Below, piece after piece: positions 1 through 64,000 of a DNA stretch of 64,000 nt. The notes below the pieces were generated by a model. That model ran no database searches. It was not told the origin of the DNA and worked only from the letters and a program-made list of their open reading frames with translations. This DNA is from Acutalibacter sp. 1XD8-33 (GTDB lineage: Bacteria > Bacillota > Clostridia > Oscillospirales > Acutalibacteraceae), in assembly GCF_003612555.1 (NCBI RefSeq), contig NZ_RAZF01000006.1, positions 62,001 to 126,000 of the forward strand, read 5' to 3'. The first letter of the stretch is position 1. Each line of letters starts with the position of its first letter. The translations under genes were made by a program, and so were the position numbers.

Positions 1-12
1 GCTTTGTCGACA

Positions 13-261
13 TCAAACCGCCCCCTTATCCGAAAAAATCAGGCGGCGCATCATGCTGGGGAGCGGCTCGTCCCCGCCGCACTCCGTCTCGATAACATAC
101 CAGGTGTTGCCGATTTTGCGGGTCACCTTGCAGGAGAAGGGATTCCGCAGGCCGCGCTCTTTGTACCAGTCCTCAATAAAATCGGCGGGCGCATCGAACA
201 TCGGCTCATAGCAGGCGCACAGGTCAATGGGTTCATACACATAGCTTTCAAAATTGTTCAA
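13..261 (-). CDS. Small hypothetical protein of the mobile element
   Basis: An 82-residue acidic protein of unknown function. The start codon is TTG, supported by a GGAGG seven bases upstream; no ATG lies near that site. It carries Cys, Trp and Tyr residues scattered along its length but no motif I can name, no signal peptide and no membrane segment. It lies 32 bp downstream of the small HTH-like gene on the same strand and belongs to the same minus-strand run as the primase and relaxase genes, so it is inferred to be an accessory gene of the mobilisable element. Existence is well supported; function is unknown. Confidence 0.6.
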   Translation of the reverse strand: MNNFESYVYEPIDLCACYEPMFDAPADFIEDWYKERGLRNPFSCKVTRKIGNTWYVIETECGGDEPLPSMMRRLIFSDKGAV

Positions 262-293
262 TCAAGTACCTCCATAATTCGTAGTTTGTTGGG

Positions 294-515
294 TCAGTCG
301 GTCTTGCGCCGAACCCACTGAATGTCATAGCCCAGCACATCGGCAAGCTGGACAGCCTCCTTGTAGCGAAGGGACTCCCGCTGGAGTTTGTTGGAAAGAT
401 TGGACACGCTGTCCGACCAACTGTACACATCGGACAGCACATCGACTACCTCCTGCATGGTCATCCCCTGGCGCACAATGTACGCCTTGATCTCGTTCCT
501 CATATCGGATTTCAA
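294..515 (-). CDS. Small DUF6471-like / HTH-like protein
   Basis: A 73-residue protein with the pattern of small DUF6471-type proteins found in clostridial mobile elements: an N-terminal helix (RNEIKAYIVRQGMTMQEV), a central segment with SNLSNKLQRESLRYKEA, and a C-terminal helix ending in GYDIQWVRRK. The arrangement resembles a Cro-like helix-turn-helix, so a DNA-binding or copy-control role is possible but inferred. The TTG start at 515 has a GAGGAAA element at good spacing; an ATG four codons later (503) lacks one. It lies downstream of the primase gene. Confidence 0.6.
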   Translation of the reverse strand: MKSDMRNEIKAYIVRQGMTMQEVVDVLSDVYSWSDSVSNLSNKLQRESLRYKEAVQLADVLGYDIQWVRRKTD

Positions 516-866
516 AGTTTTTTCCTCACTTTCTGATGAATTTGATGTTGTGTTCCGAAAAGCACTTTTACGGAATGATGAGGATTTTCGCAGTTGTAAT
601 TTCCACTCAGATTTGCTATGATGAAGCCCAGGTCACAAAGGCCACCTGTCCACTTCACAGTTCTGTGGGACACCCGCCAAAACAGTGGGAAAGACCGCTT
701 GTCCGCAAAGTGGCTACACGGTTCGGTAAATCACCAACAGGTGTAATCCGTTCACTGTTGAACAACCTTTTTCACGAAAATCACAAGGATTAAATTGCAC
801 CCAGCTTTTTAGGGACAGGCCAGCGTGACCGCCTATAAAAAGATAAAGGCGAACTCAAAACTATCC

Positions 867-922
867 GTACATACGTACATCGGTACAGGGTCAGCCTCCT
901 TTGTACGCCTGTACGCACGTAC
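867..922. repeat. Two GTAC arrays with 8-bp period
   Basis: The tetramer GTAC occurs at 867, 875 and 883, and again at 903, 911 and 919. Each cluster is three GTACs spaced exactly eight bases apart, and the clusters are 36 bp apart. The array lies just downstream of the primase/helicase stop codon. The rest of the 426-bp gap (516-941) holds no credible gene. Iteron-like binding sites or part of a replication or transfer origin are possible readings; this is inference. Confidence 0.5.
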
Positions 923-941
923 AGATAATTTCATTTCTTTT

Positions 942-2261
942 TTATAAAGCGGTCGGCTTTATCAAGACCTCAATTCCCACATAGCCCCGACACCGCTTAC
1001 CGTTGCCGATATACACATTGTTGGTGGCCTCCAGCCGGTAGGCATCAGCATTCTGGGCGATAAAACCGGAAAAGCTCTTGGGGGAAAGCGGGTTCTCTGC
1101 GTTATCCTCGCACCAGACCTTATAGGCGGCGTACAGGTCACGGGTAGCGGCCTCGCTGTCAGCCTTGAACTGGACATAGCCATTAGAGGTCAGGAAATCC
1201 ACAATGTTGTTGGCCTCCCGGACTACAACAGAGATGTTTTCTTTGGCCCGGTCGCTGACGGTGAACCGATAATTGTTTATCAGCAGGCGGTGAAGCCCTT
1301 CCAGACACCAGAGGAATATTCCCTCGCGCTCGGCAATCAGCTTTTCAGAGAGGAACGGGTCATCTATCCGTCCTGGGGGCTTGTCCTTGGTGGTCAGCAC
1401 GATCTGGCGGCGAAAGAAACCGTCAGACCTGTCATGGAGGGCGGTCAAGGCTCCGTTGCCGAAGCAGAGGAACCGCACATAGAGCTGGCTCTGGTAGCTC
1501 TGGACACCCTTGCGCTCCATGTCCATCTTGCACTCCGAGGTCACGATGGATTTGATATAATTGGTCTTGGGCAGGGCGCTCATGTCCATGTCATCGTCCA
1601 CCATCAGCAGCTTGCTTTCCAAGTCAGCGCGGCTGAACCGGTTGTTCTCCACTTTCTGGATGCTGGTGGTGTTCATGCTGTCTCCGAAGATGGATCGCAT
1701 CACCAGCCCGATCCGGCTTTTGCCCTCGCCGCCCTTGCCGATGAGCATCAGCATCTTCTGGCCCTTGGTGGTGGGGAGCAGGCAGTAGCCCAGGTATTCC
1801 TGCAAGGTGGGGATGTCCCCCGGGTACAGCAACTCCGACAGAAAGCGCAGCCACTTCTCCGGCGGCGGCGCGTCGGGGCGGTAGGCAACAGTCAGGCGGT
1901 TGTTGCAGTAGGCTTTCTCTGGAGAGAACCGGCCATCCACAAACAATGTGCCGTTGGCAACATGGATACGGTCGCACTCCAACGCTATCGGCTCCGAGTA
2001 CGCCGCCATCCGCAGGGCGTTCAGAAGTTCGTCCACCTTCCTGGCGATTTTGATTTCCAGCCACGGGCTGATTTGGTCGTAGATTTCCTTTTTCAAGACG
2101 CTCTCGTCCGCCACCAGCCCGTCCACCGTGTAGAACCGCCCCCGGATACAGCGCATGGGATGTTCCCGAAGAAACGACCGGCAGAACTCCGGCTCCATGA
2201 GCTTGTAATCCTCCGTCAGCCAGTCGGGAAAACCGGACTGCAGTTCTTCATTTTCATTCAT
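942..2261 (-). CDS. Phage/plasmid-type primase-helicase (P4/D5 family)
   Basis: A 439-residue SF3 helicase of the P4 primase / D5-N family, which unwinds DNA and supports primer synthesis during autonomous replication of phages and integrative elements. Visible motifs: a D5-N-like region before the ATPase (about 135-165), Walker A GKGGEGKS at 175-182, Walker B LLMVDDD near 218-224, sensor FLCFGNG at 264-270 and the DGFFRRQ arginine-finger block at 280-286. The chosen ATG has GGAGG nine bases upstream; an in-frame start 36 codons earlier has no comparable site. The N-terminal half lacks an obvious complete AEP primase domain, so priming may need another protein. It follows the relaxase gene on the same strand. 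Confidence 0.85.
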   Translation of the reverse strand: MNENEELQSGFPDWLTEDYKLMEPEFCRSFLREHPMRCIRGRFYTVDGLVADESVLKKEIYDQISPWLEIKIARKVDELLNALRMAAYSEPIALECDRIHVANGTLFVDGRFSPEKAYCNNRLTVAYRPDAPPPEKWLRFLSELLYPGDIPTLQEYLGYCLLPTTKGQKMLMLIGKGGEGKSRIGLVMRSIFGDSMNTTSIQKVENNRFSRADLESKLLMVDDDMDMSALPKTNYIKSIVTSECKMDMERKGVQSYQSQLYVRFLCFGNGALTALHDRSDGFFRRQIVLTTKDKPPGRIDDPFLSEKLIAEREGIFLWCLEGLHRLLINNYRFTVSDRAKENISVVVREANNIVDFLTSNGYVQFKADSEAATRDLYAAYKVWCEDNAENPLSPKSFSGFIAQNADAYRLEATNNVYIGNGKRCRGYVGIEVLIKPTAL

Positions 2262-2370
2262 TCTCGCATACCTCCAATCTGTAAAAATTAGGCGTCTATC
2301 ACGCCCCTCTGCTGTGGTTATGAGCAAATTTGAAAAAACCGGGCTAATGGTATGACAGCCCTGTTTCAAA

Positions 2371-2419
2371 AAACATGACAGAGGGAATTTCGGTAGCGGC
2401 TTCCGAAATTTCCTCTGTC
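2371..2419 (-). terminator. Terminator after relaxase gene
   Basis: A long inverted repeat (arms from 2377 and to 2419, about 17 bp with one mismatch, loop about 9 nt) is followed on the minus strand by a run of six T. It lies 14 bp beyond the relaxase stop codon, as expected of an intrinsic terminator. A secondary role in mobilisation cannot be excluded. Confidence 0.65.
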
Positions 2420-2432
2420 AGTGTAATAGCGA

Positions 2433-3686
2433 TCACCGCTCCAAATTGTGCCTTGTTGCGGACTGCGCCGCCCTGCGCTCGGCATCCTGTCTGGCAATCT
2501 CGGCCCTGCCCTGTTCCAGCTTGGCAAGGACGGATTCTCTGGCCTTCTCTTTGATTTGTCTGGTGGCGGCGGCTCTAACCTCCGGCTTTCGCAAAACCGC
2601 CCGCACTCTGGCAAGTACCTTTTGAGCGGCTTTGTGAATCAGCTCCTGCGCCTTTCCCAGCACCTTGCCGATCAGCCCTTTCTCGGCTGAGGAAAAGCGC
2701 CGCTCCGGGGCCAGACACCAATCCTTATAATCGGAGATAATCTTTTCATCCTGCAACTGCGTCTCGGCGCGGACAGCATCGGTTACAAGCTCCACAGCCT
2801 TGTCGTAAGCAATTTCTGTGACCTCATCAATCAGGGCCTCGGCATCCTCCAACCGGAGCGACACGGCCTCTAACGCCTGTGCCTTTTCTTCAATCGCCGC
2901 CTCCTGCGCTGTAATCAATTTCTTCTGCTTCTGAATGATATAGTCGTTCTTCATCAGGTAACTGCGCCCACGGTTGCCGGGGTCAGGTTCTTCCTCCACC
3001 GCCAGACCATGCCGTTTGCAGATGTCAAACAGAATGACCCGGCAGACCGCATCGAAAACCATCTTCCGGTTGTTGGTGCGACCCTGCTTTTTCTCCGGGT
3101 CAGGCAGTTCAAATCCAAGGGCCTCCAGCGCCTTTTCCTGTTTCGGCTCGACCTCGCCATAGCGGTTCACATAATCAAAAACATGGCGCTCATGGATGTG
3201 GGGCGTGGCCTCGTCCAGATGGAGCGCCCAGTCAATAACATGGATATGTTCACCGAAGCGGCGTTCAAGCTCCATCATAAATTCCCCGACGATTTCCAGA
3301 AGTACATCCGGAGAAACGGAGTCCTCCATTGTGCCGATCTGGTAAATGGTTTCCTCCGGGCAGAAGCGTTTGTCGGCCAGCAGATCATCCACGTTCCGGT
3401 CCCGCTCAGAGTGGCGGCGTTTGGCGTTCCGCTCATGCTGGCCATCAAGATAATCTGAGTAACGGTTCAGATAAAAGGCCCGCTCCACATCCGCAAAGGA
3501 CACCTCGCTTTCCTGCTGGGCCGGATAGGTCGCGCCCCGGAAGCAATCCCAATAAATGTTCCGCTGAATGCGCTCACCGTCAATGTGGTCAGCGTGTTCG
3601 GTAGCGAAGGTTCTGTCATTGTGCGTTGATTTGTAGACGCCGCTTTTTCCGGCTCTCCCGTTGTGCCGGGTCAGTCTTTTTGCCAT
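2433..3686 (-). CDS. Mobilisation relaxase (MobA/MobV-like)
   Basis: A 417-residue Mob/Pre-like relaxase that would nick the element at oriT and lead the strand during conjugative mobilisation. The metal-binding HxDExxPHxH motif is clear at residues 156-165 (HLDEATPHIH). The N-terminal part is basic and has the KRLTRHNGRAG start seen in clostridial mobile-element Mob proteins. From about residue 250 the protein is a charged, helical, probably coiled-coil region rich in Glu, Ala and Arg. The ATG at 3686 has AAGGAG upstream; a longer reading frame 38 codons earlier lacks one and runs into tandem repeats. Clostridial relatives are often mislabelled as serine/arginine-rich proteins. It is divergent from the XRE regulator. 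Confidence 0.82.
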   Translation of the reverse strand: MAKRLTRHNGRAGKSGVYKSTHNDRTFATEHADHIDGERIQRNIYWDCFRGATYPAQQESEVSFADVERAFYLNRYSDYLDGQHERNAKRRHSERDRNVDDLLADKRFCPEETIYQIGTMEDSVSPDVLLEIVGEFMMELERRFGEHIHVIDWALHLDEATPHIHERHVFDYVNRYGEVEPKQEKALEALGFELPDPEKKQGRTNNRKMVFDAVCRVILFDICKRHGLAVEEEPDPGNRGRSYLMKNDYIIQKQKKLITAQEAAIEEKAQALEAVSLRLEDAEALIDEVTEIAYDKAVELVTDAVRAETQLQDEKIISDYKDWCLAPERRFSSAEKGLIGKVLGKAQELIHKAAQKVLARVRAVLRKPEVRAAATRQIKEKARESVLAKLEQGRAEIARQDAERRAAQSATRHNLER

Positions 3687-3830
3687 TCTGCTCTCCTTCT
3701 TGTTTCTCGTTTTTGCTGTTCCGGGAGTGGACAGAGGGCGGCGAAGCCGCCAAATCTGAGTGCTTTGCGCCAGATAATAACCCAGTATGGATTGACGCAA
3801 GCATCAATCCTACCTGGGCCAAGGGTTTCA

Positions 3831-3984
3831 CCCTCTGGACACCGGAGCAGGCGTTGTCACCCTGCACCCGACCCAAAGGGCTTTGCCCTCTGGACACCCA
3901 ACAGGCGCTGCCGCCCTGTACCCGGCCAAAAGGGCGCTGCCCTCTTGACACCCGGCAACGGGCTTACCACCCTCTGCACTCCCG
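3831..3984. repeat. Imperfect 54-55 bp tandem repeats
   Basis: Three imperfect tandem units begin at 3831, 3886 and 3940, each opening with CCCTCTGGACACC or CCCTCTTGACACC and containing a CACCCTGCACCC-like block. They lie upstream of the relaxase in the 627-bp gap between the divergent relaxase and XRE genes. Repeats in this position commonly accompany oriT regions, so a transfer-origin role is inferred. The remainder of the gap shows no gene. Confidence 0.55.
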
Positions 3985-4230
3985 CGAAAGATGCAGACCG
4001 CCGCTATCTGCGGATAGCTTTGAACTGCATCTTTGCTCGCGCTGTTCTCCCCGACTCAGTTCCTGCCCCTGTTATTTCAGCGGCGTTTTGTTCCCCTTGG
4101 TGCGCTCCATGCGATACTTCACCGGAGAACATATCCATTTCGGACGGTCATTCTTTTTTCAAGCTGCAATGCTGTGTGACAGGAACATCGTAGCAGAAAA
4201 AGGGCCACTCTCCCGTATATCCAGGAGGTA

Positions 4231-4284
4231 GGAAATCCGGCCTGAAAACCGGATATTTCCACGCTCTCGGAAATGTGGTAGAAT
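4231..4284 (+). promoter_or_regulatory. Candidate promoter/operator of XRE gene
   Basis: An imperfect inverted repeat at 4231-4260 (GGAAATCCGG ... CCGGATATTTCC) overlaps a weak -35 TTTCCA (4256-4261), 17 bp before TAGAAT (4279-4284). The layout fits autorepression by the XRE protein that follows, but this is inference. Confidence 0.4.
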
Positions 4285-4313
4285 GGCAGTAAAATCAGAT
4301 GGAGGGCAACGAT

Positions 4314-5120
4314 ATGTCTTTGACGATACAGGAACGGATAAAGGACCTGCGGGTGGAACGTGGACTGACGCTGAAGGAGCTTGCGGAGCAAACGGGCCTG
4401 TCCTCATCTGCGCTGGGTAGCTACGAGGCAGACGATAGCAAGGACATCAGCCACTATGCCCTTATCAGGCTGGCAAAGTTTTACGGTGTGACCGCCGATT
4501 ATCTTCTGGGCCTGACAGAAACAAAGCGCCACCAAAACGCTGATCTCGCAGACCTGCGTTTGAGTGACGCTATGATTGATGTGCTGAAAGCGGGGCGGGT
4601 GGATACTGCCCTGCTGGGGGAATTGGTAGCGCATCCGGATTTTATAAAGCTGCTGGCCGATATTCAAATTTATGTAGAGGGCATCGCCGCCATGCAGATA
4701 CAAAATCTGAACGCATGGGTAGATGTGGCACGGGCTGAAATCGTGGAGAAGTACCAGCCGGGAGAGAATGACAGAACGACCTATCTCCTGCAAGCGTCTC
4801 ATGTGGACGAGGGAGAGTATTTCACCAGCCGGGTGCATCGTGACATTGACGTAATTATGGAGGATATGCAGGAGGCCCATCGTGGCCGAAGCGACAGCGC
4901 ACCGAAAAACTCTGCCGCAGAAGAATTGAAACAGGACTTGGATGAGGTTGCCCATTTCAATGGTAGCAAGTTGGAGCAGTTGATTATGCTGTTCTGTAAG
5001 CAGACAAAGCTCCGCTACAAAAAACTGACTGAAGAAGAAAAACAATGGCTGGCCCGGATTGCACAGAAGTCGGAGTTGCTGAAAGGTTCGGTGTCGCAAA
5101 GGGGAAAGAAGAGAAAATAG
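4314..5120 (+). CDS. XRE-family transcriptional regulator
   Basis: A 268-residue regulator with an N-terminal Cro/C1-type helix-turn-helix in the first 70 residues (IKDLRVERGLTLKELAEQTG then SALGSYE), followed by the RLAKFYGVTADYLLGL block typical of these proteins. The remaining 190 residues are a helical domain with no motif I can name and a Lys/Arg-rich C-terminus. The ATG at 4314 has GGAGGG at good spacing; an ATG five codons earlier overlaps that site. It lies between the mobilisation genes and the Cys-rich peptide operon, reading towards the latter. It probably represses element genes; a role in controlling the peptide operon is possible. Confidence 0.85.
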   Translation: MSLTIQERIKDLRVERGLTLKELAEQTGLSSSALGSYEADDSKDISHYALIRLAKFYGVTADYLLGLTETKRHQNADLADLRLSDAMIDVLKAGRVDTALLGELVAHPDFIKLLADIQIYVEGIAAMQIQNLNAWVDVARAEIVEKYQPGENDRTTYLLQASHVDEGEYFTSRVHRDIDVIMEDMQEAHRGRSDSAPKNSAAEELKQDLDEVAHFNGSKLEQLIMLFCKQTKLRYKKLTEEEKQWLARIAQKSELLKGSVSQRGKKRK

Positions 5121-5244
5121 GATTTTTGACGTATTCTTCTATCAAAAAGGTGAATACATCCCCCGAAATCACTGCCGCAGTCTATGCGCATCAGGCAAAT
5201 TATAAATAGATGTTCCCCTTTCCGTGAGATGCTTCAATTTTTTC

Positions 5245-5273
5245 TTGACTACATTGATAGCTTGTGGTATACT
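5245..5273 (+). promoter_or_regulatory. Sigma-A-type promoter of the RiPP operon
   Basis: TTGACT (5245-5250), a 17-bp spacer and TATACT (5268-5273) lie 65 bp before the precursor start codon. This is the best promoter match in the gap after the XRE gene and marks the start of the AT-rich operon. Confidence 0.7.
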
Positions 5274-5338
5274 AAATTCGTTAAAATATGGGTTTTGACT
5301 TGCTGACAAAACAAACTATATACAAGGGGGCACCTTAT

Positions 5339-5533
5339 ATGAGCGCAAGTAACTTGGATTACAGTCATCTCTACGGAAACATTCACGCTTCGGCAGAAAC
5401 TGTTACGATGGCAAAATGCAATTGCACTGCGTGCAATTCCTGTTCATGTGGTCGTTGTGAGCGGTGTATTAGCCAATGTACAGGATGCAGGAGTGGGTAT
5501 CTCGCAGAAGAGTTGGAGTGGGAGGTTGCTTGA
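5339..5533 (+). CDS. Cysteine-rich RiPP precursor peptide (candidate)
   Basis: A 64-residue peptide with a Cys-free leader (1-26, containing DYSHLYGNIHASAETV) and a core with nine Cys at 27, 29, 32, 35, 37, 40, 43, 47 and 50, mostly spaced CxC or CxxC, ending in an acidic tail (EELEWEVA). The ATG at 5339 has AAGGGGG upstream; an earlier in-frame ATG at 5288 has no such site. The stop codon overlaps the start of the radical SAM gene (TGATG), so the two are translationally coupled. Small Cys-rich ORFs in front of SPASM radical SAM enzymes are known substrates for thioether formation (ranthipeptide/sactipeptide type). The exact family and the product are not assigned; it resembles Clo7bot/FibroRumin-like precursors only in general layout. 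Confidence 0.75.
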   Translation: MSASNLDYSHLYGNIHASAETVTMAKCNCTACNSCSCGRCERCISQCTGCRSGYLAEELEWEVA

Positions 5534-6942
5534 TGATTAAGCTCTCTCGTTTTGCACATGTATTTGAAATGGATGATGGCAATGTTGCCTTGTATCATTC
5601 GTTAAGGATGAAACCTGTGTATCTTTCACGAGAGGCATTTGAGAGCTTGCAGGCATGGCTTGCAAGCTCTTTTTGCAATGAGTGTGAAGATGCACCATCC
5701 ACCATCTATAACGAAGTTTTAGAATTAAAAAAGTGGAAAATTTTGTCTCATAATGAGGACGAGGATGAAAAGGTTTTGGAGTTTATTAAATCTCAAATTC
5801 CGGAGCCTGCTATAAGTGTTTGCTATATGATTCTCAGTGAACAGTGTAATTTGGCCTGTAAGTATTGCTTTTTAGGAAACAATGACCAAGAAAAAAGAAG
5901 CCATTTCAGCCTGCAAAATATGTCTGTTGAAACAGCAGACAAAGCAATCACTTTTTTTCTACGTCAACTTAATAACTCTGGACTGGACTTTGAGAAAGAA
6001 AAAGCAGTCGTAATTTTTTATGGTGGCGAACCTTTGGTCAATTATCCCATTCTTGTTTATATCGCGGAAAAACTTATACAGCTTCAGAAAACGGAACACT
6101 GCCTAAAAAATTTGGAAATGTCGATGGTCACAAATGGTTTGTTACTTGATGATAAAAAGATTACAAAATTAAAGGAGCTTGGTGTTGGGGTAGCTATCTC
6201 TGTTGATGGTTTTACTGAACAAGAAAATGCAATGCGTGTTGATCAAGGTGGTAAGACAGTATTCCACAAAGTTTTGGAAAAAATTGCACGTTGCCAAGCT
6301 CTTGGATTAAATATTACCCTATCAGTTACACTGAGTGAGGAGACCATAAAGAACCGAGAGAATATTATTCGCCTTCTGCGCCAATACAATATTGGCGCAT
6401 TGGGGTTTAATATAATGATGTCAAGTGATACATTTGCATTGCCCGATTCTTATAGTGATGCGGCAGCACATTACATTATTGATGAATTTGTCCAACTGCG
6501 GGAACTTGGAATTTATGAAGATCGTATCATGAGAAAGCTTGATGCCTTTTCAAAAGCCAAAGTATACTTTTCGGACTGCGCAGCAACATCTGGAGGTCAA
6601 ATTGTTATCGCACCAGATGGTCAGGTTGGCATATGTCATGGGTGCCTTCAAGATAAAAAATATTTTGTCTCAGATGTGGATGATAAGGCGTTTGATTGTA
6701 AGAGTGATGAGACATACATTGAATGGTCTCAACTTACACCAGTTAATCACGAAGAATGCTTGGGTTGTCCTGCGCTTGGTATTTGTGGTGGGGGATGTCC
6801 TTTAAATGCAATGTATTTAAAAAAGGGCAACACCATTCACTCAATTGACACAAGATTTTGCTCTCACGCAAAAATGACACTGGATTTTCTCATACATGAC
6901 CTTTACAGGGTTGTAAGTGAAAGGAAAATGCAAAATGCTTGA
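5533..6942 (+). CDS. Radical SAM/SPASM peptide maturase
   Basis: A 469-residue radical SAM enzyme. The N-terminal 90 residues resemble the leader-binding region of peptide maturases (FEMDDGNVALYHSL ... LSREAFESL). The SAM-cluster motif CNLACKYC gives Cys 105, 109 and 112, followed by GGEPL and a SVDG strand. The C-terminal SPASM region has Cys at 349, 368, 371, 389, 409, 412, 418, 422 and 443 (ECLGCPALGICGGGC), enough for auxiliary Fe-S clusters. Known relatives install thioether or other cross-links in Cys-rich precursors. The ATG overlaps the precursor stop and its GGAGG lies inside the precursor gene. The substrate is inferred from this coupling. Codon use is AT-rich, unlike the flanking chromosome. 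Confidence 0.88.
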   Translation: MIKLSRFAHVFEMDDGNVALYHSLRMKPVYLSREAFESLQAWLASSFCNECEDAPSTIYNEVLELKKWKILSHNEDEDEKVLEFIKSQIPEPAISVCYMILSEQCNLACKYCFLGNNDQEKRSHFSLQNMSVETADKAITFFLRQLNNSGLDFEKEKAVVIFYGGEPLVNYPILVYIAEKLIQLQKTEHCLKNLEMSMVTNGLLLDDKKITKLKELGVGVAISVDGFTEQENAMRVDQGGKTVFHKVLEKIARCQALGLNITLSVTLSEETIKNRENIIRLLRQYNIGALGFNIMMSSDTFALPDSYSDAAAHYIIDEFVQLRELGIYEDRIMRKLDAFSKAKVYFSDCAATSGGQIVIAPDGQVGICHGCLQDKKYFVSDVDDKAFDCKSDETYIEWSQLTPVNHEECLGCPALGICGGGCPLNAMYLKKGNTIHSIDTRFCSHAKMTLDFLIHDLYRVVSERKMQNA

Positions 6943-9058
6943 AGATGTCATAATTGAGGGGGTAGAGACTAATAATTTAAAGAACATCAATGTGCGGATA
7001 CAACAAGGTAAATTGAATTTAATTTTGGGTCCCTCGGGTAGCGGAAAGTCATCACTTGCTTATGATACAATCGCACAGATTGGTGAACATGAATATATGT
7101 CGATGTTTGCAGATGACGTCATGGAACCAATTTACAAAGTTAAGTCCTTCAAAAATATGATGCCAGCTGTACCAATTAAGCAAACGAATCACAACAATAA
7201 CAGCCGTTCCTCTATTGGAACGTATTTTGGGTTAAACCATATTATATTGTTGCTTTTTTCATCTTTTCTTGATATTGATGAAGAGTATTTTTCATTGAAC
7301 AGGGATGAAAACATATGTGAGATATGCCACGGAACAGGCGTCCAACGGGTATTAGACCCCAACAAAATTGTTGATTACAATGTTCCTATTAGCAAAATCC
7401 CTTTCCGTTGCTGGAACCGTTATAAGGACTATTTCTCACAGATTCTGGTCTGCTACTGCGATAGCCAAGACATCGACCCATTCAAAACCTTTAGAGAGCT
7501 ACATGAGGAAGATAGGCATAAATTACTATATGGAAGTAGTGATAATAAATATACTGTCAAGTACAAAAAGCAGGGCCGAATTGCAAGTAGAACTTCAAAA
7601 TATTATGGAGTTTTGCTGAATCGTGAAATGCTTCCAGGTATTTCAATTAGTAAGTCCTTTTATTCTGATGTGGAATGTAATTGTTGTCATGGAATGAAAT
7701 ATAATTCTGAGCATCTTTCTAAAGCAATCTATGGTATATCAATTGGCGAATTTATGACTAAGGATTTTGAAACCCTTTTGCCAATAATACGAAATATTAT
7801 AGATGGCAACTCGGATGGCAGACTAAAATTTATGCTGGATAGGGTATATAACTTTGTTCAAAAATGTGTGGAGCTAAGTTTGGGCCATCTGTTTTTTAAC
7901 AGAAGTATTCCAACATTGTCTGGTGGGGAGTTGCAACGTTTGAGGTTAGTGCAGGTTTTTACCACATGTTTATCTCATCTCCTTATAGTTCTCGATGAAC
8001 CATTAGCAGGGCTATCAGAAGCAGAACGGCCTTTAATTAAGAAAAATATAGCAACTTTGCTTGGGCAAAATACAATTGTTGTTGTAGATCATAGTGATTC
8101 TTTCATAGATATTGCAGGTCAAGTGATCTGCCTTGGCCCAAGCGGTGGGAACAACGGTGGATTTCTTATAGGTAAAGATGAATATTTAAAATCACAACGA
8201 GCAAAGACTGATTTTTTCGCGCCCCAGTGTGAACAGTTTTTAGACATATCTATTGATAGCAAAGTATATCAATATTCTGGTGCTAATATTCGGGTTGCTT
8301 TAAATAGAATGAATTTAATAACAGGAGCTTCCGGTATTGGTAAGTCGACCCTTCTACGAGAGTATCTTCCTCAAGCTCTTGACAGCTACACATACATTAA
8401 TCAAAAGCCTTTGTTGGGCAACACTAATTCATCGGTTGCAACTGCGTTGGGCTTATTAACAAGAATTTCCTCAATTTTCGGTTCCAAATTCCAAAAGGAT
8501 AGTCAGTTTTTCTCAAATTTGACCGGCAACGCTGGTTGCTGCAAAAAGTGTGGCGGTACAGGTTATGTGATGTACGGAGATAAAAATTCGTCTGCACTAA
8601 TGGTCGAGTGTAGTGAATGTCAAGGAACTGGATTCGATAGCGAGTTGAAGAAGTATACTATTGATGGTAAAACTTTAATTGATATCTGGAAAATGACAAT
8701 TGATGAAACAAGCGATTACTTCCGGACAGTTGACAAAAAAACTTTTGATTCCCTACTCCGTGCTAAGGCAGTAAAACTTAATCATCTGAAATTTGGGCAG
8801 CCAACAAGAACTCTTTCCGGTGGAGAGAATATTCGAATTAAACTGTTGAAATATTTACGTTCTTCGTCCAATATTATTGGTATTGATGAGCCCTTTAGGG
8901 GGTTGGATATTGTGGAGAGACAAGCTGTTGGATTATTCTTGGACAAAATGCGAACCAACGGGAAGACTATTTTGGTTATCGACCATTCCGATGGTATTGA
9001 GCATTTTTTTTCAAACCATATTATTTTAAAGAGAAATTGCAAAGGAATAATTTGTTAG
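6935..9058 (+). CDS. UvrA-like dual ABC ATPase (RiPP partner)
   Basis: A 707-residue paralogue of excinuclease subunit UvrA, about 230 residues shorter than a repair UvrA. Both ATPase halves look complete: Walker A GPSGSGKS (32-39) and GASGIGKS (464-471), signatures LSGGELQ (328-334) and LSGGENI (627-633), Walker B LDEP (353-356) and IDEP (650-653). Zn-finger cysteines are at 128/131, 248-251, 535-539 and 559/562. The UvrB-binding region between Walker A and the first Zn finger is much shortened, so incision with UvrB is unlikely. The ATG overlaps the maturase stop by 8 bp. UvrA-like proteins such as DrrC give self-resistance to DNA-binding drugs, so immunity or removal of the peptide from DNA is a reasonable inference. 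Processing is the alternative. Confidence 0.85.
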   Translation: MLEDVIIEGVETNNLKNINVRIQQGKLNLILGPSGSGKSSLAYDTIAQIGEHEYMSMFADDVMEPIYKVKSFKNMMPAVPIKQTNHNNNSRSSIGTYFGLNHIILLLFSSFLDIDEEYFSLNRDENICEICHGTGVQRVLDPNKIVDYNVPISKIPFRCWNRYKDYFSQILVCYCDSQDIDPFKTFRELHEEDRHKLLYGSSDNKYTVKYKKQGRIASRTSKYYGVLLNREMLPGISISKSFYSDVECNCCHGMKYNSEHLSKAIYGISIGEFMTKDFETLLPIIRNIIDGNSDGRLKFMLDRVYNFVQKCVELSLGHLFFNRSIPTLSGGELQRLRLVQVFTTCLSHLLIVLDEPLAGLSEAERPLIKKNIATLLGQNTIVVVDHSDSFIDIAGQVICLGPSGGNNGGFLIGKDEYLKSQRAKTDFFAPQCEQFLDISIDSKVYQYSGANIRVALNRMNLITGASGIGKSTLLREYLPQALDSYTYINQKPLLGNTNSSVATALGLLTRISSIFGSKFQKDSQFFSNLTGNAGCCKKCGGTGYVMYGDKNSSALMVECSECQGTGFDSELKKYTIDGKTLIDIWKMTIDETSDYFRTVDKKTFDSLLRAKAVKLNHLKFGQPTRTLSGGENIRIKLLKYLRSSSNIIGIDEPFRGLDIVERQAVGLFLDKMRTNGKTILVIDHSDGIEHFFSNHIILKRNCKGIIC

Positions 9059-9076
9059 AAGATAAGTTTAGTAAGA

Positions 9077-9114
9077 GCCCGTCTGAATCCATGTTAGGAA
9101 TCAGACGGGCTTTC
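9077..9114 (+). terminator. Terminator of the RiPP operon
   Basis: Fourteen-base arms (9077-9090 and 9097-9110, one mismatch) with a six-base loop are followed by TTTC, 18 bp past the UvrA-like stop codon. A strong stem with a short T tract. Confidence 0.75.
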
Positions 9115-9141
9115 GTATGCACCCAGAAACCGTCAGCTAAC

Positions 9142-9175
9142 AGTGATAAGTGAATTTAGTTCCTTATCACTATAA
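9142..9175. other. Probable right end of the mobile element
   Basis: A perfect 9-bp inverted repeat (AGTGATAAG at 9142-9150, CTTATCACT at 9163-9171) lies immediately before an open frame, beginning at 9176 after an in-frame TAA, that encodes the middle of a glycosidase. Base composition changes here from AT-rich to GC-rich. The simplest reading is the junction of the integrated element with the interrupted gene. The matching left end and the integrase would be outside the window. Confidence 0.5.
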
Positions 9176-10156
9176 AGGCAACAGCTGCGGGAGTTCACCA
9201 TCCACCATGAGCCCACCTTTGTGGCCGGACTTTGCAGCTATCAAAAGATGGAATCCTCCTGGCAGGAGCAGCGGGAATATGTGGAAAACGCGGTAAAGGC
9301 CCTGCCCGCCCCTTGGAAAGAAGAGGCGGAAAAGCGGCTGGCCCTTCTGCGGCCCCAACAGCCCGCTGCCTGCGCCGTACCCATCGGGGAGAGGGAATTC
9401 ATCATCAACGGCTATCAGGTCCAGGTGGAGCAGGACGGCAGCTTGCGCTTGAACAGCTATAACGGCAAGGTCTATGAAAATGTCTGGCTGGGCCGTTTGG
9501 TATATGAAATTTTCGGCGCCAAGACGGTGTTCGACAACCTGGAGGCTTACAACCGGGAGCTGGAGCATACCCGGGTCTGGGCAGAGGGGGATTTCTCCAA
9601 GCCGGGCCTGGATAAGGTGTCCAACCTGAAGGATACGGCCTATTCCTACCGGGTGGATCAGGCGGAGCAGAGCGGAAACCAGCTGCGCCTGTGGCTGGTG
9701 ACAGACGAGGAAGCGGGAGAGCGCTTTGGCGCGCCCCGGCTAGCCGTAGTAACCTATACCTTTGGGGAGCGGGTGGAGATCGACCTGCAGTGGTTCCAGA
9801 AGGACGAGAACCGCATCCCGGAGGGCCTGTTCTTTGGCATGAATCTGAACTACAGGCAGGGGGAGCCCGTCACCCTCTTTAAACTGGATCTGCCCATCGA
9901 CCCCTATCACGTGCGGGAGGGTGGGAACCGGAAGCTCCATGTGTCCCCGAGAATCTCCGGCGGATGCGGAGAGATCCGGAGCCTGCACGCGCCCCTGGTC
10001 TCCGTGGGTGGCCGGCACCTCTACGACGAGAACGAGAACTACGGCAATCCGGCGGATGGTATGTACTACCTCCTGTGCAACAACCGCTGGGGCACCAATT
10101 TCCCCCTGTGGTACGGAGAGAACGCCCGCTTCGGCTTCACCGTGGAGCTGAACTGA
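9176..10156 (+). pseudogene. C-terminal remnant of DUF5054/GH38-like glycosidase
   Basis: The open frame encodes about 326 residues of a sugar-active enzyme: the region starting REFTIHHEPTFVAGL, a helical segment, then a beta-rich C-terminal domain ending GTNFPLWYGENARFGFTVEL, which is characteristic of DUF5054 proteins with GH38-like catalytic domains. The catalytic N-terminal part is missing, there is no start codon with a ribosome site (only an internal GTG at 9221), and the frame opens directly at the presumed element junction. The gene is therefore probably truncated by the insertion; the missing part may lie left of the window. The DUF4091 gene follows 24 bp downstream and was probably its operon partner in glycan use. 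Confidence 0.7.
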
Positions 10157-10180
10157 TTTGACCCGGGAGGGGGAGAACCC

Positions 10181-11806
10181 ATGAAATTCGCGTATCAAAT
10201 CGTATCCGGCATGTGCAAGGTCTTTCCCGGCGGGGAGACCCTCCGGGAGCTGAGGCCCCCCAGGCTCTCCGGGCTGAAGGGGGAGACGCTGTCCTTTCAG
10301 ATCGCCTATTGCTGGGAGGAATGGAGCAGAGCCTGGGGCGGCGTCCAGGTGGAGTCGCCCCTGCCGGTCCGGGTGCGCACGGTGGAGCTGGTCCCCTGCC
10401 AGTATCCCTGCCACATGGTCCGGGATGAAGGCTATCTGGCCGTCCAGCCCGGGCTCTACCCGGACCTGCTCCAGGAGCTGCCGCCCCAGGGTTTTCCCCT
10501 GATCTCCGGACAGTGGCGGAGCCTGTGGGTGGACGTGGAGCCGGGCGGGAACGCGGCCCCGGGGGAGTATCCGGTGCGGGTGAAGCTGGAAACCGGGGGA
10601 GAGGCTCTCTGCCAGGTGGAATTTCCCTGTGAGGTGCTGGACCTGCCCCTGCCCAAACTGCCCATCCCCCACACGGAGTGGTTCCACAGCGATTGCCTGG
10701 CCAACTACTATCAGGTGGAGGTGTTCTCAGAGCGGTACTGGGAGATCGTGGCGGAGTTCGTTCGCACGGCGGCCCGGCGGAAATGCAACATGCTGCTGAC
10801 CCCGGTGTTCACCCCGCCCCTGGACACGGCTGTGGGGGGCGAGCGCCGCACCGTTCAGCTGGTGGACGTGGAAGTCCGCCCGGAAGGGTATGCCTTTTGT
10901 TTTGAGAAGTTCCGCCGCTGGGTGAGGATGGCCCTCTCCTGCGGCATGGAGTATCTGGAGATCTCCCATCTCTTCAGCCAGTGGGGGGCGGCTCATGCCC
11001 CCAAGATCCTGGCGGTGAAGGACGGGCGGCTCCAGCGGATTTTCGGCTGGGACACCGACGCCGGGGGAGAGGAATACGGTGAATTCCTCCGGCAGTTCCT
11101 TCGGGCCCTGAAACCGGAGCTGGAAGCCCTGGGCGTCTCCCCAAAGACCTATTTCCACATCTCCGACGAGCCCTCCATGGCCCAGATCGAGTCTTACCGG
11201 AAGGCCGGGGAGGTGGTGGAGGAGGAACTTCGGGGATATGCCATGCTGGACGCCCTGTCCGACTACGCCTTTTATCAAGAGGGTCTGGTGCAGCAGCCGG
11301 TCTGCGCTCTGGACCATATCGGCCCGTTCCTGGAGAATCCGCCGGAGCGCCTTTGGGGATACTACTGCACCGGTCAGTACAAGGATGTGCCCAACCGCTT
11401 TATTGTGCAGCCAGGCTCCCGCACCCGGATTCTGGGGGCGCTGCTGTATAAGCACCAACTGAGCGGCTTCCTCCACTGGGGTTACAATTTCTACAATTCC
11501 CAGAACTCTCTCTATCCCATCGACCCCTATAAGGTCACGGACGCAGACGGGGCCTTTCCCTCCGGGGATCCCTTCTTGGTGTACCCGGGGGCGGACGGCA
11601 GGCCAGAGGAATCCCAGCGGCTGATGCTGATGGACCAGGCCATGTCCGACTACTGCGCCCTAACGGTCCTGGAGGGGTTGGCGGGTCGGGAGAAAGCTCT
11701 GGCCCTTCTGGGGGAGCCCCTTGCCTTTACGGAATATCCTGGGGAAGAGGGTGTGCTCTCCCTGCGGGAGCGGGTGAATGAAGCTATAAAAGAAGCGCTG
11801 AGCTAA
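10181..11806 (+). CDS. DUF4091 domain protein (glycoside hydrolase-like)
   Basis: A 541-residue cytosolic protein (no signal peptide) of the DUF4091 group: a beta-sandwich N-terminal domain to about residue 170, a TIM-barrel-like middle (HISDEP near 326, a candidate catalytic region), and the C-terminal block GFLHWGYNFYNSQNSLYPIDPY followed by YPGADGRPEESQRL, the hallmark of DUF4091. GGAGGGGG precedes the ATG. Members lie in carbohydrate loci and are presumed glycosidases; the substrate is unknown. It is the second gene of the operon broken by the mobile element, so expression may now depend on read-through. Confidence 0.8.
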   Translation: MKFAYQIVSGMCKVFPGGETLRELRPPRLSGLKGETLSFQIAYCWEEWSRAWGGVQVESPLPVRVRTVELVPCQYPCHMVRDEGYLAVQPGLYPDLLQELPPQGFPLISGQWRSLWVDVEPGGNAAPGEYPVRVKLETGGEALCQVEFPCEVLDLPLPKLPIPHTEWFHSDCLANYYQVEVFSERYWEIVAEFVRTAARRKCNMLLTPVFTPPLDTAVGGERRTVQLVDVEVRPEGYAFCFEKFRRWVRMALSCGMEYLEISHLFSQWGAAHAPKILAVKDGRLQRIFGWDTDAGGEEYGEFLRQFLRALKPELEALGVSPKTYFHISDEPSMAQIESYRKAGEVVEEELRGYAMLDALSDYAFYQEGLVQQPVCALDHIGPFLENPPERLWGYYCTGQYKDVPNRFIVQPGSRTRILGALLYKHQLSGFLHWGYNFYNSQNSLYPIDPYKVTDADGAFPSGDPFLVYPGADGRPEESQRLMLMDQAMSDYCALTVLEGLAGREKALALLGEPLAFTEYPGEEGVLSLRERVNEAIKEALS

Positions 11807-11848
11807 CTTATCGTTAACGCAGCGCCACAGAGGGTCGGATCTAGTATA

Positions 11849-12105
11849 CTTTTTTATAGTATGTGTTGGCCTCCGTCAGCCAGGGTTTCACCCTGGACTG
11901 GACCAAACTTTTTGAAAAGAAGTTTAAGACGTTACCTTCGGTAAGTCTCAAAAACTTCTACTCTGGTTAGCTGAGTGCGCCAAATCCAAACATGTTGCCG
12001 GGTCCAGGGGCGACGTAGCCCCTGGCGGAGGTATGGGGCGCGGAGCCCCATGACCTTGCCGTAGCTGCATGGCGGAGAAGGCTACACAGTTATTACTCTA
12101 AAAAA
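11849..12105. repeat. Dispersed structured repeat, copy 1
   Basis: This fills the gap between the DUF4091 and FemAB genes. It has T-rich ends in inverted orientation (TTTTTTATAGTATG left; TTATTACTCTAAAAAA right), internal hairpins (AGGGGCGACGTAGCCCCT; ATGGGGCGCGGAGCCCCAT), and the shared core CTCTGGTTAGCTGAGTGCGC. Similar elements occur at 45807, 55840, 56929, 60579 and 62325. Confidence 0.65.
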
Positions 12106-12112
12106 CTTAGGT

Positions 12113-13162
12113 TTAGAGCAGCTTTTGATAGCCCACGCATTTCAGGGCGCAGTCGAAAGCTGCTTTATAATGCCTGGCGAACACCTGGGTGAACTCTCCG
12201 GCATAGACGGCCAGCCGCCCGTTGAAGCCGGTCTTGAATCGGTATACCCCGTAGTTGGGATGCTCCGGGTCGTACCAATAGGGGACGCCCTGAAAATCGT
12301 AGACCTCACAGCCGGACTTCACCGCCCAGCGGATCATCTCCCACTGCATCAGGTAGTTGGGCATCAGCTCCCGGCCGGTATTGGAGGAGGCTCCGTAGAC
12401 ATAACAGGTCCGTCTGCCATACTGCACGCAGATGGCTCCGGAGAGAGGCCGGCCTTGATATTCGCAGAGATACAGGCGGCAATGGCTTCCCAAAGCGTCC
12501 ATCATCCGGGCGAAATATCCTCGGGAGCGGGCCTGGAATCCATCCCGAGTCCGGGTTTCTTCCATGAGTTTTTGGAAATCCCCCAGCCGCTCCTTTCCAT
12601 AGGCCCGGCAGGTGACCCCTTTGCGCTGGGCCAGACGAATGTTATAACGGCACTTACTTTTGAAGGAGCACAGCAATTCCTCCTCAGTTCGTCCGTCCAG
12701 CTCCAGGATATAGTTATTCCGACACTGGATGGTGGAATCGTCCGGCTGCCAGGGCGCAAAGGAGAGCCCCGCTGCTCGGAGGGCGTATATTTTTTCTTGA
12801 TCCGATTCCTCTACCAATGGATCCAGTTTGCAGGAATAGGCGTGGTATTTTTTTGAAAGGGCTTCCAGCCCAAGAAGCAAATCCCGGAAAGCGCCGTGGT
12901 CCTGATAATCCCAGACAGGCCCTCGGGGAGAATACAGAAATGACTTGAAGGGAGGAAGAAATTTCTTAATCAGCACCAGGCAAGAGGCCCGGATCTTCCC
13001 CTGGCCGTCCCGGGAGATGATTGCTTCGTGAAACCAGTTCCGTTTCACGCCGCACCAACGCACAGACTGCATGAAGCTACCGCCATGGCTTTCTACAAAG
13101 GCTTCATATTCCTGCACTGCGGTCAGATTTGTAAAATCCAGAAATTCCAAGTTCTTCTCCAT
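12113..13162 (-). CDS. FemAB-family aminoacyltransferase (peptidoglycan bridge)
   Basis: A 349-residue FemX/FemAB-type protein with two GNAT-like halves. Family members transfer amino acids from aminoacyl-tRNA to lipid II to build the peptidoglycan cross-bridge. Recognisable blocks: FMQSVRWCGVKRNW near the N-terminus, SPRGPVWDYQD, SFKSKCRYNIRLAQRKGV in the middle, and the C-terminal YDFQGVPYWYDPEHPNYGVYRFKTGFNG that closes FemAB proteins. The start is uncertain: the ATG at 13162 fits the family length, but its AAAGGA is nearly adjacent; an ATG at 13183 is an alternative. It stands alone, after a hairpin and before repeat copy 1. Confidence 0.85.
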   Translation of the reverse strand: MEKNLEFLDFTNLTAVQEYEAFVESHGGSFMQSVRWCGVKRNWFHEAIISRDGQGKIRASCLVLIKKFLPPFKSFLYSPRGPVWDYQDHGAFRDLLLGLEALSKKYHAYSCKLDPLVEESDQEKIYALRAAGLSFAPWQPDDSTIQCRNNYILELDGRTEEELLCSFKSKCRYNIRLAQRKGVTCRAYGKERLGDFQKLMEETRTRDGFQARSRGYFARMMDALGSHCRLYLCEYQGRPLSGAICVQYGRRTCYVYGASSNTGRELMPNYLMQWEMIRWAVKSGCEVYDFQGVPYWYDPEHPNYGVYRFKTGFNGRLAVYAGEFTQVFARHYKAAFDCALKCVGYQKLL

Positions 13163-13262
13163 CCTTTCGATCTTTATGCCCATTAGACGGATAAGGGTGG
13201 AAAAAGGTAACATCAGGATAAAGAAAAAAAGAGGGGAGAAAAAACTTTCCAAGGAGCAGATC

Positions 13263-13297
13263 AAAGGCCGTGAAACCCAGGAGATTTCACGGCCTTT
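13263..13297 (-). terminator. Hairpin between small ORF and FemAB gene
   Basis: Perfect 13-bp arms (13263-13275 and 13285-13297) with a 9-base loop. It lies 13 bp after the minus-strand small ORF. The T tract is short, so it is a probable rather than certain terminator. Confidence 0.6.
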
Positions 13298-13309
13298 GAC
13301 GCCCTTGGC

Positions 13310-13501
13310 TTATCGCCGCAGCATGAGTTCGTTTACCAGCCGGCGCATATCCGCCTCGCTGTGGATTTCACTCTGGCGCTCTTCCAGGGCGGCCCGGACT
13401 TCCTCCGGCAGATCATGAAAGCCCGGCAGGTCCATGGGCAGAATTCCCGCGGTAATTCCCATGCTGCCTACCGGCATAGAGCCCCACATATACGGAAACA
13501 T
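13310..13501 (-). CDS. Small hypothetical protein
   Basis: A 63-residue protein with a Met/Gly/Pro-rich N-terminal half (MFPYMWGSMPVGSMGITAG) and a charged, helical C-terminal half (LPEEVRAALEERQSEIHSEADMRR). The ATG at 13501 has GGGGGTGA upstream; a longer frame to 13621 has no ribosome site. I do not recognise the family. It is monocistronic with a terminator-like hairpin after it. The hydrophobic N-terminus is too short for a clear membrane segment. Confidence 0.55.
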   Translation of the reverse strand: MFPYMWGSMPVGSMGITAGILPMDLPGFHDLPEEVRAALEERQSEIHSEADMRRLVNELMLRR

Positions 13502-13704
13502 ACAATCACCCCCAGGCTTATTCTGTACAGCCTGAGGGCGTATATGTCCGGAAGATTTTTCAAATAGAAGAGGGGCTTCTGGCAATAACCCGCTTAAAGA
13601 CAAAACCCCAGCCATATTCACTATTAGGGCCTTAGAAAAGGGGGAGACGTCTTGATTGCATAGGTTTTTTCCCAGAATGGTCGACCCATCATACAGCGGC
13701 CTTC

Positions 13705-14913
13705 TTATGACTCAAAAAATTTCTGGTGGATCGCCTCAACCGCCCGGTCGCTGTCCGACTTGTGTACCAACACGGAAATCTTGATCTCGCTGGTGGAGAT
13801 CATCTGTATGTTTACATTGCGGCTGAACAGGGCCTCGAACATCTCCGCCGCCACGCCGGGATGGCTTTCCATGCCCGCGCCCACAATGGAAACCTTGGAC
13901 ACGTTGTCGTCGGCCACCAGGCTGGAAGCGCCCAGCTTTTCTGTGTACTCCTTCAACAGCTCGATGGTATCCTCCATGCGGTCCTTCTCTACGGTGAAAC
14001 TGATATCCTTGGTGCCATTGCGGCCAATGGACTGTAAGATGATGTCCACATTGGTGCCCTTTGAGGACAGCTTTGAGAAAATCTTGAAGGCCAGACCGGG
14101 CTTATCCGGTACGCCGATAATGGAAATGCGGGCGATGTTGTCGTCCTTTGCCACGCCGCTGATGAGCATACGTTCCACGCTGTTTTCCTCCTTTACGATG
14201 GTTCCCTTGGCCCTGGTCAGGCTGGAAAGAACCTCCAACTCAATATTATATTTTTTTGCCATTTCCACAGAACGGTTGTGAAGCACCTGGGCGCCCAAAG
14301 ACGCCAGCTCCAGCATTTCATCATAGGTGATGCAGGAGAGCTTTTTCGCTCCGGGAATTTTCCGGGGGTCGGCGGTATACACGCCATCCACGTCGGTGTA
14401 GATCTGGCACAAGTCCGCGTGCATGGCGGCGGCATAGGCCACGGCGCTGGTGTCGCTGCCGCCCCGGCCAATGGTTGTCACGTCGCCGTAACGGTTCACC
14501 CCCTGGAAGCCGGCTATCACCACAATGCGGCGCTTATCCAGCTCTTTGCGCACCCGGGAGGCATCGATCTTCTTGATGCGGGCGCTGCCGTGGTCGCTGG
14601 TGGTATTGAACCCCGCCTGCCAGCCCAGCAGAGAGACCACAGGGTAACCCATGCGCTCAATAGCCATGGCGAGCAGCGAGGCAGAAATTTGCTCTCCAGA
14701 AGAGAGCAGCATATCCATCTCCCGCTTGGAGGGCCGCTGGTTCACCTCGGCGGCCTTGGCAATCAGGTCGTCGGTGGTATCTCCCTGGGCCGAGACGACT
14801 ACCACCACGTCGTTGCCGTCTTTATAAGCGGAAGTGACGATGTCTGCTACATTGTCGATGCGCTGGGCGTCCCGGACCGAGGTCCCGCCGAATTTCTGTA
14901 CGATTAAAGCCAT
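13705..14913 (-). CDS. lysC: Aspartate kinase
   Basis: A 402-residue monofunctional aspartokinase, phosphorylating aspartate as the first step of lysine, threonine and methionine synthesis. The kinase motif KFGGTS is at residues 7-12, with VVVVVSAQGDTTDDL and the GRGGSDTSAVA block following. The C-terminal third holds two ACT domains (SIIGVPDKPGLAFKIFSKLS and SIVGAGMESHPGVAAEMFEAL), implying feedback control by amino acids. ATG at 14913 with GAGGGG is chosen over a TTG two codons earlier. It is the last gene in the run hom-thrB-membrane protein-aspartokinase, so threonine is the likely dedicated product. Confidence 0.93.
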   Translation of the reverse strand: MALIVQKFGGTSVRDAQRIDNVADIVTSAYKDGNDVVVVVSAQGDTTDDLIAKAAEVNQRPSKREMDMLLSSGEQISASLLAMAIERMGYPVVSLLGWQAGFNTTSDHGSARIKKIDASRVRKELDKRRIVVIAGFQGVNRYGDVTTIGRGGSDTSAVAYAAAMHADLCQIYTDVDGVYTADPRKIPGAKKLSCITYDEMLELASLGAQVLHNRSVEMAKKYNIELEVLSSLTRAKGTIVKEENSVERMLISGVAKDDNIARISIIGVPDKPGLAFKIFSKLSSKGTNVDIILQSIGRNGTKDISFTVEKDRMEDTIELLKEYTEKLGASSLVADDNVSKVSIVGAGMESHPGVAAEMFEALFSRNVNIQMISTSEIKISVLVHKSDSDRAVEAIHQKFFES

Positions 14914-15037
14914 AGTCAACCCCTCTGTATCGTGTCGTTTTCACGTATTATAGCGGTAAATAAAATATCTGTCAAGAAAGGCCGGGCAATTCCGGTGATT
15001 TCCACAGCCCTATGGGAAAAACCGGAACATTTTACAG

Positions 15038-15615
15038 TCAGATTTTCCGCTTCTTTTGCAGCGCGCGGTTTCCCCACCAGAGTAGCCAGCTGATCAGCAG
15101 CAAGCCAGCCGCCGCTACGAGAATGAAACCAACGGTGTAGGCCGCGCCCACCCGCCCATAGTCCAGGAAGAAATAGATGTGGTTTTTGTAACCGCCCCAA
15201 ATACCAGGGCGAACGCCAGATATGCTCCAGGCATCAGGACTGGGGCGGTTACCCATTTCAGGGGGACCTCCCGCATATCGGCGGCAAGGAAAAAGTATAC
15301 CGTTACAAGCAAAGGGTCTATCAGGTACAGGAGCAGAAACGCGCCGGAAAAGCTGAAATTGCCGGAGAACATGAGGCAGGTCCCCATGACCAGAATCAGC
15401 AACACCGCAAAGCAAAGATACCATACCTGAGGGACCCGCCTGCCCAGAAGCGTATAGATTCCCGCCGCCAGGAAGAAAATGCCCGCCAGAAAGTTGCTCA
15501 TGAATGTCAGTTCATACATGAACCGCAGATACTGCCAGTAGAGCGCCAAGGCCGAAGCCGTCAACAGCAGGTCGATCCCCAGCTGCGCCACAGACAAGAG
15601 ATCCCTTCTCGTCAC
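15038..15615 (-). pseudogene. Pr6Pr/FAR-17a-like membrane protein, frameshifted
   Basis: Two overlapping frames together give one polytopic membrane protein of about 190 residues. The first (from GTG 15615) has segments around LLLTASALALYWQYL, FLAGIFFLAAGIYTLL, VWYLCFAVLLILVMGT and LLYLIDPLLVTVYFFL. The second continues with YFFLDYGRVGAAYTVG and a last membrane span ending NRALQKKRKI. The arrangement resembles the Pr6Pr/FAR-17a family, function unknown. The frames join at a run of four G on the coding strand (15195-15198); one more G restores the protein. This may be a true mutation, slippage-based phase variation or a sequence error. It sits between thrB and the aspartokinase gene and overlaps the thrB stop (GTGA). 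Confidence 0.6.
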
Positions 15616-16508
15616 TCAATCACCACCTTGGCGCCCTCCTGGTCCGCCTGGAGGATTTCCACCCGCCAGCCGGTAATGCCCTTGTCCTCTAGGTGGGAGA
15701 TACAGCTGCGGCCAAAAGCCCCGGCGTTTTCCGCGTCGATCATAGCGATGATGGTGGGTCCCGCGCCGCTCACATAAGTACCCAGAGAACCCAGCTCATA
15801 GCTCATGCGGAATACATTGTCATAGTTCTCGATAAGGCCAGAGCGGTAGGGCTGGTGGATCCGGTCCTGCACCGCTACCCGCAGATTATGCAGCTCTCCG
15901 GAGAATAGAGAGGCGGTCATCAGGCCGGAGCGGGACAGGTTATAGACCGCGTCCTCCCGGCTATACTGCTGGGGAAGGGCGGCTCGGGCCTTCTCGGTTT
16001 TCAGTTCGAAGGGAGGAATCATCAAAGCGAAGCGGATCTTCTCGCTTACCGGTACGCTGACGCTGTACACCCGCTCGCCCTCCATGGCCGAGGCCACCAA
16101 GCCTCCGGAGAGGGCAGGGCTGGTGTTGTCCGGATGCCCTTCAATTTTCGCGGCTAGATTGATGAGGTCTGTTTTGGACATGGGATTGCCCATAAACCGG
16201 TTGGCGGCCAGAATCCCCGCCACAATGCAGGCGGAGCTGCTCCCCAGCCCTCGGGCCATGGGTATGTTGTTTTCCTGAATAATTTTGAGTCCCGGCAGCT
16301 TTTTGCCGCAAATGGTATAGAGATGGCTGGCGGCCCAGAAAATAAGATTGCTCTCATCCTTCGGCACATCCATCCCATCGGTGCAAGAAATTTCCAGGCC
16401 GTCGTATTCCTCCACCCATACCCGGTTTTTCATGGTGAGAGCAATGCCCAGAGAGTCGAAGCCCGAACCCAAATTGGCGCTGGTGGCAGGCACGTCGATG
16501 CGTATCAT
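15612..16508 (-). CDS. thrB: Homoserine kinase
   Basis: A 298-residue GHMP kinase that phosphorylates homoserine for threonine synthesis. The N-terminal VPATSANLGSGFDSLG and the phosphate-binding loop RGLGSSSA (86-93) are diagnostic, and the C-terminal GTYVSGAGPTIIAM block is the third GHMP motif. GGAGG precedes the ATG. It lies 12 bp after hom on the same strand and overlaps the start of the next gene by 4 bp, forming a tight operon. Length is normal for the family. Confidence 0.95.
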   Translation of the reverse strand: MIRIDVPATSANLGSGFDSLGIALTMKNRVWVEEYDGLEISCTDGMDVPKDESNLIFWAASHLYTICGKKLPGLKIIQENNIPMARGLGSSSACIVAGILAANRFMGNPMSKTDLINLAAKIEGHPDNTSPALSGGLVASAMEGERVYSVSVPVSEKIRFALMIPPFELKTEKARAALPQQYSREDAVYNLSRSGLMTASLFSGELHNLRVAVQDRIHQPYRSGLIENYDNVFRMSYELGSLGTYVSGAGPTIIAMIDAENAGAFGRSCISHLEDKGITGWRVEILQADQEGAKVVIE

Positions 16509-16520
16509 CCCAATCCTCCC

Positions 16521-17768
16521 TTAAAAATCAGAAATTTTAATGCGGTTCAGCAGAGCGACGCCCTTTTGCTCTAGAGATCGCAGCCGTTCTTCCAAGGCCT
16601 CGGGAGTGATACCGTTTACGCAGAAGCCTGCCTCGCCGGGAACCTCCTCCTTCCGGATGATCCGAGACGCGCCGGGGAAGAGCTCCTCCGCCTGGGCAAA
16701 GGCTTCCGCAGAATTTTCGCCGCTCTGAATATGCACAAAGAAGTCCCCGGGAATTTTCTCAAAGGGCTCCACATAGTCCGGTTTGGCGTCCTCCCAGAAA
16801 AGGTACTTTCGTGCCTTGAAATGCTTCACGCAGTCGATCACGTCCGCTACCACAGCGCTGGCGGTGGGCAGCTTGCCCGCGCCTTTGCCATAGAAAACCA
16901 CATCGCCGGTGGCGTCCCCCCGGACCAGAATGCCGTTGAACACATCGTCCACGTTAGCCAGCTGGCTGTCCCGGTGGATGAACATGGGGGCCACCAGGAT
17001 GGCGATTTTTCCGCTCTCCAGCATGCTTACCTGGCCGATGAGCTTGATGACGCCCCCCCAGGCCCCGGCGTAGGCCACGTCCCCCAGGGTGATCTTCGTG
17101 ATGCCCTCGGTGTGGACGTTTTCCGGATACACATGGGTGCCGAAGGCCAGACTTGCCAGAATGCAGATCTTCCGGCATGCGTCCGCGCCCTCCACATCGG
17201 CGGAGGGGTCCCGCTCGGCATAGCCCAGCTCCTGGGCCATTTTCAGGGCCTCCTCAAAGCCCATCTGCTCCCGGATCATCTTTGTGAGGATGAAATTGGT
17301 GGTGCCGTTGAGGATGCCCGCAATTTCCCCCACCTCATTGGCGGCCAGACACTGGCTGATAGGCCGGATAATGGGAATGCCGCCGCCTACGCTGGCCTCG
17401 AAGAGAAAATTCAGGTTGTTCCTTTGCGCCAGGGCCAGGAGCTCCGCGCCTTTGGCGGCCACCAGTTCTTTGTTGGAGGTGACCACAGATTTTCCATTGG
17501 AAAGGCACTGCTTGGCGAAGGTGAAAGCCGGCTCCAAGCCGCCCATGCACTCCACCACAATTTTAACATCTGCATCTTTCAGAATCACGTTGAAGTCCTT
17601 CGTAAAGGAATTCGCGTAGGGCAGGTCCGGAAACTCTCGCAGGTCCAGAATATATTTCACATGAATTTCCTCTTTTGCCCGACGGGTAATGCTGTCCACA
17701 TGGGTGCGCAGCACTTCCAGCACGCCGGAACCCACCACGCCGTGGCCCAAAACCGCGATATCCGCCAT
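16521..17768 (-). CDS. hom: Homoserine dehydrogenase
   Basis: A 415-residue homoserine dehydrogenase that reduces aspartate semialdehyde to homoserine with NAD(P)H. The nucleotide-binding GHGVVGSGV lies at 8-16. The catalytic domain has ANEVGEIAGILNGTTNFILTKM and AERDPSADVEGADACRK, and the C-terminus carries an ACT-like regulatory region (DFFVHIQSGENSAEAFAQAE). ATG at 17768 with GGGAG nine bases upstream is preferred over a TTG three codons earlier that lies too close to the same site. First gene of hom-thrB-membrane protein-lysC. Confidence 0.95.
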   Translation of the reverse strand: MADIAVLGHGVVGSGVLEVLRTHVDSITRRAKEEIHVKYILDLREFPDLPYANSFTKDFNVILKDADVKIVVECMGGLEPAFTFAKQCLSNGKSVVTSNKELVAAKGAELLALAQRNNLNFLFEASVGGGIPIIRPISQCLAANEVGEIAGILNGTTNFILTKMIREQMGFEEALKMAQELGYAERDPSADVEGADACRKICILASLAFGTHVYPENVHTEGITKITLGDVAYAGAWGGVIKLIGQVSMLESGKIAILVAPMFIHRDSQLANVDDVFNGILVRGDATGDVVFYGKGAGKLPTASAVVADVIDCVKHFKARKYLFWEDAKPDYVEPFEKIPGDFFVHIQSGENSAEAFAQAEELFPGASRIIRKEEVPGEAGFCVNGITPEALEERLRSLEQKGVALLNRIKISDF

Positions 17769-17830
17769 TTTATCCAACTCCCTTATATGTGTGATAAATT
17801 TCTATGCGTCAACTTCCATTATTTTGTCTG

Positions 17831-20329
17831 TTATCCGGCCGGTACGTCCGGGGTGAACTGCTCAACATCCGAGCTGCTGTCGGGGTCCTCCGTAGGCGTG
17901 GGCTCCGGGGTAGTGGGATCCTCTGTGGGGATGGGATTAAAGGAAATAGGCGGTTCCGGAGAATCTGTGGGCCCGGGAGGCGGCACGGGGGTGTCGGTAG
18001 GCTCGGTGGTGGGGGTTTCGCCCGGGCTGGGGCTGGGCTCCGCAGAGGGCGACACGGACGGAGACACAGAGGGGGAAACCGACGGCGAGACCGATGGCGA
18101 CGGCGAAGTAGAGGGGGACGGAGAAGGCCCTGCAATGTGGTCTGAACCGCCGTTGCAGGTATCCGGGGCGTTGCCCTGCTCATACCAGCCGGTGGCCGTG
18201 TCAAAGCAACTGGGGCCGGCCAATTTGCCGCTGCCCCGGCAGAAGGTGGCCTGATAGACATTGTCGCTGAGCACCCATTCCTTGCCAGACCAGTCGTAGT
18301 TGTCGATCAGGTGCTGCATTACAGTTTTCCAGGTGCGCAGATGCATAGAGCCGTCTCCCAGCTCCTGTTTATAGGTGTAGCCATTCCAGATGCCCGCCAC
18401 GCAGAAGGGGGTGGCCCCCACGAAGTACAGGTCGCAGTCGTCGTCGGTGGTGCCGGTCTTGCCGTAGATGGTCACAGGCAGGTCCGCCAGATATCCGCCG
18501 GTGGCCGAGGGGCCGTAGATGGTTCTTTGCAGCAGCTTGTTCATCACGGTGGCCGCGCCCGGGGTCATCACCTGGGTGCCGGGGTCGTCCCGGTTGTCCA
18601 GAATTACGTTGCCGTCGTGGTCCTTCACATACCAATAAGTGGCAGGCCGGTGATAAATGCCTCCGTTGGCATACACCTGATAGCCCGCGGTCATGTCGGA
18701 TACAGTGACGCCCCAGCTCAGGCCACCCAAAGCCATGGGAGCCAAATCATTGTCCTCTGGCAAGAGGGTGCTGAAATGCAGAGGTTGGGTCAACCAGTCA
18801 TAAATGGCTTGGGGAGTCAGTGTGTTGGCCAGCTGCACCGCCGGGGCGTTCATGGACATCTCCAGGGCTTTGTCCACGCACATATACTGGCTGTATTTTC
18901 CGTTCCAGTTTTTGGGGCCGGGCTGGCCGGGGCCGAAGTAGTCAGGCAGGGGCTGGTCTTTCAATACCGAGCCGTAGGTGATGGCTCCGCTGGCGATGCC
19001 CACCGCGTAGGGGCCCACGCCCTTCATGGAGGAGCCACACTGGCGGCTGGCGTCGGTAGCGTTGCTGTAGAGCCGCACGCCGTTCCGCTCATACCGGCTG
19101 CCAATGGTGGCCAGCACCTGGCCGGTGTAAGGATCCATCATGAAGAATCCCAGGTCAATGTCCTCGTCATAGGGGAGCATGTCCGTGTTGGTGAGAAAAT
19201 AATTTTCCAGATCGGTTTGCAGGTCATAGTTCATGGCGCAGTGGATGGTCAGTCCGCCGTTGTTGATCAGCCACAGGGCGTAATCTTCAGAATAGCTGTA
19301 TCGTTCCATCAGGTCCTCGACCAGCTGGTTGAACATATAGTCGATATACCAGTTCCACTTTTTGGCATCCTGGTTGGCGTTGCTGTCCTCTTCTGCCACA
19401 TCCGCGCCCACGAAATCCATGGTAGCCAGCTCGGCCTTGGCCGCGTCGCGCTCCGCACGGGTGATGGCGGTGAGGTGCCGGGTGTCCAGCTCGCCGCTCT
19501 CCGAGAGTTCCAGCATCCGGTCCAGCACAACCTCAGCCTTCTCCTTGCTCTGCTCCGGGAAGATCAAAGGATTGTACTGATAGGGATTCTGGGTGATGCC
19601 GGCGATCAGAGCGCACTCGGCCAGATCGCACTCGGTAATGCTCTTTTCGAAATAGCACTGGGCGGCGGCCTCCACACCCTGACACATGCCGCCATAGTTG
19701 ACGATATTTAAATAGGCCTCCAGAATCTGATCCTTGGTGGCTTTGTCTTTTTCCAGATTCAGAGCGGTGAAGATTTCCTTCACCTTGCGCATGACGCTGT
19801 ATTGGTTCTCTTTGGTGATGTTTTTAATGAGCTGCTGGGTCAGCGTGGAGCCACCCCGGCCGGGCTGGCCGGTGAGCAGATGCAGCACGGCGCCGGCGGT
19901 GCCCTTCCAGTCCACTCCCTTGTGCTGGTAGAACCGGTGGTCCTCAATGGCCACCTGGGCGGTGCGCATATAGTCGGGAATCTCCGTCAGGGGCATCCAG
20001 ATCCGGTTCTCGTTTTTAAAAATGGTGAGATACTCGGTGGAACTGCCGTCGGGGTTGTCCAGCATAATGGTGCTGGAGTAGTTCAGGCTTACAGAATTGA
20101 TATCCGGCGGCTCAATATTGCGGAAACTGAGGATATAGGAGGCTACCGCCAAAAACACCAGCAGTCCGGTGATGGCCGCCACCCAAAAGATCGTTTTCAG
20201 CGCTTTGAAGAACATGCCGCCGATGGTTCCCACCGTGGCTCCGGCGGACTTGGTGAATTCCCCTTCGGTGTGCTGGCTGGGAACTTTCATGGCGGTGGTG
20301 GTGTATTTGTTGATATCTTCTTTTCTCAC
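17831..20329 (-). CDS. Class A penicillin-binding protein (PBP1A type)
   Basis: An 832-residue bifunctional murein synthase. One membrane anchor spans about 47-68 after a cytosolic N-terminus. The GT51 glycosyltransferase domain shows EDHRFYQHKGVD (129-140) and GGSTLTQQLIKN (159-170). The transpeptidase has the SxxK serine in CGSSMKGVG, SMN as SxN and YGKTGTT as KTG. The last 100 residues are an extracellular Ser/Pro/Thr-rich tail built from short SPSVSPSV-like repeats. The GTG start has GGAGG eight bases upstream. It is monocistronic between hom and the divergent BofC-like gene. The long tail is not needed for catalysis and may span or bind the wall. Confidence 0.94.
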   Translation of the reverse strand: MRKEDINKYTTTAMKVPSQHTEGEFTKSAGATVGTIGGMFFKALKTIFWVAAITGLLVFLAVASYILSFRNIEPPDINSVSLNYSSTIMLDNPDGSSTEYLTIFKNENRIWMPLTEIPDYMRTAQVAIEDHRFYQHKGVDWKGTAGAVLHLLTGQPGRGGSTLTQQLIKNITKENQYSVMRKVKEIFTALNLEKDKATKDQILEAYLNIVNYGGMCQGVEAAAQCYFEKSITECDLAECALIAGITQNPYQYNPLIFPEQSKEKAEVVLDRMLELSESGELDTRHLTAITRAERDAAKAELATMDFVGADVAEEDSNANQDAKKWNWYIDYMFNQLVEDLMERYSYSEDYALWLINNGGLTIHCAMNYDLQTDLENYFLTNTDMLPYDEDIDLGFFMMDPYTGQVLATIGSRYERNGVRLYSNATDASRQCGSSMKGVGPYAVGIASGAITYGSVLKDQPLPDYFGPGQPGPKNWNGKYSQYMCVDKALEMSMNAPAVQLANTLTPQAIYDWLTQPLHFSTLLPEDNDLAPMALGGLSWGVTVSDMTAGYQVYANGGIYHRPATYWYVKDHDGNVILDNRDDPGTQVMTPGAATVMNKLLQRTIYGPSATGGYLADLPVTIYGKTGTTDDDCDLYFVGATPFCVAGIWNGYTYKQELGDGSMHLRTWKTVMQHLIDNYDWSGKEWVLSDNVYQATFCRGSGKLAGPSCFDTATGWYEQGNAPDTCNGGSDHIAGPSPSPSTSPSPSVSPSVSPSVSPSVSPSAEPSPSPGETPTTEPTDTPVPPPGPTDSPEPPISFNPIPTEDPTTPEPTPTEDPDSSSDVEQFTPDVPAG

Positions 20330-20483
20330 TGGCGGTTCCTCCGGATCAAAAAATTAGGCGGGCCCGCGAAGGCTTTCCCAAGTAAGGAAAACGCCGCTGG
20401 CATAATTTGCCGGAAACATGCCCATACTAGGACAGATTCCCTTTTAAACAACACAGACAGCATTTGTAGAAAGGCGGCTGACT

Positions 20484-20888
20484 ATGACCCACAAAAAGTA
20501 TAAGGCGTACACCCTGATTCTGTTGATCGTTACGATTACGGCTTTGGTGATTACCGCAGCGATGATTTCCCTAAAAAAGAAGAGCACCGTTGCGGCTCAG
20601 GGCCAGCCGGTAGCCACACTTCAAGAGCCTGATATGGCTTATTATACCCCAAAGCCCGCTTCAAGTCAAGAAAACAGCGAAACCGAAGAAAACCTTCCGA
20701 AAAAGGGATATCTGGTGACATTGTATAAAGGCCGAATCGGGGTGTTCCAAGAGGGGAAAACCCTGCCGGTGCTTACCGCCGATGCCCAAGTGTATTTGCT
20801 GCCTCAGGCGGATATCGAACTGCTGCGCAAAGGAATTTGGGCGGAGAGCCTGAATGAGGCAAAGAGTATTTTAGAAGATTACGACTGA
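20484..20888 (+). CDS. BofC C-terminal domain-like protein
   Basis: A 134-residue protein with an N-terminal membrane anchor (AYTLILLIVTITALVITAAMI), a short linker and a C-terminal domain GYLVTLYKGRIGVFQEGK ... LPQADIELLRKGI ... SILEDYD, matching the BofC C-terminal fold. In Bacillus, BofC is a forespore intermembrane-space protein that restrains the SpoIVB protease and so sigma-K activation. Here the N-terminal BofC domain is absent and only the C-terminal part is present, as in many Clostridia. A sporulation or envelope role is inferred. The ATG is preceded by AAGGCGG. It is divergent from the PBP gene. Confidence 0.7.
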   Translation: MTHKKYKAYTLILLIVTITALVITAAMISLKKKSTVAAQGQPVATLQEPDMAYYTPKPASSQENSETEENLPKKGYLVTLYKGRIGVFQEGKTLPVLTADAQVYLLPQADIELLRKGIWAESLNEAKSILEDYD

Positions 20889-20902
20889 CAAGGGAGAGTA
20901 GA

Positions 20903-20952
20903 AATCCACCTGGAGGGGGCCTTTTGCCGGCGCGGGCTTCTCCAGGTGGATT
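20903..20952 (+). terminator. Hairpin after BofC-like gene
   Basis: Perfect 13-bp arms (20903-20915 and 20940-20952) with a 24-base GC-rich loop, 14 bp after the stop codon. There is no T tract, so it is a probable terminator or mRNA-end structure. Confidence 0.5.
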
Positions 20953-20999
20953 CATGTATAATGCTGTGTGGCTTTCGCCGCAAAGAGTCTTGTCTGCCG

Positions 21000-21131
21000 A
21001 CTCGGCCGGATCAGAACGATTGCCACTGGTAGTCTTCCCCGCGGCTACGGCAAGACCTTGAGGGCGACAATCGCCGGTGGCGATTTCCCGTCGCAGACCG
21101 AAGCGGCAGCTAAGACAACCCCAAGGTCTTA
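21000..21131. repeat. Relic of the dispersed structured repeat
   Basis: The block CTACGGCAAGACCTTGAGGG is shared with repeat copy 8, and nested short stems follow (CGCC ggt GGCG inside GCGAC ... GTCGC). The end CAAGGTCTTATTACTCC resembles the right end of copy 1. It abuts the aminotransferase stop codon. Probably a degraded or partial copy. Confidence 0.35.
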
Positions 21132-22439
21132 TTACTCCGCCCTCTCGTAGAGGAGCTTTTCTGTTGCGGCCAAGCGGACCGCGATGCACAACAGCTCCAT
21201 GGCTTCCCGCAGTTCTTCTTCCGGAGGGAAAGAGGGGGCGATACGGATATTGCTGTCATTGGGGTCGGCGCCATAGGGGAAAGTGGCTCCCGCATCCGTA
21301 AGCACCACGCCAGCCTCCTTGCACAGGGCCACTACCTGCCGGGCGCAGCCGTTCATTACGTCCAGATTGACAAAATAACCGCCGTGAGGATGGCTCCACC
21401 GGGCAATACCTAGGCCTCCCAGCTCCTGCTCCAGCGCGTCCAGAACAATGTGGAATTTGGGCTCCAGAATCCGGCGGTGGCCCTTCATCAGGCTGCGAAC
21501 CCCATCGGCGTCGTGGAGGAACAGCACATGGCGCAGTTGATTCAACTTATCCGAGCCAATAGTTTGCACAGTGGTGCGGAGCTTCAGGTCGTCAATATTC
21601 CGTTTACTGGCCGCCAGGGCCGCTACGCCTGCACCAGGGAAGGAAATTTTGGAGGTTGAGGCAAAGATCAGAACCTGATCTTCCGTGCCATGTTTCAGGC
21701 ATTCTTCATAGATATTCAGCAGCTGGTCGGGCTCGTCGGTCAGATCGTGGACGCAGTAGGCGTTATCCCACATAATGCGGAAATCCTTGGCGGCGGGCTT
21801 CAGCCGGGCAAAACGCCGCACCGTTTCATCGGAGAAGGTCACGCCGGTGGGATTGGAATACTTGGGCACGCACCAGCAGCCCTTCACGGTTTCATCCTGT
21901 ACCAGACGCTCAATCAAGTCCATGTCCGGGCCGGTTTTCAGCATGGGGACGGGAATCATCTGGATTCCGAAATATTCTGTCACGGCAAAATGCCTGTCAT
22001 ATCCGGGAGCCGGGCACAGGAATTTTACATCCCCTTGCCTGCACCAAGGCTCGCAGCCGCTATAACCGTGGGTGTATCCCTGGGAGATGCAGTCGAACAT
22101 CATCTGCAGGCTGGAATTGTTTCCCAGGATGATCAGGTCGTCGGGGATGCCCAACAGTTCGCCAAAGATTGCCCGCATTTCCGGCAGGCCGTTCCATACG
22201 CCGTAGTTCCGGCAGTCGTCGCCGTTGGAGTTGGCGAACTCACTTCTGGCGTGGAGGGCCTCCAATACGCCAAGGGCCAGGTCCAGTTGCTCTACACAGG
22301 GCTTGCCTCGGGCCATATTCAGGGAAAGCCCCCGGGCCTTGAATTCCTCAAACTGCCGGGAGGCTTCTTGCTGTGCTTCCTTGATTTCGTCAAGGGATAG
22401 GGCGGCTAATTTTCTGGAAGCGGTAGAGGTAAGTTTCAT
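21132..22439 (-). CDS. Aspartate aminotransferase (class Ic, PF12897 type)
   Basis: A 435-residue PLP enzyme of fold type I. The N-terminal ARGKPCVEQLDLA, central CPAPGYDRHFA, VPKYSNPTGVTFS and the PLP-lysine motif STSKISFPGAG identify the PF12897 group, whose characterised members are class Ic aspartate aminotransferases. The C-terminal HPHGGYFVNLDV and NIRIAPSFPP bind the substrate carboxylates. It would interconvert aspartate and oxaloacetate using glutamate, feeding the aspartate-family pathway encoded nearby. The ATG is followed by a helical N-terminus; the upstream 319-bp gap is AT-rich. Apparently monocistronic. Confidence 0.88.
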   Translation of the reverse strand: MKLTSTASRKLAALSLDEIKEAQQEASRQFEEFKARGLSLNMARGKPCVEQLDLALGVLEALHARSEFANSNGDDCRNYGVWNGLPEMRAIFGELLGIPDDLIILGNNSSLQMMFDCISQGYTHGYSGCEPWCRQGDVKFLCPAPGYDRHFAVTEYFGIQMIPVPMLKTGPDMDLIERLVQDETVKGCWCVPKYSNPTGVTFSDETVRRFARLKPAAKDFRIMWDNAYCVHDLTDEPDQLLNIYEECLKHGTEDQVLIFASTSKISFPGAGVAALAASKRNIDDLKLRTTVQTIGSDKLNQLRHVLFLHDADGVRSLMKGHRRILEPKFHIVLDALEQELGGLGIARWSHPHGGYFVNLDVMNGCARQVVALCKEAGVVLTDAGATFPYGADPNDSNIRIAPSFPPEEELREAMELLCIAVRLAATEKLLYERAE

Positions 22440-22758
22440 TCAAACATCTCCTATGAATCATCAGATCAATCGAATTCTCATTTTCAGCGGTAAAACCTTT
22501 TTTATTTTACTATGTTTCGCAAGAAAATGCAAGTTTATTTTTTAGATCTTGCATTTTTTATGTTTTATACGATTTCAGAGCCGGAGTTTCCGTGTTTCTG
22601 TGCAACCTAAAAGAGAGGCAAGCCCAAAACAATGGGGCTTTGCAATTTTTTATTTTTGGTCTGGCGTTCTAAAGCAAACCGTGCTATAATGAATATAGCA
22701 AGATGTGCATATTTTTGAGAAGGCGGAAATTTTAGAGACGGGAAGGTAGAAGAGGAAT
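22440..22758 (+). promoter_or_regulatory. Divergent promoter region with hairpin
   Basis: This 319-bp gap separates the aminotransferase and the PurF paralogue, which are divergent. It contains a hairpin (GCAAGCCC ... GGGGCTTTGC, about 22618-22643) followed by a T-rich run, and a TATAAT at 22685-22690 that is the likely -10 of the PurF-like gene; no good -35 was found. Nothing else was recognised. Confidence 0.4.
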
Positions 22759-24177
22759 ATGGGCGGTTATTTTGGGGTCGCGGCAAAAGAAGATTGCGTT
22801 TTCGATCTGTTTTTTGGCACAGATTATCATTCCCACCTAGGCACCCGGCGGGCGGGCATGGCGGTGTATGACAGAAAAAAGGGCTTTGACCGAGCTATTC
22901 ATAACATTGAGAACTCGCCTTTCCGTACCAAATTTGACAAGGATGTTTCAGAAATGCAGGGCCAGCTGGGAATTGGCTGTATTTCAGATTACGAGCCTCA
23001 GCCCCTTATTGTGCGCTCTCACCACGGGGCTTATGCCATTGTCACCGTGGGAAAAATCAACAATACGGAGGAACTGCTGAAAGAAGTATTTGCCAGCGGT
23101 CATTCCCATTTCATGGAGATGAGCGGCGGCGACATAAACGCTACGGAGCTGGCGGCCGCGCTGATTAATCAGAAACCCAATCTGATAGAAGGAATCCAAT
23201 ACGCGCAGAAAAAAATCGACGGCTCAATGTCTCTTCTGCTGCTGACGCCCCGTGGGCTGGTTGCCGCTCGGGACCGGTTGGGCCGCACGCCGGTTTCCGT
23301 TGGGAAAAAGGAAGGGGCGTATTGTTGCTCTTTTGAGAGCTTCGCCTATTTGAATCTGGGCTATACTACAGAGCGGGAGCTGGGGCCGGGGGAAATTGCT
23401 GCCGTTACGCCAGAGGGGATCCAAACTCTGGCCGCTCCCGGCAAGGATATGAAAATCTGCACATTTCTCTGGGTGTATTATGGTTACCCCTCTTCTTCTT
23501 ATGAAGGGGTTAGCGTAGAGGAGATGCGCTACCACTGCGGGGCCATTTTAGCCGGCCGGGACGGCTTTACCCCGGGCAACGGCCCGGACAATGTGGCAGG
23601 GGTGCCTGATTCCGGCACAGCCCATGCCGTGGGCTACGCCAATGCCTCCGGGATCCCGTTTTCCCGGCCCTTTATCAAATATACGCCCACATGGCCCCGG
23701 TCTTTTATGCCGACGATACAGAGCCAGCGGAATTTGATTGCTCATATGAAGCTCATCCCGGTCCACGGGCTTATCGATGGCCGCAGCCTGCTTCTGATCG
23801 ATGATTCCATCGTCCGGGGCACCCAACTGCGGGAGACAACGGATTTTCTCTATCGCAGCGGGGCAAAGGAAGTCCATGTGCGTCCGGCTTGTCCGCCGCC
23901 TCTTTACGGATGCAAGTACCTGAATTTTTCCCGCTCAGCCTCTTTGGATGATCTGATTTCCCGCCGGGTGATCCAAGAGCTGGAGGGCACGAACCAGCCG
24001 GAGAACCTGGAAAAGTATTCCGATCCCGAAACGCCGGAATATCAGGCTATGATAGACACTATATGCAGAAAGCTGAACTTTACCTCTCTGCGGTACCATA
24101 GGCTGGATGATATGGTGGAATCCGTGGGAATCAACAAGTGCCGCTTGTGCACTTATTGCTGGGACGGAAGGGAATGA
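22759..24177 (+). CDS. PurF-like amidophosphoribosyltransferase paralogue
   Basis: A 472-residue protein with the two-domain plan of glutamine-PRPP amidotransferase. The N-terminal Ntn-type glutaminase domain begins MGGYFGV, aligned with the CGVFGI start of PurF, so the catalytic N-terminal Cys is replaced by Gly. The C-terminal phosphoribosyltransferase domain keeps the PRPP loop LLLIDDSIVRGTQLRET. The C-terminus has CRLCTYC, possibly Fe-S ligands as in Bacillus PurF. Glutaminase activity is therefore unlikely; ammonia-dependent or non-catalytic roles are open. It stands apart from any pur operon in the window. The ATG has AAGAGGA upstream. Its 3' end overlaps the convergent Fic-like gene by 25 bp. 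Confidence 0.85.
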   Translation: MGGYFGVAAKEDCVFDLFFGTDYHSHLGTRRAGMAVYDRKKGFDRAIHNIENSPFRTKFDKDVSEMQGQLGIGCISDYEPQPLIVRSHHGAYAIVTVGKINNTEELLKEVFASGHSHFMEMSGGDINATELAAALINQKPNLIEGIQYAQKKIDGSMSLLLLTPRGLVAARDRLGRTPVSVGKKEGAYCCSFESFAYLNLGYTTERELGPGEIAAVTPEGIQTLAAPGKDMKICTFLWVYYGYPSSSYEGVSVEEMRYHCGAILAGRDGFTPGNGPDNVAGVPDSGTAHAVGYANASGIPFSRPFIKYTPTWPRSFMPTIQSQRNLIAHMKLIPVHGLIDGRSLLLIDDSIVRGTQLRETTDFLYRSGAKEVHVRPACPPPLYGCKYLNFSRSASLDDLISRRVIQELEGTNQPENLEKYSDPETPEYQAMIDTICRKLNFTSLRYHRLDDMVESVGINKCRLCTYCWDGRE

Positions 24178-24902
24178 GCCGCGGAGAGATACCGTGTTCC
24201 TCTTCCGCCGCCGATTCTGATGATTGCCCGTTCCCGCACCATGCTGCCTAAGACGGCTTCCACTGTTGTGGGGCTTACCTGAGGCAGGGCCGCACAGATT
24301 TCCGCTTTGGAAACTGCCGTTGCGCTTTCCAGAACGAAGGTTTCAATCTGAACGCGTTTGGTCAGCTTTTTTCCTGTGGATCGCCTGTTGGCTGGACCGT
24401 TTTCTTGGATGCTTAAATATATCACAGCTAAGAACATCTCCAGGAAGGGCAGATAGTCGTTGCCATTCTCCGCCCAATGTATTTGGGAGCGTTCCAGAGC
24501 CCGTTGGAAAAAAAAGCCGAACCGCTGCGCGGTTTTTCCCAGTGGGGAGGCTTCAATTCCAGGGTATCCGGAGTTTTTCAGCAGAGCCCCGCCCAGTAGC
24601 GCGCCCTTTTCTAGGGGCAGCGGATTTATGCAGAGGATGTCCAACACAAGGCAGGGAGCTGATAAAAGGGGTTCGCCCTTATGGGCAAGGGCCTGTGTAT
24701 ATGCAGAAAAGGCCAAGGAGAGGTCCTGGCTTTTTTCCGTTGAGGAAGTTCTTGCCAGATGGTCAAATTCTTGAGGAATCTCTGGTTTCCAGGCAGCTTT
24801 ATGACCAAAGGGACCACTGGGAGATTTTAGAGCGGCCAGCAGGCTGGACAGGCCTTCTGGCAGAGAAAGAGCGGACAAAAAAGAATAGTCATAGCTTCGC
24901 AT
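24153..24902 (-). CDS. Degenerate Fic-like protein with C-terminal HTH
   Basis: A 249-residue protein that starts like clostridial Fic proteins (MRSYDYSFL). Where Fic enzymes have FLCIHPFxxGNGRxxR, this has ILCINPLPLEKGALLGGALL: the catalytic His is Asn and the GNGR anion loop is gone, while the downstream LLKNSGY pattern remains. The C-terminal 70 residues (VSKAEICAALPQVSPTTVEAVLGSMVRERAIIRIGGGRGTRYL) form a winged-helix-like segment. The ATG at 24902 has GGAGG upstream, so the gene looks intact as an ORF. It probably no longer transfers AMP and may act as a regulator; this is inference. Convergent with the PurF paralogue. Confidence 0.6.
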   Translation of the reverse strand: MRSYDYSFLSALSLPEGLSSLLAALKSPSGPFGHKAAWKPEIPQEFDHLARTSSTEKSQDLSLAFSAYTQALAHKGEPLLSAPCLVLDILCINPLPLEKGALLGGALLKNSGYPGIEASPLGKTAQRFGFFFQRALERSQIHWAENGNDYLPFLEMFLAVIYLSIQENGPANRRSTGKKLTKRVQIETFVLESATAVSKAEICAALPQVSPTTVEAVLGSMVRERAIIRIGGGRGTRYLSAAHSLPSQQ

Positions 24903-25010
24903 GAATGGCCTCCGTATCTGCATGATAAATGGAATTTTCCTTATAGTATAGCAAATTTGTACCGAAAAATCAATTCACATTTCTGCATATTCTTCCCGCT
25001 CAGTTCTCTC

Positions 25011-25039
25011 TTGCTTTTCCGGAGTAATTCCCGTATAAT
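25011..25039 (+). promoter_or_regulatory. Promoter of the AraC-rarA operon
   Basis: TTGCTT (25011-25016), 17-bp spacer, TATAAT (25034-25039). The expected transcript starts near 25046, which excludes the upstream ATGs at 24957 and 25038 and supports the start at 25062. Confidence 0.6.
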
Positions 25040-25061
25040 GGGAGAAGAGGGAGTGACGGTG

Positions 25062-26009
25062 ATGGAACTGAGCAGGGATGGCCAGAATCGGGAATTAAAG
25101 CTCCACGGCACCTATGGATTTCCCGTCTATGTGGACAGAAAATGCATATCTTCCTACCCTACCGGCTTTTTTCCATGGCACTGGCACGATGAGATAGAGC
25201 TCACACTGGTCGTTTCCGGAGAGATGGAGTACCGGGTAAACGACAGCTGCTACAGGCTTCAGGAGGGGCAGGGACTTTTCTGCAATTCCGAGGCTCTGCA
25301 TTTTGGGCGCAGAATGCAAGGGGACTGTGACTATATCTCCATCACCTTCCACCCCAGGCTGCTGGCGGGATTTGATGGTAGCACTGTGGGCACGAAATAT
25401 GTGTATCCGCTTGTCGGCGCTTTGGCCTCGTTCAAGCTGTCTCCGCTGATTTCCTGGCAGAAAGCTGTCCTAGAAGATATTCAGCGCGTCTATCAAATGT
25501 GTATGGAAAAACCAGCGCTTTACGAGCTGGATGTGCAGATTCTGTTCTGGGAAATCTGGCGGGAGGTCTATGCCAACTGTGCGGAACAGGCGGAAAGCGC
25601 CCCTTCGGAGGACCCGGAGAAATTGAAGCGCCTGCGGGCGATGCTGGCTTTTCTGCATGAACATTATGCGGAACGCGTTACCCTGGAGGCTTTGTCCCGG
25701 CATGTGGGGCTGTGTAAAAGCGAGTGTTGCCGGTTTTTTAAGCGGCAGATGCGGGTTTCGCCTTTTGAGTACCTTCTGGATTACCGGGTGGGCCGCAGCT
25801 TGGCCTTTCTTCAGGAGGGATATTCGGTGTCCCAAGCTGCGGAGGCGGCGGGGTTTTCGGACCCCTCCTATTTTGCCAAGGTGTTCCGGCTGCGGACCGG
25901 ACGTTCCCCCAGCAGCTACCGGAAGGAGGCCAGGGAGGGAGAGAAAACGGATATGCAACATCAAAATCTGCACATAAACAGTAAAACAGTTCAGGAGGGC
26001 AGACAGTGA
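25062..26009 (+). CDS. AraC-family transcriptional regulator
   Basis: A 315-residue regulator with an N-terminal cupin-like sensor (FPWHWHDEIELTLVVSGEMEYRVND, then YRLQEGQGLFCNSEALHFGR) and a C-terminal pair of helix-turn-helix motifs (VTLEALSRHVGLCKSECCRFFKRQM; YSVSQAAEAAGFSDPSYFAKVFRLRTG). Proteins of this layout usually sense small molecules, often sugars. The ATG at 25062 follows GGGAG and lies just after the predicted transcription start. The stop overlaps the rarA start (GTGA), so the genes are coupled, an unusual partner for rarA. The target is unknown. Confidence 0.9.
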   Translation: MELSRDGQNRELKLHGTYGFPVYVDRKCISSYPTGFFPWHWHDEIELTLVVSGEMEYRVNDSCYRLQEGQGLFCNSEALHFGRRMQGDCDYISITFHPRLLAGFDGSTVGTKYVYPLVGALASFKLSPLISWQKAVLEDIQRVYQMCMEKPALYELDVQILFWEIWREVYANCAEQAESAPSEDPEKLKRLRAMLAFLHEHYAERVTLEALSRHVGLCKSECCRFFKRQMRVSPFEYLLDYRVGRSLAFLQEGYSVSQAAEAAGFSDPSYFAKVFRLRTGRSPSSYRKEAREGEKTDMQHQNLHINSKTVQEGRQ

Positions 26010-27358
26010 GACAGCAGACGCTTTTTGAAGGCGGCCAGGCAGATATTCCCCTGGCTACACGGATGCGCCCGGAGAATTTGGAGGAATTTGTAGGCCAGAA
26101 GCATCTTCTGGGGCAGGGAAAAGTGCTGCGCCAGATGATAGATCAGGACCGGGTTCCTTCCATGATTTTCTGGGGGCCTCCAGGAGTGGGAAAAACTACC
26201 CTGGCCCGGATTATCGCGGGGCGCACTCAATCGAATTTTATCAATTTCAGCGCGGTAACCAGTGGCATTAAGGAGATCAAAGAGGTGATGAACCAGGCGG
26301 AGCGCACCCGGCTTCTGGGGGACCGCACCATCCTCTTTGTAGACGAGATCCACCGCTTTAACAAGGCTCAACAGGACGCCTTTCTGCCTTTTGTGGAGCG
26401 GGGGAGCATCGTTCTGATTGGCGCCACTACGGAGAATCCTTCTTTTGAAGTGAACTCGGCCCTTTTGTCACGATGCAAGGTTTTCGTGCTTCAGGCCCTT
26501 ACCACAGAGGACCTGACTGGCCTGCTCCAGCGTACCTTGGCTGACCCTCGAGGCTTTGGCGGGCAGAATGTGCAGATTTCGGGAGAAATGCTGGAAATGC
26601 TGGCCAATTTTGCCAACGGCGATGCCCGCTCCGCTTTGGGAACTCTGGAGATGGTGGTGCTCAACGCCCCCCGGCAGGACGGGCAGGTCACGGTAACGGA
26701 GGAGATTCTGGAACAGTGCGTTAACAGGAAATCCCTGCTCTATGACAAAAACGGCGAGGAACACTATAACCTGATCTCCGCCCTGCATAAATCCATGCGC
26801 AACAGCGACCCGGACGCGGCTATTTATTGGCTGGCCCGGATGCTGGAAGCGGGAGAGGATCCCCTTTATGTGGCCAGACGGATGATCCGCTTTGCCAGCG
26901 AGGATGTGGGCATGGCGGACAGCCGGGCTCTGGAGGTAGCAGTCGCCGCCTATCAGGCCAGCCATTTTATTGGGATGCCGGAGTGCTCAGTGAATCTGAC
27001 CCACGCGGCGGTATACCTGTCTCTGGCGCCCAAGTCCAACGCCCTGGACGCGGGCTATATGGAGGCGGCCGCCGACGCCCAGAAAATGCTGGCGGAGCCC
27101 GTGCCCCTGGTGATCCGCAACGCGCCCACAAAACTCATGAAAGAACTGGACTACGGCAAGGGCTATCAGTACGCTCATGACTATGAGTCCAAGCTGACCA
27201 CCATGCAGTGCCTGCCAGATTCTTTGAAGGAGCGGAGATACTACCGGCCTACCAGCCAGGGCAGCGAAGCCCGGTATACCGAACGCCTGCGGCAGATCCA
27301 GGAATGGAAGCGGGTCCATCGGGAAGAAGAGCGGAAAAAGAAAGAGGGAGGAAAATAG
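26006..27358 (+). CDS. rarA: Replication-associated recombination protein A
   Basis: A 450-residue AAA+ ATPase of the RarA/MgsA (WRNIP1) family acting at stalled replication forks. Walker A GPPGVGKT is at 57-64, Walker B LFVDEIHR at 110-117 and sensor 1 [11 protein letters not shown] near 140-150. The C-terminal tetramerisation region contains [25 protein letters not shown] and ends [25 protein letters not shown]. The GTG start overlaps the stop of the AraC gene. An inositol phosphatase gene follows 1 bp after the stop codon. Confidence 0.95.
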
Positions 27359-27359
27359 A

Positions 27360-28157
27360 ATGGAACTGAAAAAATTGGCCGGAGAGGCGGAAAAGGTCGT
27401 TCGGGAGGCAGGGGATCTGGTCTGCAGCCTACAGCATCCCAAGGTATACACCAAGGAGGGACACGCCAATTTTGTCACGGAGGCGGATCTGGCCGCTCAG
27501 GATTATCTGGTGGAGAAGTTGACCTATCTGCTGCCAGAGGCGCATTTTTTTGCCGAAGAACAAGAGAAAAATGCTCTGCGTCCTGGATACAACTGGATTA
27601 TCGATCCCATTGACGGTACGACAAATTTCATGCGGGGATACCGTCCCTGCTCCATTTCCGTGGGGCTTGTGCGGGATGGCGAAGGCGTGCTGGGGCTGGT
27701 GTATGACATATGGGCCGGGGAGATGTTCTCCGCCATGAAGGGGGAGGGGGCATTCTGTCAAGGAGAGCCCATCCGGGCGGCAGAGGTTCCCATGGAGAAT
27801 GCCCTGATCGCTTTTGGCACATCTCCTTATTACCGGGAGCTGGCGGAGCCCACCTTTGGGGCTATCCGGGAGCTTTTCCTCCGCTGCGGGGACCTGCGCC
27901 GCTCCGGTTCCGCCGCGTTGGATCTGTGCCATGTGGCCGCCGGCCGGTGCGACGGCTTTTTCGAGTCTATCCTTTCCCCCTGGGACTACTGCGCCGCCAC
28001 CGTCATTCTGCGGGAAGCCGGGGCTCTGTCCGGCACGCTGGGCGGCGGAGCCCTGGGCTATGAGAAGCCTATGCTGGTGATGGCGGGAAGCCCCGCCGTT
28101 TTCCAGGAGCTGAGGGAGGTTGTGGAGAGGCATTTGGGGAGGCCGGCTGAGGAATGA
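27360..28157 (+). CDS. Inositol monophosphatase family protein
   Basis: A 265-residue Mg-dependent phosphatase of the SuhB/IMPase family. Metal-ligand motifs are present: FAEEQE near 64-69, DPIDGTTNF at 82-90, and the C-terminal SPWDYCAA, with HVAAGRCDGFFES before it. Members hydrolyse inositol-1-phosphate or related sugar phosphates; the substrate is not determined by sequence. It lies 1 bp after rarA, and its GGGAGGAAAA ribosome site sits in the rarA 3' end, so it is translated from the same transcript. Confidence 0.9.
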   Translation: MELKKLAGEAEKVVREAGDLVCSLQHPKVYTKEGHANFVTEADLAAQDYLVEKLTYLLPEAHFFAEEQEKNALRPGYNWIIDPIDGTTNFMRGYRPCSISVGLVRDGEGVLGLVYDIWAGEMFSAMKGEGAFCQGEPIRAAEVPMENALIAFGTSPYYRELAEPTFGAIRELFLRCGDLRRSGSAALDLCHVAAGRCDGFFESILSPWDYCAATVILREAGALSGTLGGGALGYEKPMLVMAGSPAVFQELREVVERHLGRPAEE

Positions 28158-28236
28158 GTCTGGCCCGCGCCCATGTTGTCACTGGAATGGCGAATGGGAG
28201 TTTTTATCAATTGGCGGCGAATGCGAAGGAGAACAT

Positions 28237-28485
28237 ATGTCAGCAGTCACATCTTTGGGATTAGGTAAGACTATGGAAAAGAAACTCCACTCGGTAGGGG
28301 TTCATTCCGCAGAGGAATTAACGACACTTGGAAGTAAACGAGCTGTTCTTCGGCTCAAGGAGTTGTACCCCAATACTTGTGTAGTTATCCTCTATCATCT
28401 GGAAGCAGTAATCCGTGGTGTTGAGATGAAACAACTTGACGACCGCTGCAAGGCAGAGTTAAAAGCGTTTTTTCAGCAGCTATAA
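28237..28485 (+). CDS. TfoX C-terminal domain protein
   Basis: An 82-residue stand-alone TfoX/Sxy C-terminal domain: VTSLGLGKTMEKKLHSVGVHSAEEL is the helix-hairpin-helix-like start, followed by ALRLKELYPN-like and ILYHLEAVIRGVE segments. The N-terminal TfoX domain is absent, common in Firmicutes. TfoX regulates competence in proteobacteria; the role of these short forms is unknown. AAGGAG precedes the ATG. It is less GC-rich than its neighbours. A decayed relative lies at 47672-47914. Confidence 0.8.
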   Translation: MSAVTSLGLGKTMEKKLHSVGVHSAEELTTLGSKRAVLRLKELYPNTCVVILYHLEAVIRGVEMKQLDDRCKAELKAFFQQL

Positions 28486-28539
28486 CTTTCGGGTTTACAA
28501 ACAGCCGCCCCTTTCAGCCGGGAAATTCTTCGTAAATGG

Positions 28540-28568
28540 TTGACAAACCGTCTGACTGGTGCTACAAT
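28540..28568 (+). promoter_or_regulatory. Sigma-A promoter of metK
   Basis: Consensus TTGACA (28540-28545), 17-bp spacer and TACAAT (28563-28568), ending 19 bp before the riboswitch. Confidence 0.85.
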
Positions 28569-28587
28569 ATAGAAAAACAGAATAAAT

Positions 28588-28761
28588 CCTTATCAAGAGC
28601 GGCGGAGGGACAGGCCCTGTGATGCCCGGCAACCTGTAGCGAGAGGATCGCTGCAAGGTGCTAATTCCTGCGGAATACGAGCGCGTTGACGGCGGAAAGC
28701 CGCGCGGGCTCTCCCGAAAGATGAGGCGCAGAAAGGACCCTCGTTTTTCGAGCGGTCCTTT
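28588..28761 (+). ncRNA. SAM-I (S-box) riboswitch
   Basis: The conserved S-box pieces are all visible in order: CTTATCAAGAGCGGCGGAGG, GGCCCTGTGATGCCCGGCAACC, AAGGTGCTAATTCCTGC and GAAAGATGAGGCG (aptamer to about 28730). The expression platform is a strong hairpin at 28732-28761 (AAAGGACC ... GGTCCTTT). Binding of SAM would favour the terminator and switch off metK, which synthesises SAM. Confidence 0.93.
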
Positions 28762-28822
28762 CTTAATTCCATCAAAAAATCAGGGGGATTTATCCTGGAC
28801 AACTAGGAAAGGGGTTTGCTCT

Positions 28823-30004
28823 ATGAAATTGTTCACTTCCGAGTCCGTCACCGAAGGCCATCCCGATAAGGTCTGCGACCAGATCTCCGACGCCGTCCTG
28901 GACGCCATCATCAGCCAGGACCCCAACGCCCATGTGGCCTGCGAAACCACCGCTACCACCGGCGTGATCCATGTGATGGGAGAGATCTCCACCAAATGCT
29001 ATGTGGACATCGCCAGCATCGCCCGGGATGTGGTGAAGGAGATCGGCTACGACAACCCGGAATGCGGCTTTGACGGAAATACCTGCGGTGTGCTCACCTC
29101 CATTGACGCCCAGTCTCCCGATATTGCCATGGGGGTCAACGAGTCCCAGGAGGCCAAGAACGGCGAGACCGACGAGAACAGCCTCATTGGCGCGGGGGAC
29201 CAGGGCATGATGTTTGGGTTTGCCTGCGATGAGACGCCGGAGTATATGCCCATGGCCATCGCCTTTTCCCACAAGCTGGCGAAGCAGCTGGCCCATGTGC
29301 GCAAGGACGGCACCCTGAAGTATCTGCGCCCGGACGGCAAGACCCAGGTAACTGTGGAGTATGACGGTGACCAGGTGAAGCGCATTGACGCCATTGTAAT
29401 TTCCACCCAGCACGATGAGAACGTAAAGCTGGACCGGCTGAAGAAGGATATGATCAAGTATGTGATCAAGCCGGTGATCCCTTCTGAACTGGTGGACAGC
29501 CAGACCCGCATTTACATCAATCCTACCGGACGTTTTGTGGTGGGCGGCCCGGTAGGCGACAGTGGCCTTACCGGCCGGAAGATCATTGTGGATACTTATG
29601 GCGGCTATGGACGCCATGGCGGCGGGGCTTTCTCCGGCAAAGATCCCACCAAGGTGGACCGTTCCGCGGCTTATGCGGCCCGCTGGGTTGCCAAGAACAT
29701 TGTGGCGGCCGGCCTGGCCCGCAAGGCCGAGGTGGAGCTGGCCTATGCCATCGGCGTGGCCCGTCCGGTTTCCGTGATGGTGGATTCCTTCGGCACGGGT
29801 ACGGTAAGCGACGAGGCTTTGGCTGAGGCGGTAAAGAAGGTATTCGATCTGCGGCCTACGGCCATTATCAAGGAGCTGGACCTGCGCCGACCCATTTATC
29901 GCCAGTTGGCCGCCTATGGCCATATGGGCCGGGAGGACCTGGATGTGACCTGGGAGCGTGTTAACCGCACAGAGGCCCTTCGGGAAGCTGTGAATAACGG
30001 ATAA
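28823..30004 (+). CDS. metK: S-adenosylmethionine synthetase
   Basis: A 393-residue methionine adenosyltransferase making SAM from methionine and ATP. Signature blocks: [21 protein letters not shown] at the N-terminus, [16 protein letters not shown] for ATP binding, and [22 protein letters not shown] near the C-terminus. ATG at 28823 follows AAAGGGG; an earlier in-frame ATG lies inside the riboswitch and is rejected. It is monocistronic, controlled by the SAM-I riboswitch, and closed by a terminator. Confidence 0.97.
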
Positions 30005-30027
30005 TCTAAAAAATTATATGGGAAAAA

Positions 30028-30066
30028 CCAGCCGTTGCGGGCGCGAAAGCCTGGGCGGCTGGCTCT
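30028..30066 (+). terminator. metK terminator
   Basis: CCAGCCG (30028-30034) pairs with CGGCTGG (30056-30062) with inner pairing, followed by CTTT; 24 bp after the metK stop codon. Confidence 0.65.
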
Positions 30067-30204
30067 TTAGTTCGCGGGAATGACATCTTCACTGATGGAG
30101 AACAAGGCCGGCGGACACGCTATCTGCCTGCTTCGGAAGTGTATGAGCGGGTCAGAGAGGACTCTGCCGCAAGGCACATCATGGAAAATCTAAGGAGAAT
30201 TCTT

Positions 30205-31719
30205 ATGCAAACGATAGAGAAATGGGGAATGCTGGAAATCAGCGCCCCCGGCAGGACCGAGGGGAATCCCTTCACAGACTACACCTGTACCGCCACCTTT
30301 CGCGGAAAAAATGAGACGGTTATCGTGGACGGCTTCTATGATGGCGGCGGCATCTATAGGGCTCGATTCATGCCCAGCTTTGAGGGCGAGTATATCTATG
30401 AGATGGCCGGCAGCTTTGGCGAATCTGTCAGCGGAACGTTTACCGTCACCGCGCCGGCTGAGGACAACCATGGCCCGGTGCGGGTGGTGAACCAATTCCA
30501 CTTTGCCTATGAGGATACGAAACCCTACTATTCTGTGGGAACCACCTGTTATGCCTGGGCCCACCAGCCGGAAGAGGTTCACCGGCAAACCCTGGAGGAG
30601 CTTGACAAAGGATACTTCAACAAAATGCGCTTCTGCGTGTTTCCCAAGCATTATATTCACAATTTCCGGGATCCGGAAACTTTTCCGTATGAGGGTACGC
30701 CGGTGGATAATTCTGATCTGTGTGAAGAGAACTTTTCCTATCAGGTGGGATTTGAGGGGAACCATTGGGACTTTACCCGCTTCCAGCCGGAACATTTCCG
30801 GCGGATAGAGCGGTGCATTGTGGAGCTGATGGACCGGGGGATTGAGGCGGATATTATTGTCATGCACCCCTATGACCGGTGGGGCTTCTCTGCCATGACG
30901 TCGGAACAGGATGATCTCTACTGGAATTATGTGGTAGCCCGCTTTGCCGCTTACCGCAATGTATGGTGGAGCCTGGCCAATGAATATGATCTGCTGTTCC
31001 AGAAAAAACTGGAAGATTGGGAACGGTACGCTCGCATTCTCTGTGAGAAAGATCCCTACCGCCATCTGCGGAGCATTCATAATTGCATGGCTTTTTATGA
31101 CCATAGCCGTCCCTGGGTTACGCATTGCAGCCTGCAAAGGCAGGATCTGTACCGCCATGTGGAATTTACAGACGAATACCGCGTGCGCTGGGGCAAACCC
31201 ATCGTCTGGGACGAGATTTCCTATGAAGGCAATATTGACATGGGGTGGGGGAATATCTCTGGCCAGGAGCTGACCCGGCGTTTTTGGGAGGCCGCTATGC
31301 GGGGAGGCTATGCGGGCCATGGAGAAACTTTTGTGGATGAAGAAAATGACATCCTCTGGTGGAGCCATGGCGGCCCTCTCCGTGGCGAGAGCCCGGCCCG
31401 GATCCGGTTCCTGCACAAAATTCTGGAGGAAACCCCGGGCTATGGACTGCGGCTTGGCCAAGGTAGCTTCGATGAGACAGTGGGCATATCGGATAATCCG
31501 GCTTCTTTCATCACTGGCAACGGGGGATATGAGATCCACTATTATGGCTTTGGCCGTCCTAGCTTCCGAGATTTTATTAAGCCGGAAGGTAGCTGGAAGG
31601 TGGAGATCATCGACACCTGGGAGATGACGGTGACAGATGGGGGAACCTATGCTGGAAAGTTCCGTGTACGTCTGCCTGGAAAGGAATATATGGCTGTGCG
31701 GTTGACCCGAATAGATTAA
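30205..31719 (+). CDS. DUF5060/DUF5605 glycoside hydrolase-like protein
   Basis: A 504-residue cytosolic protein: an N-terminal beta-sandwich of DUF5060 type (FTDYTCTATFRGKNETVIVDGFYDGGG), a TIM barrel (VGTTCYAWAHQP ... FPKHYIHNF ... MHPYDRWGFSAM ... SLANEYDLL), and a DUF5605-type C-terminal domain (EIHYYGFGRPSFRDF ... WEMTVTDGGTYAGKFRVRLPGKEYMAV). NEYD and WDEISYEG place acidic residues where GH-A clan enzymes have acid/base and nucleophile. Likely a glycosidase for oligosaccharides; substrate unknown. ATG at 30205 follows AAGGAG. Monocistronic between two terminators. Confidence 0.82.
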   Translation: MQTIEKWGMLEISAPGRTEGNPFTDYTCTATFRGKNETVIVDGFYDGGGIYRARFMPSFEGEYIYEMAGSFGESVSGTFTVTAPAEDNHGPVRVVNQFHFAYEDTKPYYSVGTTCYAWAHQPEEVHRQTLEELDKGYFNKMRFCVFPKHYIHNFRDPETFPYEGTPVDNSDLCEENFSYQVGFEGNHWDFTRFQPEHFRRIERCIVELMDRGIEADIIVMHPYDRWGFSAMTSEQDDLYWNYVVARFAAYRNVWWSLANEYDLLFQKKLEDWERYARILCEKDPYRHLRSIHNCMAFYDHSRPWVTHCSLQRQDLYRHVEFTDEYRVRWGKPIVWDEISYEGNIDMGWGNISGQELTRRFWEAAMRGGYAGHGETFVDEENDILWWSHGGPLRGESPARIRFLHKILEETPGYGLRLGQGSFDETVGISDNPASFITGNGGYEIHYYGFGRPSFRDFIKPEGSWKVEIIDTWEMTVTDGGTYAGKFRVRLPGKEYMAVRLTRID

Positions 31720-31774
31720 ACCGCGCTTACTACAACACAGACTCTAGGCTCGTTTGGAAAATCGAAAAACCATA

Positions 31775-31812
31775 AAAACCGGAGCCCACAGAGAAGGTGG
31801 CTCCGGTTTTTA
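31775..31812 (+). terminator. Terminator after DUF5060 glycosidase
   Basis: Perfect 12-bp arms (AAAACCGGAGCC 31775-31786; GGCTCCGGTTTT 31799-31810), 12-base loop, then T. It could serve both strands, as the GNAT gene converges on it. ACAGACTCTAG occurs on both sides of the hairpin. Confidence 0.8.
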
Positions 31813-31835
31813 TACAGACTCTAGACCTTTGACGG

Positions 31836-32276
31836 TTAGAATGTCTTTTTTAGATTGAGCTGCATTTTATTGCCCTCATAGCCCAGAGCACGGTAAAATG
31901 CATGGGCGCCCTTGCGGCTCTCTCCGGATACCAGCCGGATGCCATCCGCGTCTTGCTCCTTGGCCCAGGTCTCTCCGGCTTCCAGCAGAGCCCGGCCGAT
32001 GCCCTGACGGCGGCAACCGGGGTCCACCGCGATGCCCATGATGTTCTTCATGTGGTCCGCGTACAATACGTCGTAGTCCACCAGGTGGAGATATCCCACC
32101 ACCTGGCCCTCCCGCTCCGCCACCAGGATTTTGTCCCGGCCGGATTCCAGCAGCTTTTCCAACTTGCGCCGGGTCCTGTCCTCCGGGTAGTCGTAGCCCA
32201 TGGCCACGGCGTTCAGCCGGGTGAGGGCTGGGGCGTCCCCGGGCACAGCGTCCCGGATGAGGAGCTCGGCCGTCAC
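31836..32276 (-). CDS. GNAT family N-acetyltransferase
   Basis: A 146-residue GNAT: ELLIRDAVPGDAPALTRLN at the N-terminus, then VAEREGQVVGYLHL and the acetyl-CoA loop VDPGCRRQGIGRALL, then SGESRKGAHAFYRALGYE. The GTG start at 32276 overlaps the stop of the transketolase C-subunit (GTGA), so it is the last gene of that operon. A longer frame to 32417 would run inside the transketolase gene. Substrate unknown. Confidence 0.85.
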   Translation of the reverse strand: MTAELLIRDAVPGDAPALTRLNAVAMGYDYPEDRTRRKLEKLLESGRDKILVAEREGQVVGYLHLVDYDVLYADHMKNIMGIAVDPGCRRQGIGRALLEAGETWAKEQDADGIRLVSGESRKGAHAFYRALGYEGNKMQLNLKKTF

Positions 32277-33217
32277 TTGCCCAGCACCTTTTTCACTGTA
32301 GACTGAATCCCCTCGGCGCACAGGCCGAATTCCTTCAGCAGATCTACCGCCGGACCGGAGTGGCCAAACACGTCCTGCACGCCCATGCGGGTGAGGGGCG
32401 CGGGGCACTCTTCGCACAGGCAGGAGGCAACGGCTTCACCCAGCCCGCCGATGATATTATGCTCTTCCACGGTGACGATACGGCCGGTTTCTTTGGCAGC
32501 TTTGACCACCAGGTCCCGGTCCAGGGGCTTGATCGTGTGCATGTCGATGAGCCGGGCGTGGATCCCCTCTCCGGCCAGGGCGTCCACGGCCTTAACAGCC
32601 TCGCCCACCATCAGTCCGGTGGCGATGACCGTCACGTCGCCGCCCTCCCGCAGGGTGATGCCTTTGCCGATCTCGAATCCGTAGTCATCGTTGTTGTTGC
32701 AGCTCTCCACCGCTAGACGGCCCAGGCGGATATAAACCGGGCCCTGGTACTCCACAGCGGCCTTCACGGCGGCCTTCATCTCGTAGTGGTCGGCGGGGTT
32801 CAGCACCACCATGCCGGGGATGGAGCGCATGAGGGCGATATCCTCGCAGCACTGATGGGTGGCCCCGTCCTCGCCCACGGAGATGCCTGCGTGGGAGCCC
32901 ACGATCTTCACGTTCAGATGGGGATACCCCACGGAATTGCGCACCTGCTCGAAGGCCCGCCCCGCCGAGAACATGGCGAAGGAGGTGGCGAAGGGGATCT
33001 TCCCGCAGGAGGCTAGCCCGGCGGCCACGCCCACCATGTTTCCCTCGGCAATGCCGCACTCGATGAACCGGTCGGGGTAGGCCTTGCCGAAGTTCTCCAC
33101 CTTGGTGGCGTCAGCCAGATCGGCTACCAGCACCACAATATCCGGGTTTTCCGCGCCCAGCTCCACCAGAGCCTCACCAAAGCTCTCTCGGGTTGCTTTC
33201 TTAACGATTTCAGCCAT
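32273..33217 (-). CDS. Transketolase, C-terminal subunit
   Basis: A 314-residue half-transketolase with the pyrimidine-binding and C-terminal domains: ESFGEALVELGAENPDIVVLVADL, the FIECGIAEGNMVGVAAGLA block with the Glu that activates thiamine diphosphate, and the C-terminal VEEHNIIGGLGEAVAS. It needs the N-terminal subunit encoded two genes upstream. Together they move two-carbon units in the pentose phosphate pathway. A good ribosome site (AAAGGA) precedes the ATG. Confidence 0.93.
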   Translation of the reverse strand: MAEIVKKATRESFGEALVELGAENPDIVVLVADLADATKVENFGKAYPDRFIECGIAEGNMVGVAAGLASCGKIPFATSFAMFSAGRAFEQVRNSVGYPHLNVKIVGSHAGISVGEDGATHQCCEDIALMRSIPGMVVLNPADHYEMKAAVKAAVEYQGPVYIRLGRLAVESCNNNDDYGFEIGKGITLREGGDVTVIATGLMVGEAVKAVDALAGEGIHARLIDMHTIKPLDRDLVVKAAKETGRIVTVEEHNIIGGLGEAVASCLCEECPAPLTRMGVQDVFGHSGPAVDLLKEFGLCAEGIQSTVKKVLGK

Positions 33218-33246
33218 TGCTATCGCGTCCTTTCTCTATATGCTGT

Positions 33247-33609
33247 TCAGGCCTGCTCCGCCCCGCCCACACAGTGGACAAAATCAATATTGTTGCCGTC
33301 TGGGTCCTTGATGCCGATTGCCCGCCAGCCCCAGGGATAGGTCACCGGGGGCTGTGGGACCTCCACTCCGGCGGCGGTAAGCCGGGCGTATTCCCCGTCC
33401 ACGTCGTCTACCAGGAATTCCAGGCCGCAGCAGTCCTTATTTACCGGAGTTTTTTCACAAGTGGGGGTGATGACCAGGGTGACGCCGCCTACGGGCAGTT
33501 CCCAGCGACCGGGGACGATCTCTTTCGCCTCGGCCTGGAGCACCAGGGAGTAGAATTCTACCAGACGCTCCCGCTGGGTGGAGACGATGTTGATACATTT
33601 CAGCGTCAT
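33247..33609 (-). CDS. VOC family (glyoxalase-like) protein
   Basis: A 120-residue vicinal-oxygen-chelate protein: CINIVSTQRERLVEFYSLVL at the N-terminus, GLEFLVDDVDGEYARLTAAGV in the middle and the closing GWRAIGIKDPDGNNIDFV. It could be a glyoxalase, dioxygenase-like or binding protein. ATG at 33609 has GGAGGG that overlaps the stop of the upstream transketolase gene. It lies between the two transketolase subunit genes, an unusual place, and may act on a reactive sugar by-product; that is inference. Confidence 0.85.
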   Translation of the reverse strand: MTLKCINIVSTQRERLVEFYSLVLQAEAKEIVPGRWELPVGGVTLVITPTCEKTPVNKDCCGLEFLVDDVDGEYARLTAAGVEVPQPPVTYPWGWRAIGIKDPDGNNIDFVHCVGGAEQA

Positions 33610-33610
33610 A

Positions 33611-34453
33611 TTATCCCTCCAGTGCCTTTTCCGTAGCCCGAAGCTCCTCCATGGCCTGCTCATACTGCTCCTGATTGGGGGCCTTGCCGTGCCAGCCCGC
33701 CTGATTCTCCATGAAGGACACGCCCTTGCCCTTGGTGGTTTTCGCGATGATGGCAAAGGGCCTGCCCTCGCAGGCTTTGGCGGCGGCAAAGGCGTCCTCC
33801 AGGCTCTGGAAGTCGTGGCCGTCCGCCTCCGCCACTTCAAAGCCGAAGGAGCGGAACTTCTCGTCGATGGGGGCGATGCCTGCCACCTTGCCCACGTCGC
33901 CGTCGATCTGCAGGCCGTTGTAGTCCACGATGAGGCACAGGTTGTCCAGGTTGTGGTGGGCGGCGAACATAGCGGCCTCCCAGACTTGGCCCTCCTCCAG
34001 CTCGCCGTCTCCCAGCAGGGCGTAGACTCGGTAGGATTTCCCGTCCATCTTGGCAGCCAGGGCCATGCCGGCGGCGGCGGAGACTCCCTGGCCCAGGGAG
34101 CCGGTGCTCATGTCCACGCCGGGGGTGCCCTTCATGTCCGGATGCCCCTGGAGCATGGCCCCGATGTGCCGCAGTTTTTTGAGTTCTTCTGGGGAGAAAT
34201 ACCCCCTCTGGGCCAGGGTGGAATAGAGGCCGGGGGCGCAGTGGCCCTTGGAGAGCACGAAGCGGTCCCGGTGAGGATCCTTGGGATTCTGGGGGTCAAT
34301 ATTCATATGGGAAAAATAGAGATAGGTGAAAATGTCCGCCGAGGAGAGAGAGCCTCCCGGGTGGCCTGATTTGGCGTGGAACACGCCTTCGATTATACCG
34401 GTGCGGACCTTGGCGGCGGTCAGCGCCAGGGCCTTGCTTTGTGTGGCGTCCAT
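33611..34453 (-). CDS. Transketolase, N-terminal subunit
   Basis: A 280-residue thiamine-diphosphate-binding half: GVFHAKSGHPGGSLSSADI, DRFVLSKGHCAPGLYS, and the ThDP motif GDGELEEGQVWEAAMFAAHHNLDNL. ATG at 34453 follows AGGAAAGGA; a longer frame has no site. First gene of the operon N-subunit, VOC, C-subunit, GNAT. Divergent from spoVB. Confidence 0.93.
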   Translation of the reverse strand: MDATQSKALALTAAKVRTGIIEGVFHAKSGHPGGSLSSADIFTYLYFSHMNIDPQNPKDPHRDRFVLSKGHCAPGLYSTLAQRGYFSPEELKKLRHIGAMLQGHPDMKGTPGVDMSTGSLGQGVSAAAGMALAAKMDGKSYRVYALLGDGELEEGQVWEAAMFAAHHNLDNLCLIVDYNGLQIDGDVGKVAGIAPIDEKFRSFGFEVAEADGHDFQSLEDAFAAAKACEGRPFAIIAKTTKGKGVSFMENQAGWHGKAPNQEQYEQAMEELRATEKALEG

Positions 34454-34584
34454 ATGCTCAGTCCTTTCCTGAAGTTTAAAAATCATTATACAATATTTTG
34501 GGAGAAAAAGCAATCGCCAGTTAAAAACTGAATATACATAGAGAAATGCGGGTCCTCAGTTCTAAAAACCCAGGAGATGATGAT

Positions 34585-36318
34585 TTGAAAAAACAGAGCT
34601 TTCTCTATGGCGCGGTCATCCTTACTGCCGGGATGGCGGTGGTAAAGGTGATCGGCGCGCTGTTTAAAATTCCTTTACAGCACATTATTGGTGAATATGG
34701 CATGGGCCTGTTCAATGTGGCCTATAATTTTTACGGTCCGATATTCAGCCTGGCTACGGCGGGCTTCCCGGTGGCTGTTTCCCGGCTGGTAAGTGAAAAC
34801 GCGTCTCTGGGCCGATGGAACGATGTGCGGGCGGTGAAAGAAGCAGCGGGACCCCTGTTTCTGGGCTTTGGCCTCGTGGGGGGGATCCTGATGACGGTTT
34901 TCGCCCCCTTTTACTGCCGGCGGATCATTGGCAGTGAAAACGCCATCTATCCTATGCTGGCCTTGACTCCAGCCCTGGTGTTCGCCTGCTTTGGGGCGGT
35001 GTACCGGGGATACTACGAGGGCCTGAGGAATATGGGTCCCACAGCGGTATCGGAAATCATTGAGGCGGGAATCAAACTGTGCCTTGGACTGGGGCTGGCC
35101 TGGTTTCTGGCCCAAAGGGGGATGGCGGAATATGAGGCGCAGGGCACGGTGCTGGGCGTTTTGGCCGGAAGTCCGGACCAGGCGCAGTTCCTCACTCTGG
35201 CTTTTGCCTCGGCGGGAGCGGTGCTGGGGGTGACAGCCGGCTCTCTAGGGGCGGCAGCCTATCTGGGCCTTCGCTGGCGGATCAAGGGGGATGGGGTAAG
35301 CCTTCGGGAGCGGCGGCGCGCTCCTCCTTCCAGAAACTGGGCCTCTACAGTGAAGGCGCTGTTGAAGATCACAGGACCAGTGGCGGCGGGATCCATCGCC
35401 ATGAACGCCGCCGGGCTCATCGACGCGACATTTTTGCAGAGCCGCATTGGAGAACTGATGGCCCGGTATCCGGAGCGGCTGCTGGCAGTCTATCAGGGGA
35501 TGATTCCCCAAACATATTTGGAAAACCGAGAGGCGGTCCCCACCTTTCTCTATGGCTGCTATACCCTTGCCATGACGCTCTACCTGCTGGTTCCGGCATT
35601 AACCCAGGCCATAGGTATGAGCGCTCTTCCGGCGGTGACAGAGGCTTGGGCAAGAGGAGAGAAGGCCCAGCTCAGGGAGCGGATGGAGTCGGTGCTGGGG
35701 ATCACAGCCCTGGTATGCTTTCCGGCAGGAGTGGGGATTACGGCCTTGGCGGAGCCCATCGCCCGGATGCTGTATGGGGGTAGTTCCACGCCGATTGTGG
35801 CGGGCGTGCTGCTCACTTTAGGACCAGCCTCCCTCCTGGCGGCCATGACTGTGCCGGTTTCCAGCATGCTTCAAGCAGTGGGGCGGGCGGACCTGCCGGT
35901 GAAGCTGATGATAGTCGCCATGGCTTTAAAAATCGCTGTAAACTGGAGCCTTTGCGGGATTCCGGAGATCAATATTCAAGGAGCCGGGGCGGGCACTTTC
36001 GTCTGCTATCTCTTTCTGGCGGTGGCGGAGCTTTGGGTGTTGATTCGGGTGACCAGGGTAAAGCTGGCTTTGGGAAGGCTCTTTCTGAAGCCGCTGGGAT
36101 GCTCAATTTTGTGCGGGTGTGCCGCCTGGAGTGCATATATGGGATTATGCCGGCTAGGATTGGAAAGTGGGGCTGCCACAGGGCTGGGCATTTTGTGCGG
36201 TGGAATCGTATATGTGATGGGGCTGCTGGCAAGCCATGCGCTGGCAAAGAAAGACTTGATGATGCTGCCCAAAGGACAAAAAATTGCAAAAACGCTTGAA
36301 AAACGGGGCTGGATGTGA
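34585..36318 (+). CDS. spoVB: SpoVB/MurJ-like polysaccharide flippase
   Basis: A 577-residue multi-span membrane protein (about 14 hydrophobic segments) of the MOP superfamily. It has [14 protein letters not shown] near residue 70, [19 protein letters not shown], and the late [18 protein letters not shown]. SpoVB translocates a lipid-linked precursor for spore cortex; paralogues flip lipid II. The TTG start at 34585 has AGGAG at 8-base spacing; an ATG 13 codons earlier lacks one. Position in front of hup-rqcP-yabP-yabQ-divIC-yabR matches the Bacillus spoVB (yabM) locus, supporting the sporulation assignment; mazG (yabN), often next, is missing here. Confidence 0.85.
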
Positions 36319-36400
36319 TATCATTGCTACTGTTACTATGAGCAACTGCCGCAGGCCTTTTTTTCGGCCTACGGACAAAATTTGGGAGGTAGCCAGAATC

Positions 36401-36682
36401 ATGAACAAAACGGAGCTGATTGCAGAAGTAGCCGAGAAAGCAGGGCTGACAAAGAAGGACGCCGACGCTGCTGTCAAGGCTGTAGTAGACGCTATTACGG
36501 AAGCCCTGGTAAAGGGTGACAAGGTGCAGTTGGTGGGCTTTGGCACTTTCGAAGTGAGAGAGCGCGCCGCTCGTTTTGGCCGGGACCCCCGTACCGGCGA
36601 GAGCATGGAGATCGCCGCGTCCAAGTCTCCGGCCTTTAAGGTGGGCCAGGGGCTGAAAGACGCAGTAAACGGTAAAAAGTAA
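36401..36682 (+). CDS. hup: HU-family DNA-binding protein
   Basis: A 93-residue histone-like HU protein. [30 protein letters not shown] forms the helical body, [17 protein letters not shown] the beta arm base, and [23 protein letters not shown] the DNA-binding arm with its proline tip. It compacts and bends chromosomal DNA. ATG at 36401 with GGGAGGT. Followed by a strong terminator, so it is probably transcribed on its own as well. Confidence 0.95.
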
Positions 36683-36686
36683 GAAA

Positions 36687-36715
36687 AGAGCGGGCTGGAT
36701 GGAGCCCGCTTTTTC
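36687..36715 (+). terminator. hup terminator
   Basis: AGCGGGCT and AGCCCGCT (36689-36696, 36703-36710), six-base loop, then TTTTTCTTTT. Confidence 0.9.
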
Positions 36716-36756
36716 TTTTGATTTTATTCTGGAAACTGCCTGGAAAGGAGAAACAC

Positions 36757-37002
36757 ATGCGTTTAGATAAATATTTAAAGGTATCCCGGCTGATTAAACG
36801 CCGTACTGTAGCCAACGAGGCCTGCGATGCGGGCCGGGTGCTGGTGAACGGCGGGGTAGCCCGGGCATCCTATAATGTAAAAGAGGGAGATCTGCTGGAG
36901 ATTCACTTGGGCGAGCGGGTGCTGAAGGCAAAGGTGCTTTCCGTGACGGAGTACGCCAAAAAAGAAGAAGCCTCCGGCATGTATCAGATGTTAGAAGATT
37001 AA
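36757..37002 (+). CDS. rqcP: S4-domain protein RqcP (YabO)
   Basis: An 81-residue S4 RNA-binding protein (MRLDKYLKVSRLIKRRTVANEACDAGRVLVNG). RqcP binds stalled 50S subunits with RqcH and tRNA-Ala in ribosome-associated quality control, adding alanine tails. The length and position before yabP fit Bacillus YabO. AAAGGAG precedes the ATG. Confidence 0.9.
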   Translation: MRLDKYLKVSRLIKRRTVANEACDAGRVLVNGGVARASYNVKEGDLLEIHLGERVLKAKVLSVTEYAKKEEASGMYQMLED

Positions 37003-37125
37003 AAGCCTACACTCCCAACCGCCTGGGCCGATGGCAGGGGTTCTAGATTCTGCCGCCGGAGCATAATAGTAAACGCGCTTGGAAATCGGTGAATACCGAT
37101 TTTCAAGCAGGGTGGCTTTGCCGCC

Positions 37126-37157
37126 CAGTCCAAAAGAGGAATTCCTCTTTTGGACTG
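37126..37157. repeat. 32-bp perfect palindrome
   Basis: A perfect palindrome with no loop, centred between 37141 and 37142 (half-site CAGTCCAAAAGAGGAA). A smaller inverted repeat (GAAATCGG ... CCGATTTTC) lies just upstream at 37082. It occupies the 191-bp gap between rqcP and yabP, 37 bp before the yabP start. It could be a cruciform, a regulator site or a terminator for both strands. Confidence 0.75.
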
Positions 37158-37193
37158 CGTTAACTATAGTTCCTCTGGAAGGGGATGGAGCCC

Positions 37194-37460
37194 ATGGCGG
37201 AACAGCCAAAAAAGCACGGCCTGAATCTGGAAAACCGGGAACGCCTGACAGCTACGGGGATCAAACGGGTGGATTTTTTCAGTGACGAGCTGATCGCGGC
37301 CCAAACGGATCTGGGCCAGCTGAATATCAAAGGCGAAGAGCTGCATATTGAGAGCCTGAATTCAGACACAGGGGATATGCTGGTAAAAGGCAAGGTAGGG
37401 GCAGTGTCCTATACAGAAACCGGCGCGGCCCTGTCCTTTTTTGGCAGGCTGTTCAAATGA
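37194..37460 (+). CDS. yabP: Sporulation protein YabP
   Basis: An 88-residue YabP/YqfC-family protein: NLENRERLTATGIKRVDFFSDELIAAQT then GQLNIKGEELHIESLNSDTGDMLVKGKVGAVSY and SFFGRLF at the end. YabP is a mother-cell protein of the spore-coat/cortex programme. GGAAGGGG lies nine bases before this ATG; another ATG three codons upstream abuts that site. The stop overlaps yabQ (ATGA). Confidence 0.9.
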   Translation: MAEQPKKHGLNLENRERLTATGIKRVDFFSDELIAAQTDLGQLNIKGEELHIESLNSDTGDMLVKGKVGAVSYTETGAALSFFGRLFK

Positions 37461-38038
37461 GCGCCGGAATCCTGCCCTCCGGAAGCCTCTGTTTGTTTTC
37501 CGGGGCGCTGCTGGGCGGGCTTTTCCTGGCCTGCAAGCTCCTGCGGATTCTCCTGCATGGCGGCAGGCTCTGCGCCGCCGTTTTGGATATACTGTTCTGC
37601 CTCTGCTGTGCTTTTACAGCTTTCCTCTGCGCTTTGGCGGTGGACAGGGGCCGGCTGCGGATGTTTCAAGCGGGGCTTCAGATTTTAGGGGCCTGGGGAA
37701 TCATTGCGGCGCTGGATCCTATGGTAGAGGGGGCCGCTCGGATTTTGCGCCGGATCTGGTCAAAGCTGGCAGCGTGGATTAGAAGTTTTTTCAGAAATTG
37801 GGTCCGCCGCCCGCTGGCGGCTTTTTGTAAAGGCGTCGCCGTGCTGGCTTTCCGTCCCGTGAAAGCTCTTGCGGCCAGAAGGCGGAGCCGCCGGGCTTGC
37901 CGTCTCGCCCGGCAAAAGCGGCGAACGCCCTCTAAAGGCCCTACATATAGCGGAAAGGCTGGAGCCAGCCCTAGAAAACGGAAAAAAACCAGCCGCAAGC
38001 GGAAAAATCCGAAAAAACCCCTTGAAAAACTTACGTAA
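37457..38038 (+). CDS. yabQ: Spore cortex biosynthesis protein YabQ
   Basis: A 193-residue membrane protein with three hydrophobic segments in its first 90 residues (LFSGALLGGLFLACKLL, VLDILFCLCCAFTAFLCALAV, FQAGLQILGAWGIIAALDP) and a long basic C-terminal tail (KRKKTSRKRKNPKKP). YabQ is a sigma-E-controlled protein needed for cortex formation in Bacillus. Overlap with yabP shows coupled translation. Confidence 0.85.
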   Translation: MSAGILPSGSLCLFSGALLGGLFLACKLLRILLHGGRLCAAVLDILFCLCCAFTAFLCALAVDRGRLRMFQAGLQILGAWGIIAALDPMVEGAARILRRIWSKLAAWIRSFFRNWVRRPLAAFCKGVAVLAFRPVKALAARRRSRRACRLARQKRRTPSKGPTYSGKAGASPRKRKKTSRKRKNPKKPLEKLT

Positions 38039-38051
38039 ACTAGTATATAAT
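38022..38051 (+). promoter_or_regulatory. Vegetative promoter for divIC
   Basis: TTGAAA (38022-38027), 18-bp spacer, TATAAT (38046-38051), overlapping the end of yabQ. It would let divIC be expressed in growing cells independently of the sporulation genes before it. Confidence 0.6.
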
Positions 38052-38094
38052 GGGAATAACACATCCATACCCTTGAGCGAAGGGAGGGCTGCTT

Positions 38095-38400
38095 TTGAAT
38101 GAGACCAAGAAAACCCGCAAAAAGAATTGGGGGGGCATACTGGTAAAATTTGCCGTGCTCTGCTTCACGCTGGCAGTGTTGGTTTCCCTAATCGGGCGGC
38201 AGGTGCAGATTCGGCAGAAGCAGGACCACCTGGCTCGGTTGGAGGAACAGCTGAATGCCCAGAACCTGAAGAATCAGGAGCTGAAGAATGCCATTGACAA
38301 TGAGGACGGTCTGGCGGAGTACGCGGAGCGGCGCGCCCGGGAGGACTTGGACTTTGCAAAGCCCCACGAGAGGGTCTTTGTGGATATGGGCGGCGAGTAG
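38095..38400 (+). CDS. divIC: Septum formation initiator (DivIC/FtsB family)
   Basis: A 101-residue bitopic protein: a short basic N-terminus, one membrane span (VKFAVLCFTLAVLVSLIG), an extracellular coiled coil (IRQKQDHLARLEEQLNAQNLKNQELKN) and the closing YAERRAREDLDFAKPHERVFVD typical of DivIC/FtsB. It bridges FtsL and FtsQ/DivIB in the divisome. The start is TTG with GGGAGG upstream; an ATG four bases later is out of frame. Confidence 0.9.
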   Translation: MNETKKTRKKNWGGILVKFAVLCFTLAVLVSLIGRQVQIRQKQDHLARLEEQLNAQNLKNQELKNAIDNEDGLAEYAERRAREDLDFAKPHERVFVDMGGE

Positions 38401-38453
38401 GCTTTGGTGGATATGGAGAAAGAGTCAAATTCTGAGGAGGCTTGCGCGAGATC

Positions 38454-38951
38454 ATGGGGCTTGAGGTTGGAGAGATCTATGAGGGAAAGGTGACAGGCAT
38501 TACAAAATTTGGGGCCTTTGTGAGCTTTGAGGGAGGCCAAACCGGGATGGTGCATATTTCAGAGATAGCGCCAACCTTTGTGAATGAGATTCACGACTTC
38601 GTCTCAGAAGGGCAGGTCGTGCGGGTGAGGGTGCTGTCTATCAACAGTGATGGCAAGATCAGCCTTTCCATGAAGAAGGCCCTTCCCCCGGAGGAACAGC
38701 AGAGACCCCGGCGTCCCGGGCCAGGGGGAGGAAGAAAGCCGGGTCCCCGTCCGCCGCGCCAGCCCCGGCCAGAACCCCAGCCGGGCCCCGGCCGTCCGGG
38801 GGACTTCGAGTGGCAGGGCCGCCGCAATGACAGCGGCAGCTTTGAGGACATGATGTCTCGGTTCAAGCAGACCAGCGACGAGAAGATGTCAGATTTGAAG
38901 CGTGGCAACGAATCCCGCCGGGGCTATTCCCGCCGGGGGCAAAAAGGATAG
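38454..38951 (+). CDS. yabR: S1 RNA-binding protein YabR
   Basis: A 165-residue protein: one S1 domain (GLEVGEIYEGKVTGITKFGAFVSFEGG ... GMVHISEIA ... VRVRVLSINSDGKISLSMKKA), then a Pro/Arg/Gly-rich linker and a basic tail ending RGYSRRGQKG. It is homologous to Bacillus YabR, an RNA-binding protein near divIC. ATG at 38454 matches the family N-terminus; an in-frame TTG at 38442 sits too close to GGAGG. The low-complexity tail is longer than in Bacillus. Confidence 0.88.
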   Translation: MGLEVGEIYEGKVTGITKFGAFVSFEGGQTGMVHISEIAPTFVNEIHDFVSEGQVVRVRVLSINSDGKISLSMKKALPPEEQQRPRRPGPGGGRKPGPRPPRQPRPEPQPGPGRPGDFEWQGRRNDSGSFEDMMSRFKQTSDEKMSDLKRGNESRRGYSRRGQKG

Positions 38952-38958
38952 AGCTGGA

Positions 38959-38985
38959 AAGCCCCGTTGCGATGGGGCTTTTTTG
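38959..38985 (+). terminator. yabR terminator
   Basis: AAGCCCC and GGGGCTT (38959-38965, 38974-38980) followed by TTTT; it closes the spoVB-yabR cluster. Confidence 0.85.
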
Positions 38986-39004
38986 TTTGTTAGGAGGAAA
39001 GGAA

Positions 39005-39844
39005 ATGCGGGAAATTCAGGGAATAGAGATTACGAACGCGATAGAGCGGCTCTGTGTCGAGGCCAACCGGGTGCTCCCGGCCAGTCTGGAAGCTCTGCTG
39101 AAGGAGGGTCTCCAACGGGAAAGCGGTTCTATTGCCAAGCCGGTGATGGAAGATCTGTGCCGGAATCTTCAGGCCGCCCGGGAGATGGAGATTCCCATCT
39201 GCCAGGATACTGGCATGGCAGTGGTGTTTGCCGATGTGGGCCAAGAGGTGCACATCGTTGGCAGGTTTGAGGACGCGGTAAACGAGGGCGTGCACCGGGG
39301 ATATCGGGACGGCCTGCTGCGATGCTCTGTGGTGGCGGATCCCATCCGGCGGGGCAATACGGGAGACAATACCCCTGCGGTGCTCCATGTGCGTCTGGTT
39401 CCGGGGGACAGGCTTGCCCTCACCGTGGCGCCCAAGGGTTTTGGCAGTGAGAATATGAGCCGTCTGCAAATGTTCACCCCCGCCGCCGGGGAAGAGGAGA
39501 TCGTGGGTTTTGTGGCCCGCACCGTGGCGGAGGCCGGTGGCAACCCCTGTCCGCCGGTGGTGCTGGGAGTAGGTATCGGAGGCGACTTCGAGCTTTGCGC
39601 GGAGTTGGCCAAGCGGGCCCTCTGCCGGGACGTGGCAGAGCGGAACCCAGACCCCTATTATGCCCGGCTGGAGGAGAAGATGCTGGATGCGGTGAACAAA
39701 ACCGGCGTAGGACCCCAGGGCTTCGGGGGGGACGTGACGGCCCTGGCGGTGAACATTGAGGCCTATCCCACCCATATTGCGGGGCTTCCGGTGGCGGTGA
39801 ACGTGGGCTGCCATGTAACAAGGCACCATACAGTGGTTCTTTAG
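39005..39844 (+). CDS. Class I fumarate hydratase, alpha subunit
   Basis: A 279-residue [4Fe-4S] hydro-lyase subunit of the fumarase/TtdA type. It has IPICQDTGMAVVFADVG (first cluster Cys), RGNTGDNTPAVLHVRL, APKGFGSENMSRLQMF, GVGIGGDFELCAELAKRAL and the C-terminal GLPVAVNVGCHVTRH. It interconverts fumarate and malate, or acts on tartrate, but normally needs a beta subunit encoded immediately after. None follows: the next 247 bp hold only a promoter for hpf. GGAGGAAA precedes the ATG. Confidence 0.9.
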   Translation: MREIQGIEITNAIERLCVEANRVLPASLEALLKEGLQRESGSIAKPVMEDLCRNLQAAREMEIPICQDTGMAVVFADVGQEVHIVGRFEDAVNEGVHRGYRDGLLRCSVVADPIRRGNTGDNTPAVLHVRLVPGDRLALTVAPKGFGSENMSRLQMFTPAAGEEEIVGFVARTVAEAGGNPCPPVVLGVGIGGDFELCAELAKRALCRDVAERNPDPYYARLEEKMLDAVNKTGVGPQGFGGDVTALAVNIEAYPTHIAGLPVAVNVGCHVTRHHTVVL

Positions 39845-39974
39845 AACCTATACCCAAAAGACATGCGCAGTATCTCAGCCAGAATGCCCGCCCAGGCGTG
39901 TGCTCCTTGCCGCACTGCTACGCAAGCTAAGCCCCTATATCACTCTCAAAAAGCATACTTTTTGCAATTCACTC

Positions 39975-40003
39975 TTGCACTATTTTGTAAAACATGTTAA
40001 AAT
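39975..40003 (+). promoter_or_regulatory. hpf promoter
   Basis: TTGCAC (39975-39980), 17-bp spacer, TAAAAT (39998-40003), 88 bp before the hpf start. Confidence 0.6.
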
Positions 40004-40091
40004 ATGTATGGACGGGGCCAAGTGCTCCAAGACTTTGCTTTTTAGCTGGTTTTCCCTGCTTTTTAAGCGGGCACAAAAGGAGGAAAGGTTT

Positions 40092-40619
40092 ATGAAAATC
40101 ACGATCATCGGCAGGAAAGTGAATCTTCGCAATAATTTCAAGGAGTTGGCAGAGAAAAAGCTGGCAAAATTCGACCGGATTTTTGACGAGGATGCCGAGG
40201 CTACTGTCACAGTTACGGTAGAACGCAACCGCCAGACTGTGGAGATCACTATTCGCCAGCGGGGGATGATCTGCCGGGCGGAAGAAACGGCCCAGGATAT
40301 GAACGAGGCCCTGGACCATGTGATCGCTGCCCTGGGCCGCCAGATGCGCAGGAATAAAACCCGCCTGGAAAAGGCCAAAAAGGTGGACCCTGGCCTGGAG
40401 TTCTCTGACGATTACTATGACGAGCCGGATGAGGAGCTTCAGGTAGTGCGTACCAAGCGCTTCGCTGTAAAGGTGATGACCCCTGAGGAGGCGATTATGC
40501 AGATGAACATGCTGAACCATGAATTTTTCATGTTCAGAGACGATCAGACTGGTGAAATTAACGTGGTCTATCGCCGGAAAAATGGCGATTACGGCCTGTT
40601 GGTGCCGGAAGAGAAATGA
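40092..40619 (+). CDS. hpf: Ribosome hibernation promoting factor (long form)
   Basis: A 175-residue long HPF. The N-terminal HPF/RaiA domain (MKITIIGRKVNLRNNFKELAEKKLAKFDRIF) binds the 30S decoding site. The C-terminal domain (VVRTKRFAVKVMTPEEAIMQMNMLNHEFFMFRDDQTGEINVVYRRKNGDYGLL) dimerises 70S ribosomes into 100S. GGAGGAAAGG precedes the ATG. The stop overlaps the next start (ATGA). Confidence 0.95.
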   Translation: MKITIIGRKVNLRNNFKELAEKKLAKFDRIFDEDAEATVTVTVERNRQTVEITIRQRGMICRAEETAQDMNEALDHVIAALGRQMRRNKTRLEKAKKVDPGLEFSDDYYDEPDEELQVVRTKRFAVKVMTPEEAIMQMNMLNHEFFMFRDDQTGEINVVYRRKNGDYGLLVPEEK

Positions 40620-41746
40620 ATTTCTCTAAAGAGATGACTTATTCCGCAGCCTGCCTGATGGGCGTGGAGGGATTGGTGGCCCAGGAGCTGCGGGAACTGG
40701 GCTGCCAAAATGTCCGCGCGGAAAATGGCCGGGTGCTTTTTGAGGGCGGCTGGGACATCCTTGCCCGGGCCAACATCAACAGCCGCTATGCTGAACGAGT
40801 GGGAATCTGTCTGGGAGAGTTTCAGGCAAGGTCTTTCGAGGAGCTTTTTCAAGGGGTGAAAGCCTTGCCCTGGGAGGATTTCCTGGGGAAAAGGGACGCC
40901 TTTCCCGTCATCGGCAGCAGCCTGAACAGCAAGCTCTATAGTGTGCCGGACTGTCAGGCCATCATCAAGAAGGCGGTGGTGGAACGCCTGAAAAGTTGCT
41001 ATCACCTGAGCTGGTTTCCAGAGGACGGTTCCTTGCATAGAATCCGCTTTCGCATACTGAAGGATCAGGTGAGTATAACCATAGATACCAGCGGGGCCGG
41101 CCTGCACAAGAGAGGATACAGGCCGGCTTCTTCTGCCGCACCCATCAAGGAGACCCTTGCCGCCGCGTTGGTCAATTTGATGCGCCTACGAGGCGATGGG
41201 AACTTTCTGGATCCCTTTTGCGGGTCCGGCACGCTGCTTATTGAGGCGGCGCTGCTTGCCATGAAAATAGCCCCCGGCGTAAACAGAGGGTTCGTAGCCG
41301 AGAGCTGGGACAATGTGGACAGGCTGATTTGGCAGCGAGAACGGGAGCGGGCCCGGGACCTGGAATGCCGGGACAGTGGGTTCCGTGCCACTGGCTACGA
41401 CATTGACCCGGCGGCGGTGGAACTTGCCCTGGAAAACGCCCGCCGGGCCGGGGTAGGGGAGTGGGTGTCCACTTTCGTTCGGGATATCCGGCATTTCCAA
41501 GAGGAAGCTCCCTATGGCTGCGTGGCCTGCAACCCGCCCTATGGACAACGGCTGATGGATCAGAAAGCTGCCCAGGAGCTTTGTCGGGAGATGGGCCGGG
41601 TTTTCTTGCCTAGACGCGGATGGAGCTATGGTATCATCACGCCGGAAGAGGATTTTGAGAAGCTCTTCGGCCGCCCGGCGGATAAGCGTCGAAAGTTGTA
41701 TAACGGTATGATCCGCTGTCAGTTTTATCTGTACTATAAGGCGTGA
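40616..41746 (+). CDS. THUMP-domain 23S rRNA methyltransferase (RlmL/YpsC-like)
   Basis: A 376-residue class I SAM-dependent methyltransferase. The N-terminal THUMP RNA-binding domain spans about 45-165, then GLHKRGYRPASSAAPIKETLAAALV, the SAM motif LDPFCGSGTLLIEAAL, and the catalytic NPPYGQRL (N6/N2 type). It resembles the N-terminal half of RlmL and Bacillus YpsC, which methylate 23S rRNA guanosine. It is coupled to hpf by a 4-bp overlap, linking it to ribosome biology. Confidence 0.92.
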   Translation: MNFSKEMTYSAACLMGVEGLVAQELRELGCQNVRAENGRVLFEGGWDILARANINSRYAERVGICLGEFQARSFEELFQGVKALPWEDFLGKRDAFPVIGSSLNSKLYSVPDCQAIIKKAVVERLKSCYHLSWFPEDGSLHRIRFRILKDQVSITIDTSGAGLHKRGYRPASSAAPIKETLAAALVNLMRLRGDGNFLDPFCGSGTLLIEAALLAMKIAPGVNRGFVAESWDNVDRLIWQRERERARDLECRDSGFRATGYDIDPAAVELALENARRAGVGEWVSTFVRDIRHFQEEAPYGCVACNPPYGQRLMDQKAAQELCREMGRVFLPRRGWSYGIITPEEDFEKLFGRPADKRRKLYNGMIRCQFYLYYKA

Positions 41747-41800
41747 AGAAGGGATCGTGCCGGAGTCTGGTTTAAAGCGGACTCTAAAAGAGAGGGAGTT

Positions 41801-42370
41801 ATGAGGTTTTTTCAAAAGTTGAGGGGGGAAATGGAGACCCTGCGGCTGCGGATCCGCCGGTGGGAGCATAAAGATTTTGAAGCTTATGTGCATATTGTCT
41901 CCGACCCAGCGGTGATGACCCCGGCGGGGTGTGAGCCAGCCGGAAACTTGGAGTCTGCTGCGGGCATGTTCCGTAAGGATCTGCGGAATGACTTGTGCTA
42001 TGCGATTCAACGGAAGGACACGGGAGAGGTCATTGGCAGGATCAAATATCAGACGGATCTGCGCCGGTTCCATGTGAACAGCCTTTCCGTTGGCTATGAG
42101 CTTCGCCGGGACCAATGGGGACAGGGCTATATGCCTGAGGCTCTGGCGGCTATGGTAGCCTATGGCTTTGAGAAGAGAGGGCTGGATGTGCTGGCCGTGA
42201 GCCATTATGCGGACAATGCCCGTTCCCAGCGGGTGATTGAAAAATGTGGTTTCCGGCTGGAAGGCGTGACACCTTGGGCCTGCCGGCGTTTTGATGGAAA
42301 AATCTGTGACGATGTGTGTTACTCCATTTTAAAGCAGGACTATTTTGAAGGACTCTCCGGTAGGGAATAG
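41801..42370 (+). CDS. GNAT acetyltransferase (RimJ/RimL-like)
   Basis: A 189-residue GNAT of the RimJ type: TLRLRIRRWEHKDFEAYVHIVSDPAVM, then YELRRDQWGQGYMPEALAAMVAYGFE as the acetyl-CoA region, and SHYADNARSQRVIEKCGFRLEG. Such enzymes acetylate protein N-termini or antibiotics; substrate not inferable. GAGGGAG precedes the ATG. A strong terminator lies about 100 bp after. Confidence 0.88.
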   Translation: MRFFQKLRGEMETLRLRIRRWEHKDFEAYVHIVSDPAVMTPAGCEPAGNLESAAGMFRKDLRNDLCYAIQRKDTGEVIGRIKYQTDLRRFHVNSLSVGYELRRDQWGQGYMPEALAAMVAYGFEKRGLDVLAVSHYADNARSQRVIEKCGFRLEGVTPWACRRFDGKICDDVCYSILKQDYFEGLSGRE

Positions 42371-42467
42371 CCCAGCATTTCTGAGGACGGCGCGTATTGT
42401 TTGAGATAGAGAATCACAGGATTTACAGTCCGGCACTCCTGATGATTGCGGGGTATAAAGGGATAAG

Positions 42468-42515
42468 CAAAATTCTCTTGCCAAGAGACTATTGGCAAGA
42501 GAATTTTGTTTTTTT
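42468..42515 (+). terminator. Terminator after GNAT gene
   Basis: Perfect 17-bp arms (42468-42484 and 42492-42508), seven-base loop, then seven T. Confidence 0.9.
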
Positions 42516-42529
42516 ATGAAGAACAGAAA

Positions 42530-42720
42530 GCGGAAAATGAAATCCAGTTGGCTTCCGCCGCAAAGGGCGAGGTTGCGGCGGGGCAGTGGGCCTCCGACTC
42601 TCGCTTGCCAGCTCAGTGAATCGCTGTGTTCCAGTGGCTTCTGGATGTGGAAATGTGTTAGGCCTTGGCGAACTCAATTGGCTAGAGTAAAAGTTTGATC
42701 CAGTCCAGGGTGAGATCCTT
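42530..42720. repeat. Degraded relic of the dispersed repeat
   Basis: It contains CTTCCGCCGCAAAGGG ... TTGCGGCGGGG pairing and GGCTAGAGTAAAAGTTTGATC, similar to the core of the intact copies, without clear ends. This fills most of the gap before the anti-sigma gene; no gene was seen. Confidence 0.35.
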
Positions 42721-42746
42721 GTCACCAAAGACCATACGTATCACTT

Positions 42747-43673
42747 TCAAAAAGTATCGTTTTCTGCAAAACAAGCGGCTAAATTGAGACTATCTAGTAA
42801 GGCATGGATATCCTCCAGCTCCATCCGCGTTCCCACCATATGGAATGAATAGCGGCCAGAGGCCAAATTTGCCCAGAACAGAGACTGTCCGGTTTTCGAG
42901 CGGTCCATGGAAAGGAGTACCTCCGTCCCATCCGCCGTGTCATAGCTTTCCGTATAGGCATAACTATCCGACAAAACATAGGAATTGCCAAGGGGCTCCT
43001 TGTGACATTTGAATTCCAGCGTGAAAGCGGTTCCGTTTTCCCCGGTATAGGCGGAGACTACCGAAAACTCCCGCAATTTGTCGCCCTGCTCACAGGTATA
43101 GCAGGTCTGCGCGTCCTCTACAGGCTCATACCGATTTTCCAGCAAATCAGTGTTCAGTGGAGTCCCGCTCCAAAGTTTATGAAAATCTGAAAGCTGGGTT
43201 CCCAAGTATCGAGTTTTCTTCTGAGTTCCTTCTTGGATGGTTCGTTTTTTTGTCCAGCTGTCTGAGGAGTTGCCTTGAGTTTCTTCCGCTTCGGCCACAT
43301 CAAGCTCTTTCCACCAGGCCGAAATTTCTACTGTGGGCGGGCGGTACTCCCAATCGCCGTCAAAAGTCCCCAGAACTACGACATTATTCTGGGAACCTTG
43401 GCTCTCCCGCTCCAACCATGCGGCTTCTTCCGTACTGTCCACCGGTCTGATTTGATTTTGCCGCCCGATGACAGCCGCAGCGGCTGTCACAGTCAACAAG
43501 GCGCCCAACACCACCGCAGCCAGTATTATCTTTCCAGAACGGTATCTTCGTTTGGCCGCAGGCATAGGAAATTCCAGCATGTTTTGGATAAAACGCTGCT
43601 TTGTCTCTGAGGAGAAGGCTAAGGTGTCCAAGGCTTCAGTATATTGCTGCCTATTCTGCTCCACTTTGCTCAT
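42747..43673 (-). CDS. Putative anti-sigma factor, membrane-anchored
   Basis: A 308-residue protein: a cytosolic helical N-terminus of about 45 residues (VEQNRQQYTEALDTLAFSSETKQRFIQNML), one membrane span (KIILAAVVLGALLTVTAAAAVI), and an extracellular domain of about 240 residues with a CYTC pair and acidic stretches. The layout matches anti-sigma proteins with DUF4179-like extracellular parts, though no exact family is claimed. It is 24 bp after the ECF sigma gene on the same strand, which is the strongest evidence. GGAGGATACGTG precedes the ATG; a GTG one codon earlier is possible. Confidence 0.75.
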   Translation of the reverse strand: MSKVEQNRQQYTEALDTLAFSSETKQRFIQNMLEFPMPAAKRRYRSGKIILAAVVLGALLTVTAAAAVIGRQNQIRPVDSTEEAAWLERESQGSQNNVVVLGTFDGDWEYRPPTVEISAWWKELDVAEAEETQGNSSDSWTKKRTIQEGTQKKTRYLGTQLSDFHKLWSGTPLNTDLLENRYEPVEDAQTCYTCEQGDKLREFSVVSAYTGENGTAFTLEFKCHKEPLGNSYVLSDSYAYTESYDTADGTEVLLSMDRSKTGQSLFWANLASGRYSFHMVGTRMELEDIHALLDSLNLAACFAENDTF

Positions 43674-43697
43674 CACGTATCCTCCTTTTGTGTTTTT

Positions 43698-44168
43698 CTA
43701 TTTGTCCAGCAGATTTCGAAGTTTTTTGCGTCCCCGGCTCAGATGTGCCGCTACGGCGGATTCACTGCGGCCCAGCAGACTGGCAATCTCTTGGATGGTA
43801 TATCCTTCGTAATAGAAGAGGTAGATCGCAGCTCGGTATTTTTCTGGGAGCGCCATGACCGACTCCAACACCGGGGAGGAAGGGACCTCCGGCGCTTCCC
43901 TTTCCATAGCGGCATCCAAAGGGACCGCCTTTCGCCGGAACGCCCGAAGCTCGTCTTTGCAGGTATTGATTGTCGTGCGGATCAGCCATGCCTTTTCATG
44001 CTCCGCGTTTTGGAAGTCCGGTCCGGAAGCCAGCAGCTTTAGGAATACGGTCTGCACCACATCTTCTGCGTCTTGGGTAGAGCGCAGATAGGTGAAACTC
44101 ACGCGCAGCAGAGTGTCCGCATAAGCGGCCACAATCCGCTCAGCTTCCAGTCTGTCCATTTGTTTCAT
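43698..44168 (-). CDS. ECF-type RNA polymerase sigma factor
   Basis: A 156-residue sigma-70 family protein with region 2 (YADTLLRVSFTYLRSTQDAEDVVQTVFLKLL) and region 4 (VMALPEKYRAAIYLFYYEGYTIQEIASLLGRSESAVAAHLSRGRKKL). It should direct transcription of an envelope- or stress-related regulon and be held by the membrane protein encoded next. AAGGAG precedes the ATG. The 493-bp region upstream has no gene. Confidence 0.93.
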   Translation of the reverse strand: MKQMDRLEAERIVAAYADTLLRVSFTYLRSTQDAEDVVQTVFLKLLASGPDFQNAEHEKAWLIRTTINTCKDELRAFRRKAVPLDAAMEREAPEVPSSPVLESVMALPEKYRAAIYLFYYEGYTIQEIASLLGRSESAVAAHLSRGRKKLRNLLDK

Positions 44169-44400
44169 GGGTTTACCAGCTCCTTTATGAAAGCGCCTTC
44201 ATCTGAAATACGATTGAGACATAAAGATGTTGACAGGAACTTCTAAAAAACCTATATAGGGCGAGTGCTCTATGTAACGATATAAAACGACATCCTTAAG
44301 CCAGCATGAAAGTCTGTACAAAAGCCCTTGGTGACAGATTCTATACTTTTTGAAAGAAAATGACTCTGCACAATTGTCTTTCAGAAAGTACAGAAATACA

Positions 44401-44445
44401 AAAAGGGCATGAACCAGAATCTTTCCCGGCTCATGCCCTTTTTTG
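44401..44445. terminator. Bidirectional-looking terminator in a 493-bp gap
   Basis: Arms AAAAAGGGCATGA and TCATGCCCTTTTT (44401-44413, about 44432-44445) with an 18-base loop; A and T tracts on the two sides could serve either strand. The gap 44169-44661 holds no gene; its left part is AT-rich and likely contains the sigma-operon promoter, and 44450-44650 has GC-rich short stems. Confidence 0.7.
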
Positions 44446-44661
44446 ATTTTTGTTTTCGCTCACCCGGCTTGGGGTATGGGCCTATATGGCGTGAAAGGCT
44501 CTGTCAAACCACTCCCGCCCCCGGAGGATTCCTCCTAGCCACCAGGAGAGCAAGCCTGCCTTACCCACCAAACCGTGGGGCGCGGTGGACCAGCCCTCTC
44601 CCAGCAGTGTCGAGCGCGTTGCTTTGCGCGACATCGCGTCTCACCTGCGGGGGCTCCCCGC

Positions 44662-45633
44662 TCAGATCCAGCGGGCGTCGGTCATCTTGTCCTCGAAGGT
44701 GATGGAGCGCTTGAGCACGTCGCAGGCCTTCACTAGACCCTCATTCTTGCTCATCAGGCTGTCCTCGTGCTCAATGGAGAGCACATAGTCATAGCCTACC
44801 AGACGCAGCTGGCTGACGAAATCCTTCCAGAACAGCTCATCATGGCCATAGCCGATGCTGCGGAAAATCCAAGAGCGGTTCACCTCGTCTGCATAGCTCA
44901 GAGTGTCCAGAGTGCCGTTGATGGGTCCATTGATGGGGTCGATCTTGGCGTCTTTGGCGTGTACGTGGAAGATGGCGTCGCCGCCCAGTTCGCGGATCAC
45001 CTTCAGGGGATCCATGCCCTGCCAGAAGAGATGGCTGGGATCCAAGTTCGCGCCGATTTCTGGGCCCACGGCCTCCCGGATGCGCTTCATTGTCCGGGTG
45101 TTGTACACGCAGAAGCCCTGGTGCATTTCAAAAGCGATCTTGTTTACCCCATGTTCCTTGGCAAAGGCCACGAAGTTCTTCCAGTAGGGGATGAGCACCT
45201 CGTTCCATTGCCACTCCAGTACCTCCGGGAACTCCGGAGGCCAGGCGCACACAATCCAGTTGGGGTTCTTACTCTCAGGACAGTCACCGGGACAGCCGGA
45301 GAAAGTGTTGATCTGGTGGATGCCCAGCTTTTCTGCCATGAGCACTGCGTTGTGGAGATCGTCGTCAAAGGCTTTTGCAATCTCCTTGTTGGGATGGATG
45401 GGGTTGCCATGGCAGGAAAGGGCGCTGATTTCCAGGCCGGAGGCCGCAATGGTGTCCTTGAAGTCCTGTAGCTTCGCCTCGTCATGAAGCAGCACGCCGG
45501 GGTCGCAGTGGTCCTTGCCGGGATAGCCGCCACAGCCGATCTCCACCATCTGGGCGCCCAGAGACTTGAAATACGCCAGGGCCTCCTTCAGGGGGGTATC
45601 GCCAATCACATTGGTCAAAATACCTAATTTCAT
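44662..45633 (-). CDS. Sugar phosphate isomerase/epimerase family protein
   Basis: A 323-residue TIM-barrel protein of the AP-endonuclease-2-like group: MKLGILTNVIGDTPLKEALAYFKSLGAQMVEIG at the N-terminus, SALSCHGNPIHP, FEMHQGFCVYNT, GANLDPSHLFWQG, IFHVHAKDAKID and YDYVLSIEHEDSLM. His, Glu and Asp residues at the strand ends would bind a divalent metal. Members act on inositols, ketoses or other sugars. Monocistronic; AGGAG precedes the ATG. Confidence 0.88.
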   Translation of the reverse strand: MKLGILTNVIGDTPLKEALAYFKSLGAQMVEIGCGGYPGKDHCDPGVLLHDEAKLQDFKDTIAASGLEISALSCHGNPIHPNKEIAKAFDDDLHNAVLMAEKLGIHQINTFSGCPGDCPESKNPNWIVCAWPPEFPEVLEWQWNEVLIPYWKNFVAFAKEHGVNKIAFEMHQGFCVYNTRTMKRIREAVGPEIGANLDPSHLFWQGMDPLKVIRELGGDAIFHVHAKDAKIDPINGPINGTLDTLSYADEVNRSWIFRSIGYGHDELFWKDFVSQLRLVGYDYVLSIEHEDSLMSKNEGLVKACDVLKRSITFEDKMTDARWI

Positions 45634-45806
45634 TGGTATGCACTCCTTCTATTCCGATTTGAGCGGATTTCCGCCCGATTTGGTTCTGGTAATATTATAC
45701 AGAATCTTTTTTGAAAAAGCAATGGCATGCCGAAAATAAATTGAATTTGTGACCGTTTTTCTTTGGGTGGCATAGAATGGGGACGACGCCGGGAGTGGCT
45801 TGATTG

Positions 45807-46000
45807 TTTTTTTTGAGTATTGGAAGGCCGCTGGCAGCTTAGGGGCGTTGCCCCTAAGAACCCCACCACCTTTTGAAAAAGGTGGACGAAAACTTTACCC
45901 TGGTTAGCTGATTGCGCCATAGCTAACCACATTGCGCGGTCCAAGACTTGGCGAAGCCAAGTCTGCCGCGCCCGGAGGCCTCCATTCACTCCACAAAAAA
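45807..46000. repeat. Dispersed structured repeat, copy 2
   Basis: Left end TTTTTTTTGAGTATTGGAAGG, right end GGAGGCCTCC ... AAAAAA. Hairpins TTAGGGGCGTTGCCCCTAA, CCACCTTTTGAAAAAGGTGG and AGACTTGGCGAAGCCAAGTCT. Core TACCCTGGTTAGCTGATTGC. In the gap before the MFS gene. Confidence 0.7.
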
Positions 46001-46040
46001 GCACTTCCGTGCGCTCCCACCTTTGTGCACTCCGCCAGCC

Positions 46041-46069
46041 TTGACTTTCCCCACGCCTTTTGCTATAAT
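46041..46069 (+). promoter_or_regulatory. Promoter of MFS gene
   Basis: TTGACT (46041-46046), 17-bp spacer, TATAAT (46064-46069), 35 bp before the start codon. Confidence 0.75.
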
Positions 46070-46103
46070 CAGACAACTTGCAATATTTTTAGGAGGGATT
46101 CCC

Positions 46104-47282
46104 TTGCGCGAACCCATCTCATATCGCAGCACCCGTATGGCGTGCTACCGGGGGTACATAGTCCAGGGTGTGGTAAACAACCTCAGCCCCCTCTTTTTCG
46201 TGATCTTCCAGAAGGAGTTCGGCATCTCCTACGCCATGATCTCCTCTTTGATCCTCTTCAACTTCGTCACCCAGATCTGCGTGGATGTGCTCTGCGTCCG
46301 TTTTGTGGACCGTATCGGCTACCGGGCCGCCACGGTGTCCGCCCATATCTGCTGCACGGCGGGGCTGGTGCTCCTGGGCGTTCTCCCCCGAGTGATGCCC
46401 ACGCCGTTCCTGGGCCTTGCCATCGCCACCATCATCACGGCGATGGGGGGCGGCATCATCGAGGTGGCCGTCAGCCCCATCATCGACTCCCTGCCCAGCG
46501 AGGCCAAGGACGCCAAGATGAGCCTGCTCCACTCCTTCTACTGCTGGGGCCAGGTGGCCGTGGTTCTCCTCACCACCCTGGCCGTGCGCCTGCTGGGCGA
46601 GGAGCTCTGGTGGACGCTGCCCCTGCTCTGGGCGGCGCTGCCCTTTTTGAACACCTTCTCCTTCGCCCGGGTGCCCCTGCGGCCCACCGTCTCCCAGGAG
46701 GAGAAGATCCCCCTGGGCCGGCTGGTTAGGTCTCGGCTCTTTGTGCTCTCCATGGTGCTCATGCTCTGCGCTGGGGCCTCCGAGCTAGCCATGAGCCAGT
46801 GGAGCTCCCTCTTCGCCGAGCAGGCCCTGGGGATGGAGAAGCTGTGGGGGGACCTGCTGGGGCCCTGCCTCTTCGCGGTGTTCATGGGGATCGGGCGGAC
46901 CATCTACGGGGTCTTTGGGGCCCGGATGAATCTGTACCGCTCCCTGCTCTCCACCGCCGTGCTCTGTGTGCTCTGCTACATGGGGGCGGCCCTGTTGCGG
47001 GTCCCCATGCTCTCCCTGCTGTGTTGCGCCCTGTGCGGCTTCTCCATCAGCCTGATGTGGCCAGGGGTACTCAGTTCCACGGCGGGAGCCTATCCTAAGG
47101 GTGGCGCGGCCATGTTCGGCCTGCTGGCCGTGTGCGGGGACATCGGCTGCTCCTCCGGCCCGGCTCTGGCGGGGATGGTGAGCGAATTCGCCGGCCTGCG
47201 GGCAGGAATGCTCAGCGCGGCGGTATTTCCACTGGTCATGGTGGCCTGCCTGCTGGTCCGGATGGCCCGGAAAAAGTCTTGA
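46104..47282 (+). CDS. Major facilitator superfamily transporter
   Basis: A 392-residue protein with about 12 hydrophobic spans. It has FVDRIGYRAATVSAHICC as the first-loop MFS motif and EVAVSPIIDSLPSEAK before the central loop, a pattern of FucP/NarK-like or sugar-type MFS proteins. Substrate not inferable. The TTG start at 46104 has AGGAGGG at six-base spacing, only 35 bp from the promoter; an ATG 11 codons later is the alternative. Confidence 0.85.
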   Translation: MREPISYRSTRMACYRGYIVQGVVNNLSPLFFVIFQKEFGISYAMISSLILFNFVTQICVDVLCVRFVDRIGYRAATVSAHICCTAGLVLLGVLPRVMPTPFLGLAIATIITAMGGGIIEVAVSPIIDSLPSEAKDAKMSLLHSFYCWGQVAVVLLTTLAVRLLGEELWWTLPLLWAALPFLNTFSFARVPLRPTVSQEEKIPLGRLVRSRLFVLSMVLMLCAGASELAMSQWSSLFAEQALGMEKLWGDLLGPCLFAVFMGIGRTIYGVFGARMNLYRSLLSTAVLCVLCYMGAALLRVPMLSLLCCALCGFSISLMWPGVLSSTAGAYPKGGAAMFGLLAVCGDIGCSSGPALAGMVSEFAGLRAGMLSAAVFPLVMVACLLVRMARKKS

Positions 47283-47349
47283 CAAACTCTCCCATTCCTC
47301 TTTATAATATATAGAAATATACGACAAAACGAAAGAAAGGGGAATCAAT

Positions 47350-47661
47350 ATGCTGGTTGTCAACACAGAGCATATTCCCGGCCAGGACTATTAGGTGCTT
47401 GGAATTGTCATGGGCAGTACTATCCAGTCGAAAAACATTGGCCACGATATCGGCCAGAGCTTCAAAACCTTGGTAGGCGGCGAGCTGAAGTCCTACACCC
47501 AGATGATGGACGACGCCCGGAATATCGCTATTCAGCGCTTGGTGAATTAGGCGGGGGCCATGGGTGCGGATGCCGTTGTCTGTCTGCGGTTTGCCACCTC
47601 CGCGATTATGTCTGGCGCGGCGGAGGTGATGGCTTACGGTACAGCCGTTAAGTTTATCTGA
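47350..47661 (+). pseudogene. UPF0145/YbjQ-family gene with two in-frame TAG
   Basis: A complete 103-codon frame from ATG 47350 to TGA 47659-47661 encodes a YbjQ-like heavy-metal-binding-domain protein (IVMGSTIQSKNIGHDIGQSFKTLVGGELKSYTQMMDDAR; the end is SGAAEVMAYGTAVKF). Two codons are TAG: 47392-47394 and 47548-47550, both where relatives usually have Glu (GAG). No frameshift is present. Most likely a recently inactivated gene; recoding is possible but less likely. It is 67 bp after the MFS gene. Confidence 0.7.
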
Positions 47662-47671
47662 GGGCTGCGGC

Positions 47672-47914
47672 ATGGCGGAATTGACTTCTCTGAGGAACAT
47701 TGACACGGAGATGGCCAAAAAGCTGGCCTCTGAGGGGATCGATTCCCCCGTCTGGAGGCTCTGGGGTCTCGGGAGGCTTTTGCCCGGCTGAAGGCTGTCT
47801 ACCCTCAGGTCTGCCTGGTGCATCTGTATGCCCTGGAGGGAACTGTCGGATTTCAACACCCTTCCGGAGGCCGTGAAGCGGGACCTGAAAGTGTTTTGCG
47901 ACTCCCTGAAATAG
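47672..47914 (+). pseudogene. TfoX C-terminal domain gene, frameshifted
   Basis: The start MAELTSLRNIDTEMAKKLASEGIDSP matches TfoX C-domain proteins. The frame shifts at a C run near 47745, then continues as EALGSREAFARLKAVYPQVCLVHLYALEG, shifts again near 47845 and ends with NTLPEAVKRDLKVFCDSLK and TAG at 47912-47914. The two shifts inactivate it. It follows the UPF0145 remnant by 10 bp, a small decayed operon related to the intact gene at 28237. Confidence 0.75.
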
Positions 47915-47949
47915 CCCCCCCCCCCCGGCTCCGCCGGGGGATTATTATT
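47915..47949 (+). terminator. C12 run and hairpin terminator
   Basis: A run of 12 C (47915-47926) leads into CCCCCGGC / GCCGGGGG (47922-47929, 47933-47940), then ATTATTATTT. It lies between convergent transcription units. The homopolymer length is prone to sequencing error. Confidence 0.7.
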
Positions 47950-48585
47950 TCAATAAGTTCCCATAAGAAGCTCCATCAGATGCACGGCCTTGCCGCCCGC
48001 CGTCTCCATGCCCAGCTTGCAGCGGTTACAGTAGCAGAGCACAGGCAGGCCCCCATGCTTTTCCAGCTGTTCGGCAAAAATCCGCCTCTGCTCCTCCTCC
48101 GGGAACTGATAGAGCTCCTGGCCGGGCCGGGCTTTTACCAGAGCTGCGGCCTCTGGACGTTCAGGCTCAAAATGCAGGTTTCCACAGTAATTGGCACGCT
48201 CATGGCTCTCGGGGATCTCCTGCCAGTCGATCTCCATTTTGCACAACAGGTTTCGCACCGCTTGGTGGATCTCCGGATGCTCTCGGTCCCGCCAGCAGTC
48301 CTGTACGCTCACCATCAGCCCATGATAATCAGGTAGGGCAAGGCATTCCTCCCGGTCCAGCCAGACGAACAGATTCTCCGGCTCCAACTCAGGAAACCGT
48401 TTTTCCAGAGTTTCCCGGCATGCTTGGCAAAAGTACAGGGCCCGACTTCCTGTCGGATATTTCCTTTTTTCCGTGCGGCAGCATCCTGCCACAGGCATGG
48501 CCTCTTTTATCCAATCCCGCAGCTTCTTGGCGGCCTGGGGGCTGGCCTTGGTGAAATTGCAGCTGGGGAAATAGACGGTTTCCAT
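47950..48585 (-). CDS. Cysteine-rich (CCG-like) redox protein
   Basis: A 211-residue soluble protein with cysteine clusters: YFPSCNF near the N-terminus, AGCCRTEK, FCQACRETL, VQDCWRDRE, NYCGNL and CYCNRC near the end. The pattern resembles CCG domains of HdrB-like proteins that bind Fe-S clusters or zinc and handle thiols. The exact reaction is unknown. ATG at 48585 overlaps the leuD 3' region, with AAGGG at the stop codon, so it is last in the leuD unit. Confidence 0.65.
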   Translation of the reverse strand: METVYFPSCNFTKASPQAAKKLRDWIKEAMPVAGCCRTEKRKYPTGSRALYFCQACRETLEKRFPELEPENLFVWLDREECLALPDYHGLMVSVQDCWRDREHPEIHQAVRNLLCKMEIDWQEIPESHERANYCGNLHFEPERPEAAALVKARPGQELYQFPEEEQRRIFAEQLEKHGGLPVLCYCNRCKLGMETAGGKAVHLMELLMGTY

Positions 48586-48588
48586 GGC

Positions 48589-49071
48589 TCAGCCCTTGAT
48601 GGACTCCAGTAGCCCGCCGCTTTTGATGATGTTCTGCAAAAACTCCGGATAGGGCTGGGCCTGATAGGCCTTGCCGGTGGTCTCGTCGGTGATGAGGCCG
48701 CTGTCAAAATCCACGACTACCACATCCCCAGGCTGGATTTCCTCCGCAGCCTCCGGGCATTCCAGAATGGGAAAGCCGATGTTGATGGAGTTGCGGTAAA
48801 AGATGCGGGCAAAGGTCTTGGCGATCACACAGGAAGCCCCGCTGGCTTTCAGGGCGATGGGCGCGTGCTCCCGGGAGGAGCCGCAGCCGAAGTTTTTGCC
48901 GGCCACCACCACGTCCCCAGGCCTCACGTTCTTCACATAATTCTTGTCGATGTCCTCCATGCAGTGGGCCGCAAGCTCCGCGTGGGAGGCGGTATTCAGA
49001 TACCGGGCGGGGATGATCACGTCGGTGTTCACGTCGTCTCCATATTTATGCACTGTCCCTTTGGCGTTCAT
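48589..49071 (-). CDS. leuD: 3-Isopropylmalate dehydratase small subunit
   Basis: A 160-residue swivel-domain subunit. [43 protein letters not shown] and [20 protein letters not shown] are diagnostic of the archaeal/clostridial LeuD type. With LeuC it isomerises isopropylmalate in leucine synthesis. It lies about 2.5 kb from leuC on the same strand, separated by unrelated small genes, unusual because the two are normally adjacent. AAGGAG precedes the ATG. Confidence 0.95.
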
Positions 49072-49179
49072 AATGCTTTTCTCCTTTATCAGTAAATTCT
49101 AATTCCATTTTCTGCAGCTGGTTTAAAAGAGGCTTTTATCTCTTTTTAATTTAAATTGTGCTAACGATATGTGCTTTGC

Positions 49180-49653
49180 CTACTCCCCCTCATAGTAGTC
49201 CACGGCGTCTCCTTCTAGAAATACCTTGTTCACGTCCCGGCCCCAAACTCCAATTTTGCCTGAATCCGGGTAGATCGCCGCGTCCAGGTCGTTCTGGGTG
49301 TCGAAGTCCACATAGACTAGAGGCTCGTCCCCCGTGTTGGTGAGCTTGTGGGCTCCGCCTGGCTCTGCTGGGAAAAAGAGTAAATCCCCAGTTTTTATCT
49401 CCCGTTCCCCCTCCGGGGTCCGCAGCAGTCCTTTCCCATTGACGATGAAGAAGGTTTCCTCGTTTTTCAAGTGGTAGTGGTAGGGATACGCGGCCTTGCC
49501 CGGAGGCACCTCGTACACGCTGACCACGCACTGCCTTCCCTGGCCCAGGCTCACGAATTTCCTGCGGCAGTACTCGTACTCACCCGGGCCAATTCTGTGC
49601 CGGGCCTCCAGTTGGTCCCAGCTCTCGTGTAGGACTTTTTTGATTGCTTCCAT
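49180..49653 (-). CDS. Cupin domain protein
   Basis: A 157-residue single-cupin protein. Motif 1 is PYHYHLKNEETFFIVNGKG, with two His and a Glu for metal binding; motif 2 is PAEPGGAHKLTNTG. The end (DAVDYYEGE) is acidic. Possibly a sugar isomerase or a small-molecule-binding protein. GGGAGGAG precedes the ATG. It lies in the islet between leuC and leuD. Confidence 0.85.
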   Translation of the reverse strand: MEAIKKVLHESWDQLEARHRIGPGEYEYCRRKFVSLGQGRQCVVSVYEVPPGKAAYPYHYHLKNEETFFIVNGKGLLRTPEGEREIKTGDLLFFPAEPGGAHKLTNTGDEPLVYVDFDTQNDLDAAIYPDSGKIGVWGRDVNKVFLEGDAVDYYEGE

Positions 49654-49673
49654 TGGCTCCTCCCGTCGGGCTC

Positions 49674-49892
49674 TTATTCTCCACTCGCGCCTCGGGCGGC
49701 ATACTCCGCCTTGAGCTCTCCGATATTTCTGCCGCCGATGCCGAAGTTCTCATCGGGCAGCTCTTTTATGGTGACAGTAAAAAACTCCGTGGGAATATGG
49801 GTGACCTCTGCCGCCACAGCGGTGAGCCGCTCAATCAGTGCCGCCTTCTGCGCGCCGTCCAGGTTCCCGCATTCTATGGAAATATATGGCAT
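49674..49892 (-). CDS. 4-Oxalocrotonate tautomerase family protein
   Basis: A 72-residue tautomerase: MPYISIECG with the catalytic Pro directly after Met, then LIERLTAVAAEVTHIPTEFFTVTIKELPDENFGIGG. The substrate is unknown; members tautomerise enols or dehalogenate. GAGAGG precedes the ATG. It is 3 bp after the DUF3788/DUF3795 gene, in the same islet. Confidence 0.88.
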   Translation of the reverse strand: MPYISIECGNLDGAQKAALIERLTAVAAEVTHIPTEFFTVTIKELPDENFGIGGRNIGELKAEYAARGASGE

Positions 49893-49895
49893 AAC

Positions 49896-50621
49896 TTACC
49901 TCTCCTCATACTGATAGGGCACATAGGGGAGAATCCCCCAGGTGATCTCCGCCGCGTCATGGCTCTCGGTGTGGATCATAGACAGATGGTCCGAGGTGGC
50001 AGCCCGGATGCAGGGGTGTTCCGGACAGTCCCTACACTGGACAAGACCCCGTTCCGCCGCGCAGGCCTTGGCGGGGCAGGGGGCGTCCTTGCAGTAGCAG
50101 GTGCTGCTTTTGCAGCCGCCGCAACGCATGGACCAGTCGGTGATCCCATACATCCGGGTAAGGGGCGGGATCATCTCCTGCCGCCGGGCCTCGTCCTGGC
50201 CTATGTAATGCACGCACAGATCGCAGCGCTGGCCGCACTGGCCGTACACCGCGCCCTCCTTGGAAAAGGGCTTGCGGTTGGGCTTTTTCTTTATCAAAAT
50301 GAGCTCTTTCAGCTCCTCCAGCTGTTCCAGCGTGGTCACGGGGAACATCATCCACTTGCCATCGTGATAGGTTTTTGCGCCGTCGTAAATTCCCGTCACC
50401 AAGGGGGAAAACTCTTCCCGCCGGGCCTCAAAGGCCTCCCGCTCCTTTTTGCCGAAGATGAGCAGAAAGTCGAACCTGTTCTCTCTGACGTAGACCGTGA
50501 GAATGGTCCGCTTCCCCTGCCGGAATTTCAGCTCGTCCTTGCCGTTCCCTACCTCATTCAGGCAGTATTTGCCCCGCATGAACGTCATCGTCTCGTGGCT
50601 GACCTGCTCTAAAGGTGTCAT
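49896..50621 (-). CDS. DUF3788-DUF3795 fusion protein
   Basis: A 241-residue protein. The N-terminal 125 residues (KRTILTVYVRENRFDFLLIFGKKEREAFEARR ... YHDGKWMMFPV ... LKELILIKKKPNRK) match DUF3788. The C-terminal 100 residues are a DUF3795-type zinc-binding segment rich in Cys (CGQRCDLCVHY, MRCGGCKSSTCYCKDAPCPAKACA, CRDCPEHPCIRA). Both halves also occur as single proteins. The function is unknown. ATG at 50621 has GGAGGA; the longer frame upstream belongs to the broken pyrophosphatase gene. Confidence 0.82.
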   Translation of the reverse strand: MTPLEQVSHETMTFMRGKYCLNEVGNGKDELKFRQGKRTILTVYVRENRFDFLLIFGKKEREAFEARREEFSPLVTGIYDGAKTYHDGKWMMFPVTTLEQLEELKELILIKKKPNRKPFSKEGAVYGQCGQRCDLCVHYIGQDEARRQEMIPPLTRMYGITDWSMRCGGCKSSTCYCKDAPCPAKACAAERGLVQCRDCPEHPCIRAATSDHLSMIHTESHDAAEITWGILPYVPYQYEER

Positions 50622-50983
50622 AGTTCCTCCATTCTGATCTCCGAGTGATAATATTGCTCCTGAAAGTGGGTCAACCTCTGGATTTCTTCCTCTGGAAAAG
50701 CTCATCCCCTCGGGGGCCAGAACCCACTTCTCCTCCACGTCGTCGAACTGGTGGATGACGGCGATCAACCAGCGGCACGAACAAACGTACCAACTTCGCG
50801 GAGTTTTGCGAAGCAAAACTCATGACACATGACGAAGCTCAGCTATCTCATTTTGCCATTCCCGGCGTCATGTGCTTGTTCCTCCCCGTCCGGGGCCAGG
50901 AGGCGGCCCGGCACATAGCCGTAATTCACGGGGTAAATCAGATCCGGGTGCTTGGGGTGGACAGTCCCAATGGGCCGATCCAT
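50618..50983 (-). pseudogene. Inorganic pyrophosphatase gene, disrupted
   Basis: The 5' part (from ATG 50983) encodes MDRPIGTVHPKHPDLIYPVNYGYVPGRLLAPDGEEQ-like sequence of a family I pyrophosphatase. The 3' part encodes WLIAVIHQFDDVEEKWVLAPEGMSF and, after a one-base shift, EEEIQRLTHFQEQYYHSEIRMEEL then TGA at 50618. About 30 expected codons between the parts are replaced by 75-90 bp with inverted repeats (AGTTTTGC / GCAAAACT; ACATGACG / CGTCATGT). The original start is unclear. The stop overlaps the start of the DUF3788 gene. Confidence 0.75.
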
Positions 50984-50994
50984 TTTGATGGCGA

Positions 50995-51552
50995 CTAGGT
51001 CCCCCAGCCTGGGGGGGGATGCGCCGCCAGATACTCCTCCCGCAGCAGGGAGAAAACGGCGTCGTCAAAGTATTTGTCCTGGAAGGTCCGCATGGCCCGG
51101 CGCAGGGTCCCTTCCCGGGTAAAGCCCAGCTTTTCCAGCAGGGCGATGGAGGCGCTGTTTTCCACAAAGGCCCGGGCGCTGACCGCCTCCATTCCCTCCC
51201 GGAGAAACAGATACCTCAGCAGCCCGTCCAGGGCCTCAAGCATATAGCCCTTGCGGGTGTGCGCTTCCCCCAGGTAGTAGTCCAGGGAGACGGACTTTAC
51301 ACGGAAGCGCAGAGCATCCTCCTCCAGCCCGATATGACCCAGCACCAGCCCGTCCTCCTTCCGGACGATGGAGAACTGCTTCTCCGGCTCGTGCAGGAGT
51401 ATCCTCTCCAGCTCCTCCACAGTGGGAAGCTTCCCCAGGCAGTTGTATTGCCGCACATGCTCCTGGGCTAGATACCCCCGGATGGCAGGGGCGTCGGCAC
51501 GTTCCGGCGGCCGAAGCAGCAGCCGCCTGGTCTCAATTCTCGCGGCATTCAT
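50995..51552 (-). CDS. GNAT acetyltransferase (RimL-like)
   Basis: A 185-residue GNAT: IETRRLLLRPPERADAPAIRGYL, then VSLDYYLGEAHTRKGYMLEALDGLLRYLF, and ARAFVENSASIALLEKLGFTREGTLRRAM. The ATG overlaps the leuC stop (ATGA), so translation is coupled. The end overlaps the presumed 5' end of the pyrophosphatase remnant at a run of C. Substrate unknown. Confidence 0.87.
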   Translation of the reverse strand: MNAARIETRRLLLRPPERADAPAIRGYLAQEHVRQYNCLGKLPTVEELERILLHEPEKQFSIVRKEDGLVLGHIGLEEDALRFRVKSVSLDYYLGEAHTRKGYMLEALDGLLRYLFLREGMEAVSARAFVENSASIALLEKLGFTREGTLRRAMRTFQDKYFDDAVFSLLREEYLAAHPPPGWGT

Positions 51553-52811
51553 CACAGTTTGGCCGGATCCGTCAGATACCCGGTGATGGCGCTGGCGGCA
51601 GCCACGGCGGGGCTTGCCAGCACCACCTCGGACTCCACATGGCCCATGCGGCCCACAAAGTTCCGGTTGGTGGTGGAAACCGCCCGCTCGCCCTCGGCCA
51701 GGATGCCCATATAGCCGCCAAGGCAGGGCCCGCAGGTGGGGGTGCTGAACACCGCCCCGGCCTCGATGAAGATCTCCGCCAGACCCTCCCGGATGCACTG
51801 GAGGTACACCTCCTGGGTGGCGGGGATCACGATGCAGCGCACGCCCTTGGCAACCTTCTTCCCCTTGAGGATCTGGGCGGCGATGCGCATGTCGCTGATG
51901 CGGCCGTTGGTGCAGGAGCCGATGACGCTCTGGTCGATCCTCACGTCGCTGACCTCCTCGATCTTCCGGGTGTTCTCCGGCAGATGGGGCATGGAAACCG
52001 TGGGCCGCAGGGCAGAGAGATCGATGGTGACGGTGCGCTCATAGACCGCCTCCGGGTCCGGCTCGTAGATTTTCACCTCGCCCTGGTAGCGGTCCTTGCA
52101 ATAGGCCAGGGTTTTCTCGTCCACAGGGAAGATGCCGTTTTTCGCGCCGGCCTCAATGGCCATGTTGGCGATGGTGAACCGGTCGTCCATGCTGAGGGCG
52201 GAGACGCCCTCACCGGTAAATTCCAAAGACTGGTACAGCGCTCCATCCACGCCGATTTCCCCAATCAGATGCAGCACCACGTCCTTACCGCACACAAAGC
52301 CCGTGGGCTTGCCGATGAGTTCCACCTTGATGGCAGAGGGCACCTTGAACCAGAGCTTGCCGGTAATCATGGCAGCAGCCATATCCGTGGAGCCCACGCC
52401 GGTGGAGAAGGCCCCCAAAGCCCCATAGGTGCAGGTATGGGAATCCGCGCCTACAATGGCCCCACCGGGGCCCACCAAGCCTTTTTCCGGCAAGAGGGCG
52501 TGCTCGATGCCCATCTGACCCACGTCAAAGAAGTTGGTGATGTTGTACTTATCCGCGAACTGCCGGGTCTGCTTGCATTGTTGGGCGGCTTTGATGTCTT
52601 TGTTGGGGGCAAAGTGATCCAGCACCAGGGCGATCTTATCCTTGTGGAACACGCCCGTGGCCCCGCACTTTTCGAACTCGTTGATGGCCACCGGGGAGGT
52701 GATGTCGTTGCCCAGGACCATGTCCAGGTTTGCCTCGATGAGCTGCCCCGACTCTACGGAGTCCAGCCCCGCGTGGGCCGCCAGAATTTTTTGGGTCATA
52801 GTCATTGCCAT
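51552..52811 (-). CDS. leuC: 3-Isopropylmalate dehydratase large subunit
   Basis: A 419-residue aconitase-family subunit of the clostridial LeuC type: [25 protein letters not shown] at the N-terminus, [24 protein letters not shown], and the [4Fe-4S] cysteines in SCTNGR and [13 protein letters not shown]. It acts with LeuD. ATG at 52811 with GGAGGG eight bases upstream. First gene of the run leuC, GNAT, (pyrophosphatase remnant), DUF3788/3795, tautomerase, cupin, leuD. Confidence 0.95.
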
Positions 52812-52879
52812 TTTTGTTCCCTCCTGTAATAAAAGCTAATTATTCCCATCCGGTCCGGTAGGGCCGGAATATAAGGCGT

Positions 52880-53641
52880 TTACGGCGATTCTGGAAGCTC
52901 GCCACGGTAGAGCCTGTCCAGCAGGTCCACGCTGTCCTGATAGTAAGCCATGACCTTTTCGTCTTTGGCAAAGCCGCTGCCCTCCGCCGTCCGGATGGAA
53001 ATCCGCAGGCGGCCGCACAGCTCCGCCACAATCTCCGGGGTCCACTGGCTCAGCATGTCGCCGCCCTCGGCGGTGAATCCCTCCAGCCCCTTAAAGTCCT
53101 CCCAGGGACGCATGGCGTTCTCGAAGTCCTTGGCTTCTTCAGGCATGGCAGAGCCGTTGTTATATTGAAAGAAGCCGCCCAAACTGCTTTCCATGGTCTG
53201 GAAAGCGTCCTCGTCATGAATGAAGATCATGGAGGTGTTCATGGCCGCGTCCCCGGCAAAACGGGTATAGGCCGCCTGGATCGCCTGGTAATCTGCCGCG
53301 CTGTTCGTGCCGCCCATCACATAGTTATCCATCCGGACCAGCACTTCTCCGTCGCCGTTGCGGTCGCCGGCATATTGGGCCACCCGCTCCTCCATGGCCT
53401 CCAGCACTTCCTCCGGCAGTTTATAGGACGTGAGCACCCCGATGGTGTAGTCCGGCCGCTCCCGGGTCACTACCGTATAGACCAGGCTGGCTGCCACACC
53501 CAGCAGCAGCAGGATCACCAGCACATGGACTTTGTGATAGTGCCACCAATTTTTCCGTTTATCCCTGGCGGTTTTCAGCTCAATGACTCCGGTGTGGATG
53601 GTATCCTCTCCGGCGCCTACCAGATATCGTTCTCTAGCCAT
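52880..53641 (-). CDS. Membrane-anchored protein of unknown function
   Basis: A 253-residue protein with a 40-residue basic cytosolic N-terminus, one membrane span (VHVLVILLLLGVAASLVYTVV) and an extracellular domain of about 185 residues. That domain starts RPDYTIGVLTSYKLPEEVLEAMEERVAQYAGDRNGDGEVLVRMDNY, resembling a ligand-binding alpha/beta fold with an Asp/Asn-rich DRNGDGE loop that could bind calcium. ATG at 53641 has GGAGGTG; an in-frame ATG eight codons earlier overlaps that site. I do not recognise the family. It lies upstream of leuC on the same strand. Confidence 0.7.
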   Translation of the reverse strand: MARERYLVGAGEDTIHTGVIELKTARDKRKNWWHYHKVHVLVILLLLGVAASLVYTVVTRERPDYTIGVLTSYKLPEEVLEAMEERVAQYAGDRNGDGEVLVRMDNYVMGGTNSAADYQAIQAAYTRFAGDAAMNTSMIFIHDEDAFQTMESSLGGFFQYNNGSAMPEEAKDFENAMRPWEDFKGLEGFTAEGGDMLSQWTPEIVAELCGRLRISIRTAEGSGFAKDEKVMAYYQDSVDLLDRLYRGELPESP

Positions 53642-53754
53642 AGGGCAGAGCACCTCCGTTTTCAATCATATTTTTCTGATTATACCCCATTTCGGGGGAT
53701 TCCGCAAGACTTCCTCTCAAAAGGGGAGGCGAAAAAATAAAAGTTTACAAACGG

Positions 53755-53799
53755 GAAAAGGACGGGCAAAAAGCAGCCGCCTTTCACCTGTCCTTTTTC
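53755..53799 (-). terminator. Terminator of trpB-like gene
   Basis: AAAAGGACGGG and CCTGTCCTTTT pair across a 21-base loop, 30 bp beyond the stop codon on the minus strand, followed by TTTTCCC. Moderate strength. Confidence 0.6.
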
Positions 53800-53828
53800 G
53801 CGATTCCATCAGCCTGCTCTTTGAGTGC

Positions 53829-55202
53829 TCAGTCCACCGTGGGCAGCTTGGAGAGAGACTTCTGGATCTCCTCGTCCGTGGGGATATAGTTGCCCATCTC
53901 GCCCTTGTGGAACTTCTCGTAGGCCACCAGATCAAAATAGCCGGTGCCCGTCAGACCGAAGAGGATGGTCTTTTCCTCGCCCGTCTCCTTGCAGCGCAGG
54001 GCCTCGTTCACCGCCGCCAGAATGGCGTGGCTGCTCTCCGGGGCGGGCAGAATGCCCTCGATCCGGGCAAAATCCTCCGCCGCCTGGAACACGTCGGTCT
54101 GCTTCACGGAGATAGCCTCCATCAGGCCGTCGGCGTAGAGCTGGCTCAGCACGGAGCTCATGCCGTGGAACCGCAGCCCGCCCGCATGGTCCGCGCTGGG
54201 GATGAAACCACTGCCCAGGGTGTACATCTTGGCCAGAGGGCACACCATGCCCGTGTCGCAGAAGTCATACCGGTACTCGCCCCGGGTGAAGCTGGGGCAG
54301 CTGGCGGGCTCCACGGCGATAAAGCGGTAGTCCGCCTCGCCCCGGAGCTTCTCGCCCATGAAGGGGGAGATCAGCCCGCCCAGGTTGCTGCCGCCCCCCG
54401 CGCAGCCGATGATCACGTCGGGCTTCACGCCATATTTGTCCAGAGCGGCTTTGGCCTCCAGGCCAATCACCGACTGGTGGAGCAGCACCTGGTTCAGCAC
54501 AGAGCCCAGCACATACCGATAGCCGGACGTGGACGTGGCCACCTCCACCGCCTCGCTGATGGCGCAGCCCAGAGACCCGCTGGTGCCCGGGAACTCCTGG
54601 AGGATCTTTCGGCCCACGGCGGTGTTCTCGGAGGGGGAGGGGGTCACGTCCGCGCCGTAGACCTTCATCACCTCCCGGCGGAAGGGCTTCTGCTCGTAGG
54701 AGCACTTCACCATGTAGACCTTGCAGTCCAGGCCCAGATAGGCGCAGGCCATGGAGAGCGCCGTGCCCCACTGGCCCGCCCCGGTCTCTGTGGTCACGCC
54801 CTTAAGGCCCTGCTCCTTGGCGTAGTAGGCCTGGGCGATGGCGGAGTTCAGCTTGTGGGAGCCGGAGGTGTTGTTGCCCTCGAACTTGTAGTAGATCTTG
54901 GCGGGGGTCTGGAGCTTCTCCTCCAGGCAGTAGGCCCGCACCAGAGGGGAGGGCCGGTACATCTTGTAGAAATCCCGGATCTCCGTGGGAATCTCGAAAT
55001 AGGCGGTGTCGTTGTCCAGCTCCTGCTTCACCAGCTCCTCACAGAACACGCCGGAGAGCTCCCCGGCGGTCATGGGCTGGAGGGTGCCGGGGTTCAGCAG
55101 GGGGGCGGGCTTGTTCTTCATATCCGCCCGCAGGTTGTACCATGCCCTGGGCATCTCGCTTTCTTCCAGATAGATTTTGTAGGGGATTTTGTTTTCGCTC
55201 AT
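53829..55202 (-). CDS. trpB: TrpB-like tryptophan synthase beta (TrpB2)
   Basis: A 457-residue PLP enzyme of the TrpB2 group, longer than TrpB1. YYKFEGNNTSGSHKLNSAIAQAYYAK holds the PLP lysine; TETGAGQWGTALSMACAYLGL and IGCAGGGSNLGGLISPFMG bind phosphate. It makes tryptophan from indole and serine. No trpA is adjacent or in the window, so it may act on free indole. ATG at 55202 follows GGATGGAG. A T-box leader with a candidate UGG specifier controls it, supporting a tryptophan role. Confidence 0.9.
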   Translation of the reverse strand: MSENKIPYKIYLEESEMPRAWYNLRADMKNKPAPLLNPGTLQPMTAGELSGVFCEELVKQELDNDTAYFEIPTEIRDFYKMYRPSPLVRAYCLEEKLQTPAKIYYKFEGNNTSGSHKLNSAIAQAYYAKEQGLKGVTTETGAGQWGTALSMACAYLGLDCKVYMVKCSYEQKPFRREVMKVYGADVTPSPSENTAVGRKILQEFPGTSGSLGCAISEAVEVATSTSGYRYVLGSVLNQVLLHQSVIGLEAKAALDKYGVKPDVIIGCAGGGSNLGGLISPFMGEKLRGEADYRFIAVEPASCPSFTRGEYRYDFCDTGMVCPLAKMYTLGSGFIPSADHAGGLRFHGMSSVLSQLYADGLMEAISVKQTDVFQAAEDFARIEGILPAPESSHAILAAVNEALRCKETGEEKTILFGLTGTGYFDLVAYEKFHKGEMGNYIPTDEEIQKSLSKLPTVD

Positions 55203-55241
55203 GATTCTCCATCCTTTCGATATTTCTGTGTCCGGGGCAAT

Positions 55242-55562
55242 AAAAAACTGTCCCGGCAAATCATTGCTGGGACAGGAAAATAATCCTGCGGTGCCACCCG
55301 GCTTGACGCACAACAAACCCATATACGGAATGCATCCGTGCGTCCTCTCAGCGCGTACAAACCAACTATACGCCGGCTTTGGTAACGGAGCGCCGCTCCG
55401 GCTCGCCTAGTAGACGGCACCGCCCCCGCTTGGGAGACGCCGCGCCCGCCGTTCGGTCCGCCCTCAAAAGCCCATTCAGCCAGAGTTTCCCTGCCGCGCT
55501 TCCACCACCGGCGGCTCTCTGAAAATTCCACGTCCGGCCTACTTACACTTTCTCAAAGGGTT
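55242..55562 (-). ncRNA. T-box leader, candidate tryptophan specifier
   Basis: On the minus strand the leader has AGAGAG and GGTGGTGGAAG of stem I, GAATGGGCTTTTGAG with a candidate UGG specifier at 55472-55474, and the conserved T-box GGGTGGCACCGCAGG (55285-55299). A terminator follows (CTGTCCCgGC/GCtGGGACAG, 55248-55275) with six T. Uncharged tRNA-Trp would favour the antiterminator and allow trpB expression. The specifier is assigned by position and gene context. Confidence 0.85.
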
Positions 55563-55568
55563 GGGGAT

Positions 55569-55597
55569 ATTATAGACGAATTCCGGGGAAATGTCAA
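55569..55597 (-). promoter_or_regulatory. Consensus promoter of T-box/trpB
   Basis: On the minus strand, TTGACA (55597-55592), 17-bp spacer, TATAAT (55574-55569). A perfect sigma-A match. Confidence 0.88.
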
Positions 55598-55631
55598 GCC
55601 CCCGGAAAAGAAAATTTTTCCGCCGCCCGTC

Positions 55632-55805
55632 TTGAAGTTTTCCGCCGGATGGGGTATACTTTATATAGAAGCGCGCCCCAGGCATAGCGCGTCGGGCTGG
55701 CTCTCGGCTCGCGAAGCAGGCAGAAGGCGGAGGCTGGGTACGAAGCCGCTGGCTTTCTCCGGGACTAGGGGCGCTTTTTATTCTTGCAAAAAGCGCCCCT
55801 CTTGT
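55632..55805 (+). ncRNA. Candidate small RNA with divergent promoter
   Basis: TTGAAG (55632-55637), 17-bp spacer and TATACT (55655-55660) read away from the T-box promoter. No ORF with a ribosome site follows for 400 bp. About 105 bases after the promoter lies a perfect hairpin, AGGGGCGCTTTTT pairing with AAAAAGCGCCCCT (about 55767-55800). A short structured transcript of about 130 nt is possible. No known RNA family was recognised; the hairpin could also belong to the repeat family. Confidence 0.35.
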
Positions 55806-55839
55806 CAGGCTTCGCCTGCCAATTCACCCCGCAAAAATT

Positions 55840-56060
55840 GCGCTTCTCAGGTGTTTAAGGTCAAGAGAAAGACCTTGAGGGCGTTGCCCTCAAACTCCCA
55901 CGAGCTTTTGAAAAAGCTCGAGCAAAACTTTTTCCCTGGTTAGCTTAGCCCAAAACTCATACATTGTTCGCGACGAATGAAATGAGGAGCGGGTAAAAGT
56001 TTCGCCGGCCTTTCCAAAAGCCGCAGGGGTTTGGGGACAGAGTCCCCAAGGTCTTAATTT
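55840..56060. repeat. Dispersed structured repeat, copy 3
   Basis: Hairpins TTGAGGGCGTTGCCCTCAA, GAGCTTTTGAAAAAGCTC and TTGGGGACAGAGTCCCCAA, with the core TCCCTGGTTAGCTTAGC. The first 100 bases are almost identical to copy 6. It lies just before the SprA-like gene; the left end is unclear. Confidence 0.65.
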
Positions 56061-56078
56061 CCAGCAGAGGTGTTTCCT

Positions 56079-56891
56079 ATGATCAGTCCGGTTTCCCTTT
56101 CCGCACCCACCTACAATGTGAGTAGCATCTACAACTACGGCGTGCGCTACGCCCCCCGGATGGCCCGGTCCGCCCAGCGGGCCGCCATGCCCGAGGCCCC
56201 GGTCACGCCCGTGCGCCCCTCCCCCGCCGTCCGCTCCGACGCCCCCGGCCGGGTGGGCCTCTCCGGGGACCTCTGGGCCCGCTCCTACCACGCGGAGCAG
56301 GCCGCTCGTTCCCGTGTACAATATATGGGAGGGCCCCCCACGACTTCCGGAACGAAAGCAGGCGGGCTTAACCAGCCCTCCGCCCAGGCCTCTCCCCTCT
56401 CCCTGCCCGGCGGGGACCCCACGGCCCTTGCTGCCGAGCAGGCCGCGCGCATGCGGGTCCAGTACCCCCAGGAGGAGCTGAAACTCCCCGGCAGCGACAA
56501 GCTCCCCGGCCACGAGGGCGTGGACACGGATACCGCCCTTGGCGCGGACGGCGCCCAGGAAGCCGCCGACGAGGGCCGCTGCCAGACCTGCGAGGAGCGC
56601 AAATACCAGGACGGCTCCGATGACAGCAGTGTCTCCTACCAGACGCCCACCAGAATCGCCCCGGAAGCCGCCCAGGCCGCCGTGCGCGGCCACGAGCTGG
56701 AGCATGTAGCCCACGAGCAGGCCAAGGCCCAGCGGGATGGCAGGAAGGTGGTCAGCCAGACCGTCACCTTGAAAACGGACATCTGCCCGGAATGCGGCAG
56801 GGTGTACGTCTCCGGCGGCTCCACCCGTACGGTGACCAAGGAACAGGCCGAAACCCCTGATTCCCAGGGGAATCCCACGGGCCAGAAATAG
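56079..56891 (+). CDS. SprA-like putative metalloprotease
   Basis: A 270-residue protein. The first 150 residues are low-complexity, with a repeated AEQAARSRVQY / AEQAARMRVQY motif. The C-terminal 100 residues match the SprA-related (CJM1_0395) family: CQTCEERKYQDGSDD, SVSYQTPTRIAPEAAQAAVRGHELEH with the HExxH-like HELEH, then VAHEQAKAQRDGRKVV and CPECGRVYVSGGSTRTV. The HELEH sequence keeps His and Glu at H-E-x-x-H positions. Substrate and location are unknown. The ATG follows AGAGGTG; a strong terminator follows. Confidence 0.78.
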   Translation: MISPVSLSAPTYNVSSIYNYGVRYAPRMARSAQRAAMPEAPVTPVRPSPAVRSDAPGRVGLSGDLWARSYHAEQAARSRVQYMGGPPTTSGTKAGGLNQPSAQASPLSLPGGDPTALAAEQAARMRVQYPQEELKLPGSDKLPGHEGVDTDTALGADGAQEAADEGRCQTCEERKYQDGSDDSSVSYQTPTRIAPEAAQAAVRGHELEHVAHEQAKAQRDGRKVVSQTVTLKTDICPECGRVYVSGGSTRTVTKEQAETPDSQGNPTGQK

Positions 56892-56900
56892 GCATAGCTG

Positions 56901-56935
56901 AAAAAGCCGGAGAGCGCGCCTCTCCGGCTTTTTTT
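56901..56935 (+). terminator. Terminator of SprA-like gene
   Basis: AAAAAGCCGGAGAG and CTCTCCGGCTTTTT with a five-base loop, followed by more T. Confidence 0.92.
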
Positions 56936-57212
56936 GGGGAGTAATAGAAGGCCTCCAGGCGCGGCAGACTTGGTGAAGCCAAGTCTGCCGCGCCTTACGG
57001 CGCAGGTGTGGGCCTGCGCGGCCCACACCTGCGCCAAACTTTTTGAAAAAAGTTTGGATCAAAAACTTTTACCCTGGCTGGCTTTTGCGCACTCAGCTAA
57101 CCAGGGTAAAAGTTTCGTCCACCTTTTCAAAGGTGGTGGGGGTGGAGGGGGCAAAGCCCCCCTTGCCGCAGCCGCGTCCTTTGCGGCGGAGGCCCCCAGT
57201 AATAATAAAAAA
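56929..57212. repeat. Dispersed structured repeat, copy 4
   Basis: Ends TTTTTTTGGGGAGTAATAG and CAGTAATAATAAAAAA. It includes AGACTTGGTGAAGCCAAGTCT, AAACTTTTTGAAAAAAGTTT and CCACCTTTTCAAAGGTGG stems, GGGGGCAAAGCCCCC, and facing cores AAAACTTTTACCCTGG / CCAGGGTAAAAGTTT that form a large inverted repeat. The most complete copy; it overlaps the preceding terminator. Confidence 0.75.
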
Positions 57213-57217
57213 GCATC

Positions 57218-57264
57218 TTGACATTCATCCGAAATCGGACCATAATAGAATTGTCCGATTTCGG
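57218..57264 (+). promoter_or_regulatory. marR-MATE promoter and palindromic operator
   Basis: TTGACA (57218-57223), 17-bp spacer, CATAAT (57241-57246). A perfect 12-bp inverted repeat, CCGAAATCGGAC (57229-57240) and GTCCGATTTCGG (57253-57264), flanks the -10 box exactly. This is the classic layout for repression by the MarR protein encoded next. Confidence 0.82.
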
Positions 57265-57290
57265 AATATCTTTTTCAGGAGGCGCATCCC

Positions 57291-57743
57291 ATGAAAAACC
57301 CGCCTGTGGACCCCTGGCTGCTGGAATACAACGCCCTGATCCACGACAACGACAGCCTCTACCGGGCGGCGGCCCGGCGGCTGGGCGTCAGCGATTGCAC
57401 CCTGTGGATCCTCTACTCCCTGCGGGCCGAGAGCCAGCCCCTCACCCAGAAGCGGCTCTGCGGCCTGATGTACCTGCCCAAGCAGACGGTGAACTCCGCC
57501 CTCAAGGCCATGGAGGCCGAGGGAACCATCACCCTCTCCGCCGGGGACGACCGGCGCACCCGGGTGATCTCCCTCACAGAAACCGGGGAGGAGCTGGCCC
57601 GGCGCACCGCCGACCGGGTGGTGCTGGCCGAGGAGCAGGCCCTGGCGGGCATGGGCCGGGAGGAGCGGGAGCGCTTTCTTCGGGACTACAGAAAATTCAC
57701 GGACCTGCTGCGGCAGGCCATGTCCCAGTGGGACCAGTCATAA
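57291..57743 (+). CDS. MarR-family transcriptional regulator
   Basis: A 150-residue MarR protein: CTLWILYSLRAESQPLTQKRLCGLMYLPKQTVNSALKAMEAEGTITLSAGDDRRTRVISLTETGEELA covers the winged helix, with the DDRRTR wing typical of the family. GGAGG precedes the ATG. It is followed after 10 bp by a MATE pump gene, and its own promoter carries a perfect palindrome. It is therefore probably a ligand-released repressor of itself and the pump. Confidence 0.93.
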   Translation: MKNPPVDPWLLEYNALIHDNDSLYRAAARRLGVSDCTLWILYSLRAESQPLTQKRLCGLMYLPKQTVNSALKAMEAEGTITLSAGDDRRTRVISLTETGEELARRTADRVVLAEEQALAGMGREERERFLRDYRKFTDLLRQAMSQWDQS

Positions 57744-57753
57744 GGAGGATCCT

Positions 57754-59088
57754 ATGAGAATTCAGCTGTCCGACCATTTCACCTATCCCAAGCTGTTGCG
57801 CTTTGCTCTGTCTCCCATCATCATGATGGTGTTTACCTCCATCTACGGCGTGGTAGACGGGCTCTTCGTGTCCAACTTCGTGGGCAAGGTGCCCTTCGCG
57901 GCCATCAACCTGATCATGCCATTCCCCATGGTGCTGGGGGGCTTGGGGTTCATGATCGGCACCGGCGGCAGCGCCCTGGTGGCCAAAACCCTGGGGGAGG
58001 GCGACCGGGAAAACGCCAACGGCTACTTCACCATGATGGTGCTGTTCACCTGCCTGGTGGGCGGCGGGGTCACGGTGTTCGGCCTCTGGGCCATGGAACC
58101 CGTTGCCCGGCTTCTGGGAGCCACAGACGCCATGCTGGCCAACTGCGTGGTCTATGGCCGCATCGTTATCGCGTTCACCACGGCGTTCATGCTCCAGAAC
58201 GTGTTCCAGACCTTCCTCTCCACCGCCGAAAAGCCCAAGCTGGGCCTTGCTTACACCGTAGCGGCGGGCTTCACCAACATGGCCCTGGACGCCCTCTTCA
58301 TCGGGGGGTTCCGCTGGGGCGTGGCGGGGGCGGCCCTGGCTACGGGGATCAGCCAGACCGTGGGGGGCTTTCTGCCCCTGTTCTACTTCCTGCGGCCCAA
58401 CGACAGCCTCCTACGGCTGGTGAAAACACGCCTGGAGAGCCGCATCCTCTTGAAGGCCTGCGCCAACGGCTCCTCGGAACTCATGTCCAACATCTCCGGG
58501 TCCCTGGTGAGTATGCTCTACAATTTCCAGCTGCTGCACTTTGCCGGGGAGGACGGCGTGGCGGTATACGGGGTGCTGATGTACGTCTCCTTCATCTTCG
58601 TGGCGATCTTCATCGGGTACACCATCGCCGCCGCGCCGGTGGTGGGCTACCATCATGGGGCGGGCAATCATGGAGAGCTGAAGAACCTGCTGAAGAAGAG
58701 CGTGTTGCTCATGTTCGCCGGGGGGATCCTCATGATGGTTGCCTCCTGGGCTCTGGCGAGACCCCTGGCGGCGGTGTTCGTGGGCTACGACCCGGAGCTG
58801 GCCGGGATGACCCGCCACGCGTTCATCCTGTTCTCCTTCTCCTTCGTGTTCGCGGGATTCAACATCTTCACCTCGTCCTTCTTCACGGCCCTGAACAACG
58901 GCGCCATCTCGGCGGCCATCTCCTTTCTGCGCACACTGGTGTTCCAGATCCTGTGCGTGCTGGCGCTGCCCATGCTCTTCGGGTTGGACGGCATCTGGTG
59001 GTCCATCGCCGTGGCGGACGTGTTCGCTTTTGTGATCTCCCTAGGATTTTTGTGGGCGAACCGCAAAAAGTACCACTACTGGTCGTAG
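57754..59088 (+). CDS. MATE family efflux transporter (MarR-linked)
   Basis: A 444-residue protein with about 12 membrane spans: SPIIMMVFTSIYGVVDGLFVSNFVG and MVLGGLGFMIGTGGSALVAKTLGEGDRENANGYF at the N-terminus, and a second half repeating the pattern (IAAAPVVGYHHGAGNHGELKNLLKKS). Exports drugs or metabolites in exchange for Na+ or H+. It is in an operon with marR; GGAGG precedes the ATG. Confidence 0.92.
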   Translation: MRIQLSDHFTYPKLLRFALSPIIMMVFTSIYGVVDGLFVSNFVGKVPFAAINLIMPFPMVLGGLGFMIGTGGSALVAKTLGEGDRENANGYFTMMVLFTCLVGGGVTVFGLWAMEPVARLLGATDAMLANCVVYGRIVIAFTTAFMLQNVFQTFLSTAEKPKLGLAYTVAAGFTNMALDALFIGGFRWGVAGAALATGISQTVGGFLPLFYFLRPNDSLLRLVKTRLESRILLKACANGSSELMSNISGSLVSMLYNFQLLHFAGEDGVAVYGVLMYVSFIFVAIFIGYTIAAAPVVGYHHGAGNHGELKNLLKKSVLLMFAGGILMMVASWALARPLAAVFVGYDPELAGMTRHAFILFSFSFVFAGFNIFTSSFFTALNNGAISAAISFLRTLVFQILCVLALPMLFGLDGIWWSIAVADVFAFVISLGFLWANRKKYHYWS

Positions 59089-59112
59089 ATTGAATTTAAA
59101 GAAAAAGCAAAA

Positions 59113-59150
59113 GAGCTTCACCTCTGGGTGAAGCTCACATTATTTTAGCA
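59113..59150. terminator. Bidirectional terminator
   Basis: GAGCTTCACC and GGTGAAGCTC (59113-59122, 59127-59136), four-base loop, with ATTATTTT on the plus side and TTTTGCTTTTTC on the minus side. It serves the convergent MATE and CNNM genes. Confidence 0.8.
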
Positions 59151-59200
59151 TATTATCCGGCTGCTTGTATGCTAGGAGAACAGGAGACCCTTCGAGCGCG

Positions 59201-60457
59201 TTACGCCGATTCCTCCGGTTTGGCCAGAGCGGTCTTTACCCGGATTTCCTCGGCGCGGTTGCCTCCGGCTTTCGTCACCCAAAAGCTGATGCCCTGATAT
59301 TGGAAACTGTCTCCGGCTTGGGGGATGCGGTCCAGGTGCTGAGCAATCCAGCCGTTGACCGTGGAAGCGTCCGTCTCGCAGTCAAGATGCAGAAATTCGA
59401 ACAGGTCGTCGGTGCTGGCGGAACCATACACCCGGTAGAGCCCTTCGCCCAGGGGCAGAATTCCCTCTTGGACAACGTCGTCGTGTTCATCCCAGATCTC
59501 GCCCACCAGCTCTTCAATTACGTCCTCCAGGGTGACAATGCCCTCGGTGCCGCCGAATTCGTCCACAATTACCGCCATATGCAGCTTTTTCTGCTGCAAG
59601 AGCTTTAGAAGGTCGGAGATCTTCATGGAAGGGGGGATGAACTCCGCAGGCTTAAGAATGCTTTCGATCTGGCCATCCCAAGCGCCGCCGTAGAAGTCTT
59701 TCTCGTGGATAACGCCCACAATGCTGTCAATGGTTTCCTCATAGACAGGCAGGCGGGAATAGCCGGTCTCCCGGAACACCGCCGCGACTTCCTCCGCCGT
59801 GGCTTCTTTGGGCACAGCTTCTACGTCTACCCGGGGCGTCATGATCTCAATGGCCTGAATGTCGTCAAACTCGATCACATTACGAAGCATGTCGCTTTCG
59901 CTTTTGTCAATGCCGCCCTCCTGCTCCGCCTCTTCTACAATGGTAAGCAGCTCGCTGTCTGTGACGGACTGGCTGGGCGCGCTGCGCACCAGCTTCCGCA
60001 GCCCCTTTTTCAGCTGGCTGAACAAAAAATTCACCGGCTTAAGCAGGACGATGAGCGCCCGGATGAAAGGGGCGGAGAGCATGGCGAAGGCCTCGGCATT
60101 TTCTTTTGCCAGGCTCTTGGGGGAAACCTCACCGAATACGAGCACCACCACGGTCATCACCACGGTGGATACCGTGGGCCCGGCACCGTCTCCCAGTGCC
60201 TTCACAAAGAGCAGGGTGGCAATGGTGGTAGAGGCGATATTCACCAGGTTGTTGCCCACCAGGATGGTAGAGAGCAGCTCGTCATAATTTTCAGAGAGAG
60301 CATAGGCCAGCTGGGCTCTCTTGTTCCCGGCGGAGGCCAGGTTTTTCAGGCGGATGCGGTTCAGGGAGGAGAAGGCGGTTTCCGTTGCGGAAAAAAAGGC
60401 GGAAAAGGCCACCAGCAAAATCAGCGTGAGAATCAACGTGGTACTGTGACTGTCCAT
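59201..60457 (-). CDS. CNNM/CorC-type (hemolysin family) transporter
   Basis: A 418-residue protein: an N-terminal DUF21/CNNM membrane domain with about four spans (TLILTLILLVAFSAFFSATETAFSSLNRIRLKNLA to LLKPVNFLF), a CBS pair (MTPRVDVEAVPKEATAEEVAAVFRETGYSRLPVYE; KKLHMAVIVDEFGGTEGIVTLEDVIEELVG), and a C-terminal CorC_HlyC domain. Related proteins export Mg2+. The start is uncertain: the ATG at 60457 has no good GGAGG, and start codons up to 60553 lack one too. Confidence 0.88.
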   Translation of the reverse strand: MDSHSTTLILTLILLVAFSAFFSATETAFSSLNRIRLKNLASAGNKRAQLAYALSENYDELLSTILVGNNLVNIASTTIATLLFVKALGDGAGPTVSTVVMTVVVLVFGEVSPKSLAKENAEAFAMLSAPFIRALIVLLKPVNFLFSQLKKGLRKLVRSAPSQSVTDSELLTIVEEAEQEGGIDKSESDMLRNVIEFDDIQAIEIMTPRVDVEAVPKEATAEEVAAVFRETGYSRLPVYEETIDSIVGVIHEKDFYGGAWDGQIESILKPAEFIPPSMKISDLLKLLQQKKLHMAVIVDEFGGTEGIVTLEDVIEELVGEIWDEHDDVVQEGILPLGEGLYRVYGSASTDDLFEFLHLDCETDASTVNGWIAQHLDRIPQAGDSFQYQGISFWVTKAGGNRAEEIRVKTALAKPEESA

Positions 60458-60578
60458 AAAGGAGAAAACCAACACCTTTTCTAAAAAATTCGGGGCGCGC
60501 GCCCCGCTACTTGCAGTCATTCTATCACAACCGCGCAAAAAATGCAAGCCCATAGCGCCGGGGGAGGGTCAAAGTGTA

Positions 60579-60835
60579 TTTTTTTGAAGTAGTAGGGGGC
60601 CTCCATGCGCACAGAAGAGTTCGCAAGCGAACTCTCGCGCATTCCGGCAAGACCTTGGGGTTTTGCCCCAAACCTCACAAGAGGCCTAACGCCCTTTGAC
60701 CGCGTAACGCAGTATAGTTAGTTTTATCGCACATAGCCAACCAGGGTAAAAGTTTCGTCAACCTTTTCAAAGGTTGCGGGGGACAGGGGGCAGAGCCCCC
60801 AGCCGCCGGAGGCCGTAAACATCGTCCCCCAAACA
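60579..60835. repeat. Dispersed structured repeat, copy 5
   Basis: Left end TTTTTTTGAAGTAGTAGG. Hairpins GAGTTCGCAAGCGAACTC, TTGGGGTTTTGCCCCAA, AACCTTTTCAAAGGTT and GGGGGCAGAGCCCCC, with the core AACCAGGGTAAAAGTTTC. The right end is degenerate. It fills most of the 500-bp gap before the lipoprotein gene. Confidence 0.65.
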
Positions 60836-60886
60836 TCGTCCCTAACAAAAAGATTGGATTTCGGGTGGGGAAAGCGGACTCCGGGC

Positions 60887-60915
60887 TTGCATAAAAAGAC
60901 AGGCTTTGTTATAAT
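60887..60915 (+). promoter_or_regulatory. Promoter of the binding-protein gene
   Basis: TTGCAT (60887-60892), 17-bp spacer, TATAAT (60910-60915), 51 bp before the start codon. Confidence 0.7.
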
Positions 60916-60965
60916 GTATGCGGGTTCGCTGAAAAAGGTTTTGACAGAAAGCGAGAGATTTTTAT

Positions 60966-62288
60966 ATGAACATGAACAAACGACCTGCCCGACTGTTGGC
61001 AGCGCTGCTGTGCCTGTGCCTGTGCCTTGCCTGTACCGTGCTGGGGGCCTGTTCTGATGTGAGCGGGTTGGTATCCGGCGTAGCCACGGGCGTGTTTCCC
61101 GTGGAGGTGAACGGCGTTACCATCAGTTCCAAGCCCCAGAAGGTGGCGGTGCTGTCCCCCAACCTGGCCGACGTGGTGCTGGCCCTGGGATGTGAAACCC
61201 AGCTGGCCGCAGGATCCGGGGACTGCACCCAGGACGCTCTGCGGGACTTGCAGAAAATCGACGCAATGGACGCCCAGGCTGTTGCGGGAGCGGGACCCGA
61301 CCTGGTGCTGCTGGACCCGTCCAGCGCCGGAGCGGAGCAGGCCCTGAAGGACGCCGGCCTTACGGTGGTGAATATTGCCCCGGCCGTGGACAGGGAGGAC
61401 TTCGAGCGGCTCTACGCCCAGGTTTCCTCCGCCTTAAACGGCGGTGAGGCGGGCTATGACCAGGGGATTGCCGCTGCTCAGGATGTGTTCCTCACCCTGG
61501 ACAATATCACCCGTCTGGTGCCCAGCGATAGGATTACTACCGGATGCTATTTATATGATCTGGACGGCTCTGGCGTGACGGGGGATATGTTTGCCACCAC
61601 CATCATGACCTATTCCGGCGTGACCAACGCCTTCAAGAGCCTCTCCGGGGGCAGCTATAGCTTTGATGACCTGAAGGTCTCCGACCCGGACGTGATCTTC
61701 TGCCGCCCGGGTCTGAAGGCGGAGATTGAGGACGACTCCCGGTTTGAGGACTTCCAGGCGGTGAAGGACGGCAAGGTGGTGGAGCTGGACCCCACCCTGA
61801 TGGAGCGGCAGGGGCGCACGGTGGTGTCCGCCGCCTACGAGATCACCGCGGCGGCCTTCCCAGAGCTGCTGGAGGAGAGCTCCATGAAGGTCACCGACCC
61901 CACGGAGAAGATCGACTCCGACGTGAGCTCGGCCCTGGTCAGCTCCGCCCTGGAGGAGGATGACACCACCTATGAGACCCTGCAGGAGCGGGACCAGGGG
62001 GAAGAGGTGCTGAAGATGCAGAGCCGCCTGGACGAGCTGGGCTATCTGGACATGGCCTATGACGGCTACTACGGGGAGCACACCGTCCAGTGCGTGAAGG
62101 ATTTCCAGCGGGCCAACGGCCTGCCGGAGACGGGCGTGGCGGATTCCGACACCCAGAAGCGCCTGTACTCCAATCTGGCTAAGGGCAAGGACGGCGCGTC
62201 TCCCAGCCCGGATGCCAGCCCCGACCCGGATGCCAGTCCCAGCCCAGAGTCCAGCGAAAGCCCGGAGCCCAGTGACGGGGATGAATAA
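60966..62288 (+). CDS. Lipoprotein: TroA-like binding domain + peptidoglycan-binding
   Basis: A 440-residue secreted protein. A signal peptide ends at a lipobox (VLGAC), so it is probably a lipoprotein. Residues about 50-310 are a TroA/BtuF-like periplasmic binding fold (VAVLSPNLADVVLALGCETQLAAGSGD; AGPDLVLLDPSSAGAEQALKDAG; VSDPDVIFCRPGLK). Residues about 340-400 are a peptidoglycan-binding domain (DQGEEVLKMQSRLDELGYLDMAYDGYYGEHTVQCVKDFQRANGL). A Ser/Pro/Asp-rich tail follows. No ABC permease or ATPase is adjacent. It may hold a metal or cofactor scavenger at the wall; this is inference. The ribosome site is weak. Confidence 0.82.
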   Translation: MNMNKRPARLLAALLCLCLCLACTVLGACSDVSGLVSGVATGVFPVEVNGVTISSKPQKVAVLSPNLADVVLALGCETQLAAGSGDCTQDALRDLQKIDAMDAQAVAGAGPDLVLLDPSSAGAEQALKDAGLTVVNIAPAVDREDFERLYAQVSSALNGGEAGYDQGIAAAQDVFLTLDNITRLVPSDRITTGCYLYDLDGSGVTGDMFATTIMTYSGVTNAFKSLSGGSYSFDDLKVSDPDVIFCRPGLKAEIEDDSRFEDFQAVKDGKVVELDPTLMERQGRTVVSAAYEITAAAFPELLEESSMKVTDPTEKIDSDVSSALVSSALEEDDTTYETLQERDQGEEVLKMQSRLDELGYLDMAYDGYYGEHTVQCVKDFQRANGLPETGVADSDTQKRLYSNLAKGKDGASPSPDASPDPDASPSPESSESPEPSDGDE

Positions 62289-62324
62289 GAGGAATATGAG
62301 GAAGTAAGAGGCTTTTTGCGGAAA

Positions 62325-62564
62325 TTTTTTTGAGTAGTAAAAGTCCTTCGGCGGCACAGACCGCCGCCTACGGCAAGACCTTGAGGGCGTTGCCCTCAAA
62401 CTCCCACGAGCTTTTGAAAAAGCTCGAGCAAAACTTTTATGCTGGCTAGCTGAGTGCGATAAATCCAACCAGGGTAAAGTTTTCGTCCACCTTTTTCAAA
62501 AGGTGGTGGGGTTCTTAGGGGTGAAACCCCTGAGCCGCCGGGGGCCGTCCAATACTCAAAAAAA
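62325..62564. repeat. Dispersed structured repeat, copy 6
   Basis: Clear inverted ends: TTTTTTTGAGTAGTA left, AATACTCAAAAAAA right. Hairpins TTGAGGGCGTTGCCCTCAA, GAGCTTTTGAAAAAGCTC, CCACCTTTTTCAAAAGGTGG and AGGGGTGAAACCCCT. Core ATGCTGGCTAGCTGAGTGCG facing AACCAGGGTAAAGTTTTC. It lies between the lipoprotein and the second MATE gene. Confidence 0.75.
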
Positions 62565-62595
62565 TTCACGTAAGAGCTCGATTGAGGAAACAAGT

Positions 62596-63975
62596 ATGGC
62601 AATTTTCACAAGAGACAGATCCTTCTATAAGACCCTGATCGCCCTGGCGATCCCCATCTCCCTGCAAAATCTGATCACCTTCGCCATCGGCTTCGCGGAC
62701 AATCTAATGATCGGCCGCCTGGGAGACGACGCCATCTCCGGGGTCTACGTGGGCAACCAGATCCAGGCCCTGATCCAAATGTTCATCGCCGGCATCGAGG
62801 GGGCCATCCTCATCCTCTCCGCCCAGTACTGGGGGAAGAAGGACACGGGCAGCATCCGCAAGGTGGTGTCCATCGGGGTGCGGTTCGCCTTTTGCATCGG
62901 GCTGGCGGTCACCCTGGGGGCAGTGCTCTTCCCCACGGAGATCATCGGGCTGTTCACCAAGGAGCAGGGCGTGGTGGCCGAGGGCGCGGCCTATCTCCAG
63001 ATCGTGGGCGTCACCTACCTGTTCTTCAGCATTTCCCAGGTGATGATCGCATCCATGCGCAGCGTGGAGACGGCGAAGATCGGCCTGTATATCTCCGTGA
63101 TGGCCCTGTTTGTGAACGTCTCCCTGAACTACGTGCTGATCTTCGGCAAGCTGGGCTTCCCGGCGCTGGGGGTTCGGGGCGCGGCCATTGCCACGGTGAT
63201 CTCCCGAGTGCTAGAGACCACGGTAAGCGTGGTCTATGTGTTCGCCGTGGACCGGAAGCTGCGCTTCGGCTTCCGGGATCTGCTGCGCACGGACAGCCAG
63301 CTGCTCCGGGATTTTCTGCGCTACGGCCTGCCGGTGATCGGCGGGCAGGTGGTGTGGGCCTTCAATAACCTGATGAACACCAAGATCATGGGCTCCTATA
63401 CCGCCGGGGTTCTGGCAGCGGTGAGCATCACCGGAATGCTCCACAACCTGATCTATGTGTGGATGAACGGCCTGTCCTCCGCAGTGGGGATCATCACCGG
63501 CAAGACCGTGGGCGCGGGCAAATATGAGACCATGAAGGAGTACTCCAAGACGGTGCAGATGATTTTCCTGGGGGTGGGCCTACTCTCCGGCGGGCTGGTG
63601 CTGCTCTTCCGGGAGGGCTTTATCTCCCTCTACAACGCCACCCCAGAGGCCATGGCCTATTCCCGCCAGTTCATCAACGTGATCTCCGTGACCATCATCG
63701 GCACCTGCTATCAGGCGGCCTGCCTGTTCGGGCTGGTGAAGTCCGGGGGGGACATCAGCTTCGTGTTCAAAAACGACACCATCTTCGTGTTTTTGGTGGT
63801 GATCCCCTCCGCGCTGGTGTGCCAGTGGCTGGGGGCCCCGGTGTGGGTGGTGTTCGCGGCGCTGAAATGCGACCAGATTCTCAAGTGTTTCGTGGCGGTG
63901 GTGAAGATCAACCGCTACAATTGGATGAAGAACCTCACGCGGGACGGGGAGGCCCGGCCCGATGGACAGACGTAA
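62596..63975 (+). CDS. MATE family efflux transporter
   Basis: A 459-residue MATE protein: FYKTLIALAIPISLQNLITFAIGFADNLMIGRLGDDAISGVYVGNQIQ, then GIEGAILILSAQYWGKKDTGSIRKVVSIG, and the second half GLPVIGGQVVWAFNNLMNTKIMGSYTAGVLAAVSI. ATG at 62596 follows TTGAGGAAAC; an upstream frame runs inside repeat copy 6 and is rejected. It differs from the MarR-linked pump. A short reading frame starts at 63962, overlapping its end. Confidence 0.92.
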   Translation: MAIFTRDRSFYKTLIALAIPISLQNLITFAIGFADNLMIGRLGDDAISGVYVGNQIQALIQMFIAGIEGAILILSAQYWGKKDTGSIRKVVSIGVRFAFCIGLAVTLGAVLFPTEIIGLFTKEQGVVAEGAAYLQIVGVTYLFFSISQVMIASMRSVETAKIGLYISVMALFVNVSLNYVLIFGKLGFPALGVRGAAIATVISRVLETTVSVVYVFAVDRKLRFGFRDLLRTDSQLLRDFLRYGLPVIGGQVVWAFNNLMNTKIMGSYTAGVLAAVSITGMLHNLIYVWMNGLSSAVGIITGKTVGAGKYETMKEYSKTVQMIFLGVGLLSGGLVLLFREGFISLYNATPEAMAYSRQFINVISVTIIGTCYQAACLFGLVKSGGDISFVFKNDTIFVFLVVIPSALVCQWLGAPVWVVFAALKCDQILKCFVAVVKINRYNWMKNLTRDGEARPDGQT

Positions 63976-64000
63976 AGGGGGCCGGGGGCTGCTGCTGGCC
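63962..64000 (+). CDS. Possible start of next gene (partial)
   Basis: An ATG at 63962 inside the last codons of the MATE gene opens a frame MDRRKGGRGLLLA that runs off the window: a basic start followed by hydrophobic residues, as in a signal peptide or membrane anchor. No clear ribosome site. Too short to judge. Confidence 0.3.
   Translation, partial: MDRRKGGRGLLLA

What the first reader, a model, noticed from the sequence alone, without database searches (positions are those of the whole stretch)
5245..9114. Three-gene RiPP-like cassette pairing a Cys-rich peptide with a UvrA-like ATPase
A promoter, a 64-residue nine-Cys peptide, a SPASM radical SAM enzyme and a shortened UvrA paralogue are translationally coupled and closed by one terminator. 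Seen directly: overlaps TGATG and 8 bp, AT-rich composition against a GC-rich host. Known: radical SAM/SPASM enzymes modify Cys-rich precursors, and UvrA-like proteins (DrrC) give self-resistance to DNA-binding drugs. Inferred: the mature peptide targets DNA or a DNA-bound process, and the UvrA-like protein protects against or delivers it. No transporter or protease is present, unlike most bacteriocin loci.
Basis: partly seen in the sequence, partly recalled or inferred. Interest (0 to 1): 0.88.

Follow-up and report, generated by a model that had tools for sequence, protein, structure and literature searches.

The report
Mobile peptide cassette with UvrA-like partner
A small mobile set of genes makes a cysteine-rich peptide, an enzyme predicted to cross-link it, and a stripped-down relative of a DNA-repair protein; the three travel together between very different bacteria with no recurring export gene, which suggests an undescribed weapon or defence that works inside the cell.

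Summary
The cassette is real. Peptide (5339-5533, 9 Cys), radical SAM/SPASM enzyme (5533-6942) and UvrA-like ATPase (6935-9058) are translationally coupled, 38% GC, at the right end of a ~10.9-kb integrative element that splits a chromosomal gene. The enzyme is NCBI's FibroRumin maturase (TIGR04136, 747 bits, cut-off 400), a family named in no paper of the open library searched. New here: (1) the UvrA-like gene follows the maturase in 30 of 31 loci from seven phyla (the 31st is cut by its contig end) and forms one clade; (2) 26 of 31 loci carry two Cys-rich peptides, whereas the window's is a natural fusion of both (5 of 31); (3) no exporter or protease family recurs beside it; (4) a chemically different cassette (Cys-containing peptide, two ThiF enzymes, another UvrA-like ATPase) exists on an Acinetobacter and a Moraxella plasmid and in one more genome. 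The UvrA-like protein resembles the self-resistance protein Ecm16: no UvrB-binding domain, basic insertion domain kept. Best reading: a horizontally mobile, non-exported RiPP module in which the UvrA-like ATPase handles the modified peptide on DNA, most likely as its antidote. DNA as target, the chemistry and the benefit are inferred.

The parts
5245..5273 (+). promoter-like site TTGACT-17-TATACT with TG before the -10
   Evidence: 11 such sites found against 13.2 expected by chance, so only plausible
5339..5533 (+). fused Cys-rich precursor peptide, 64 aa, 9 Cys: type-B core (CNCTACNSCSC) plus type-A core (CISQCTGC) and an LEWEV tail
   Evidence: TIGR04135 32.8 bits, below its cut-off of 45
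5533..6942 (+). FibroRumin radical SAM/SPASM peptide maturase, 469 aa
   Evidence: TIGR04136 747 bits against cut-off 400; model pLDDT 88, matches CteB (5wgg) over residues 5-461 at Z 28.0, rmsd 4.2, 417 aligned
6935..9058 (+). UvrA-like ABC ATPase, 707 aa, without UvrB-binding domain, insertion domain kept
7355..7621 (+). insertion (DNA-binding) domain of the UvrA-like protein, residues 141-229
   Evidence: PF17755 E 6e-12; net charge +4 to +11, median +6, in region 136-245 of 23 aligned rows, window included
9074..9113 (+). terminator-like hairpin with a short T tail
   Evidence: not listed by the scan
9159..9176 (.). right-end arm of the integrative element (15 of 18 bases match, inverted, an arm at window -1763)
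   Evidence: read by eye
4299..5120 (+). helix-turn-helix (XRE-type) regulator gene of the element
   Evidence: name recalled from its sequence, no family search
2433..3800 (-). relaxase-like gene of the element
   Evidence: phmmer relatives near the cassette in L014, L016, L017; name recalled
942..2369 (-). primase/helicase-like gene of the element
   Evidence: 51% identical relative in L010, also near a cassette; name recalled
1..16 (-). start of the large serine recombinase gene, which continues outside the window (C72:60286-62016)
   Evidence: name recalled from its sequence
9179..10156 (+). 3' part of the chromosomal gene split by the element

Best explanation
This is a mobile, non-exported RiPP cassette. 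The maturase binds the shared leader of one or two small peptides with its N-terminal recognition domain and cross-links their Cys-rich cores, probably as thioethers. The product acts in the cell that makes it, most likely on DNA or a DNA-bound process. The third gene is a DNA-scanning UvrA-like ATPase that cannot recruit UvrB; it recognises DNA bearing the modified peptide and clears it, as is proposed for Ecm16 and echinomycin, so the carrier survives. The net result is a conflict module (addiction or counter-invader) that selfish elements pass between phyla. Shown here: gene content, order, coupling, co-inheritance, mobility, lack of a recurring exporter family, and the fold and domain loss of the UvrA-like protein. 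Inferred: leader binding, cross-linking, DNA as target, the antidote role, and the benefit.
For: UvrA-like gene downstream in 30 of 31 cassettes, the 31st cut by its contig end. Its 25 full-length rows form one clade at 100/100 against 8 other rows. Of 28 genomes searched whole (L013 and L023 not given), 26 have it, only at the cassette; the other two are L032, cut, and L036, a divergent enzyme without it. No orphan in searches of 300, 29, 397 and 393 genomes (only 5 positives, all with known cassettes). Ecm16 is the top VIA-align match, Z 36.3, rmsd 3.1, 572 aligned. [quoted passage not shown] the matching traits are seen here. In L009-L039 no gene family other than the cassette's recurs in more than 6 of 31 loci. 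Integrative element; its target gene is intact in 9 of 24 congeners. A ThiF-type cassette repeats the logic.
Against: No direct evidence for modification, DNA binding, toxicity or protection. By Foldseek E-value and by phmmer canonical UvrAs rank above Ecm16. UvrA-like genes of L025 and L035 are frame-broken beside seemingly intact peptide and maturase genes, which an antidote should not tolerate if the breaks are real; both lie in homopolymer runs of metagenome bins. L014/L017 pair a maturase 65% identical to L016's with a UvrA-like protein 85-86% identical to L016's, so the pairing is not strictly specific. In the tree the clade does not group with four Bacillota UvrAs labelled class II (no DrrC/Ecm16 row included). 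The window peptide has 7 acidic and 4 basic residues. The Campylobacter plasmid carries type I secretion genes elsewhere, 11-15 kb from its cassette.
Confidence: 0.42

Rival explanations
1. Anti-phage or anti-plasmid defence in which the UvrA-like ATPase is the sensor or effector. It scans DNA for foreign or modified stretches and deploys the cross-linked peptide there; the peptide is a warhead or cofactor, not a poison to be neutralised.
For: Defence-type genes lie near several cassettes: type I R-M (L021), Abi_alpha/PDC-S47 (L034), MzaB/MzaC and a methyltransferase (L038), AbiLi (L028), an AriA-like gene (L012). The ThiF-type cassette of Acinetobacter lies next to a BREX system. The UvrA-like protein scores 133.8 bits with the MADS component mad3. 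No export needed.
Against: Neighbour enrichment is weak: 8 to 12 of 90 ORFs against 1 of 51 in a one-genome control, Fisher p 0.16 to 0.03; without the L035 helicase, which is probably a recombination enzyme, 7 to 11 and p 0.26 to 0.056. No known defence system contains this trio as recalled; the mad3 match may be plain UvrA homology.
Confidence: 0.27
2. Secreted bacteriocin with the UvrA-like protein as immunity; export and leader cleavage are left to host transporters or to lysis.
For: Maturase kin make RiPPs. UvrA-like proteins give self-resistance in biosynthetic clusters (PMC10413001, passages). The two-peptide architecture recalls two-component sactibiotics such as thuricin CD (PMC12093266, listing and start of abstract). 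Many hosts are gut, rumen or mouth bacteria. The Campylobacter plasmid has type I secretion genes, though 11-15 kb away.
Against: No exporter or protease family recurs in L009-L039 (clustering by sequence, so unrelated exporters could escape; one AI-2E-type transporter among the 25 of 90 Pfam families shown). Leaders show no double-Gly site (read).
Confidence: 0.15
3. Metal- or redox-handling peptide: a metallothionein-like, cross-linked Cys peptide whose UvrA-like partner delivers metal or repairs DNA under stress.
For: Cys-x-Cys/Cys-x-x-Cys cores resemble metal-binding peptides; the UvrA-like protein keeps two zinc-type Cys clusters, invariant in 26 rows.
Against: Rarity and phylum-hopping do not fit housekeeping. 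No further gene family recurs in most loci. A SPASM maturase is not needed for a metallothionein.
Confidence: 0.08

Closest known systems
FibroRumin system (NCBIfam TIGR04135 peptide, TIGR04136 maturase)
   Same: Maturase far above the curated cut-off; peptide leader matches the family model over residues 1-38
   Different: The window peptide misses the cut-off (32.8 of 45), probably because it is a fusion. No specific NCBIfam model was seen for the UvrA-like third gene among the 25 of 203 families shown; it is annotated as a hypothetical protein on the Campylobacter plasmid
Class II UvrA self-resistance proteins (Ecm16, DrrC)
   Same: No UvrB-binding domain, insertion domain kept, two ABC ATPase sites, next to a biosynthetic enzyme; Ecm16 is the top VIA-align match
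   Different: 28% identity in the structural alignment; separate, long-stemmed clade, though no Ecm16/DrrC row was in the tree; partner of a ribosomal peptide on mobile elements. RiPPs are one of eight classes in a bulk list of actinobacterial clusters within 40 kb of uvrA or uvrA-like genes (PMC10413001, passages)
Ranthipeptide/SCIFF maturases (CteB, PapB)
   Same: Radical SAM core and SPASM-type Cys pattern; CteB aligned over residues 5-461 at Z 28.0, rmsd 4.2, 417 aligned, N-terminal part included (that this part is an RRE is recalled)
   Different: PapB model 134 bits of a 340 cut-off, SCIFF 107 of 425; different peptides; no UvrA partner known in those systems as recalled
ThiF-type UvrA cassette (found here: L053, L054, L080)
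   Same: Short Cys-containing peptide, peptide-activating-type enzymes, UvrA-like ATPase of 706-717 aa, mobile DNA
   Different: Two ThiF adenylyltransferases in place of a radical SAM enzyme; UvrA-like proteins of L053 and L054 only 28-29% identical to the window's and in another clade

Membership tests
FibroRumin maturase TIGR04136 | score over curated cut-off 400 bits | tested here: met
   747.3 bits, profile positions 1-457 of 458
FibroRumin peptide TIGR04135 | score over curated cut-off 45 bits | tested here: not met
   32.8 bits, residues 1-38 only; a fused variant rather than a strict member
RiPP with thioether cross-links (ranthipeptide/sactipeptide) | mass loss of 2 Da per cross-link in the core | not testable with these tools
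   inferred from maturase kinship
Canonical UvrA TIGR00630 | score over 729.8 bits and UvrB-binding domain | tested here: not met
   310.1 bits; 5 residues in place of about 147
Class II UvrA (Ecm16/DrrC type) | UvrB-binding domain absent | tested here: met
   definition from PMC10192343 passages
Class II UvrA (Ecm16/DrrC type) | insertion domain present | tested here: met
   PF17755 at 141-229; positive net charge in 23 rows
Class II UvrA (Ecm16/DrrC type) | both ABC ATPase sites intact | tested here: met
   Walker A/B core residues and both LSGGE motifs invariant in 26 aligned rows
Class II UvrA (Ecm16/DrrC type) | groups with class II proteins in a tree | tested here: inconclusive
   falls outside four Bacillota plasmid UvrAs that I labelled class II by length; no actinobacterial row included
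Class II UvrA (Ecm16/DrrC type) | binds drug-loaded DNA and confers resistance | not testable with these tools
   needs protein and cells
Bacteriocin locus | dedicated exporter and leader protease in the operon | tested here: not met
   no further gene between promoter and hairpin in the window; no such family recurs in L009-L039
Known anti-phage systems in PADLOC 2.0 | strong match of the three proteins to the models of one system | tested here: not met
   only partial homology: pVip 56.5 bits (maturase), mad3 133.8 bits (UvrA-like), no peptide hit

The most novel reading that the evidence does not exclude
UvrA-like ATPases without a UvrB-binding domain are dedicated partners of a whole class of intracellular RiPPs. 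Chemically unrelated maturases (a radical SAM/SPASM enzyme here, a ThiF pair elsewhere) feed modified Cys-containing peptides to a DNA-scanning ATPase, forming a new kind of mobile conflict system that needs no export.
Probability: 0.35. Interest if true: 0.86.

Novelty: new variant of a known kind. Interest (0 to 1): 0.74.

Why it matters
RiPPs are usually read as exported weapons or signals. A conserved RiPP cassette without an exporter but with its own DNA-repair-like ATPase, spread over seven phyla and echoed by a second chemistry, points to modified peptides acting inside the cell. UvrA-like genes have served as markers of DNA-intercalator clusters (PMC10413001, passages), so the cassette predicts a ribosomal peptide that acts on DNA. 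This can be tested with three genes in a laboratory strain.

Tried and rejected
Rejected: ordinary bacteriocin operon (no exporter or protease in the operon); canonical UvrA repair gene (UvrB-binding domain missing, canonical UvrA also present); phage-borne gene (phage records gave no match of 60% identity or more for the maturase or the UvrA-like protein, and none above 33% in the rows shown; viral-contig scans gave only maturase relatives of 21-28% identity, and none for the UvrA alignment). The Kosakonia cassette DNA (L033) had no match in E. coli genomes.

Led nowhere: papers naming FibroRumin or its accessions (none); papers joining UvrA with RiPP, defence or mobile-element terms (no paper on such a pairing among those listed); PMC4289311 and PMC13289728 (term searches and passages); the ThiF RiPP review PMC12250964 has no 'UvrA' (term search). 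The library is open-access only, so absence there is not absence from print. A L. plantarum ThiF relative has no UvrA neighbour in the stretch seen.

Limits: the 30 loci come from six short peptide patterns, so the census is incomplete. L036 (44-46% identical maturase, no UvrA-like gene, another peptide) was left out of the 31; with it the count is 30 of 32. L019's UvrA-like gene is partly masked, L015 and L023 run off their contigs. In the reverse searches only 2-3 candidate stretches per genome were scored (39). clusters L009-L039 (L036 in, window out), ORFs of 60 aa or more, in whatever flank was held. The 90 neighbour ORFs come from 27 of 30 loci, three contigs being too short. Of their 77 PADLOC families only 25 were shown, so AbiD, AbiEi, PDC-S05 and PDC-S23 were not traced to a locus; 27 of the 90 were scanned singly, chosen by me. 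The L035 helicase hit (GajB models) was left out of the lower counts as probably a recombination enzyme. The ThiF-type UvrA-likes top the plasmid list only narrowly (29.7 and 28.9% against 28.9-28.7% for the rows below). The UvrA tree rests on few outgroup rows.
Full report
Observation. The peptide (5339-5533, 64 aa, nine Cys), the radical SAM/SPASM gene (5533-6942) and the UvrA-like gene (6935-9058) overlap as described. The promoter is plausible but such sites are no more frequent than by chance. The closing hairpin is strong (-27.7 kcal/mol, z -6.7) with a short T tail, and the terminator scan did not list it. The cassette has 38.0% GC, against 57.3% for window 9200-64000 and 53.4% for 17-5244.

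Identity of the parts. The enzyme is the FibroRumin maturase of NCBIfam (TIGR04136, 747 bits against a cut-off of 400). The peptide resembles TIGR04135 but misses its cut-off, 32.8 of 45. The UvrA-like protein reaches only 310 of 729.8 bits with canonical UvrA and passes no curated cut-off among the 25 of 203 families shown. On a Campylobacter plasmid it is annotated 'hypothetical protein' beside named FibroRumin genes. A predicted model of the maturase (pLDDT 88) matches the thioether-forming CteB over residues 5-461 (Z 28.0, rmsd 4.2, 417 aligned), including the part before the radical SAM core; ChlB and a sulfatase maturase tie with it over the core alone.

Co-inheritance. A pattern scan of 84,980 species genomes gave 30 maturase loci; a plasmid search added Campylobacter sp. 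RM16187. Leaving out L036 (most divergent, no UvrA-like gene) and adding the window gives 31 loci. The UvrA-like gene lies directly downstream in 30; the 31st (L032) is cut by its contig end. The gap runs from -23 to +153 bp, and is -8 in the window and in 11 other loci. Sequence-identity matrices of the two proteins correlate (r 0.68, 0 of 2000 permutations as high, 25 rows). Of 28 genomes of these loci searched whole (L013 and L023 not given), 26 hold a FibroRumin-type UvrA-like gene, only at the cassette; the others are L032 and L036. Reverse searches found no orphan in 300, 29, 397 and 393 genomes, but these hold only five positives, all known cassettes. Only the window genome passes the maturase cut-off among 299 of its phylum. 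So the cassette is rare and kept together. Hosts span Bacillota, Synergistota, Spirochaetota, Actinomycetota, Bacteroidota, Pseudomonadota and Campylobacterota; many are metagenome bins, but Fretibacterium, Kosakonia, Atopobium and the Campylobacter plasmid are named strains.

Two peptides or one. In 26 of 31 loci two short genes precede the maturase: type A (with the motif QC[TA]GC) and type B (with C.C..CN.C.C), both mostly ending in an acidic stretch with Trp. In five (window, L009, L014, L017, L038) a single peptide carries both motifs, B first. L023 and L024 have further copies. The maturases of window, L009, L014 and L017 form one clade (100/99); L038 lies outside it on a long branch, so one origin of the fused form is neither shown nor ruled out.

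Module exchange. L014 and L017 carry a UvrA-like protein 85-86% identical to that of L016, a two-peptide locus, but a maturase only 65% identical to it and 70% identical to L009's. DNA identity rises across the maturase and into the UvrA-like gene. Peptide and maturase thus seem to move as one unit and the UvrA-like partner can be shared, which suggests that it recognises something common to both product types.

The UvrA-like protein. For its predicted model (pLDDT 88.5) VIA-align puts the class II protein Ecm16 first (Z 36.3, rmsd 3.1, 572 aligned), with canonical UvrAs at Z 33.8 and below. By Foldseek E-value Ecm16 is only rank 21, after canonical UvrAs and UvrA2, and by sequence it is second to T. 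maritima UvrA (that 7sh1 is Ecm16 is). The protein lacks the UvrB-binding domain (5 residues against about 147 in the host UvrA) and keeps the insertion domain, both ATPase sites and two Cys clusters, invariant in 26 rows. The insertion domain has net charge +4 to +11 in 23 rows. For Ecm16, UvrB-independence and DNA binding through the insertion domain are reported (PMC10192343, passages). UvrA-like genes have served as markers of DNA-intercalator clusters; RiPPs are one of the eight classes into which 642 actinobacterial clusters within 40 kb of uvrA or uvrA-like genes were sorted (PMC10413001, passages). In the tree the 25 FibroRumin-type rows form one clade (100/100) apart from two canonical UvrAs, four Bacillota plasmid UvrAs and two ThiF-type rows.

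Mobility. The cassette lies at the right end of an element of about 10.94 kb (window -1763 to 9176, ends read by eye) with serine recombinase-, primase-, relaxase- and regulator-like genes (names recalled, no family search). The element splits a chromosomal gene: the left part matches five relatives at 84-88% identity over residues up to 347 and the right part continues from there at 63-71%. The gene is open in 9 of 24 congeners; the others gave no match. L010 has a 51% identical primase-like gene near a split-type cassette. Relaxase-, integrase- or recombinase-like genes lie near L010, L012, L014, L016, L017, L020 and L022, and L039 is a plasmid.

Surroundings. Among L009-L039 no other gene family recurs in more than 6 of 31 loci, and the six-locus group is antisense to the peptide genes. 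This clustering could miss unrelated exporters, and the Campylobacter plasmid has type I secretion genes 11-15 kb from its cassette. Among 90 nearest ORFs of 27 loci, PADLOC hits traced to a locus are type I R-M (L021, two ORFs), Abi_alpha/PDC-S47 (L034), MzaB and a methyltransferase (L038; MzaC lies beyond), AbiLi (L028), an AriA-like gene (L012) and a UvrD-type helicase (L035). A control of 51 chromosomal ORFs of the host gave one hit. With 8 to 12 positives Fisher p is 0.16 to 0.03; without the helicase 0.26 to 0.056: suggestive, not proven.

A second chemistry. The top-ranked UvrA-like proteins on plasmids outside this family (29.7 and 28.9% identity, only narrowly ahead of other plasmid UvrAs) sit behind a 63-66 aa peptide with 4-5 Cys and two ThiF adenylyltransferases in Acinetobacter johnsonii (beside BREX) and Moraxella osloensis. 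A third such operon, followed by mobilisation-like genes (name recalled), lies in the one positive of 299 genomes (L080). E. coli 23AR0998 keeps a truncated relative of that UvrA-like gene next to IS1 and near a P4-like satellite (satellite naming recalled). The two ThiF-type rows and the FibroRumin rows are separate clades, so the pairing with peptides may have arisen twice.

Mechanism. Most likely the cross-linked peptide acts inside the cell, on DNA, and the UvrA-like ATPase clears or channels it. The antidote version is favoured by the Ecm16/DrrC precedent, the defence version by the neighbourhoods. Two frame-broken UvrA-like genes (L025, L035) speak against a strict antidote if real, but both breaks lie in homopolymer runs of metagenome bins. 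None of the biochemical steps is shown.

Noticed in passing
L053:3526-8121, L054:3550-8154, L080:4113-8730: Cassette of a Cys-containing peptide, two ThiF adenylyltransferases and a UvrA-like ATPase; next to a BREX system in Acinetobacter and followed by mobilisation-like genes in L080.
   Followed up: partly
L079:8901-9833 (E. coli 23AR0998): Fragment of a ThiF-type UvrA-like gene beside IS1 and near a P4-like satellite; annotated only as an ATP-binding cassette protein.
   Followed up: no
L014 and L017 against L016: Peptide and maturase module exchanged above a conserved UvrA-like gene (maturase 65%, UvrA-like 85-86% identity).
   Followed up: yes
L025:3011-5129 and L035:9380-11466: UvrA-like genes frame-broken in homopolymer runs beside seemingly intact peptide and maturase genes; assembly error or real is open.
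   Followed up: partly
L036:8001-9323: Divergent maturase (44-46% identity) with another upstream peptide with repeated Cys motifs and no UvrA-like gene.
   Followed up: no
L023:593-1112, L024:3291-4225: Extra precursor copies: three and four Cys-rich peptide genes before the maturase.
   Followed up: no
G000 C72:59052-60278 and window 9179-10156: Chromosomal gene split by the integrative element; open in 9 of 24 congeners.
   Followed up: yes
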